Shown: piece after piece, positions 1 through 38,739 of the stretch
How positions within the stretch are numbered: the first letter of the stretch is position 1
Layout: each line of letters starts with the position of its first letter
The notes under the pieces: generated by a model
Seen by the model: only the letters and a program-made list of their open reading frames with translations
Databases searched by the model: none
What the model was told of the DNA's origin: nothing
From: Chloroflexota bacterium
GTDB lineage: Bacteria; Chloroflexota; UBA6077; CF-72
NCBI GenBank assembly: GCA_005883405.1
Contig: VBGG01000126.1
Coordinates: 1-38,739, forward strand
Direction of reading: 5' to 3'
DNA: 38,739 nucleotides
Translations under genes and position numbers: made by a program

Positions 1-2
1 CC

Positions 3-611
3 CGCAAGCTGCGCGCGACGCGATCGCTGATCGCTTGCGCGCTGCTTGCCGGTGCAGCGTTTACCGCCATTCCCGCCGAGGCCGCCACGACGACCGCCTC
101 GGGAATCACTATCACCACCAACCTGGTCGGGTCGGCCACCATTGGCCAGCACTCCACCTTCAACATCGTGGTGACCAACAACACCGGCACGGCGCTTACC
201 AACATCCTGGTCGGCGATAAGCTGCCTCTCGGTTCGAAACTGGCCAGCCCGATCAGCGGCGTCCCGGTCAACTCGTGCGTCCGCGGCCTGAATGCTTTCG
301 ACTGCCTGGTTACGAGCCTGCCGGCTGGCGGGAGCGTCACGCTGTCGTTCCAGGCCACCACGACCACCGCCTCGCTGACGAACCTGGCTGCTTTCCAGGG
401 CTTCATCGGCGGCTTGTTCCACACCGTTGCGACAACCTCGTTCAACACCGCCGCCGCACCCGTCGTTGCACCCGTCGTTGCACCCGTCGTTGCACCCGTC
501 GTTGCACCGGTACCCGCACCGGTCCAGGTCGGCCAGGTCGCCCAGCTTGGCCAGGTCGGCCAGGTTACCGCAGTGGCCCGGGCTGCCCACGGCCGCCACA
601 CGGGGGACTAG
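3..611 (+). CDS. Secreted DUF11-like repeat-domain protein, 5' end outside window
   Basis: Frame is open from nt 3 (RKLRATRSLIACALLAGAAFTAIPAEA, signal-peptide like), then ITTNLVGSATIGQHSTFNIVVTNNTGTALTNILVGDKLP, typical of DUF11; low-complexity APVV and QVGQ tail; stop at 609-611. Confidence 0.7.
   Translation, partial: RKLRATRSLIACALLAGAAFTAIPAEAATTTASGITITTNLVGSATIGQHSTFNIVVTNNTGTALTNILVGDKLPLGSKLASPISGVPVNSCVRGLNAFDCLVTSLPAGGSVTLSFQATTTTASLTNLAAFQGFIGGLFHTVATTSFNTAAAPVVAPVVAPVVAPVVAPVPAPVQVGQVAQLGQVGQVTAVARAAHGRHTGD
456..509 (+). repeat. 12-bp in-frame tandem repeat (GCACCCGTCGTT x4 plus degenerate unit)
   Basis: Direct reading; encodes APVVAPVVAPVVAPVV. Confidence 0.9.
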
Positions 612-652
612 GGCTGAAGCCAGGGGGCGCACCGCACCTCGCTTCAATCACA

Positions 653-687
653 AAAGGCGTCTGCTCCAGGCAGCAGACGCCTTTTTG
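653..687 (+). terminator. Rho-independent terminator
   Basis: GGCGTCTGCT (656-665) / AGCAGACGCC (672-681) perfect stem, 6-nt loop, followed by TTTTT. Confidence 0.9.
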
Positions 688-940
688 TGTGTCCCGCCGA
701 GCGGCCGAAGATACGGGAAACCCACGTCGTGCATGGAACTCTCGTCGCATACAGTCCGTGGCGTGATGACCGATCAACTCTTTATGCACGCGTCTGGCAT
801 CGGCTGGGACGAAGCGTTGGTGGTATTCGGAGGTCTCGCGGTTGTTATGGTGCCCAGGCCGTACTGGGGGGTAGCTCGTGCCACTCGGCAGGTCGTGACG
901 TTCGGAATCCGCGCCAGACACGACCTGGCGCGATCAAGCA

Positions 941-1360
941 GTGCTCGGTCCGCTCGATCGCGGCGATCGCGCAGAGGCGCTGGCGGCATACAGTGCTGAG
1001 GGAGCGCGCATGGCCGTCACCGTCGACGACATGATCGAGGCCTTTCTGGCCAAGAAGCACACGGTCGGCGCGGCACTGGAAACGCAGGCGGAGACATCCT
1101 TCGACCAGACGCGTTTCATCGCCATCCTTTTGTCGATCCTGGCGGTCGGCCTCGGCCTGGGCATCGGTTTCTTCCTTTGGCGCAGCATTGCTCGCGGTGT
1201 CGGCCAGGTCGCCACCGCCGCGAAGGGCCTGGCCGTTGGCGATCTCAACCAACGCATCCCCCTCGAATCGGACGACGAAATCGGCCAGATGGCAGCGGCC
1301 GCGCGCGAGATGATCGCGTGGACGGGCTGTTGTTCGCCCGCACGATCGCTGAGCGTCTGA
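941..1360 (+). pseudogene. Truncated chemoreceptor/sensor remnant: TM helix plus HAMP domain, no output domain
   Basis: RFIAILLSILAVGLGLGIGFFLWRSIARGVGQVATAAKGLAVGDLNQRIPLESDDEIGQMAAAAREM is TM+HAMP; frame then ends in unrelated residues. Confidence 0.65.
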
Positions 1361-1446
1361 TCGCAGAGGAGTTCGCGGGAGCCGCTCCGGCCAAATATTG
1401 ACACCCCTGGGCGGCGCGGGTGTAGCGTCGCCACGGGAGGTGTCGA

Positions 1447-2328
1447 GTGATACCTGCATCATTCAGGTACGCGGCCCCGCGCTCGATTTCCGATGCCGTT
1501 GACCTGCTGAGGACCTACGAGGACGCCAAAATCCTGGCGGGCGGGCACAGCTTGCTGCCGCTGATGAAGCTACGGCTTGCCAATCCGCCGGTCCTGGTCG
1601 ACATCAATCGTATTCCCGGACTCGCCTACATCCGTGAGGATGCCGAGATCGGTCGCCTGCGAGTGGGGGCCCTCGCCCGCCACATCGACTTCGAGCACTC
1701 CGACCTGATCCGCGAGCGGTATCCGTTGCTATGGGATACCGCGCGTGGCATCGGCGATCCGCTCGTCCGCAATCGTGGAACGATGGCCGGGGCCGTCGCC
1801 CACGCGGACCCGGCCGCCGATTGGCCAGCCGCGCTGCTGGCCGCCGAGGCTGAAGTGGTCGCCAGCGGGCCCGACGGCGAGCGGGTCATCGAGATTCGCG
1901 ACCTGTACATCGCGATCCTGACGACAGTGCTGCAGCCCCAGGAGCTGGTAACCGAGGTCCGCGTGCCGTTGGCGGTCCCGCGCTCGGGTGGCGCCTACGA
2001 GAAACTCGAGCGCAAAGTCGGCGACTACGCGGTGATCGGCGTTGGCGCGCAAATCACCCTCGACGAATCCGGCAATATCGCTCAGGCTGGCATCGGTCTG
2101 TGCAACGCCGGCCCGACGAGCATCAAGGCGATTGACGCGGAGGAATTCCTGGCGGGTAAGCCGGTCGCTCCTGACAACATCAATGAGGCTGCGCGCCTCG
2201 CGATGGAAGCGTCTGACCCGGTGGATGACGATCGCGGCCCGGTCGACTACAAGCGAGCGATGGTGCGTGAGCTCACGCGCCGCGCGCTGCGGCGGGCGGT
2301 GACGCGGGCACAGGGAGGTGCCGCATGA
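1447..2328 (+). CDS. coxM: Aerobic CO dehydrogenase medium (FAD-binding) subunit
   Basis: GTG start; [21 protein letters not shown]...[17 protein letters not shown]...[25 protein letters not shown]; typical FAD-binding subunit of the xanthine dehydrogenase/CODH family. Confidence 0.92.
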
Positions 2329-2852
2329 GCGCGCTGGAGCCGGTGGGTCGCGCGGGTATCAGCGTCAACGTGAATGGTCAGCAGCATTCCGGCGAGGTTG
2401 AGCCGCGACTCCTGCTGGTGCACTTCCTCCGAGAGGACCTCAACCTCACCGGCACGCACATCGGTTGTGATACGTCGAACTGCGGTGCGTGTACGGTCGT
2501 CCTCGACGGAGTGGCGGTGAAGTCCTGTACGGTGCTGGCCGTTCAAGCCGACGGGGCCAGCGTTGAGACGGTAGAAGGCCTGGAGCAAGGCGGCCAGCTC
2601 CACGCACTCCAGGAAGGTTTCTGGCAGGAACACGGACTCCAGTGTGGGTTCTGCACGCCGGGCATGCTGATGGTGTCCCACGCGCTCCTCCAGGCGAATC
2701 CAAGTCCAACGGAGGACGAGATCCGCCGTGGGATATCCGGCAACCTGTGCCGCTGCACTGGCTACGTGAATATCGTCAAGTCGATTCAATACGGGGCCGC
2801 GAAGCTGCGCGGCGAGACCCCCGTGAGCACCCAGGAGCCGACTCATGCCTGA
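2325..2852 (+). CDS. coxS: Aerobic CO dehydrogenase small [2Fe-2S] subunit
   Basis: Ferredoxin motif [16 protein letters not shown] and CGFCTPGM ... [13 protein letters not shown] overlap with coxM. Confidence 0.93.
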
Positions 2853-5193
2853 GGCAACCCAGATCCGCGGCATCGGTCACAGCGTCCGCCGTAAGGAGGA
2901 CCCGCGGTTCATCCGTGGGATCGGCAAGTACATCGACGATGTCAAATTGCCGGGCATGCTGTACATGGACATCGTGCGCAGCCCGTATGCACACGCGCGC
3001 ATCACCCGCATCGATTCCTCGGAAGCGCTGAAGGTGCCCGGCGTGGCGGCGGTTGTCACTGGCAAGGAGCTGGAGGCAGCCGGATTGGCGTGGATGCCCA
3101 CGTTGATGAGCGACACGCAAATGGTGTTGCCGACGGACCACGTCGTCTATCAGTCGCAGGAAGTCGCCGTGGTGGTGGCCGAGACGCGTTACGGGGCGGC
3201 CGACGGGGTCGCCGCCGTGCAGGTGGAGTACGAGCCGCTCGAGCCGGTGGTCGATCCGTTCAAGGCGCTCGAGCCGAATGCTCCACTTGTTCGACCTGAC
3301 AAAGACAAGAAGTCCAACCACATCTGGCACTGGGAAGCCGGCGATCGCGACGCGACCAAGCGTGCCATTGATGGCGCCGACGTGGTGGTCGCCCAGGACA
3401 TCTATATTCCTCGGATTCACGTTGCTTCCATCGAGACATGCGGCTGCGTCGCCAGCTTCGACCGGGTCAGCGGGAAGCTCACCGTCTGGATGACGACGCA
3501 GGCGCCGCACGCCATCCGCACTGTTTTCTCGCTGGTGTCAAAGATTCCCGAGCACAAGATCCGCGTCATTTCACCCGATATCGGTGGCGGATTCGGTGGC
3601 AAGGTTCCGGTCTATCCAGGCTACGTGTGTGCGGTGGTGGCAGCGCTGACCACCGGCCGTCCGGTGAAGTGGATCGAGGACCGCAGCGAAAACCTGCAGG
3701 CGGACTCCTTCGCGCGCGACTACCACATTCGCGCCGAGCTGGCCGCCGACACGAATGGCAAGATGCAGGCGTTGCGCATCAAGACGATCGCCGACCACGG
3801 TGCTGCCGACGCGGCTGCCAATCCGTCGAAGTTTCCGGCCGGACTGTTCTCCATCTGCACCGGCTCGTATGACATGCCGACGGCGCACGTCGAGGTTGAC
3901 GGTGTCTACACCAACAAGCCGCCCGGAGGAATCGCCTATCGCTGCTCGTTCCGCGTCACCGAGGCGGTCCACACCATCGAACGCATGGTGGATTCCCTGG
4001 CGCTGAAGCTGAACATGGATCCGGCCGAACTGCGGATGAAGAGCTTCATCCAGCCCGAGCAGTTCCCCTACAGGTCGGCGCTGGGCTGGGAGTACGACAG
4101 CGGCAACTATCCGGCCGCGTTGCGCAAGGCGCTCGACAAGATCGGCTATGCCGATTTGCGCCGAGAGCAAGCCGAAAAGCGGGCGCGCGGCGAGCTGATG
4201 GGCATCGGCCTGTCGACATTCACCGAGATCGTCGGCGCCGGGCCGTCGAACACCTTTGACATCCTGGGCATCAAGATGTTCGACAGTGCCGAGATTCGCG
4301 TCCACCCGACCGGCTCGGCGATCGTCCGCATCGGCGTCCAGACCCAGGGTCAGGGGCACGAGACGACGTTTGCGCAGATCGTGGCCGAGGAGCTCGGTCT
4401 GCCGGTGGAAAACATCGAGGTGGAGCACGGCGATACGGACACCGCGCCGTACGGCCTGGGCACCTACGCCAGTCGCAGCACGCCGACCGCCGGCGCAGCG
4501 ACGGCTATCGCCGCTCGCAAGATCCGCGACAAAGCGGCTCGACTGGCCGCGCATCTGCTCGAGTGCAGCGTCGACGACCTGGAGTGGCAGAACTATCAGT
4601 TCCAGGTAAAAGGTGCCCCCGAGCGCTCGAAAACGATGGCTGACCTGGCGTTCGCGGCCTACACGAACCACCCACAGGGCATGGAGGCCGGCCTCGAAGC
4701 GGTCTGCTACTACGATCCGCCCAACCTGACGTTCCCGTTCGGGGCGTACGTGGCCGTCGTGGATATCGACCGCGGCACGGGTGAGGTCAGGGTGCGGCGC
4801 TTCCTCGCCATCGACGATTGCGGCACCATCATCAATCCGATGGTGGTCGAAGGCCAGGTACACGGTGGTCTGACCATGGGCCTGGCGCCGGCGCTCTACG
4901 AGCAGATCTGGTATGACGCCGATGGGAACATGCACGGTGGCACGCTGATGGACTACCTGGTGCCCACGGCGATGGAGACGCCGCGTTGGGAGACGGATCG
5001 CACCGTGACGCCCAGTCCGCATCATCCACTCGGCGCCAAAGGCGTCGGCGAGTCCGCTACCGTCGGCGCGCCACCAGCCATCGTCAATGCAGTCGTCGAC
5101 GCACTGAGCCACCTCGGTGTCACGCACATCGACATTCCCATTACCCCGCCACGCCTGTGGCGCATCCTCCAGGACAAGGGAGTCGCGCTTTGA
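2845..5193 (+). CDS. coxL: Form I aerobic CO dehydrogenase large (Mo-binding) subunit
   Basis: 782 aa molybdenum hydroxylase; active-site loop [10 protein letters not shown] (codons 3934-3954) matches form I AYXCSFR; GGGFGGK and [18 protein letters not shown] motifs. Confidence 0.95.
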
Positions 5194-6089
5194 GCGGCGC
5201 CTCGCCCGGTGACCTGCTCGAGCGCGCGGCGGAGCTGCGACGCCGTGGCCAGCCGTTCGTGCTGGCCACGGTGGTGCGTGCCCTCCGGCCCGCCTCGGCA
5301 AAGCCAGGCGACCGCGCCCTGCTGTTTGGCGAAGGCCAACCTGTTGGCTGGGTCGGCGGCGGCTGCGTCCATACCTCGATCGAGCGCGAGGCCGCCCTGG
5401 CTTTGGCAGATGGCCGCCCACGCCTCGTCCGCCTCAGTCCTGAACCTCACGACGAGGATGGCGTCGTCAGCTATCCAATGACCTGCCACAGTGGGGGCAC
5501 GCTGGAGATCTATTTGGAACCCGTTCTGCCCGCGCCCGAGCTCGTCATCCTCGGCGAATCGCCGGTGGCGGACGCGCTCGCCGCCCTCGGCGCGCCGCTT
5601 GGATTCCGCCTGCGCACGTCGCTCGACGAGATCACCACGTCCGACGCCTGGGTGGTGGCCGCCGCGATGAGCAGCGACGAAGACCACCCGGCGGTGCGAG
5701 CGGCGCTGGACAGAGGCGTGCCATACGTGGCGATGGTGGCCAGCCGCCGCCGGACGGAAGCGTTCGTCGAGGAGCTTCGATCCGAAGGGGTCTCGCCCGA
5801 GGCGATGATGCCGCTCAAGGCGCCTGCCGGGCTAGACATCGGGGCGGCCACTGGACCCGAGATCGCGTTGAGCATCCTGGCCGAGATCGTCCAGCGGCGT
5901 CGATCGCGCCAGGCCGTTGCGCCGGTCGCGACGCGCGAAGTGGCGATCGATCCGATCTGCGGCATGCAGCTCGACGTCAAATCGGCCCGCTGGACGGCCG
6001 ACAAAGACGGCCAGACCTACTACTTCTGCGCCCCCGGCTGCCGCAAGACGTTCCTGACTCCCTCTCCCTCTGGGAGAGGGCTGGGGTGA
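5190..6089 (+). CDS. XdhC/CoxF-like molybdenum cofactor insertion protein with C-terminal YHS domain
   Basis: TTG start overlapping coxL stop; GWVGGGCVHTSIEREA and CHSGGTLEIYLEP (XdhC family); C-term DPICGMQLDVKSARWTADKDGQTYYFCAPGCRKTF = YHS; last ~10 codons lie in a dispersed repeat. Confidence 0.85.
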   Translation: MSGASPGDLLERAAELRRRGQPFVLATVVRALRPASAKPGDRALLFGEGQPVGWVGGGCVHTSIEREAALALADGRPRLVRLSPEPHDEDGVVSYPMTCHSGGTLEIYLEPVLPAPELVILGESPVADALAALGAPLGFRLRTSLDEITTSDAWVVAAAMSSDEDHPAVRAALDRGVPYVAMVASRRRTEAFVEELRSEGVSPEAMMPLKAPAGLDIGAATGPEIALSILAEIVQRRRSRQAVAPVATREVAIDPICGMQLDVKSARWTADKDGQTYYFCAPGCRKTFLTPSPSGRGLG

Positions 6090-6100
6090 GGGGTGCGTAT
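6058..6100 (+). repeat. Dispersed REP-like palindrome (CTCCCTCTCCCTCTGGGAGAGGG..GGGGTGAGGGG), copy 1
   Basis: Shared sequence with 6128-6171, 9572-9610, 14854-14896, 24306-24354. Confidence 0.85.
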
Positions 6101-6127
6101 CTTCCAGAACGCTTGAAATCTCGTACC

Positions 6128-6171
6128 CACCCCTCACCCGCGCTGCGCGCGGCCTCTCCCAGAGGGAGAGG
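6128..6171 (-). repeat. Dispersed REP-like palindrome, copy 2, inverted relative to copy 1
   Basis: Reverse complement CTCTCCCTCTGGGAGAGGCCGCGCGCAGCGCGGGTGAGGGG; lies between convergent genes. Confidence 0.85.
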
Positions 6172-6192
6172 CGACTCGCGGCGGACTAGCCG

Positions 6193-6822
6193 TCAGGCGC
6201 CCGGAGCGGCCGGGTTGCCCGGGTTCTGCTGCTGGTCCGGATGAACGTCCGCCTGGACCTTCCAGGCTCCGTTCTGCTGGACCAGCGTATACACGTTGCG
6301 GTCGCGTGACTGCTCGGTGGTTCCGTCCTCGAAGGTGGTGCCCCACGTCTCCCAGGCCGTGGCCGTGGCGGTGTTGCCGTTGACCACGATGTCGCCCCAC
6401 TCGATCTTGATCAACTTGACCTCGGTGACGCCGTGGTCAACCAGGTCCTGATTGGTCGCCACCTGCTCCTGGTAGAACTCGGGCGTGGCCGTGGCGGCCA
6501 TGACATTCGGGTTGTTAGTGGCGATGGCCTGGGCCTGCGCGTCGTCGAGCTGCTGGATCGCCTGCTGGATGGCCTGCTGCGTGGCCGCGTCCGCCGGCGT
6601 GCCAGCCGCGGCCGGCGCAGGCGCCGCCTGGCCACGAGCGCTCTCGTTGGGCGCCGTCGCGCGAGACAGGCTGCCGGTTGGCAACCGCGTCACGGCCACG
6701 AAGACGACCGCGCCGAGCACGATCAGCAGCCCGAGCATCAGCGCGAGACCGCCAAAACCCCGCCTACCCTTCTTGGGCGGCGGGTTGCTGACCTCCCAAT
6801 CTGAGGCGTTGCTGGGCAGCAT
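6193..6822 (-). CDS. Hypothetical single-pass membrane protein with NTF2-like/SnoaL-like extracytoplasmic domain
   Basis: GLALMLGLLIVLGAVVFVAVT TM; C-terminal ...WGDIVVNGNTATATAWETWGTTFEDGTTEQSRDRNVYTLVQQNGAWKVQ. Confidence 0.6.
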   Translation of the reverse strand: MLPSNASDWEVSNPPPKKGRRGFGGLALMLGLLIVLGAVVFVAVTRLPTGSLSRATAPNESARGQAAPAPAAAGTPADAATQQAIQQAIQQLDDAQAQAIATNNPNVMAATATPEFYQEQVATNQDLVDHGVTEVKLIKIEWGDIVVNGNTATATAWETWGTTFEDGTTEQSRDRNVYTLVQQNGAWKVQADVHPDQQQNPGNPAAPGA

Positions 6823-6841
6823 GGCTGCCCAGCATTCTAGA

Positions 6842-7243
6842 TCAGGTCAGCGCCACCTCGAGTGCACGCTCCGTCGCTCGTTCGACCTGCCCGACCAGAT
6901 CGTCGTAGTCGAACGGCTTCTGGATCACCCCGGCAGTTTGATGCGCGTCCTGTTCGTTCATCAAGCTGCCATAGGCGCTGACGACGATGACAGGAATCCC
7001 GAGGGTGGACACGTCGCTCTTGAGCTCACGCAGGACTTCGAGGCCGGACTTGGTGGGCAGCGCCAGGTCCAGGAGCACGGCATCAGGCGAATGCTGCCGA
7101 GCCTTGTTCAGACCTTCCTCCCCGTTCTTCGCTTCCACCACCGCGAAGCCCTCGCCCGCCAACAGGGCCGTCGTGATCGTGCGGGTCCATGGGTCATCTT
7201 CGATTACCAGGACAGTTTTCTGGCCCGATGTCTCCACGGTCAT
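6842..7243 (-). CDS. Stand-alone response regulator receiver protein
   Basis: KTVLVIEDDPWTRTITTALL...DAVLLDLALP...VIVVSAYG...IQKPFDYDDLV. Confidence 0.9.
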   Translation of the reverse strand: MTVETSGQKTVLVIEDDPWTRTITTALLAGEGFAVVEAKNGEEGLNKARQHSPDAVLLDLALPTKSGLEVLRELKSDVSTLGIPVIVVSAYGSLMNEQDAHQTAGVIQKPFDYDDLVGQVERATERALEVALT

Positions 7244-7456
7244 GACTATACCCTCCCAAGCGCACGGCCCATCCAGGGATGGACCGCATGAGAAAGGTAG
7301 CATTTCGGTCGGAGCCTGCCAAGGGGGCTTCGGCGGTACTTCAGTCATTAGCGGGTCACCGACACGCCGTAGGCGCCCGCGTAGGCGGCCTGATTGAGTG
7401 ATGGCACGCTCTGGGTGACACGCACTGGATCGATTCTTGCGACCGCCATCCCGCGG

Positions 7457-8431
7457 GTGAGCCGCTCGGCGGGCGAAGACGATCCAGAACAGCGGATTGA
7501 ACGGGTACTCGAAAAGGGCCTCGAGCGCGTGGAGACGCCGCGGGCAGCGCGAGCCGTCGTCGCGCGCGTCGAGCGGCTGAGCGCGGGCCGCACCGAGGAA
7601 GAGCGCGCCCACCAGGCAGCCGAAGAGACTGCCGCGACACCTGATCAGCCGGAGCACGCCGCGGCGACGGTCATCGAGCGCGCCGCCACCGCGCCTGCTG
7701 CCAGGACGCGGGCAGTCGCCCAGGTGCTGGAGGAGGTGGCCGCCCAGAGCGTCGCACCGACGCCAGCGGCGCAGCCAGTGGTCGAAGCCGTGCGGGCGGC
7801 CCTCGCACCCGAGGCCCCGGTGAGCCCGGCCGCGCGTCGCGGTCGCCGCTTGCTCAAGGAAGCAGTGCTTCAAAGGATGGGGCCGCTGAGTGCGCTCGAC
7901 GCGCGCATATATCTGGCGATCAACGAAGGGCCCCACCCGCCCAGGCTGGACGCGCTCGGCGGCGCCCTGACCGTGGTGACGACCGGCGGTTGGATCTGGC
8001 TCATCGCCACGCTGGTCGCCTGGTATGTCGGAGTGCCTCGATCCTGGACGGCGGTGAGGCGACTCCTGCCCAGCCTCGCGGCGGCGACCTGGCTGATCGA
8101 CTACCCGATCAAGGCGTTCTTCCGCCGCCGCCGACCGTTTTCGCGGATCGTCCAGGCACTGGTCATCGGGAAAAAGCCCGGTTCATGGTCGTTTCCGAGC
8201 GGTCACACTGGCTCGTCGTTTGCGGGCGCCTGGATCCTGAGCACGGTCTGGCCGCGCCTGGCACCCGTGTTCTTCAGCCTGGCCGCCGTGGTCGGCTTCA
8301 GCCGCGTGTACGTCGGCGCACACTATCCGGGGGACGTCGTCTCGGGGGCAGTGTTCGGAATGGTGTTGTCGGAGATCGTCCGACGCTTGGTCAGATTGAG
8401 CGGGCGACTGCGCCCTGCTGGGCGAGGATGA
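7457..8431 (+). CDS. PAP2-family phosphatase with Ala/Glu-rich N-terminal extension
   Basis: KAFFRRRRP, SFPSGHTGSSFAGA, SRVYVGAHYPGDVVSG motifs; GTG at 7457 chosen, alternative start 7394. Confidence 0.85.
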   Translation: MSRSAGEDDPEQRIERVLEKGLERVETPRAARAVVARVERLSAGRTEEERAHQAAEETAATPDQPEHAAATVIERAATAPAARTRAVAQVLEEVAAQSVAPTPAAQPVVEAVRAALAPEAPVSPAARRGRRLLKEAVLQRMGPLSALDARIYLAINEGPHPPRLDALGGALTVVTTGGWIWLIATLVAWYVGVPRSWTAVRRLLPSLAAATWLIDYPIKAFFRRRRPFSRIVQALVIGKKPGSWSFPSGHTGSSFAGAWILSTVWPRLAPVFFSLAAVVGFSRVYVGAHYPGDVVSGAVFGMVLSEIVRRLVRLSGRLRPAGRG

Positions 8432-9107
8432 ACTGCACGATCTGCTCGCGCTCGGTGGCGCTCGGCTCGACGAACTGGCAGCCGGTATCCCAACCGTCAC
8501 GGCCACGCGCCGCGCGCACAACGGTCAGCCGGAGGCGCAGCTCGGCGCCGCCGCTCGGCGTGCCAAAGGCCAGCTCGAGCTGATCGCCGACCTGCAGCTC
8601 GGTCACGGTGGCCAGCCGCAGTCCGCCCGCGCTCAGGTCGCTGATGATGGCGCTGAAGGCGACTGGCTCGAACGAGGTCCCGCGCAACTGCAGCGCAGAC
8701 GTTGGTCGCATGTCGACGGGGTGGCGGACGGCGCGCCGCCGCTGCACTCGCTGCCAGGGGCCATCGGGACGCAGGATCAGGCTGGGCGGCTCTTCGGTGG
8801 TTGCGCTCTCGATGAGCGTTTCGATGCTGTAGAGCGCGTCGCCTGGGCGGGCGACTTCGACCATGACCAGTTGGCCGGGCATGAGCGGGAACAGCCGCAG
8901 GCGTTCGGTTGGCCAGCCGACCCGCAGGCGACCGCTGGCCCGATCGAAATACTCCACGTGTGTCCGAAGCGAGTGCACGCCGTCATCGCTGGCGATGCGC
9001 AGATCGAGCTGCTGGCGCGGCGCCAGTTCTGGCGCGCCTGCCGGCTCCGTCACTACAGCGGGAGCGGATGGCCCTGTTGCTGGGCCAGAGTGCGCAGCCG
9101 CTGCCAA
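8391..9107 (-). CDS. YcgR-like PilZ-domain (c-di-GMP-binding) protein
   Basis: RRRAVRHPVDM ... ISDLSAGGLRLAT: PilZ RxxxR and D/NxSxxG motifs; N-terminal flagellar-brake-like domain. Confidence 0.8.
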   Translation of the reverse strand: MAAAAHSGPATGPSAPAVVTEPAGAPELAPRQQLDLRIASDDGVHSLRTHVEYFDRASGRLRVGWPTERLRLFPLMPGQLVMVEVARPGDALYSIETLIESATTEEPPSLILRPDGPWQRVQRRRAVRHPVDMRPTSALQLRGTSFEPVAFSAIISDLSAGGLRLATVTELQVGDQLELAFGTPSGGAELRLRLTVVRAARGRDGWDTGCQFVEPSATEREQIVQFILAQQGAVARSI

Positions 9108-9541
9108 TCGACGCGTATGTAGTAGACGTACTGCTTGGGGTTGGGCTCTTCGGTGCGAACTTCGGCGTAGCCCGGGCGGACCAGGTACTGGATGAGAACG
9201 TCCGCCGCCGCGCTTTCGGCTGGATCTCGGCTGTCGTAGGGCACCTCAGCCTTGCCTTCGTGGCCGCCACGTTTGTGTACGTCGGCCATCGCCGCGCGGA
9301 AGACGTCGAGCTCGCGGCGGGCTTCGGCAAGCTCGTCGCGCTCGGCCCGCTGCTGCGCTTCCTGGACGTCCGCCAGGCTACGGCGCCCCGTGGCCTGCAT
9401 CTCGCGTTCGACGGCCTCGACCTCGAGTCGATCCCGCGTCAGCGCGTCGAGCAGCGAGGCATACGCGCGCTCATCAGTTCGCCACTCGAGGTTGCCGAAC
9501 CCACTCAGCCATCGTCGCGGAGCGCCTGGCTGTCGAGCCAT
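9053..9541 (-). CDS. Hypothetical coiled-coil protein
   Basis: 162 aa ORF with helical E/R/A-rich centre and KQYVYYIRVDWQRLRTLAQQQGHPLPL C-terminus; overlaps start of the PilZ ORF. Confidence 0.5.
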   Translation of the reverse strand: MARQPGAPRRWLSGFGNLEWRTDERAYASLLDALTRDRLEVEAVEREMQATGRRSLADVQEAQQRAERDELAEARRELDVFRAAMADVHKRGGHEGKAEVPYDSRDPAESAAADVLIQYLVRPGYAEVRTEEPNPKQYVYYIRVDWQRLRTLAQQQGHPLPL

Positions 9542-9571
9542 TCTGAGATTGTATTCGCCAACGCGCTTAAA

Positions 9572-9610
9572 CTCCCTCTCCCTCTGGGAGAGGGCGGGGG
9601 TGAGGGGTGC
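9572..9610 (+). repeat. Dispersed REP-like palindrome, copy 3
   Basis: CTCCCTCTCCCTCTGGGAGAGGGCGGGGGTGAGGGGTGC. Confidence 0.85.
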
Positions 9611-9631
9611 TGACGAGCAGAAAACGCTCGC

Positions 9632-11102
9632 TCACTTTTGGCTTCTCGGCTCGAAGCTGCCTTCCTCGTGGTACACGACCGGTTGATCCGACTCGAACGC
9701 GCGAACGGTGGGCGCCTCACCAGGCAAGCCGAGCGAGGCCCAGCGCCCAGCCACCCGCTCGTACATCTCACGCCGCAAGGCGGTGCGCTTTGAGAAGACC
9801 GGCAGGTAACGGTGCTCCTTGCACGCATTGATCAATGCCTTGGAGCTATACGGCCGCTCCTCGGGCGGATTCTGGGTCGGATCGAGCCAGGTACTCCAGG
9901 TATTGCGCAGGATGTCGATGTCCTCGATCGGATTGCAGCGCGATGCCATCGCCCAGACCACCTGATCCATGTCCGTCGGATCGACGTCCTCGTCGACGGC
10001 GATGATCCACTTCGTGTAGTAGGCCCCGCCGGGGACCTGGGCAGCCAGCGCTAGCGCCTGCGCGGCGTGGCCGGCGTAGCGTTGCTCGAGGCTGAGCACC
10101 GTCATGCCGAACCCGCCTGCCGCGGCCGGGTGCGAGTACACACCCTGTATCCCTGGCAGTCCCAGTCGGTCCAGGTCCGACCAGATCCGCGCCGAACGCG
10201 CCACCGCGAAAAAGCCGCTCTGCTCGCACGACGGATAATCGGCCATGAGCGCGTTGGTCAGGATCGGCCGGGAGCGGAAGTGCACCGCCGTGACGTCGAC
10301 CAGCGGCGCGCCCGCTTCCGGTCGCCCGTAGTAACCGGTGAACTCGCCGAAGGGTCCCTCCGGTCTGATCGAGCCAGGCCGGATCTCGCCCTCGATCACC
10401 AGCTCGGCGTTGGCCGGCAGCAGCAGGTCCGTGAGCTGGCCGCGCACGACGGGAATCGGTTCACCCTTGATGCCACCCGCGAACTCATACTCGGAAAGGT
10501 TCTTGGGAAACGTCTGCGAGCCAACAACCATGAACAGCGGATCGATTCCCCAGGCGGCGCCGACCTGGATCGATTCGCCTCGCTGCCAGGCGCGCGTGAT
10601 GTGCAGCCGCGCGTCCTTGCCCGGTGACAGATACAGCCCGCATTGGCGCGGCCCGTGGATCATCATGCGATACGTGCCGACGTTCAAGTAGCCGGTGTCA
10701 GGATCGCGCGTGATCACCGCGTCGGCCGTGCCCGCATAGCGACCGCCGTCCAGTGGCCAGTGTTTGGGGAACGGCAGGCTCGTCAGATCAATCGCATCGC
10801 CGCGCAGCGTGTGCTCGTACACAGACGCATCGCGTCTCGAGACTTCTTCGGGCGGGATGCGAACCTGCATCTTGTCCTTGACGCGCCTGATGAGCTCCAA
10901 GGTGGGCGTGTCGGGCGGCTCTTCGAGCGTCAGCGCGGTGCGGCGCATACTGGGGCCGAGGATGTTCCACAGCAGGCGAGCGCCGATGGAGCTCATAGGT
11001 CACCGCACCCATCTCTTCGATCGGGTCCACAGCCTGGTCGATACGCACCAGCTCGCCGAGCTGCTCGACGCAGCTCAGCCACTGACGCAGATCCTGGATC
11101 AT
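9632..11102 (-). pseudogene. UbiD-family decarboxylase with frame disruption near its N-terminus
   Basis: Main frame 9632-10996 (SRRDASVYEHTLRGDAIDLTSLPFPKHWPLDGGRYAG...GEFTGYYG...); N-terminus MIQDLRQWLSCVEQLGELVRIDQAVDPIEEMGAVTYE in another frame (10788-11102); expected linking segment missing. Confidence 0.75.
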
Positions 11103-11103
11103 C

Positions 11104-11586
11104 TCACGCTGCCGCCGCGAGCAAAGCTTGGACGGTGCGCCGCCAGCGCGGCACGACCTGTTCCGGCTGCTTCAGGCTGAAGGTGACGCCCGAGGTGAGC
11201 GTGGCGTAGTCAGTGGAGTCCTCCTGGACGTCTTCGACTTCGAGCGTAAAGTAGGCCAGCCGTCCCTCGGGCCCGAGGTCGAGATCGGCCCCGCGTCGCG
11301 CCATGGTTCGCACGTAATAGCCGTTTCCGTTGGCGATCAGCACGAGCGTCGCGCGACCGTCTCGCGTCAAGTTCTTGGTCGTACCGCTGTGCAACCACAG
11401 GCCTGCGCGGACCGCGCGTGGCTCGGTCGCCACCAGCTCACCGACGCTCAGCATGGCGACCTGTGGCCAGCCGTTCTCATCTGTCGTCAAGAGCAGGAAC
11501 GTCAGCCCTACTCGCTGTGCCAGGTCAGAGCCGTCCAGCAGCTTTTGCAACGCTTCGGGGAGCTGATTACCTAGCGATCGGGTCAT
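11104..11586 (-). CDS. Pyridoxamine 5'-phosphate oxidase-like flavin-binding protein
   Basis: LTFLLLTTDENGWPQVAMLSVGELVA...SGTTKNLTRDGRATLVLIANGNGYYVR; start at MTRSLGN. Confidence 0.6.
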   Translation of the reverse strand: MTRSLGNQLPEALQKLLDGSDLAQRVGLTFLLLTTDENGWPQVAMLSVGELVATEPRAVRAGLWLHSGTTKNLTRDGRATLVLIANGNGYYVRTMARRGADLDLGPEGRLAYFTLEVEDVQEDSTDYATLTSGVTFSLKQPEQVVPRWRRTVQALLAAAA

Positions 11587-11617
11587 GGCGGAATCCGGCG
11601 CATTGTAGCCTTGAGCC

Positions 11618-13141
11618 GTGCTCGAGCTGACCCGCCGCGCACCAGGCAGGGTGTTCAACATGGCCGTGCCGCTGGTGGATCGGCACGTCGAGGAGGGACG
11701 CGGCAGCCGACCGGCACTGCGAACGGACGCATCGACGATCAGCTATGCGGACCTGCAGGCGCTGATCAACCGTGCGGGCAACGCGCTGCGAACGGCCGGT
11801 GTCGCGCCAGAGATGTTCATCGGTGCGATGAAGATGGGCGCTGTTCCGGTGCCGATCAATACCGCTGCGCGGCAAGCGGAGCTTCGCTTCATGCTCGACG
11901 ACAGCCGAGCGCGGGCGCTGGTCGTGCACGCCGGCCTGATGGATGCCGTCGCGGGCAGCGTCCCGACTGTGCTGGTAGTTGGCGGCGAAGACGCCAGCTT
12001 TGCCGCCGCGCTCCAATCCGCATCACCCGTGCTCGACGCCTTCCCCACGGGCGTGGATGAGCCGTGCTACTGGCTGTATTCGTCGGGCACGACCGGCAGC
12101 CCGAAGGGTGTCGTGCACCTGCACGGAGACATGCTGGCGTGCGTAACGCCCTACGCGGAGCAGGTCGTGAGCATCGAGCCGAAGGACAGCACCTTCTCGG
12201 TCGCGCGACTGTTCTTCAGCTACGGTCTGGTCAATTCGCTGTTCCTACCGCTGCTGGCTGGCGCGTCGTCCGTGCTGACGCAGGAACTGCCTGATGTTGC
12301 CCACACGCTGGAGGTGGTGCGGCGGTTTCGACCGTCGCTGTTCTTCTCCGTGCCGACGTCCTACGCGCAGTTGTGCGCGGCCATGGCCGAGATGTCGTCC
12401 GAGCGGCCGTTCGCCAGCGTGCGCCTGGCCATCTCGGCGGGCGAGCCGCTGCCCGCGCCGCTGTACGCGCGTTGGAGAGCGCTGACGGGGGTAGAGGTGC
12501 TTGACGGGCTGGGCAGCACCGAGGCGGGCTACATCTTCTGCTCCAACCTGCCGGGGCAGGTACGGCCCGGGTCGAGTGGCGTGCTGATCGGCGAACACGC
12601 GGCGCGGATCGTCGACGAAGCTGGCCAGGACGCGCGGGACGGCGAATCCGGCGAGTTGTGGGTCAGGGCCGCGTCGACCGCGCTCTTCTACTGGAATCAG
12701 CGCGAGCGCAGCAAACAGACGTTTTGCGGCGAGTGGCTGCGCACCGGCGATCGCTACGTGCGCGATCGGGACGGGTACTTCTGGTACCAGGGCCGCAACG
12801 ACGACGTCTTCAAGGTCAGCGGCCAGTGGGTCTCACCCCTGGAGATCGAGACGTGTTTGCTCAGCCACCCCGAAGTGCTCGAATGCGCGGTGGTCGGCGC
12901 AAGCGACGCGGCGGGGTTGATGAAGCCCAGGGCCTTCGTGATCCGGCGGCCGGGCGCATCCGTCGAAGCCGTAGAGCTGCAGGCGCTGGTCAAAGCGCAC
13001 CTGCAGCCGCACAAGTATCCACGCTGGGTCGAGTTCGTCGACCAGCTGCCGAAGACAGCCAGCGGCAAAGTCCAGCGCTTCCGCCTGCGCGCGCTCGAGG
13101 CCGCTCCCCCTGGCGGCGCCTCGTTGCCGGAGCGACGCTAG
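11618..13141 (+). CDS. Benzoate-CoA ligase-like acyl/aryl-CoA ligase (AMP-forming), apparent internal deletion near the N-terminus
   Basis: YSSGTTGSPKGVVHLHGDM, LDGLGSTEAGYIFCSN, GEWLRTGDRY, PKTASGKVQRFRLR. Confidence 0.88.
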   Translation: MLELTRRAPGRVFNMAVPLVDRHVEEGRGSRPALRTDASTISYADLQALINRAGNALRTAGVAPEMFIGAMKMGAVPVPINTAARQAELRFMLDDSRARALVVHAGLMDAVAGSVPTVLVVGGEDASFAAALQSASPVLDAFPTGVDEPCYWLYSSGTTGSPKGVVHLHGDMLACVTPYAEQVVSIEPKDSTFSVARLFFSYGLVNSLFLPLLAGASSVLTQELPDVAHTLEVVRRFRPSLFFSVPTSYAQLCAAMAEMSSERPFASVRLAISAGEPLPAPLYARWRALTGVEVLDGLGSTEAGYIFCSNLPGQVRPGSSGVLIGEHAARIVDEAGQDARDGESGELWVRAASTALFYWNQRERSKQTFCGEWLRTGDRYVRDRDGYFWYQGRNDDVFKVSGQWVSPLEIETCLLSHPEVLECAVVGASDAAGLMKPRAFVIRRPGASVEAVELQALVKAHLQPHKYPRWVEFVDQLPKTASGKVQRFRLRALEAAPPGGASLPERR

Positions 13142-13341
13142 CGGCGTGCTTCGGCGCGAACTCGGGGTCGCTTGGTGCGGCGTCTGGCGGCAGCCTTCGC
13201 CTTCTCGCGGCGCAGCTCGCCTGCGCTCTTGAAGCGCTGCTTGCGCTTGTACTCGCGCAAGATGCCCGCTTTATCGATCCCAGTCTTGAATCGCCGTAGC
13301 AGTTGATCAAACGGCTCGCCTTCGCGAGCTTCGACGTGCAT
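13138..13341 (-). CDS. rpsU: 30S ribosomal protein S21
   Basis: MHVEAREGEPFDQLLRRFKTGIDKAGILREYKRKQRFKSAGELRREKAKAAARRR; stop shares CTAG with the convergent ligase stop. Confidence 0.9.
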   Translation of the reverse strand: MHVEAREGEPFDQLLRRFKTGIDKAGILREYKRKQRFKSAGELRREKAKAAARRRTKRPRVRAEARR

Positions 13342-13396
13342 TGCGCTTAAACGCCCCTCTCGGTGCAGTGCTCTCTCAATGATGTCAGAAAATGGA

Positions 13397-13424
13397 AACA
13401 GGGGGTACGTGCGTACCCCCTGTT
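13397..13424 (-). terminator. Strong inverted repeat between zinc-ribbon gene and rpsU
   Basis: AACAGGGGGTACG / CGTACCCCCTGTT perfect 13-bp arms, 2-nt spacer; downstream of 13433-13795 on minus strand. Confidence 0.65.
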
Positions 13425-13432
13425 GGCCCTTC

Positions 13433-13795
13433 CTAGTAGCGGCCGCGGCCGGCAACCCGGCGCGCGCCAGCGTTGACGCCGCGCCGCTGCTCGAAGCACG
13501 TCGAGCAGTACACCGGCTTATCGGCGCTCGGCTGGAACGGCACGCTGGCGATCCCGCCGCAGCCCGAGCAAACCGCCTCGAACATCTGGCGTGGGCCGCG
13601 CGGCGCGCTGCTCTCGCTGAAACCAGCGCCAGTGGAGTACGAGCCGCGCTCGCGCTCGGCGCGGCGTGCAGCGCGGCAGTCCGGGCAGCGGGTTGGCTCG
13701 CTGAAACCCCGGCTCGCATAGAAGTCCTGCTCGCCAGCAGTAAAAGAAAAACCCTGGCCGCAATCGCGGCAGGTCAAAGTAACGTCACCCGACAT
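13433..13795 (-). CDS. Zinc-ribbon domain protein (three CxxC pairs)
   Basis: LTCRDCGQGFSFTAGEQDFYASRGFSEPTRCPDCRAARR ... CSGCGG...YCSTCFEQRR. Confidence 0.85.
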   Translation of the reverse strand: MSGDVTLTCRDCGQGFSFTAGEQDFYASRGFSEPTRCPDCRAARRAERERGSYSTGAGFSESSAPRGPRQMFEAVCSGCGGIASVPFQPSADKPVYCSTCFEQRRGVNAGARRVAGRGRY

Positions 13796-14013
13796 CTTGT
13801 CGACGGCTCCCTTGGAACGAATCAGCCTGAATAAATTCGAACGATCAGCCCGGCTGGCAAGGGCGGATCACCGGTCAAGATGGGTTCCGTCGACACGAGA
13901 AGAGATTACGGACGAGGAACGGCGCCAGCCGAAGCAGTTTAGCGGCTTGGCTCCCCGTGCGCCAGACTTCCCTACAAATGCCCCCACGCGGACGGGAACG
14001 AGCCGTGAAAGAA

Positions 14014-14038
14014 GGGCCGTCTCGCGGGGAGACGGCCC
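14014..14038. other. GC-rich hairpin in a ~700-bp intergenic region
   Basis: GGGCCGTCTC / GAGACGGCCC, 5-nt loop. Confidence 0.7.
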
Positions 14039-14428
14039 AAAATTTCAAGGTTTCATTTCGTTCCGGTCGTTCGATAGCTCATGCGTGCGACACAAACCTT
14101 ACGACGTTCGACTTTCCCAGTTCTCAGATCGGCCCCGGTATCGCCACTCAGGCGATGCTCGATGGGCCCACTTTGGACGCGCGGCGTGTCGCTCTGGCCC
14201 CTTTCCGGCGGCCTTCGCCAACGGGGCCGCTATCTGTCAACCTGCCAGCAGCAGTTGAGCCGGTGCGTGGCGCGGAGATTCATTTAAGTCCTCCCTGTGG
14301 AGCACTTGGCTCACCACTGACCATAGCATCGGTTGCATTGCGCCGGGGTTACAGTACGGTAAACACGGTTGCAGTTCCGCGACGATTGGTACAAGCCTGG
14401 GACCGTGCGCGGCACGCTGGTTGCGAGC

Positions 14429-14476
14429 CGCCTAGGGCCGCGGCCGAAAACGCGCCTCGGATACAGGCCCTAGGCG
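14429..14476 (+). repeat. Probable degenerate H2-type palindromic repeat in the 5' leader of the 14502 gene
   Basis: CGCCTAGGGCC / GGCCCTAGGCG arms; 5' half CCTAGGGCCGCGGCCGAAAA matches H2 CCTAGGAACGCGGCCGAAAA at 18 of 20. Confidence 0.55.
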
Positions 14477-14501
14477 CAGTCTAGACGAGGAGAACACCGC
14501 A

Positions 14502-14852
14502 ATGGCTACGACGACCAGCAGCACGACGACGACCGACGGCTACACCGCCTCCGAGTGGACCCAGCAGACCATGCTGTCGGACCTGATGCAGCAGAAGGGC
14601 CTGCTGATCGGGCTCGGCGTGCTGATCGCGGCGATCCTGCTGTTCTCGCGGCGATCCGCGCCCGAGGAGAAGGCGGCTCGACGGCTCGTGCGTGATTGGC
14701 GCGAGGTGGACGATCTCGACGACGCCCGCGACCTGCTCGGCGAGAACGTGCCCACGATCGTCCGCCCCGTCCTGCTGATCGCCCTCGACGAGCTCGAGCG
14801 CCAGGTTCACCACGCCTTCCGCGCGCTCGAAAAAGAGATTCAGCGCCTCTGA
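14502..14852 (+). CDS. Small single-TM membrane protein
   Basis: AGACGAGGAG upstream; KGLLIGLGVLIAAILLFSRRSAPEEKAARRLVRDWREVDDLDDARDLLGENVP. Confidence 0.7.
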   Translation: MATTTSSTTTTDGYTASEWTQQTMLSDLMQQKGLLIGLGVLIAAILLFSRRSAPEEKAARRLVRDWREVDDLDDARDLLGENVPTIVRPVLLIALDELERQVHHAFRALEKEIQRL

Positions 14853-14853
14853 A

Positions 14854-14896
14854 CTCCCTCTCCCTCTGGGAGAGGTTTAATCCAGGGGTGAGGGTG
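14854..14896 (+). repeat. Dispersed REP-like palindrome, copy 4
   Basis: CTCCCTCTCCCTCTGGGAGAGGTTTAATCCAGGGGTGAGGG. Confidence 0.8.
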
Positions 14897-14912
14897 CGCT
14901 CGCGGCAGTTAC

Positions 14913-15617
14913 CTACTGCGCGGCGAGCGAGTAGCCCGCGCGCGAGTGGGTCAGCACGTAGCGCGGCTGGCTGGCGATGTCCTCGATCTTGCGACGCAGC
15001 CGCGCCACGTTGACGCGCAGCAGGTGGACTTCGTCGCGATAGGCCGGGCCCCAGACTTTCTGGAGGATGGCTCGGCTGGGCTGCACCTCGCCAGGCGCGC
15101 GGGCCAGACAGGCCAGGATGCCGAACTCGGTCGGCGTGAGATCCACCGGCCGCCCCGCCTTGTACGTCAGGTGCTGGTCGAAGTCGATGCGCAGGTCGCC
15201 CGTGACGAAGACATCGGGCCCGTTGGCGCCAGCGTAGACGTTCGAGCGCCGCAGCAGGGCATTCACACGCGCCAGCAGCTCGCGAGTGGCGAACGGCTTG
15301 GTCTGGTAGTCGTCGGCGCCAGCTTCCAGCCCGGCCACCTTGTCCTCTTCGCTGCCGAACCCGGTGAGTATCAGGATCGGCGAGATCACGCCGTCGGCCC
15401 GAAGCTGGCGACAGACTTCGATGCCACTCATCCCTGGCATGCCGACATCCAGCAGGTAGAGGTCAGGGTTGACCTGGCGCGCCGTTTCCAGGGCGCTCAA
15501 CCCATCCGCCGCGGCGACCACGCTGAAGTTGCCCTGCTCGAGCGCCCAGCTGAGCAGATTCCGCAGTCGCTGGTCGTCGTCCGCCACCAACACCGTGCGC
15601 CGCTCGTCGTCAGGCAT
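14913..15617 (-). CDS. OmpR/PhoB-family response regulator
   Basis: TVLVADDDQRLRN...LYLLDVGMPGMSGIEV...TKPFATRELLARV; winged helix DLTPTEFGILACLARAPGEVQ...HLLRVNVARLRRKIED. Confidence 0.93.
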   Translation of the reverse strand: MPDDERRTVLVADDDQRLRNLLSWALEQGNFSVVAAADGLSALETARQVNPDLYLLDVGMPGMSGIEVCRQLRADGVISPILILTGFGSEEDKVAGLEAGADDYQTKPFATRELLARVNALLRRSNVYAGANGPDVFVTGDLRIDFDQHLTYKAGRPVDLTPTEFGILACLARAPGEVQPSRAILQKVWGPAYRDEVHLLRVNVARLRRKIEDIASQPRYVLTHSRAGYSLAAQ

Positions 15618-15619
15618 CG

Positions 15620-16675
15620 TCAGGCCACGGACTCGTGGAGATCGAGCGTGGTGCCCGTCAGGCTCGGCCGCGGGGTTTCGCGGATGCGCGTCACCCGCCG
15701 TAGCTGGTCCACCGTCTCGGCCAGATCTTTGGCGCCGTTCACGATCTCGTTGACCACCTCGGTCATACTTGCAGGCAGGTCGGGATACTCGGCCAGCATC
15801 TCGGCATAGCCGAGCACCACCCCGAGCCGATTGTTGAGCTCGTGCTGCGCCGTGCGCGCGGCAAGCAGCACACCCTCGAGCCGCGCCCGCTGCAAGGCGG
15901 CCAGCGCCGCGGCGCAGAGCGTTGCCATGGTCTCCAGGTTCTCGGCCTCCTCTCGGCCGAACGATCGCCGCGGATCCCGCGTCCCGAGCGCGACGGTTCC
16001 CAGCAGCTGGCCCTCATGCAGCAGCGCGACGGCGATACAGTTGCCCTGTGTGGCGGGTCGTCGCTGCGTTGCGGCGCTGGCGGCTACCTCGCGCATCGCG
16101 CTGAGCAGTCCGCCTGCTTCAGCTTCGCCGACGCCGACCAGCTGCTGCGCGATAACGCTCTCGTTCTGATCGGCAATCTGCGAAACGAAGCCCGCCTCCA
16201 TGTGGTTGAGCTGGATGGCCTCCTCGAGCAGGATGGTGAACAGCGCCGACGGCTCGATCGCCGTCGCCACGTGGCGCGCCAAGCGCAACAGCGCTGCTCG
16301 TCGACGGTGCAGTGCGATGACCCGATCCGCCGTCACCATGCGCGCGCCGAGGTCCTCCATGTCGAATGGCTTGGCCAGGTAGTCGTCCGCCCCCGACTTG
16401 CGCCCCGTGAGATGGTGCTGTTGGTCGGCGAGTGCCGTCAGCAGGATGAAGTAGGCATACGGCGCGTCGGAGTCGCGCACCATGCGGCACAGCTCCGGCC
16501 CCTCCACGCGCGGCATCAGCCAATCGCTGATGATCACGTCCGCTCCGTGCTCGGCGAACAGCCGCCAGGCCTCCTCGCCGTCGCGCGCGAGCGTCACGTG
16601 GTGACCCTGGCGGTGGATGAGGTCGTGGAGGAGATCGCGTATGCCCGCGTCGTCCTCGGCGATGAGTACGCGCAT
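15620..16675 (-). CDS. REC-GAF-DHp protein lacking a kinase catalytic (HATPase) domain
   Basis: MRVLIAEDDAGIRDLLHDL...VIISDWLMPRVEG...KPFDMEDL; GAF-like middle; H-box AARTAQHELNNRLGVVLGYAEML; ORF ends ~60 aa later with no N/G boxes. Confidence 0.82.
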   Translation of the reverse strand: MRVLIAEDDAGIRDLLHDLIHRQGHHVTLARDGEEAWRLFAEHGADVIISDWLMPRVEGPELCRMVRDSDAPYAYFILLTALADQQHHLTGRKSGADDYLAKPFDMEDLGARMVTADRVIALHRRRAALLRLARHVATAIEPSALFTILLEEAIQLNHMEAGFVSQIADQNESVIAQQLVGVGEAEAGGLLSAMREVAASAATQRRPATQGNCIAVALLHEGQLLGTVALGTRDPRRSFGREEAENLETMATLCAAALAALQRARLEGVLLAARTAQHELNNRLGVVLGYAEMLAEYPDLPASMTEVVNEIVNGAKDLAETVDQLRRVTRIRETPRPSLTGTTLDLHESVA

Positions 16676-16687
16676 TCGAATAGAAGC

Positions 16688-18301
16688 CTACCCGCTGCCC
16701 GATACACCGGCCACGTCATCGGCGATCTGCCGCAGATCGGCGATGCGATACGGCTTGGGGATCACCTGGTCGACGCCGCGCTGTCGAGCTTCGGCCGGGT
16801 CGATGGCGGCTCCCCAGCCAGTCACCAGAACGAAGCGTGTCGCGGGCCAGCGCTCGCGCACCGCCTCCGCCAGGTCCCAGCCGTTCTGGCCTGGCCCCAG
16901 GCCGAGGTCGGAGATGACCAGAGCAAAGGGCTCCTCCCTGAGATAGACCAGCGCCTCCTCGACAGATGCCGCCACTGACACATGGTGTCCGCGTTGTCGA
17001 AGAACCAGACCGGCCATCCGCGCGAGCTGCTGCTCGTCTTCGACCACCAGGATGCGGATGCGCTGCCCGGGCGCCGCGGCTGGACCTCGCGGCAGTGTCT
17101 CCGGTCGGCGGCGGCGATCGCTGGCGCGTGGGAACTTCAAGCGGAAGGTGGTACCCCGACCCGGCCGGGAATCAAGCTCGATCGTGCCGCCGTGACGCTC
17201 GACGACGGTGAGCACCTGCGGCAGGCCGAGGCCCGTGCCACGCTCACCCTTGGTAGTGAAGAACGGGTCGAAGACCCGCGCCTGAACGTCGGGCGGCATG
17301 CCCATCCCCGAATCGCTGACCTCCACGACCACGTGGTCGTCCTCGCATCGGGCGCTGAGCTTGATGATGCCACCGCGGGGCAGCGCGTCCACCGCGTTGA
17401 ATATCAGGTTGGTGATGGCTTCGCGCAGCGCTGCTGGCGAGCCGTCGATGGCGCAGTTCGGCTGCGCGTCGACCACCAGGTCGATCGGCCGCCCCTCCGC
17501 CTGGGTAGCGTCGCGCCAGCGCGGCGCGGTCAGCCTGGCGACGTCTTGCAGGACCTCGCCAGGATCGACACGCTCCTCTTCGACCAGCAGCTCCTGCGTG
17601 CGAACGAACGACAGCAGCCCGCGCAGCACCTGCCCGCCCTCGATGGCCGCCTGCGCCGTGATACCCACCATCTCGCGCACCCGTGCGACGTCTGGGGTAT
17701 CGCCCGAGAGCTCCTGGCGGGCCATGTCGCTGTAGCCGGTGATGAGCGCGAGGGATTGGTTCAGGTCGTGCGCGATGCCGCTGGCCATTTCGCCCAGGGC
17801 GCGCAGTCGCTCGCTTTGCGCGAGGCGACCATGGACAGCTTCGGCTTCCTTGCGATTGGTGATGTCCATCGCTACGCCGGTGATACCCAACGGCCGGCCA
17901 CGCTCGTCGCGGCGCGCCTGGCCTTTCAGCAGCAGCCAGCGTTCACTTCCCGGCCGCCTGAACCGTACCCGCGCCTCGACGTTGAGCTCGCTATCGTGGT
18001 CGAGGGTGTCTCGAATTGCACGCTCGATCTTGCTTCGGTCCTCGGGGTGTACGCTCCCGAGACTCTCGGCGAGAGAGCCAGTGAGTACGTGGGGCGGCAC
18101 GCCGGCCATCTGGGCCAGCTCGCGCGACCACTCCAGCCGATCGCGTCGGAGGTCGTAATCCCACGTGCCCATATTGCTGGCGTCCAGCGCCATCTGTAAT
18201 CGCAGCTGAATTTGCTGCAGCGTGCGGCTATCGCATGCAGTCCCGTCCACCTCGGGCTCCACGTCAGTGCCTGTGACAGCAGGGAATGTGCCGGCTGGCA
18301 C
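16688..18301 (-). CDS. PAS-DHp-HATPase-REC hybrid histidine kinase
   Basis: PAS; H-box GEMASGIAHDLNQSLALITGYSDM; NLIFNAVDALP, SDSGMGMPP, TKGERGTGLGLPQV; C-terminal REC IRILVVEDEQQLARMAG...LVISDLGLG. Confidence 0.92.
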   Translation of the reverse strand: MPAGTFPAVTGTDVEPEVDGTACDSRTLQQIQLRLQMALDASNMGTWDYDLRRDRLEWSRELAQMAGVPPHVLTGSLAESLGSVHPEDRSKIERAIRDTLDHDSELNVEARVRFRRPGSERWLLLKGQARRDERGRPLGITGVAMDITNRKEAEAVHGRLAQSERLRALGEMASGIAHDLNQSLALITGYSDMARQELSGDTPDVARVREMVGITAQAAIEGGQVLRGLLSFVRTQELLVEEERVDPGEVLQDVARLTAPRWRDATQAEGRPIDLVVDAQPNCAIDGSPAALREAITNLIFNAVDALPRGGIIKLSARCEDDHVVVEVSDSGMGMPPDVQARVFDPFFTTKGERGTGLGLPQVLTVVERHGGTIELDSRPGRGTTFRLKFPRASDRRRRPETLPRGPAAAPGQRIRILVVEDEQQLARMAGLVLRQRGHHVSVAASVEEALVYLREEPFALVISDLGLGPGQNGWDLAEAVRERWPATRFVLVTGWGAAIDPAEARQRGVDQVIPKPYRIADLRQIADDVAGVSGSG

Positions 18302-18347
18302 GCCGTTTGCCGCAAAGGGAGCCCCGATAGGACTGGAGGTAGTTCGG

Positions 18348-18902
18348 GTGAGACCTCGACGTGCACGACGAATGTCGTGGCCGCGATTGTCCGTAGGCGA
18401 TCGTCACGCGGTCAGCCGCAGGCGAGCCGGGTGGATGAGCCTGGCGAGCTCCCTGGCAGGCGCCGCGCTCATGTACTTTCTGGATGTCGAGCGGGGTCGT
18501 CGTCGCCGCAACATGCTCCGCGACCGTGTGATGGCCCGCATGCGACGGCTTGGCCGGGTCATGACCGGCACCTGGCGCGCCGCGGCCGCCGAGACGTCCG
18601 GTGTCTCACATCGCATCGTGCACCTCGTGCCCAAGCAAACCGACGTGCCCGACGATGAGACGCTGTGCCAGCGGGTGGAGAGCCAGCTGTACCGCGATCG
18701 GCACATTCCGAAGGGCCACCTGAACATCAACTGCGAACACGGCATGGTGATCCTGCGGGGCGAGCTCGACAGCCCCATGGACATCACCCAGCTAGAGGAG
18801 CGCGTGCGTCGGATCCATGGCGTTCGCGGCGTCCAGAACCTGCTGCACACCCGCGGCACGCCCGCGCCCAACAAAGCCCGATCGCAGATGGCGACACGCT
18901 AG
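18348..18902 (+). CDS. BON-domain protein with N-terminal hydrophobic segment
   Basis: GGAGG upstream of GTG 18348; ...DETLCQRVESQLYRDRHIPKGHLNINCEHGMVILRGELDSPMDITQLEERVRRIHGVRGVQNLLH. Confidence 0.8.
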   Translation: MRPRRARRMSWPRLSVGDRHAVSRRRAGWMSLASSLAGAALMYFLDVERGRRRRNMLRDRVMARMRRLGRVMTGTWRAAAAETSGVSHRIVHLVPKQTDVPDDETLCQRVESQLYRDRHIPKGHLNINCEHGMVILRGELDSPMDITQLEERVRRIHGVRGVQNLLHTRGTPAPNKARSQMATR

Positions 18903-18911
18903 AGCCGCACG

Positions 18912-19859
18912 CTACAGCTCGACCAGAATACCCTCACGAACTCCGAATGCCCCCAGCGGCTCGAGCAGATCGAGTGCCTGGCTGATCTCGGCGGCCGTCA
19001 CCACCCGCGACAGCTCGAGTGAGCGCATGGTGTCGGGCCGCAGATAGCCGCCGAGCATCGCGAAGTCTGTGCTGCCCTGGCCTGGCGCCAGGTGGTCGCG
19101 TCCCGTGTGGGTGTCGTGGATGTGCATGCCCACCAGGCGTGCGGCGTATCGTCGCAGCAGCTCCTCGTGCTCGAGGAACCCGAGATAGTCGAGCTTGGCA
19201 CCGTGGCCGGCATCGTGCCAGTAGCCGACGGGCAGCCCATCGCAGGCTGAGAGCACCTCTGCGAACTCGTCCAGGCTGGGGATCTCGAAGTAGCCGTCGC
19301 GACACTCGACACCCAGCCGCACGCCGCTGCCGGCCGCGTGCTCTCCTAGCGCGCGAATGCTGGCCAGCGCTGACTGCAGATGGGGTGCCTTGGCGGCCTC
19401 GCGCTCCTGCCAGGCAGTATCGCGGAGGCGGAGGTGCTCATCCGACAGGCGACCATGTCGAGCGATGGTGTCGAAGATGGCTCCCTGGCGTGAGACCACA
19501 CCCGAATTGCCCAGGTGGACGACGATGGCCCGCGCGCCGACTTCGACCGCCGCGTCGATGGTGGCCTTGTGTGCGTCGACCGCGCGGTTGCGCTCGACGG
19601 AGTTCGTCGAGGCGAGCCAATCGCCGGTCGGACTCGGGAAGCCATCCGGGCTGTTCGGCACCGGGCAGGGGCCGTGCAGGCTGGCGATCTGCATGTCGCG
19701 TCGGGCGGCCTCCGTGGCCAGGCCGCGCAGGCCATCGGCGGTGAAGTGGGCGTAGGCCTCGAGCCGCCGGAAGCCGAGGCCGCGATGCTGGTCGAGGAGT
19801 CGTTCAGGGCTGGCGCCTGGCCCATTCCAGGACGTCGACAGCCCAATCGGTTCAATCAC
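18912..19859 (-). CDS. Sugar phosphate isomerase/epimerase-like (xylose isomerase-like TIM barrel)
   Basis: IASLHGPCP...ARAIVVHLGNSG...GVRLGVECRDGYFEIPSLDEFAEVL...VGYWHDAGHGAKLDYLGFLEHEELL...LVGMHIHDTHTGRDHLAPGQGSTDF. Confidence 0.82.
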   Translation of the reverse strand: MIEPIGLSTSWNGPGASPERLLDQHRGLGFRRLEAYAHFTADGLRGLATEAARRDMQIASLHGPCPVPNSPDGFPSPTGDWLASTNSVERNRAVDAHKATIDAAVEVGARAIVVHLGNSGVVSRQGAIFDTIARHGRLSDEHLRLRDTAWQEREAAKAPHLQSALASIRALGEHAAGSGVRLGVECRDGYFEIPSLDEFAEVLSACDGLPVGYWHDAGHGAKLDYLGFLEHEELLRRYAARLVGMHIHDTHTGRDHLAPGQGSTDFAMLGGYLRPDTMRSLELSRVVTAAEISQALDLLEPLGAFGVREGILVEL

Positions 19860-21081
19860 GCTCTGACTTTAGCTCGTTCGACGCCTCGCGCCTGGCGGGC
19901 AGGATGGCCAGCATCGCCAGCGCCGAAATCAACGTCAGCGCCCACAGCACGGGCTCATAGCTGTGCAGGGCATCGTAGGCGACGCCAGCGCCGAAGGGCG
20001 CCGCGGCTTGCGCCAGCGACAGCAGGAATTGCAGGACGCCGGCGATGCTGGCGAACTGGGCGGCGCCGTACAGGTCGGCCAGCAGAGCCGGCCGCGCCAG
20101 TGTGCTCAGGCCGCGCTGGGCTCCGAAGAGGAGCACGAACAGGAGCACGCCGGGCGTCGAACGCACAAGCAGCAACACCAGCAACGACAGTGGCTGCAGC
20201 GCCAGGATGGATGCCGCCAGCACCCGCGGCTTGATGCGGTTGCCGAATGGCGCCAGAAGCAATCGGGCGAGCACCTGCATCGCTCCGATGGCGCCCGTGA
20301 CGGCTGCAGCGAAGGTCGCGTCGTAGCCGAGGCCCTGCAGGTAGGGCAGGACATGGATGCTGACGGCGGCCGTCGAGACCGTCGCCAGCCAGAACGCGAG
20401 GGTCAGCCAGCGGAACGAAACATGGCGCAGGGCCTGGCCGACCTGCATCGCCGATCGACCGTGCTGGTCTTCGCAACGCCGCACAGGCGGCAGGCCGTCG
20501 GGCCCGAGCCCGAGATCTTCGGGCCTTCGCCGAAGCAGCACGGCGTGCGGCGCGATGGTGCCCACAGCCAGAATGGCCGCCAGGATCACCAGCGACGTGC
20601 GCCAACCCTCGGACTGGACGAGCCAGCCCGCCAGCGGGATGAAGATGGTGCTGGCGAAGCCGGCCATGAGCGTGATCACGGTGAGCGCGCGGACACGCTG
20701 ACGCTCGAACCAGCGCGAGGCAGTGGCAAACGCCGGGTCGTACAGCGTGGCGGACATCACCAGTCCGATCGCCGCCCAGATCAGATATAGCTGCGGCAGA
20801 TTGGCGACCTTCGACCAGGCCAGCACCAGCAGCGTCGCGGCCACCGATCCGACCGTCATCAACAGTCGCGGTCCGTGGCGATCCAGCCAGCGGCCGACGG
20901 GGATCGCCGCCAGGCCGGCCAGGAGCACCGCCAGTGAGAACGCGCCGGTCATATCGCCGCGTGACCAGCCGAGCTCGGCCTCCATCGGCGCCAGGTAGAC
21001 CGTAAACGCGTAGTACAGGACGCCCCACGAGATGGTCTCGGTCACGCCGAGGGTGACCATGAGCACCCAGCCGTAATACAC
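19852..21081 (-). CDS. MFS transporter
   Basis: YYGWVLMVTLGVTETISWGVLYYAFTVYLAPMEAELGWSRGDMTGAFSLAVLLAGLAAIPVGRWLDRHGPRLLMTVGS; multiple TM helices; overlaps isomerase start. Confidence 0.9.
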   Translation of the reverse strand: MYYGWVLMVTLGVTETISWGVLYYAFTVYLAPMEAELGWSRGDMTGAFSLAVLLAGLAAIPVGRWLDRHGPRLLMTVGSVAATLLVLAWSKVANLPQLYLIWAAIGLVMSATLYDPAFATASRWFERQRVRALTVITLMAGFASTIFIPLAGWLVQSEGWRTSLVILAAILAVGTIAPHAVLLRRRPEDLGLGPDGLPPVRRCEDQHGRSAMQVGQALRHVSFRWLTLAFWLATVSTAAVSIHVLPYLQGLGYDATFAAAVTGAIGAMQVLARLLLAPFGNRIKPRVLAASILALQPLSLLVLLLVRSTPGVLLFVLLFGAQRGLSTLARPALLADLYGAAQFASIAGVLQFLLSLAQAAAPFGAGVAYDALHSYEPVLWALTLISALAMLAILPARREASNELKSERD

Positions 21082-21251
21082 GCGCTGTGTGAGAGCCTAC
21101 GCGGTTTGGGCCGCGCGATTCTGAGGAGGCCGCATCGCGGCCCGTGTTACCATTCGTCACTCAAACTATACGCAACCGACGCCGATCCGGCGACGATCGT
21201 TGGCGGATCGCGACGCAAGATGGACAGGGGCTTGCCATAGGATTCTCGGTG

Positions 21252-21632
21252 GTGAACTCGAATGATCGGCTTGTCCTCGTCGTAGAGGACGAAGAGGCCA
21301 TTCGCGAAGTCATAACCGACGTGCTGGAGGAGCGTGGGTTCGGTGTCGTGTGCACCAGAAACGGTGCCGAAGCCATCCAGTTCCTGCAAAAAGCGCGTCC
21401 GGAAGTGGTGGTGCTCGACCTGCTGATGCCGGTCATGCACGGCTGGGCATTCATGGAGGAGTACGTCGAGCGGATCGATGGCGCGCCGATCCCGATCGTG
21501 ATCGTGTCGGTGAACCCGGCCCTGCCGCGCTCGTTCGAGCAGTTCGGCGTCAAACGCATCCTCGCCAAACCGTTCGACCTGGACGATCTGGCGGACGCTG
21601 TCGAACAAGCAGCCCAGACCGCCGCGGCCTGA
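21252..21632 (+). CDS. Stand-alone response regulator receiver protein
   Basis: RLVLVVEDEEAIREVITDVLEERG...VVVLDLLMPVMHGW...ILAKPFDLDDLADAVEQ; start uncertain. Confidence 0.85.
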   Translation: MNSNDRLVLVVEDEEAIREVITDVLEERGFGVVCTRNGAEAIQFLQKARPEVVVLDLLMPVMHGWAFMEEYVERIDGAPIPIVIVSVNPALPRSFEQFGVKRILAKPFDLDDLADAVEQAAQTAAA

Positions 21633-22138
21633 ACGGAGCTTTCAGCTATCTGCTCGACAGCCGCGAGCGGCTGACGCCCGTCGATCACCAGACCCATCGA
21701 CGCTACGTCTTTAATGTTCCGCCAGGCTGCACCGGGCTTCGAATTCGCGTGCGGTACGCCCCGAAATATCTGCCGCGAGCCGATTCCGCGCGGCTGGCCG
21801 CACAGGCGGTGGAGGCCCAGGCATCATCGCTTGCGGCGCGGGTCGGGGAGCCGTTGGCGGCGCAGTGGCGAGCCGAGATGGACGTGATTGCGTCCACGAC
21901 ACGCGTGCCGAACCTGCTGACCATCTCGCTTGACGACGCCGCGGGCGCCTACCGCGGGGCGGGCCATCGGCATCATGCACGGCAGGATCTGCTTGTGGGC
22001 GTCGCGGCGGCCTCGCCAGGCCTGGTGGCCGGCCCGCTTCCAGCGGGACAGTGGACGCTCACGCTCAGCGCCCACACGCTGGTGACGCCTCAGTGCGACG
22101 TCTCGATCCAGATCGGGGCGGAAACGGCCTCGAGCTGA
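21629..22138 (+). CDS. Beta-sandwich domain resembling the N-terminal domain of CehA/McbA-type PHP metallohydrolases; start unclear
   Basis: FSYLLDSRERLTPVDHQTHRRYVFNVPPGCTGLRIRVRYAPKY...LLTISLDDAAGAYRGAGHRHHARQDLLVGVAAASPGLVAGPLPAGQWTLTLSAHTL; no ATG, first in-frame codon CTG. Confidence 0.55.
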   Translation: MNGAFSYLLDSRERLTPVDHQTHRRYVFNVPPGCTGLRIRVRYAPKYLPRADSARLAAQAVEAQASSLAARVGEPLAAQWRAEMDVIASTTRVPNLLTISLDDAAGAYRGAGHRHHARQDLLVGVAAASPGLVAGPLPAGQWTLTLSAHTLVTPQCDVSIQIGAETASS

Positions 22139-22980
22139 CTGTTCGCGTCGCGCCTTATCGCATACATGGCGCGTCGCCCGTCACGTACCTCGATGGTTTC
22201 GACCTGAGCTGAGCCCGAGGTTCGCGGCTTCCATGACCCCTCGGCGACGTGCTCGCCGAGGAGCGCGACGCTGCCCAGGCTGTCATGCTCGAGCCAGAAC
22301 TCGAAAGGCGCACCGACCGCGGCGACAACACGCCGCTGCCGCAGCGCATCGAGCACGCCGGCGCAGCTGCGCTCGCGCGCGTAAACGTAGGTGGCGGGCC
22401 TGCGGCGCGCCGCTCCGGGTTTCGAGTGCACGTCGCCGGCCGCGGCTGGCGCCGTTATGCCGCCGCGCACGAGAAGTTGTCGCCACAGCGCCAGATCCAG
22501 CTCTACTTCGGCGCCGGGCGAATTGAAGATCTCCCACAGGTCGACCGATGCCGGCTCGATGGGCCAGTCCCAGCCGCAGCCGCTGCAGATGGGCGAGCCG
22601 AGCGCCGCGGCGTGGGCCACGCTGAGCACACCACCGTCGGCTCTGACTTCGGCAGCGAGCGCGTTGATACCGCGCGCTTCGAGATCCCGCCACTCGGGCA
22701 CATGACGGACGCCCAGAACCACGGCGTGTCCCCGAAACGTCGTCACCTCCACGCCCGGCACCAGGATCAAGCCCAGCCTGTCGGCAGCTTCGACCGCCTC
22801 GGGCAGACCGCTGAGCGTGTTGTGGTCGGTGAGCGCGACCGCGTCGTAACCAACCGAACGGCAGGCTTCGAACATGGCCGCCACGCTGTCCTGACCGTCG
22901 CTGTGGAGCGTGTGCAGGTGCGGCTCGAGCTTCAGCAGCCTCAGGTCACGCTGGGCGTACGGACCCGCCTCCGCCATCAA
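22090..22980 (-). CDS. PHP-domain phosphoesterase
   Basis: LEPHLHTLHSDGQDSVAAMFEACRSVGYDAVALTDHNTLSG...LVPGVEVTTFRGHAVVLGVRH...GGVLSVAHAAALG. Confidence 0.88.
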   Translation of the reverse strand: MMAEAGPYAQRDLRLLKLEPHLHTLHSDGQDSVAAMFEACRSVGYDAVALTDHNTLSGLPEAVEAADRLGLILVPGVEVTTFRGHAVVLGVRHVPEWRDLEARGINALAAEVRADGGVLSVAHAAALGSPICSGCGWDWPIEPASVDLWEIFNSPGAEVELDLALWRQLLVRGGITAPAAAGDVHSKPGAARRRPATYVYARERSCAGVLDALRQRRVVAAVGAPFEFWLEHDSLGSVALLGEHVAEGSWKPRTSGSAQVETIEVRDGRRAMYAIRRDANSQLEAVSAPIWIETSH

Positions 22981-23102
22981 TCACTGCCCATGGTAGGCGC
23001 GCCCGCCACCCGCGCTCGTCTCGCATGCTTTCGGCGGTGCGAATGTCGTCAGCGAGACGTCGGGCCAGTAGCATGAGCACCAGTTCGCGAGGGAGTCGTT
23101 CG

Positions 23103-24295
23103 ATGACCGTGACGAGCAGGCGACAGTTCCTTTTCCTGGCCGGCGGGGGCTCGGCGGCGCTGCTTGCGGCGTGCACCTCTCCGAGCGCACAGGCCCCGGC
23201 GCCGACCACCGCGCCGCCCGCGGCGCAGCCGACGCAAGCGGCCAAACCCGCGGCCCAGCCCACCGCCGTGCCCGTCGCTCAGCCGACCGCGGCGCCCGCG
23301 GCAGCCGCCTCGGGCGACATCAACCTGTATGTCGGCGGCGACGTCAACATTCGTGACCTGTGGCAGAAGCAGCTCCTGCCGGCGTACCAGAAGGTCAAGC
23401 CCAACGTGAGCTTCACGCTCATCTTCGATGAGCACGCGCTCAGCGAGCAGGCAGTCTTCGACAAGCTGGCCGCCGCCAAGCAGGCCAACGCGGTCTCGGG
23501 TGTCGACTTGTGGGAAGCAGGCGGACGTCTGAGCCAGGGCGGCGACGCGGGCCTGATCCAGAAGGTGACCTCGAAGGAGGTCCCGAACCTGGACAAAGTC
23601 CCGAAGGACACCCTCGCCCGCTTCGCAGGCTTCGGCGTGCCCTACCGCGCCAGCTCCGTGGTGCTCGCCTATAACAGCGCTGAGGTGAAAACCCGCCCGA
23701 CAAGGGCGGCTCGGGCGGCAACTTCACGACGCGTGTGCTCGCGATGGGCATTCCCCAGGAGCAGTTGACCTTCTTCCAGACCCAGTACGACGAGGGCAAG
23801 GAGTCGATGTGGGAGCAAGGCTGGAAGACGCTCCAGGACCTGCACCCGCACATCTTCAACAACGGTTTCTACCCGGCGGGCAACATCCCGGTGCTCCAGA
23901 CGCTCGGCAAAGGCTCGATCGCGATGGCGCCGGTGTGGTCCGACCAGAGCCTGAGCTACCTGACGCAGAAGCTGCTGCCGCCCGAGGTCAAGCTGCTGCA
24001 GATCGACCCGCCGTTTGCGGGCAGCGCGGCGTACCTCGGTATTCCGTCGGACAGCAAGAACAAAGAAGTGCTGTACGAGTTTCTGAACTGGCTGCTCACG
24101 CCCTAGCCGCAGCAGCTCATCGTCGAGCAGATCAACGGCTACCCGGGCCTGGACTGGAAGTACATGGCGCCTGAGGTCCAGCAGAAGTTCGCCGACGTCG
24201 CCAAGGCCTACAGCTTCGAGTTCAGTCCGCAGTTCAACGCCGACCGCAACAAACTGTGGTACGAGAAGGTCGCCGGCACGCCGCCACCCGCGTAA
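23103..24295 (+). pseudogene. ABC transporter substrate-binding lipoprotein, disrupted by frameshift/deletion and in-frame TAG
   Basis: MTVTSRRQFLFLAGGGSAALLAAC; N-terminal half to VLAYNSAEVK (~23690) in one frame, PDKGGSGGNFTTRVLAMGIPQEQ... in another; TAG at 24104-24106 then homologous frame resumes PQQLIVEQINGYPGLDWKYMAPEVQQKF to TAA 24293. Confidence 0.85.
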
Positions 24296-24305
24296 CTGCC
24301 ATCCG

Positions 24306-24354
24306 CCTCTCCCTTTGGGAGAGGCCGCGCGCAGCGCGGGTGAGGGGTGCGTAT
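24306..24354 (+). repeat. Dispersed REP-like palindrome, copy 5 (GC-extended variant)
   Basis: CCTCTCCCTTTGGGAGAGGCCGCGCGCAGCGCGGGTGAGGGGTGCGTA; same variant as copy 2. Confidence 0.85.
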
Positions 24355-24359
24355 CTGCG

Positions 24360-25268
24360 ATGGCGCACCGTTCCCTGAGCGACGCCCGCTGGCGCGAGGC
24401 GGCCATCGGCCTGGCCATGGTCGCGCCGCCGATCGCCGTGCTGCTGTTCCTGATCGCCCTGCCTGCCGTCCAGGCGACGATCTTCTCGCTGGGCATCGTC
24501 CCCAGCGACAACCTGGTGTTCAGCACCGGCCAGCATCTGATCAAAAGCGACGCACCCACGTTGGCCGTCTATCGCGACCTGCTGGCCAGCCCCTTCATCC
24601 GCGATGACCTGTGGCTCACCATCTGGATCAGCCTGCTGTCGGTGGTGCTGGTCGCGATCGTCTCCTATGTCCTGGCGCTGTATGTCCGCTTCGGCAGCGT
24701 CCCCTTGCCGCGCATCGTCCGCTCGCTGTACCTGGTGCCGATGTTCGTGCCGGTCGTGATCGCCTCCTACGCCGCGATCACCTTCTACGTGGATCGCGGC
24801 GTTCTGGCGTCCATCCTGCACGTCCTCGGGCTGCCGTTTGCCTCGCCCGCCTACAAGCCCGCTGGCGTGGTCATCACGCAGGTCTGGTTCAACATCCCGT
24901 TCGCCGTGCTGATGCTCGGGTCGGGCCTGGATGGCATCGAGCAGGAGTTGATCGAGTCAGCTCACGACGTGGGCGCCGGTTTCCTGCGGGTGCTCTGGCG
25001 CATCGTCCTGCCGATGAACCTCGTGCCGCTGTTGATCGTGCTCACGTTCACCTTCATCGGCGTCGTCGGCAGCTTCACCATCCCGTTTCTGATCGGTGCG
25101 AACGCACCGCAGATGATGGGCGTGGCCATCCAGGCGTACTTCTCCAACTACAACCAGCCCCAGCCCGCGGTGGCGATGGCGGTCCTGCTGTTCGCCATCT
25201 GCGCGCTGGCTGGTGCCCTGTACGTCTGGGCCACCTCGCGCTCCGGGAAGCACGCGGTGACGGTGTGA
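24360..25268 (+). CDS. ABC transporter permease (spermidine/putrescine-type)
   Basis: 6-TM profile; EQELIESAHDVGAGFLRVLWRIVLPMNL EAA motif. Confidence 0.88.
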   Translation: MAHRSLSDARWREAAIGLAMVAPPIAVLLFLIALPAVQATIFSLGIVPSDNLVFSTGQHLIKSDAPTLAVYRDLLASPFIRDDLWLTIWISLLSVVLVAIVSYVLALYVRFGSVPLPRIVRSLYLVPMFVPVVIASYAAITFYVDRGVLASILHVLGLPFASPAYKPAGVVITQVWFNIPFAVLMLGSGLDGIEQELIESAHDVGAGFLRVLWRIVLPMNLVPLLIVLTFTFIGVVGSFTIPFLIGANAPQMMGVAIQAYFSNYNQPQPAVAMAVLLFAICALAGALYVWATSRSGKHAVTV

Positions 25269-26137
25269 CGACCGCCTCACTCCCGAAGCCCGAAGTCGCG
25301 CCCGGCCTGCGGCTCACGTGGTTCTGGGACGTACCGGAGTTCCGTCGCGCGATGGGGCTCGTGCTGGTGCTCGCGCTGAGCAGCTTCTTGCTGCTGCCGC
25401 TCCTCACCTTGCTGCTGTGGGCGTTTGCCGATGAGTGGCGGTACCCGGGTGTCGTGCCGCAGTCTGCATCTCTGAAGTGGTGGGACTGGGTGTTGACCAA
25501 CGGGGACGTCGGTTCGGCCGTGCGCTACAGCTTTATGACCGCGCCCGTGGTCACGCTGATCGCCGCGATCATCTGCCTGCCCGCGGCGTACAGCTTTTCG
25601 CGGTTTCGCTTCCCCGGTCGAAGGACGCTGTTCATCAGCTTGCTGGCCGCGAACGCGTTCCCCAAGATCGGTCTGTACGTGGCCATCGCCACGCTGTTCT
25701 TCCGCCTGAATCTGATGGGCACGTACTGGGGCGTGGTCCTGATCCAGCTGGTGGGCACGCTCGTGGCGATGGTCTGGATCCCCGCCGCGGGCTTCGACAG
25801 CGTCTCCCGCGAGCTCGAAGACGCCGCGCGTGACGCCGGCGCCGGTCCGCTGCGCGTCTTCTGGAGCATCACCTTGCCGCTCGCGATGCCGGCGATCGTC
25901 GTCGCGTCGTTTCTGGCATTCATCGCCGCGTTTGACGAAGCGCAGGGCACGCTGATTGTCGGGTCGCCGACGATCGTCACCATGCCGACGCTGATGTACA
26001 CGCTGGTGGTGAATTATCCCGAGCCGGTAGGCGCCATCTTCTCGATTCTGCTGTCGGCGCCATCGGTCATCCTGCTGCTGATCGCACGCCGCTTTCTACT
26101 CGCGGGCTATCTCGCCGCCGGCTTCAAAGGTCGCTGA
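25265..26137 (+). CDS. ABC transporter permease, second subunit
   Basis: GTG at 25265 overlapping upstream stop; SRELEDAARDAGAGPLRVFWSITLPLAMPAI EAA motif. Confidence 0.88.
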   Translation: MTTASLPKPEVAPGLRLTWFWDVPEFRRAMGLVLVLALSSFLLLPLLTLLLWAFADEWRYPGVVPQSASLKWWDWVLTNGDVGSAVRYSFMTAPVVTLIAAIICLPAAYSFSRFRFPGRRTLFISLLAANAFPKIGLYVAIATLFFRLNLMGTYWGVVLIQLVGTLVAMVWIPAAGFDSVSRELEDAARDAGAGPLRVFWSITLPLAMPAIVVASFLAFIAAFDEAQGTLIVGSPTIVTMPTLMYTLVVNYPEPVGAIFSILLSAPSVILLLIARRFLLAGYLAAGFKGR

Positions 26138-27339
26138 TGGCGAGGCTCGAGCTCGATCACCTGGTAAAGCGGTATGGCCGCGGTGGCGAGCCCGCCGTGC
26201 AGGACCTGTCGCTCGAAGTAAATGACGGCGAGTTCGTGTGTCTGCTGGGGCCGTCGGGCTGTGGCAAGACGACGACGCTGCGCCTGATCGGCGGGTTTCT
26301 CAAGCCCGACGCGGGCGACGTGCGCATCGATGGCACGAGCATCCTGAAAGAGCCGCCCGAGCGACGGCCAACGGCGATGGTCTTCCAGCGCTACGCGCTG
26401 TGGCCGCACATGACCGTGTGGGACAACATCGCTTTCGGCCTGCAGGTGCGCCGCCGGCCGCGTGATGAGATCGCCCGACGTGTCGAGGCGGCGCTCGAGC
26501 TGGTCGGGCTGCCAGCGATGGGCCGCCGTTATCCGGCTCAGCTTTCGGGAGGTCAGCAACAGCGCGTCGCCCTGGCACGGGCGCTGGTCCTCGAGCCGCG
26601 CATCCTGCTGCTCGACGAGCCACTCTCCAACCTGGACGCACAGCTGCGTGTGCATATGCGCACGGAGCTCACCGCCATTCAGCGCCGCGTGGGGATCACC
26701 ACGGTCTTTGTCACCCACGATCAGGAGGAGGCGATGTCCATCGCCGATCGGATCGCGGTGATGAACGCGGGAGTGCTCGAGCAGATGGACTCGCCCGAGG
26801 AGATCTACGCCCAACCCGCGACGCTGTTCGTGGCGACGTTCATCGGCACCATGAACCGTCTCGACGCCCACGTAGATGCCGGCTGGGTTCGAGCTGGCCC
26901 GTTCGTGGCGGCCTTGCCCGACATAGGTCGGCTGAATGCTGGTAGCGGCGCTAGCGTGGATGGCGCGCTGGTCGCGGGCGTGCGACCCGAGGACCTGGTG
27001 CTCGAGACAGCCGGGCAAGGCGTGCCCGCGCGCATCGACAGCGTGGTCGACCTCGGCCACTACCGCCGCGTGACGCTCACCGCGGAAGGCACCAGTCTGC
27101 TGGCATTTGTCCCGCGGTCGGAGCCCATTCCCACCGACCGCCTCACCGTCGCTCCCCGCCGCCTATTGCTGTACGCCGACGGTCACCTGCTGGCAACCAA
27201 CGAAGGCGGCGTGAAGCGCAGCGGGTCGAACGCTTCGGGATCGACGGGCGGCGGTTCGCCGTCGATCAGCGCCATCAGCAGCGCGATCGAGCCGGGCAAG
27301 GGCGCGATTCCGCTCGGCCCGTGGCCCGTCAGGAAGTAG
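26137..27339 (+). CDS. ABC transporter ATP-binding protein with TOBE domain; C-terminal ~45 aa appear acquired by readthrough into a remnant on the opposite strand
   Basis: GPSGCGKTTTLRLIGG, LSGGQQQRVALARALV, LLLDEPLSNLD, TVFVTHDQEEAMS. Confidence 0.92.
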   Translation: MARLELDHLVKRYGRGGEPAVQDLSLEVNDGEFVCLLGPSGCGKTTTLRLIGGFLKPDAGDVRIDGTSILKEPPERRPTAMVFQRYALWPHMTVWDNIAFGLQVRRRPRDEIARRVEAALELVGLPAMGRRYPAQLSGGQQQRVALARALVLEPRILLLDEPLSNLDAQLRVHMRTELTAIQRRVGITTVFVTHDQEEAMSIADRIAVMNAGVLEQMDSPEEIYAQPATLFVATFIGTMNRLDAHVDAGWVRAGPFVAALPDIGRLNAGSGASVDGALVAGVRPEDLVLETAGQGVPARIDSVVDLGHYRRVTLTAEGTSLLAFVPRSEPIPTDRLTVAPRRLLLYADGHLLATNEGGVKRSGSNASGSTGGGSPSISAISSAIEPGKGAIPLGPWPVRK

Positions 27340-27374
27340 AGGCCCTCGCATGCGCCTCGGCCGATCAGTGGCAG
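27183..27374 (-). pseudogene. C-terminal remnant of a DAO-family FAD-dependent oxidoreductase
   Basis: Minus-strand translation PLIGRGACEGLYFLTGHGPSGIAPLPGSIALLMALIDGEPPPVDPEAFDPLRFTPPSLVASR*; rest of gene absent, repeat array follows. Confidence 0.7.
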
Positions 27375-27460
27375 CCTGCCCGCGGCCTATCCCCTCCGAA
27401 AGTGTCTAGCGACTGACATTCTGTCCGCCCGACGCCTCCGAGGCGAAGCGGTGCCCCACC

Positions 27461-27724
27461 AGAAGTTCGGCCGACAAGCCGCTTTCGGCACAAGACGCAG
27501 TCGGCCGACCTTCTTGTGACAGTTGGCCTAGAAGTTCGGCCGACAAGCCGCCTTTTCGGCACGAGTCGCAGGCGGCCGAACTTCTTTGACAGATTGGCCT
27601 AGTAACGCGGCCACCGAGATTTCGAGGCATTTCATACTTTTCGGCCGCGTTCCTAGGACCGCGGCCACCGAGACTCCGAGGCATTCACTACCTTTTCGGC
27701 CGCGGTCCTGGGCACTGTCACAGC
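27461..27724 (+). repeat. Compound palindromic repeat array H1a-H1b-H2a-H2b
   Basis: H1a 27461-27514, H1b 27530-27585 (AGAAGTTCGGCCG...CGGCCGAACTTCT), H2a 27599-27657, H2b 27652-27712 (CCTAGnnnCGCGGCC...GGCCGCGnnCCTAGG). Confidence 0.92.
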
Positions 27725-27785
27725 CGAGGACTGGTTCCGGCAGTGATTCGGCGATGCCTCGGGGTAGGATGGGCAGCCGGAGCCG

Positions 27786-28505
27786 ATGAGCTGGGACGAG
27801 GCGTTCGCCGATCACTACGAGGAATGGTCGGCATCGATGACGGCCGACGTTGCGTTCTACGTCGAGCTGGCACGCGAGGCGAACGGGCCGCTGGTCGAGC
27901 TTGCCATCGGGAATGGGCGGGTCGCGATCCCCGTGGCGCAGGCGACGGGCCAGCGGGTTGTCGGCATTGACTCCTCGCCGGCGATGCTTGCGCAAGCCCG
28001 TGCCCGGGCGGCCAAAGCGGGCGTGCAGCTCGACTTGCGCGAGGGTGACATGCGGGATCTTGCGCTCGAGGAGCCGGCCGCGCTGATCTACTGTCCATTC
28101 CGGGCGCTCCTGCACCTGCCGACCTGGGCCGACCGCCGCCGTACCTTCGAGCGCGTTGCCGCCTCGCTCCGCCCTGAGGGGCGGTTCGCCTGGAACGCGT
28201 TTGCCTTCGACCACCGGATCGCCGCGCGCCTCGACGGCCAGCACCAGGAGAAGCCCGTCCCGCACACGATCCAATACTCGGTGGGCGACAACCGCATCGA
28301 CATCACGCTCGACGGCGGTGGGAAGAGCTCGCTGTGGCCGGCAACCAAGAACGAGTGGCTCGGGCTGCTCGACGTCGCCGGTCTCCAGGTGGAGGCGCTC
28401 TACGGCGGCTTCGCCCACGAGCCGTTTGCCGACGACAGCCAGGAATACGTGTTCGTCGCCCGCCGTCCTCGAGTGACGTTGCTGGTCTCAGCGGCGCGTT
28501 CTTGA
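27786..28505 (+). CDS. Class I SAM-dependent methyltransferase; last residues probably derived from a deletion junction
   Basis: LVELAIGNGRVAIPVAQATGQRVVGIDSSPAMLAQARARAAKAGVQLDLREGDMRDLALEEPAALIYCPFRALLHLP. Confidence 0.85.
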   Translation: MSWDEAFADHYEEWSASMTADVAFYVELAREANGPLVELAIGNGRVAIPVAQATGQRVVGIDSSPAMLAQARARAAKAGVQLDLREGDMRDLALEEPAALIYCPFRALLHLPTWADRRRTFERVAASLRPEGRFAWNAFAFDHRIAARLDGQHQEKPVPHTIQYSVGDNRIDITLDGGGKSSLWPATKNEWLGLLDVAGLQVEALYGGFAHEPFADDSQEYVFVARRPRVTLLVSAARS

Positions 28506-28618
28506 GGCTGCCGCAGTTCGCCAGCGGCATCCTCGGCGGCGCGGTCATCGACCGCCTGGGCTATCGGCGTGTCAGCGTTGCCGCCGACCTGATCAGCGGC
28601 GCTGGCACCGCCGGTCGG
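28475..28618 (+). pseudogene. MFS transporter fragment truncated at both ends
   Basis: DVAGLSGAFLRLPQFASGILGGAVIDRLGYRRVSVAADLISG in frame 2; no start or continuation. Confidence 0.6.
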
Positions 28619-28681
28619 CCAGCACGCGGCGCGCCCCGGGTGAACAGCGGGCTGCCTGCTGTCAGGTCGGCTGCGCTGATA

Positions 28682-28990
28682 TCAGCCGCGGCCGCCCGAG
28701 TGCCGAATAGCGTCGACCAGCTCCGCCTTGGTCATCTTGCTGCGACCCTCGATGTTCATCTCTTTGGCGCGGTTGTAGACCTCGTCTCGCGATCTGCTCT
28801 CGAGGCCGCGGTTCGGGTTGCCCGTGCCTTGCGTTCGCCGGTTGGGCGTCCGCCCTTCCATGCGTCGGCGTTTGTTCACGGTGCGGGCGGCGATCTCCTC
28901 CGCGCGGTCCTCGGACACACCACGCTCCTCAGACCCCTCCTTGATGTGTTCGTACATCCGCTCGTCTTTATTGCTCCAGGCTTTTGGCAT
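28682..28990 (-). CDS. Plasmid stabilization-like / Rho N-terminal-like small basic protein
   Basis: MPKAWSNKDERMYEHIKEGSEERGVSEDRAEEIAARTVNKRRRMEGRTPNRRTQGTGNPNRGLESRSRDEVYNRAKEMNIEGRSKMTKAELVDAIR. Confidence 0.85.
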   Translation of the reverse strand: MPKAWSNKDERMYEHIKEGSEERGVSEDRAEEIAARTVNKRRRMEGRTPNRRTQGTGNPNRGLESRSRDEVYNRAKEMNIEGRSKMTKAELVDAIRHSGGRG

Positions 28991-29081
28991 ATCCCACTGA
29001 AAAGCAGATCGCGTGCCGTACTCGTCCCAGACGGTAGAATCTGTCGCCTGGATTGGCGCCGCGGGAATCGGCGTCCGTCTT

Positions 29082-29154
29082 GCGCCCGTAGCTCAGCGGA
29101 TAGAGCATCAGTCTTCGGAACTGAGGGTCGGGAGTTCGAATCTCTCCGGGCGCG
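29082..29154 (+). tRNA. tRNA-Arg (anticodon TCG)
   Basis: Cloverleaf GCGCCCG-TA-GCTC..GAGC-A-TCAGT-CTTCGGA-ACTGA-GGGTC-GGGAG-TTCGAAT-CTCTC-CGGGCGC-G; CCA not encoded. Confidence 0.93.
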
Positions 29155-29275
29155 CCTCGTCAGGCGCGTACAGACCCGTGTCATAACAACAACTATCGAC
29201 ACGAGGCGTCACGTAGACCGTCACGCCGGACGCAAGCAGCGTCATCTGGACGTCACAATAAAGTCAGACTGTTGG

Positions 29276-29350
29276 GGTGAGCGACCGGGGTCGAACCGGC
29301 GACCTTCGGAGCCACAATCCGACGCTCTAACCAACTGAGCTACGCCCACC
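29276..29350 (-). tRNA. tRNA-His (anticodon GTG)
   Basis: GGTGGGCGTAGCTCAGTTGGTTAGAGCGTCGGATTGTGGCTCCGAAGGTCGCCGGTTCGACCCCGGTCGCTCACC; G-1:C73 pair. Confidence 0.95.
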
Positions 29351-29552
29351 ACGAACAAAAAGCGCTATTGGGCTCTCAAACAACGCCGGACATCCAGGCC
29401 GTGTGGCTTTCAGGCGGAGATGGGCGGGCGTTCCGAGCGGCCCGATTATATCTGAATTCGGGGCGCACGGGCGAGCGCCCACACGCCGGTCAGGGTCGAC
29501 GCTGGCCCCGGGCTAGCAGAACGCCCGCGGCCGACGGGCAGCAAGCAGAACG

Positions 29553-30158
29553 TCAGCCCGCGGCCGACAGCAGCACGCGAGAGCTATTCAGGCGTGCCGT
29601 CGCCCGCGTCAGACAGTGCCGCGCTCCAGCCGAGAGGTCGCGGCAACGTGTCAAGTCTTCGATCGTCGCCTCCCTGTTCAAGGCCAGCGAGGCGGCGTCG
29701 GCGCGCGTCATCCCCGCGATGCGCCGCTGATGCAGATCAGGCGGATACCGCCACCAGGTGGCGTGCTCAGTCGACTCCAGGGCTTCTGTCGGCTCGGCGG
29801 GCGCGGACACCAGCCGAGCCACCACGTCGACGAGCTCGTCCAGGTCAAACGGCTTCGCCATGAACGCCTGCACGTTGAGTGCCTGGGTCAGTCGCGCCGG
29901 GTCGTGTTCCGCGGTCATCACCGCCACCGGCACGTCGGCTAGCGCGGGGTCGGCCCGGCAGACCCGCAGGAAGGTCTGCCCATCCATGATCGGCATGTTG
30001 AGATCGAGCACCACGCCGTGCGGCAGCGCCTTACGCATACGATCGAGCGCCTCCGCCCCATTGGCGGCGACGACGGCGGTATAACCCGCATCGCGAAGCA
30101 CCTGACTGACTATGGTGCGTATGTCCGGCTCGTCGTCCACGACGAGGACGCGCTTCAA
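29553..30158 (-). CDS. Response regulator receiver protein with ~75-aa uncharacterised C-terminal extension
   Basis: MKRVLVVDDEPDIRTIVSQVLRDAGY...HGVVLDLNMPIMDGQTF...FMAKPFDLDELVDVV. Confidence 0.88.
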   Translation of the reverse strand: MKRVLVVDDEPDIRTIVSQVLRDAGYTAVVAANGAEALDRMRKALPHGVVLDLNMPIMDGQTFLRVCRADPALADVPVAVMTAEHDPARLTQALNVQAFMAKPFDLDELVDVVARLVSAPAEPTEALESTEHATWWRYPPDLHQRRIAGMTRADAASLALNREATIEDLTRCRDLSAGARHCLTRATARLNSSRVLLSAAG

Positions 30159-30245
30159 GGCACTGGCCTGCCCCTACGCGGCCCCGCAGAATGCGTGCCA
30201 CGCCGTCCCCACACGCCGACGTAGAATGCCGCCGCGAGCACGTGA

Positions 30246-31025
30246 GTGCCGGGGGAGAAGGCTCTGAGCTTGAATCCGAGCGTCTCGGTCGTCATTCGAG
30301 CCAAGAACGAGGCGCGCTTCATCGGCGAGACGCTGGAAGCCATCTTCACCCCCGAGGCGGTGCGTCGTCCCCGCCATGTCGTCGTAGTCGACTCGGGCTC
30401 GACCGATGGCACGCAGGCAATCGTCAACGCGTTTCCCACCACCCTGATTCAGATCCGTCCCGACGAATTCACGTATGGCTACGCGCTCAACCTGGGCGTG
30501 GCCAATTGCGACGCGGAGATCGTGGCCACGCTGAGTGCGCACTCGCTGCCGAGCAGTCCCGATTGGCTGCTCAATCTGGTCGAGCCGTTTACCCGACCGC
30601 GAGTTGCCGGCGTGTATGGCCGCCAACTGCCACGGTCGAACGCGACCATCTTCGAGCTACTCGGCATGCGGCTCACTGGCGTGCTGAGCGACACGCCTCG
30701 CGTCCTGGATCGTCAACCGCTCTTCTCGAATGCCAACGGTGCGTTCCGAAGATCGCTGTGGCTGGAGCACCCGTTCGATGAAAACGTCGGCGGCGCCGAA
30801 GACATCGCCTGGGTGCGCACGATGCAAGAACGCGGCTACCTGATTGCCTACCAGCCGACGGCGTCGGTGTACCACTCGCATGGGGAGCCGATCTGGCGAC
30901 ATCTGCGGCGCGCCAGCCGCGACGTGCCGACCGTGGTCGGCAACTTCTTGCACCTTGGCTCTGGTGGTCACGTGGTCCACAAGCCAGTGCAAGCGGACCC
31001 GGTCACGCGACCCGCGCCCGACTAG
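30246..31025 (+). CDS. Family 2 glycosyltransferase
   Basis: VSVVIRAKNEARFIGETLEAI...VVVDSGSTDGT...NANGAFRRSLW...GGAEDIAWVRTMQERGYLIAYQPTASVYHSH. Confidence 0.9.
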   Translation: MPGEKALSLNPSVSVVIRAKNEARFIGETLEAIFTPEAVRRPRHVVVVDSGSTDGTQAIVNAFPTTLIQIRPDEFTYGYALNLGVANCDAEIVATLSAHSLPSSPDWLLNLVEPFTRPRVAGVYGRQLPRSNATIFELLGMRLTGVLSDTPRVLDRQPLFSNANGAFRRSLWLEHPFDENVGGAEDIAWVRTMQERGYLIAYQPTASVYHSHGEPIWRHLRRASRDVPTVVGNFLHLGSGGHVVHKPVQADPVTRPAPD

Positions 31026-32958
31026 CTCCCGCTTTGGCAGCGGGGGCCATCGGCAGGCGCACCCAGAATGCCGATCCGCGCCCGAGCGTACTCCTGACGC
31101 CGATGCTGCCCGCGTGGGCTTCCACCAGTTGTCGCGCGACCGCCAGGCCCAGGCCGGTGCCGCGCACCGCCAGGGTCGCGCCATGCCTGCCGCGATAGAA
31201 CTTTTCGAAGATGCGTTCGCAGTCTTCGGCGGCGATGCCGGTGCCCTGATCGATCACCTGGATCTCGACGCTCTCGTCGACAACGGCGGCGCTGATGCGA
31301 ATCTCGGTGCCCCGCGCCGAGTAGCGAGCCGCGTTCGACAACAGATTGTTCATCACCTGGCCGAGCCGATCGGCGTCGGCCATCACGCTCGGGAGTGGCG
31401 CCGCCAGCTGAGCGACCACGTGGTGGGTCGGAGTGGCCTGGCCAAAGCCGCTTGCGACGCGCGTGAGCCACGTGGCGAGATCGAGGCGGTCGGTCTTGAG
31501 CTCGATGCGGCCGGCGTCCAACCGCGACGTGTCGAGCAAATCGTCGACCAGCCGCAACATCAACGCCGAGCTGGTGTGAATCTCATCGGCGCTCTGGCGG
31601 ATCGTGCCTGGCTCGGTCAGCATGCCGTCGACCATGAGCTCGGAATAGCCGTGGATGATCGTGAGCGGCGTGCGGAGCTCGTGCGAGACCTGGCCAAGGA
31701 ACTCGTCCTTGAGGCGCGCTACTTCTCGCAGTGCCTCCATCTCGCGCCGCGCCTCCGCCTGGCCCGCCTCGCGATGCAATCGAGCAGTCTCCTGCGCCAG
31801 GCGTGCCGTCTCCAGCGTGACGGCGGCATAGTCGGCGAGCGTCTTGAGCACGAGCATCTGATCGAGATCGAAGAAGGCTGCCCGACCAGCATTCACCTCG
31901 CGCCAGGCGATCAATCCGCCCACGGGCCGCCCGTAGCCGGCGCCGAAGGGGATGGCCGCGACCGCAAGTCGAGCGCAGCGTACGTCCTCTGGTACCCAGG
32001 TCGGGACGACTCGGCCTGGCCCGATGTGCAAGTCGATCTGGCGCGGCTCGAGAACCAGCTGCTCGAGGATTGCCGCGCGCAGCGCCGGGCGGTCCACCTC
32101 GCACGCGACGTGCTCGGAGAACGCGGGCGGCGAGCCCATCGGCACAAGCGCCAGGCCGTCGAGCTTGAGCCCTTCGAGGACCGCACCCTCGGCGATCGCC
32201 TGGAACGCCCGCTCAGGATCGAGCGTGCCGACCACCGCACGTCCGACCGCGCTGGTAACGGCCATATTGCGCGAGCGGCGGTCGGCGCGGTCCATGGCCT
32301 GTTTTGCCAAATACAGCAGCCCGGCTGGCACGAGCAACATGGGCGCCCAGTTCGGGGCCGAATTCAGCATCGCCGCGAGCATTGCCCCGACGGTGCCGAG
32401 TCCTACCTCGCCCATGGTTTGCACCGAGAGGTTGCCGCGCGTCACCTCCCATACTGGACGACGTTTATCGAGGGCGACCACCACCGCGACCAGACCCGCC
32501 GAAACGACGCAGTAGCTGCAGCTCACGACGATGGCGATCAGCGGATCGGTCCAGCTCCCACCCGGCGACACTCGATCGGGACCGCCAAAGCGCGTGGCCA
32601 GATGGGCCGCGGCGCCGACCGCCAGGGTTATGCTGGCCACGTTGAAGGCCAGTTTCGGCGGCGCCAGCGGGTGACGCAGCGCGCGTAAGCCCACGCCCAA
32701 CGCGGCGATGGCCATCGCCAGGCCTGGCGGCAGCAGAAACGCGGCGGCGATGTGGGCCACCGCGCTCGCGTTGGTGTACCAGCCGCGCCGGACTTCAAAA
32801 TGCAAGTGATCACCGATCGCGGACAACACGATTAGCGCGATCGTGACTCCGGCCGACCACGCGTACGGCCACTGAGCAACTACGCTCAGATCGTGGCCGA
32901 GCAGCAGAACTGCGTTCGCCACGACCAGCGCGATGTACAACTTGAGCAAGGGTCCCAT
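31003..32958 (-). CDS. Multi-TM sensor GAF histidine kinase
   Basis: Several N-terminal TMs; VSHELRTPLTIIHGYSELM; NLLSNAARYS; DQGTGIAAEDCERIFEKFYRG; GTGLGLAVARQLVEAHAGSIGVRS. Confidence 0.93.
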   Translation of the reverse strand: MGPLLKLYIALVVANAVLLLGHDLSVVAQWPYAWSAGVTIALIVLSAIGDHLHFEVRRGWYTNASAVAHIAAAFLLPPGLAMAIAALGVGLRALRHPLAPPKLAFNVASITLAVGAAAHLATRFGGPDRVSPGGSWTDPLIAIVVSCSYCVVSAGLVAVVVALDKRRPVWEVTRGNLSVQTMGEVGLGTVGAMLAAMLNSAPNWAPMLLVPAGLLYLAKQAMDRADRRSRNMAVTSAVGRAVVGTLDPERAFQAIAEGAVLEGLKLDGLALVPMGSPPAFSEHVACEVDRPALRAAILEQLVLEPRQIDLHIGPGRVVPTWVPEDVRCARLAVAAIPFGAGYGRPVGGLIAWREVNAGRAAFFDLDQMLVLKTLADYAAVTLETARLAQETARLHREAGQAEARREMEALREVARLKDEFLGQVSHELRTPLTIIHGYSELMVDGMLTEPGTIRQSADEIHTSSALMLRLVDDLLDTSRLDAGRIELKTDRLDLATWLTRVASGFGQATPTHHVVAQLAAPLPSVMADADRLGQVMNNLLSNAARYSARGTEIRISAAVVDESVEIQVIDQGTGIAAEDCERIFEKFYRGRHGATLAVRGTGLGLAVARQLVEAHAGSIGVRSTLGRGSAFWVRLPMAPAAKAGASRARVA

Positions 32959-32990
32959 ACCAGGTGCCAGGGCGCCGCTCGGTTGGAGCT

Positions 32991-33015
32991 CCTGCCTGCG
33001 TCTCGCGCAGGCAGG
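32991..33015. other. Inverted repeat between kinase and small ORF
   Basis: CCTGCCTGCG / CGCAGGCAGG, 5-nt loop. Confidence 0.75.
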
Positions 33016-33053
33016 AATGTTCCAGCTAAACGTTGGCCAAGCTCAGATCCAGT

Positions 33054-33203
33054 TCAGCTCCAGCCGAAACCGGTCAGGCCAGCCAGCATGCGAACGATGC
33101 CATCCGCCATGTGGATCGAAACGGGGACGAAAAGAACCGCCAGCAGCGTCGGAGCTGCCTCTCGTTTTGGGAATCGCTCCCACCAACTCGCGAAGAACTG
33201 CAC
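33054..33203 (-). CDS. Candidate 49-aa small membrane protein
   Basis: GGGAGGGATTA-GTG start; VQFFASWWERFPKREAAPTLLAVLFVPVSIHMADGIVRMLAGLTGFGWS; amphipathic N-term plus hydrophobic segment. Confidence 0.45.
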   Translation of the reverse strand: MQFFASWWERFPKREAAPTLLAVLFVPVSIHMADGIVRMLAGLTGFGWS

Positions 33204-33423
33204 TAATCCCTCCCACCGTGTATCGTTCCGGTCACGTATTACAAAAACGTGACCTGTCCGACTATCGCTTGTGCATGGCCCGTTTGGACTCCCCCATCCG
33301 GGGTGTTTCGAACAGCCAGAAGTACCGGCCACCCCGGTACTTTCGGCTGCCCCACCGCAACCCGTGGGCAGCCGAGCTCGAACGCCTACTCGGCGCAGGC
33401 CAGTTGCGCCTCGCAAGACGGCA

Positions 33424-33439
33424 TGTTACGAATTGTTAC
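33424..33439. promoter_or_regulatory. Candidate OmpR-type direct-repeat site TGTTAC-N4-TGTTAC
   Basis: TGTTACGAATTGTTAC, 10-bp periodicity, 42 bp upstream of OmpR-family RR start. Confidence 0.35.
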
Positions 33440-33480
33440 ACAAGGGGAGCTGAGCATCGCCGACCACGGAGGTTGACTTA

Positions 33481-34233
33481 GTGGCCGAGACGTCGATTCT
33501 GCTTGTGGAAGACGACCTGGATACGGCGCGGTCGCTAACCAAGGCATTGGAGGCCAGTGGCTATCACGTCACGGCCGTTGACACCGGACTCGAAGCTCGC
33601 TCGATCATCGAGCACGTGCATCCCGATCTGATCCTGCTCGATCTGATGCTGCCCGACACCGACGGCCTGGTGTTGACGACCGCGCTCAAGACGATCACCA
33701 GCGCCCCGATCATTATCTGTAGTGCCCGCACGGAGCAGGTCGATCGTGTACTGGGCCTGAAGCTCGGCGCCGACGACTTCGTCGCCAAGCCGTTCGACCT
33801 CGACGAGCTCGAGGCGCGCATCGAGGCGGTCCTGCGCCGCGCCTCGCGTGTGCGCGAGGCCTCGAACGTCCCGCCCGATCAGATTCAGGTCGGCGAGCTG
33901 ATCGTCTCGCAATCGCGGGGAAGCGTGACGCTGAGCGGACAGCCAGTGCACCTGACGCCGACCGAGTATCGGCTGCTGGTGGCGCTGGCCAGCCGGCCCG
34001 ACGAGGTGCTCACCCGCGAAGTGTTGGGGCAGCTCGTGTGGGGATACCAGGACCTGGGTACCGGGCACCTGATCGACGTGCATATCGGACGTCTGCGCCT
34101 CAAGCTGCGCCGCGTGTCCCGGTCGGCGCCCGTGATTGTGACTGTCCGCGGCAAGGGCTACACCATCGCGTCTGAAGGCGCCGAAGCGGCCGCCGGATCG
34201 GAGCACTCCACCGAAGCCTCGCCAGGCGTCTAG
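33481..34233 (+). CDS. OmpR-family response regulator
   Basis: SILLVEDDLDTARSLTKALE...LILLDLMLPDTDG...AKPFDLDELEARIEAVLRRAS; LTPTEYRLLVALASRPDEVLTREVLGQLVWG. Confidence 0.95.
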   Translation: MAETSILLVEDDLDTARSLTKALEASGYHVTAVDTGLEARSIIEHVHPDLILLDLMLPDTDGLVLTTALKTITSAPIIICSARTEQVDRVLGLKLGADDFVAKPFDLDELEARIEAVLRRASRVREASNVPPDQIQVGELIVSQSRGSVTLSGQPVHLTPTEYRLLVALASRPDEVLTREVLGQLVWGYQDLGTGHLIDVHIGRLRLKLRRVSRSAPVIVTVRGKGYTIASEGAEAAAGSEHSTEASPGV

Positions 34234-34242
34234 CGACCGGCC

Positions 34243-34295
34243 AGAGCGCGGCCACCGGACTTCGACTCGACAGGGTTTCGGCCGCGTTTTTGGGC
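34243..34295 (+). repeat. Single H2-type palindromic repeat directly after RR stop, terminator-like (T5)
   Basis: AGAGCGCGGCCACCGGACTTCGACTCGACAGGGTTTCGGCCGCGTTTTTGGG. Confidence 0.75.
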
Positions 34296-34415
34296 TCCGC
34301 GCCGAGGGGGACGCTCAACCCGATCTCAACTCCGGCGGCATTCGCACCGTGGGGATGCTCAACAACTCAGCCCTACGATCCGCGGTGGAATGTACCTGGC
34401 GGAGGCGCGACCACA

Positions 34416-36746
34416 ATGACCGAGCTTAGCGGCACGTTGGACGGGGTTGGACTGCCGGCCATCGTGCGCTTCCTCGCCGGCCTGAAGAAGACGGGATGCC
34501 TGCGCGTCTCTCACGGGGACTGGCAGGGTGAGGTCTTCTTCGATGCGGGTCAGGTGACTGGCGCGAGGCTCGGTTCGCGTTCGGGTTTATCGGCGCTGGA
34601 TGCGTTGGTGCAGGCGCTGCCGAGCGGTAGTTTCGCGTTCGCGGCATCGGAGCGTGCCGAGGGCGGCCCGACGATCCACATGTCCCCCGAGGTCTTCGAG
34701 GCGCACCTGGACGAGCTGGCCTCGCGTTCCGCGACCGGCATGCCGAAGCTTCCACCGGTCGATGCGGTGCCCTCGTTAGTCGCCGACCACGACCCGAACC
34801 GAGGTGAAGAGCCACTGGCCCTGGACCGGGGCACGCTGCAGACGCTTCTGGCGGTCGATGGACAGCGGACGGTGCGCGACATCGTGGCGCACCGGGGGTC
34901 CTTCGATGCCCTGTGGCAGCTTCGCAACCTGGTCGAAATTGGCCTGGTGCGGCTCGAAGCGCGCGCCGCCACCGTGGTTGCCTCTCAACCGCGCGTGCAT
35001 GAGCCGGCGATCGTGCGGCCCTTCCCAGTGCCGGACCAGGCGTCTACCGCTTCGAGCCACTGCCCGAAGCTGGGTTTCGAGGACGACCCGAGCAACTCAT
35101 TCGGTCGGCCAACACGGCTACACCGCTGCTTTGCGGCCGGGACGGCGCAGCCATTGTCCCTCGACCAGCAGCGCGAGCTGTGTCTCAGCGACCACTTCGG
35201 ATCGTGCCCGCGGCTAACGATGCCCGCGATGACGCTAGAGGCTGAGGCCGAGGCGGCTGCGCGAGCCGTGCCTGATGATCCACGCATCGTCCGCCTGCCG
35301 TCGGTCGCGCGAGCCACCGCGGCGGCTCGCAACGGAACTGCCAGTGCCGCGCCGTCTGTCACGCAGCGGCGCGCGCCGAGTCAGGATGTCGGTGCCGCAC
35401 GATCGACACCCCTGCGCGCGCGGATCGAGCGGCAGGCTCGGCCCGCGTCGGATGCCGCGGTCGCCGAGCCGCCTCTACCCGAACCAGCCGTACGGTTCGC
35501 GCCCGAGGCACGTCCGGTGCAGCCAAAGGCTGCGACGCGGGCGCTGTTCATGGACCCGCTCGGCGTCCGTGTGCGCGGCGTGCGTTTGTCGTCGCTCGGC
35601 GCGGGTCTCGTCGGCGTGCTGGTGCTGGCCGTGTTCGGTTATTTGCTGGCGCCGAAGCTGGCCTCGCTGCTTGCCGACGATACGATTGACGCGTCACGAC
35701 TGCCAAACACCAGTGCAATAGCCGCGGGCACGCCTGTCGCGCAGATCACGTCGTCGCGGCAGACGCCGGCGCGGTCCGCCGCCCAATCCGCGGTGGCCAG
35801 CAATCCGCCTGGCGCTGCCGCTGTCCAGACGACAGCTGCCAGCAATCCGACCGGTGCTGCCGAGGCCCAGACTGCGGGGGCAACTAGTCCGAGCGGCGCT
35901 GCTGCTGCCCAGATGACGGTGGCGAGTAATCCGAACGGGGCTGCGGCTGCCCAGACCACGGGGGCGAGCAATCCGAACGGGGCTGCCGCCGCCCAGACCA
36001 CAGCGCCCGCCAATCCGAGTGGCACAGCCGCCCAACCAGCGGCGGCGGCCATTAGGCCGAATCCCGCCGCCGCCAGTGCTGCTGCTGCCGCTGCGAGTGC
36101 CGCCGCGGCGCGCGTCCAACCCACCCTCGCGCCAACCATCGCGCCAACCCCGGCTCAGCCAACCGCGGTACTGACCGCGGCTGCCCGTACCCTGCTCGAC
36201 GAAGACTTCACCGCTAGCGCCTTGAATTGGCCGAACGATCCGCAAGGCACGGCATGGCTCACCAGCGGCAGCTATCGGCTGGCGACGCGCGATGCGAGCA
36301 AGTTCGTGGCGATCAGCGCTCCGGTCGCGCAGACCCCGAACGATGTCGTCGTCAGTGCCACGTTACGCAAGGTGAGCGGGCCGATCGGCGGTGGCTATGG
36401 CATTATCCTCCGCGACCAGGGGCCCCTGCCGCAGGAGGGCACGCGCCAGGACGGCCGTTATTACGTGCTCGAGGTCGGTGACAAGGGCGAGGTCGGGATC
36501 TGGCGACGAGAGTCCGACCACTGGGTCGACGTGCTGCCCTGGCAGCACTCCGATATTGTGAAGACCGACTCGTCGACCAACGAGTTGACGGTTCGCGCGA
36601 TCGGCAACACGCTGAGCCTGTTCGTCAACGGCACACAGGTCACCACCCGAACGGACGACGCGCTCACCTTTGGCAGCGTCGGCTTGTTCGTCGGCGGCGA
36701 CGGCAACCAGGTGGCTGTCGAACACTTCAGCGTTCAGACGCCCTGA
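34416..36746 (+). CDS. DUF4388/PATAN-domain protein with TM, repetitive linker and C-terminal laminin-G/DUF1080-like surface domain
   Basis: GGAGG upstream; MTELSGTLDGVGLPAIVRFLAGLKKTGCLRVSHGDWQGEVFFDAGQVTGARLG; TM LGAGLVGVLVLAVFGYLLA; C-term LLDEDFTASALNWPNDPQGTAWLTSGSYRLATRD...GYGIILRDQG...GSVGLFVGGDGNQVAVEHFSV. Confidence 0.8.
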   Translation: MTELSGTLDGVGLPAIVRFLAGLKKTGCLRVSHGDWQGEVFFDAGQVTGARLGSRSGLSALDALVQALPSGSFAFAASERAEGGPTIHMSPEVFEAHLDELASRSATGMPKLPPVDAVPSLVADHDPNRGEEPLALDRGTLQTLLAVDGQRTVRDIVAHRGSFDALWQLRNLVEIGLVRLEARAATVVASQPRVHEPAIVRPFPVPDQASTASSHCPKLGFEDDPSNSFGRPTRLHRCFAAGTAQPLSLDQQRELCLSDHFGSCPRLTMPAMTLEAEAEAAARAVPDDPRIVRLPSVARATAAARNGTASAAPSVTQRRAPSQDVGAARSTPLRARIERQARPASDAAVAEPPLPEPAVRFAPEARPVQPKAATRALFMDPLGVRVRGVRLSSLGAGLVGVLVLAVFGYLLAPKLASLLADDTIDASRLPNTSAIAAGTPVAQITSSRQTPARSAAQSAVASNPPGAAAVQTTAASNPTGAAEAQTAGATSPSGAAAAQMTVASNPNGAAAAQTTGASNPNGAAAAQTTAPANPSGTAAQPAAAAIRPNPAAASAAAAAASAAAARVQPTLAPTIAPTPAQPTAVLTAAARTLLDEDFTASALNWPNDPQGTAWLTSGSYRLATRDASKFVAISAPVAQTPNDVVVSATLRKVSGPIGGGYGIILRDQGPLPQEGTRQDGRYYVLEVGDKGEVGIWRRESDHWVDVLPWQHSDIVKTDSSTNELTVRAIGNTLSLFVNGTQVTTRTDDALTFGSVGLFVGGDGNQVAVEHFSVQTP
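35799..36050 (+). repeat. 42-bp (14-codon) tandem repeat, 6 units (consensus SNPnGAAAAQTTgA)
   Basis: Units start at 35799, 35841, 35883, 35925, 35967, 36009. Confidence 0.9.
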
Positions 36747-37918
36747 TCGTCACCGCGCCACTGCTCGAACAGTGGCCAGACGGCCGGATCTTCCAGGCCT
36801 AGCCGCCAGGTCGCTACGCCGCGGACGCGATACGCGTCCACCAGGCTGAGGCGCGCCGCGGCGCTGGTGCTCTCCTCGAGCCAGACTTCGTGAAGCTGCG
36901 GCTCGCCAGGCGATGGAGCCGGGGGCGTCGGCGTCGATGGCACCGGCGGGGGCGGTTGCGCGTCGCACGGCGGCGGCTGGTGCACGGCCGTGGCGTGGCG
37001 TGGCGGCGGCTGAGACGGCACAGTTGGCGGCGGCTCACCTGACGTGCCCGCGTACGTGAAGGACAGCGATCGCTGCTCGAGATCGAAGCCGACTGCTGCC
37101 GAGTACCGCTCCGCGAGGGCCGCGAACTGGGCGTAGCCGATCGAGCGCGCGCTGCCTGACGTGGTGTTCCAGTCATAGCCGTAGAAGGCGAGGCCGAGCA
37201 GGACCCTGTCGGGCGGAATCTGGGCGGTCGCGAAGCGGGCCACACGCTGCACCCAGGCGAAGGGCGCCACCGAGCCGGGTCCGCTGAAGGGACCGCGATA
37301 TTCGTAGGCCATGACGGTGACCAGGTCGGCCTGCGCGCCGAGCGCGGCGTAATCGAAGGCGCCGGACCAGCCCTGGGTTACGTCACGCTCCTTGGCCGGG
37401 ATGGCCAGAGTGAGCATCTTGCCTTGCTCGTGCAGGGCGGCGGCGAGCGTACCAACGAAGTCAGTGAGCGCGGGCCGATCGTCTGGTGCGATGTTCTCGA
37501 GGTCCAGATCGAAGCCGTCGTAGTCCTCGGCGGAGGTGTAGCTGACGATGTGCTCGATTGCGCTCATGCTGATGTTCTCATCGGTAAGGATCCGATGGTT
37601 GAGCCAGGACGAGACGGTGAACAACGACGGCACCACCTTGAGGTTGTGGCTCCTGGCGAACTGCTTGAGCGTCTGATCGTCGCGACTGGCGATCCCGCCG
37701 CAGGCATCAATGCTGACCCACTGCGCTCCGACCAGATCCAACTGATCGGCATGCGCCTGCAGCGAGGACCAGGACGCGGAGTCGTACGGCACGTAATAGC
37801 CCAGCACCAGCGCCCGCGCTGGCGTGCTCGGTTGCGATTCCTGCGCGCTGAGCGGAGCGAAGCCGACGACCATGGCGATTGCGATCGCGGTCAGCAGCGC
37901 GGTCCCTGTGATCACCAT
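36734..37918 (-). CDS. Secreted glycoside hydrolase family 18 protein with proline-rich insertion
   Basis: Signal/TM N-term; VLGYYVPYDSASWSSL; catalytic DGFDLDLEN; VTVMAYEYRGPFSGPG; PPPTVPSQPPPRHATAVHQPPPCDAQPPPPVPSTPTPPAPSP insertion before VRGVATWRLGLED. Confidence 0.88.
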   Translation of the reverse strand: MVITGTALLTAIAIAMVVGFAPLSAQESQPSTPARALVLGYYVPYDSASWSSLQAHADQLDLVGAQWVSIDACGGIASRDDQTLKQFARSHNLKVVPSLFTVSSWLNHRILTDENISMSAIEHIVSYTSAEDYDGFDLDLENIAPDDRPALTDFVGTLAAALHEQGKMLTLAIPAKERDVTQGWSGAFDYAALGAQADLVTVMAYEYRGPFSGPGSVAPFAWVQRVARFATAQIPPDRVLLGLAFYGYDWNTTSGSARSIGYAQFAALAERYSAAVGFDLEQRSLSFTYAGTSGEPPPTVPSQPPPRHATAVHQPPPCDAQPPPPVPSTPTPPAPSPGEPQLHEVWLEESTSAAARLSLVDAYRVRGVATWRLGLEDPAVWPLFEQWRGDDQGV

Positions 37919-38051
37919 TGCGACCGCTGTTGTACTCGCCGTGGGCCTGCCAGCGGCGTCACCAGCCCGCCCGCATGCGCCCTGAGAGCGAGCCTGGATG
38001 CCTCGGCCCGGCCACCCACCCCGGCCACGGCACCCGTCGCCTGGGGGAGCT

Positions 38052-38255
38052 GCGCTCGCCGCGGTGGTCCACTACGTCGTCGTACTGCCCGTCTCCAAGC
38101 TGATCGAGCAGTTCAGTCCGCCGCCTGCCGCCGCCACGCGCGCGTGCCCGTTCTGCCTGAGCAAGATCCCCCTCAAAGCGCGACGCTACGCGTTCTGCAC
38201 CTCAGACGTAGAGGACAAGGTCCAGGCACTGATCGACCTGATGACGAGTGCCTAG
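38052..38255 (+). pseudogene. C-terminal remnant of a large-conductance mechanosensitive channel with zinc-ribbon tail
   Basis: ALAAVVHYVVVLPVSKLIEQFSPPPAAATRACPFCLSKIPLKARRYAFCTSDV; N-terminal TM1 region absent; stop codon lies inside the H2 repeat. Confidence 0.65.
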
Positions 38256-38377
38256 GAACGCGGCCGAAAAGTATGAAATGCCTCGAAATCTCGGTGGCCG
38301 CGTTCCTAGGCCAATCTGTCAAAGAAGTTCGGCCGCCTGCGACTTGTGCCGAAAAGCGGCTTGTCGGCCGAACTCCG
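38250..38377 (-). repeat. Compound palindromic repeat H2-H1, inverted copy of 27530-27657
   Basis: H2 38251-38310, H1 38323-38377; near-identical to the reverse complement of 27530-27657. Confidence 0.93.
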
Positions 38378-38739
38378 TCGTCTGACCGTTCAGTGGCGCA
38401 TCTATCCTCAAAACGGCGTAAGTGACCGCAGGTACGTCTTCTATCGGGATGAGGTAGGTCTTCCCGTTTTGCGGGCAGTACACCCCAAAAGCGTCTATCT
38501 GGCCGTGATAGCCGCCATCGCCCAGCGGGCGTCGGCTGTCCATGACGCAGGTCTTGAAGCCCACGCAGCCGTCGCGCAGCCTCCCCGTCTTGCACTGGAT
38601 GCGGACAACGCGGTTGCCCTCGTCCACCGCCAGGTCGTAGCGCTCCTCGTTCCACGGGATCAACACGGACATTCCGAGTTGAACGAGCGCGTGCAGTATT
38701 GCCGCCTCCGTCCTTTTGCCCTTCGTAGTCGGGTTGGGT
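38319..38739 (-). CDS. PD-(D/E)XK group I intron-type endonuclease family protein; 5' end outside window, 3' end replaced by repeat sequence
   Basis: Frame runs to window edge: NPTTKGKRTEAAILHALVQLGMSVLIPWNEERYDLAVDEGNRVVRIQCKTGRLRDGCVGF...GQIDAFGVYCPQNGKTYLIPIEDV; E...YDL...QCK; tail FGRQAAFRHKSQAAELL translated from H1. Confidence 0.7.
   Translation of the reverse strand, partial: PNPTTKGKRTEAAILHALVQLGMSVLIPWNEERYDLAVDEGNRVVRIQCKTGRLRDGCVGFKTCVMDSRRPLGDGGYHGQIDAFGVYCPQNGKTYLIPIEDVPAVTYAVLRIDAPLNGQTTEFGRQAAFRHKSQAAELL

Follow-up and report, generated by a model that had tools for sequence, protein, structure and literature searches.

Several kinds of mobile element share features with the locus described here. 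MITEs of DDE insertion sequences (IS5, IS481) are short, non-coding and present in many copies, with CTAG at both borders. The IS110/IS1111 bridge-RNA elements encode a re-programmable nucleic-acid guide. In the IS200/IS605 family a guide within the element pairs with target DNA and so determines where it inserts; the natural rule for this is 4 nt, longer pairing having been obtained only by engineering IS608 in vitro (PMC5934647). The engineered IS608 recognises 12-17 nt through pairing between the sequence 3' of its left-end hairpin and the target upstream of the cut; in native IS608 a hairpin blocks such extended pairing (PMC5934647). A direct precedent for guide pairing is also drawn from PMC6006769. 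REP sequences are defined as palindromes of 20-40 nt tagged with GTAG or CGTC (PMC3733652). Within the open-access literature, which is part of the whole, nothing was found that describes extended DNA-guide pairing in a natural element.

The window analysed here, a stretch of 38,739 nucleotides from a Chloroflexota bacterium (contig VBGG01000126.1), contains a nested pair of elements belonging to a family that is confined to one Chloroflexota genus. The unit of this family is gene-less and about 118-130 bp long, and consists of its own CTAG, a hairpin (H1), a linker of 10-16 nt of which the last 7 nt are the guide, and a second hairpin (H2). Read as its reverse complement, the guide matches the 7 nt of native DNA that follow H2. 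Since this makes the guide of each copy complementary to the DNA in which that copy has landed, the landing site appears to be selected by base pairing. We consider it fairly probable that this is a gene-less mobile family whose target is determined through pairing with the 7-nt guide, by way of a single-stranded DNA intermediate and with an HUH-type enzyme acting in trans. The complementarity at the H2 border is the main point of the locus, and was missed in the initial annotation.

The nested pair in the window

The initial annotation described four tandem palindromes, two of the H1 and two of the H2 type. All four are present (Table 1), but they are arranged as one two-hairpin element nested in another. 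Joining position 27527 to position 27653 gives an uninterrupted unit of the ACCGCGG subfamily that matches the copies at loci L020 and L021, and at L010 there is a separate insertion at the identical internal CTAG position, a second nested case. Because the join restores a standard unit and L010 nests likewise, this is nesting and not a tandem array, and the tandem reading is ruled out. Element B has inserted at an internal CTAG of the older element A, and its target is made of element A DNA, namely the last 4 nt of the guide of A and the first 3 nt of H2b.

Table 1. Features of the nested elements and of a second copy in the window
Feature	Position	Strand	Description or basis
Element A, left part	27459..27527	+	own left tetranucleotide CCAG (decayed CTAG), H1a, linker, and GGC, the first 3 nt of the guide
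Hairpin H1a of element A	27461..27514	+	palindrome; fold
Element B, complete, within element A	27528..27652	+	own CTAG, H1b, linker, guide and H2a
Hairpin H1b of element B	27530..27586	+	palindrome; fold
Guide of element B, GGCCTAG (7 nt)	27596..27602	+	guide-flank pairing analyses
Hairpin H2a of element B, AACGCGG subfamily	27603..27652	+	palindrome; fold
Target of element B, CTAGGAC	27653..27659	+	guide of B pairs at 6/7 positions
Element A, right part	27653..27707	+	last 4 nt of the guide (CTAG) and hairpin H2b
Hairpin H2b of element A, ACCGCGG subfamily	27657..27707	+	palindrome; fold
Target of element A, CTGGGCA	27708..27714	+	guide of A, GGCCTAG, pairs at 5/7 positions and one G-T
ACTGTCACA	27715..27723	+	reverse complement of the linker of A, TGTGACAGT
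Second copy, AACGCGG subfamily, truncated left end	38256..38374	-	guide GGCCTAG at 38306-38312
Target of second copy, CTAGGCA	38249..38255	-	guide pairs at 6/7 positions

Element B is 125 bp, carries no gene, has an R1 match of 121.6 bits and is 97-98% identical to other copies in the genome. The gap holding the nest lies between an ABC-transporter ATPase gene ending at 27339 and a methyltransferase gene starting at 27786, and the fold of the nest region scores z = -5.8 relative to dinucleotide shuffles. The change on both sides of the stem between H2a and H2b (AACGCGG..CCGCGTT to ACCGCGG..CCGCGGT), to which attention had been drawn, was seen and is the difference between two subfamilies. H1 and H2 had been regarded as separable modules, which holds only in part. 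A single element has H1 at one end and H2 at the other, and the nesting makes them seem apart here, but H1-only, H1-deleted and H1-inverted derivatives do exist (L155, L156, L184/L186, L032, L034).

The symmetric flanks TGTGACAG/CTGTCACAG are present as described. They are an extreme instance of guide-target complementarity in element A, and may be what is left of an H1-linker in inverted orientation. The 9-nt match between TGTGACAGT and ACTGTCACA in element A is an oddity that exceeds the 7-nt rule; it is possible that ACTGTCACA, next to the target of A, is such a remnant, comparable to L032 and L034. At these two loci (C286 and C551 of the window's genome) an inverted H1 and linker lie beside H2, giving H1-linker-H2-linker'-H1' palindromes, possibly through insertion in the opposite orientation or inversion between CTAG sites.

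Copies, covariation and borders of the family

A covariance model was built from 37 copies. Among the fetched loci, with overlaps removed, it identified at least 112 distinct copies in the genome of the window (G000), and at least 54 and at least 4 in two congeners (G001 and G002); these are lower bounds, as a limited number of candidates was scored per search. The G001-like contigs are assigned to the MAG 'Chloroflexota bacterium CP_BM_RX_R9_6'. The family is absent from 26 other genomes of the class, there was no match to it in plasmids, phages or viral contigs, and Rfam gave no family match at the gathering score. The subfamilies have H1 and the stem plan of H2 in common and vary in the H2 loop and stem bases, the subfamilies being AACGCGG, AAGGCGG, ACCGCGG, GACGCGG, AGCGCGG and AGGGGCGG.

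Covariation is significant over the 37 sequences, with 8 significant pairs against 2.8 in shuffles and 24 cells changed on both sides against 3.5, values reached in 0/500 shuffles. Together with the copy number in G000, this bears out the earlier statement that the palindromes are not a random patch. The covariation is mainly in H2 and the foot of H2. Most changes in the decaying H1 stem go uncompensated (15 cells broken, 3 wobble, 3 compensated), so that no strong selection on the hairpins in place has to be assumed. Two groups of G001 copies depart from the usual H1. A sub-group at L182, L185, L188, L189, L190, L192 and L194 has a mini-H1 with no loop, for example CTAGAAGTTCGGCGCCGGCCGAACTTCTG, so that the H1 loop is either dispensable or lost; at L167, L173, L175, L176, L177, L179, L187 and L191 the right arm of H1 reads ..GGCCTGGATAAAACTTC, which disrupts its pairing. 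At L184/L186, in two near-identical contigs of the same genome, the H1 hairpin has been precisely lost and CTAG-G-CGACAGACTGCGCCTAG-H2 remains.

Selection on, or mobilisation of, a folded RNA or ssDNA had been proposed from the palindromes. That a folded form, probably single-stranded, is mobilised is supported by the dispersal of many copies, the nested insertions, the clean empty sites and the dependence of targeting on pairing. Several copies differ by 0-2 bases, guide and borders excluded, yet have unrelated flanks. The insertion at L099 is missing in G002 and G001, where an uninterrupted CTAT/CTAG is followed by the native GGCAT. The TAG stop of a reading frame forms part of this site, and the neighbours are presumably recR and ybaB, names read from the flanks. 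At L018 the insertion is within a gene, and its site matches ATAC-GCGGCGATC of G002 at every base of the alignment; congener counterparts of L029 and L164 can be aligned less exactly. In the empty-site comparisons the gain is the element and one CTAG only. It is well supported that the family is mobile and that insertion is clean and does not duplicate the target.

CTAG is found at the right border of 83/138 copies and at the left border of 74/138. A right tetranucleotide other than CTAG tends to be complementary to the guide, and the left one usually differs from it, the left/right pairs including CTAG/CTAA (L160), CTAG/CCAG (L134, L108 and L131) and CTAG/CTGG (L106). For guides that are not CTAG, the exact complement is the right tetranucleotide in 25/62 and the left in 2/62, some rows being mis-registered. 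Because a non-CTAG right tetranucleotide tends to complement the guide and the left mostly does not, duplication of a CTAG target is ruled out. We infer from this minority of copies that the right tetranucleotide is that of the target and the left CTAG that of the element. The left flank has no base preference. A modest excess of insertions is seen at gene stop codons, with TAG in the CTAG (52/145 against 144/532 background CTAG sites in G000-G002). There was no replication-strand bias by local GC skew, of which these contigs may carry no usable amount.

Guide-target complementarity and its explanations

The base of H2 abuts the 7-nt target, usually CTAG and 3 nt, and the H2 stem thus runs on into native DNA. 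The complementarity is copy-specific, follows the guide of the subfamily and is already found in near-identical young copies. With the pairing register anchored on the H2 stem, and shuffled guide-flank partners as the control, the 23 copies of G001 pair at positions 5-8 in proportions of 0.96/0.74/0.65/0.43 against 0.50/0.36/0.36/0.26 for shuffled partners (0/5000). In G000 the pairing is likewise copy-specific, at positions 5-6. To leave out the effect of later correction, the comparison was limited to copies whose 8-nt guide is common to at least 3 copies, and these have 159 matches at positions 5-8 against 131 +/- 5 in shuffles (0/20000).

Examples of guides and their targets are TGGCCTAG with CTAGGC, GGCCCTAG with CTAGGG(C), GCGCCTAG with CTAGGCG, TGGCCTGG with CCAGGC and GGCCCCAG with CTGGGGC. 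The C:G ratio at position 6 is 16:8 for guide TGGCCTAG and 0:8 for guide GGCCCTAG (p = 0.002). Compared with the genomic bases that follow CTAG, 66 copies match at position 5 in 59 cases (15.4 expected), at position 6 in 41 (21.4), at position 7 in 37 (20.7) and at position 8 in 14 (14.9). The match at position 8 is at background level, and there is therefore a cut-off after 7 nt. In young copies, 6% or less from their subfamily consensus, positions 5, 6 and 7 match in 26/28, 20/28 and 17/28. That guide and target pair, with targets following the guide across subfamilies, is well supported.

The guide itself changes about 4x faster than the rest of the element in young copies, with 15/252 substitutions against 64/3962 elsewhere (p = 5e-5), and the changes are often toward the copy's own flank (L130, L134, L102, L106). 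Two pairs of contigs in G001, L173/L064 and L177/L066, have equal flanks and different guide and H1 bases; these are strain variants of one insertion and can serve to follow how a guide changes at a fixed site. Snap-back copying of long flank stretches was considered as a general rule and rejected, as the pooled pairing stops at position 8.

Private guide changes of this kind, in single copies of young subfamilies, would be accounted for if the element inserted at CTAG only and the H2 stem was later extended into the flank, by template-switch correction or by selection for a longer hairpin. The longer pairing in G001, with its older copies, than in G000 is also in keeping with later extension. 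It is nevertheless rather unlikely. Guides common to at least 3 copies already adjoin matching flanks, near-identical copies match the first base in 26/28, the flanks are native in empty sites, and the largely uncompensated decay of H1 indicates that in-place hairpin selection is weak. Against guide-directed insertion, which we prefer, it may be said that the rewritten guides of some copies could have arisen by template switching in a quasipalindrome after insertion. An ordinary MITE of an IS5- or IS481-like DDE transposase, with a duplicated CTAG target and imperfect terminal inverted repeats, is very improbable. The present elements are like such MITEs in being short, non-coding and numerous with CTAG at both borders, as most copies have, and the outer stems of H1 and H2 are alike, with CTCG found on both sides of L010. 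The border counts for non-CTAG guides, on the other hand, show that the two sides are not duplicates, and flank pairing over 3 nt beyond CTAG plays no part in DDE transposition; the internally palindromic hairpins are a further difference.

The 7-nt guide within a structured two-hairpin sequence, and the IS110 and reverse-transcriptase genes that occur in all three genomes, could suggest that the target is recognised by RNA, in a mini IS110 with a bridge RNA or through a group II-like RNA. A re-programmable guide encoded in the element is common to this family and IS110/IS1111. However, here it is a single guide outside the hairpin loops that pairs with one side of the junction, with no signal in the left flank. 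The element has no recombinase and no core dinucleotide, and it lacks the pair of guide-bearing loops through which IS110/IS1111 elements recognise either side of target and donor. No H1/H2-like sequence lies beside the fetched IS110 or reverse-transcriptase genes, and the genome with the fewest copies of the element, G002, has the most IS110 matches (12), so that an RNA-guided system is highly unlikely. Membership of the REPINs, to which the initial annotation had pointed as a hypothesis, is not supported, and it is very doubtful that these are REP or REPIN repeats spread by a RAYT (TnpA_REP). Like them, the family consists of dispersed, mostly intergenic, high-copy palindromes with a tetranucleotide at the hairpin foot (PMC8266576, PMC3733652, PMC6006769). 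Unlike them, the foot is CTAG and not GTAG or CGTC, the hairpins are 50-60 nt long and complementarity extends 7 nt into the flank. A REPIN is formed by two inverted copies of one REP, whereas H1 and H2 have dissimilar sequences and loops, play different roles and follow each other in a fixed head-to-tail order. A RAYT-like Y1 protein was looked for in the three genomes and not found.

Relation to IS200/IS605 and the search for an enzyme

The preferred, guide-directed reading has the element moving as single-stranded DNA. On the bottom strand, the target 5'-NNNCTAG would be cleaved on the 3' side and linked to hairpin H2', and the other end would close with H1' and the element's own CTAG. The cleavage site of the left end would then be external to the element and that of the right end internal, as in the IS200/IS605 layout, and guide and target would pair 3' of the hairpin at the left end. 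An HUH-type enzyme, either lost or not assembled, would act in trans, and guide changes would re-target the element. The family is taken to be a non-autonomous transposon of the single-strand type, the enzyme and the strand being presumed.

As in IS608 and ISDra2 of IS200/IS605, there is a hairpin at each end, subterminal hairpins being found here at both, and DNA-DNA pairing with the element's guide appears to pick the target. In the bottom-strand reading, insertion is also 3' of a short target, with no duplication and a seamless empty site. The pairing of the 3' flank of the left-end hairpin with a target 5' of the cut is analogous to that engineered into IS608, here in a natural element. 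The family differs from IS200/IS605 in having no tnpA, a CTAG core and a length of 118-130 bp, in a natural guide of 7 nt that directly adjoins a hairpin of 50 nt, and in the variation of the guide among copies together with the target. No classical 4-nt guide of the IS608 type was identified 5' of the hairpin. A guide was identified beside H2 only and none for H1. It is 5' of H2 on the top strand, but on the bottom strand, the one that fits the target data, it is 3' of H2'.

Across the three genomes a single Y1 transposase was seen, at L080 (C183 of G000), and it is part of an ordinary IS605 that has tnpA and tnpB and ends unlike those of the present family. There is no Y1_Tnp (PF01797) in G001 and G002; the genomes are incomplete, fragmented MAGs, so that a missing gene carries limited weight. 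There was no Y2/IS91 match, control genomes giving no match either. No autonomous copy with matching ends occurs at 14 partial-copy loci, a non-exhaustive set. The missing enzyme and autonomous copy, like the lack of a strand bias, count against the preferred reading. Loss of the enzyme from G001 would be unsurprising, since the copies there are old and divergent. Membership of REPINs or of IS200/IS605 is not established, because the defining transposase was looked for and not found; the family works like IS200/IS605 and is filed neither there nor as a REPIN.

Nature seems to have run the re-targeting over 100 times in one genus. As guide and target can be read in every copy, guide length, mismatch tolerance and guide evolution can be measured directly from sequence. 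This suggests a compact, gene-less, programmable donor, and the enzyme is worth finding. We regard it as possible, though not likely, that the family represents a distinct class of gene-less DNA-guided transposons, in which a 7-nt guide next to a terminal hairpin picks the insertion site by pairing over its full length and is rewritten during or after insertion, with an enzyme other than the known Y1 transposases. If true, this would be a distinct DNA-guided class in which one family spreads to ever new addresses. A young subfamily of 118 nt is found in G000 (L130, L134, L136, L138, L139, L140, L144, L145, L150), several copies of which are 0-2 bases apart, and is the best material for an active system.
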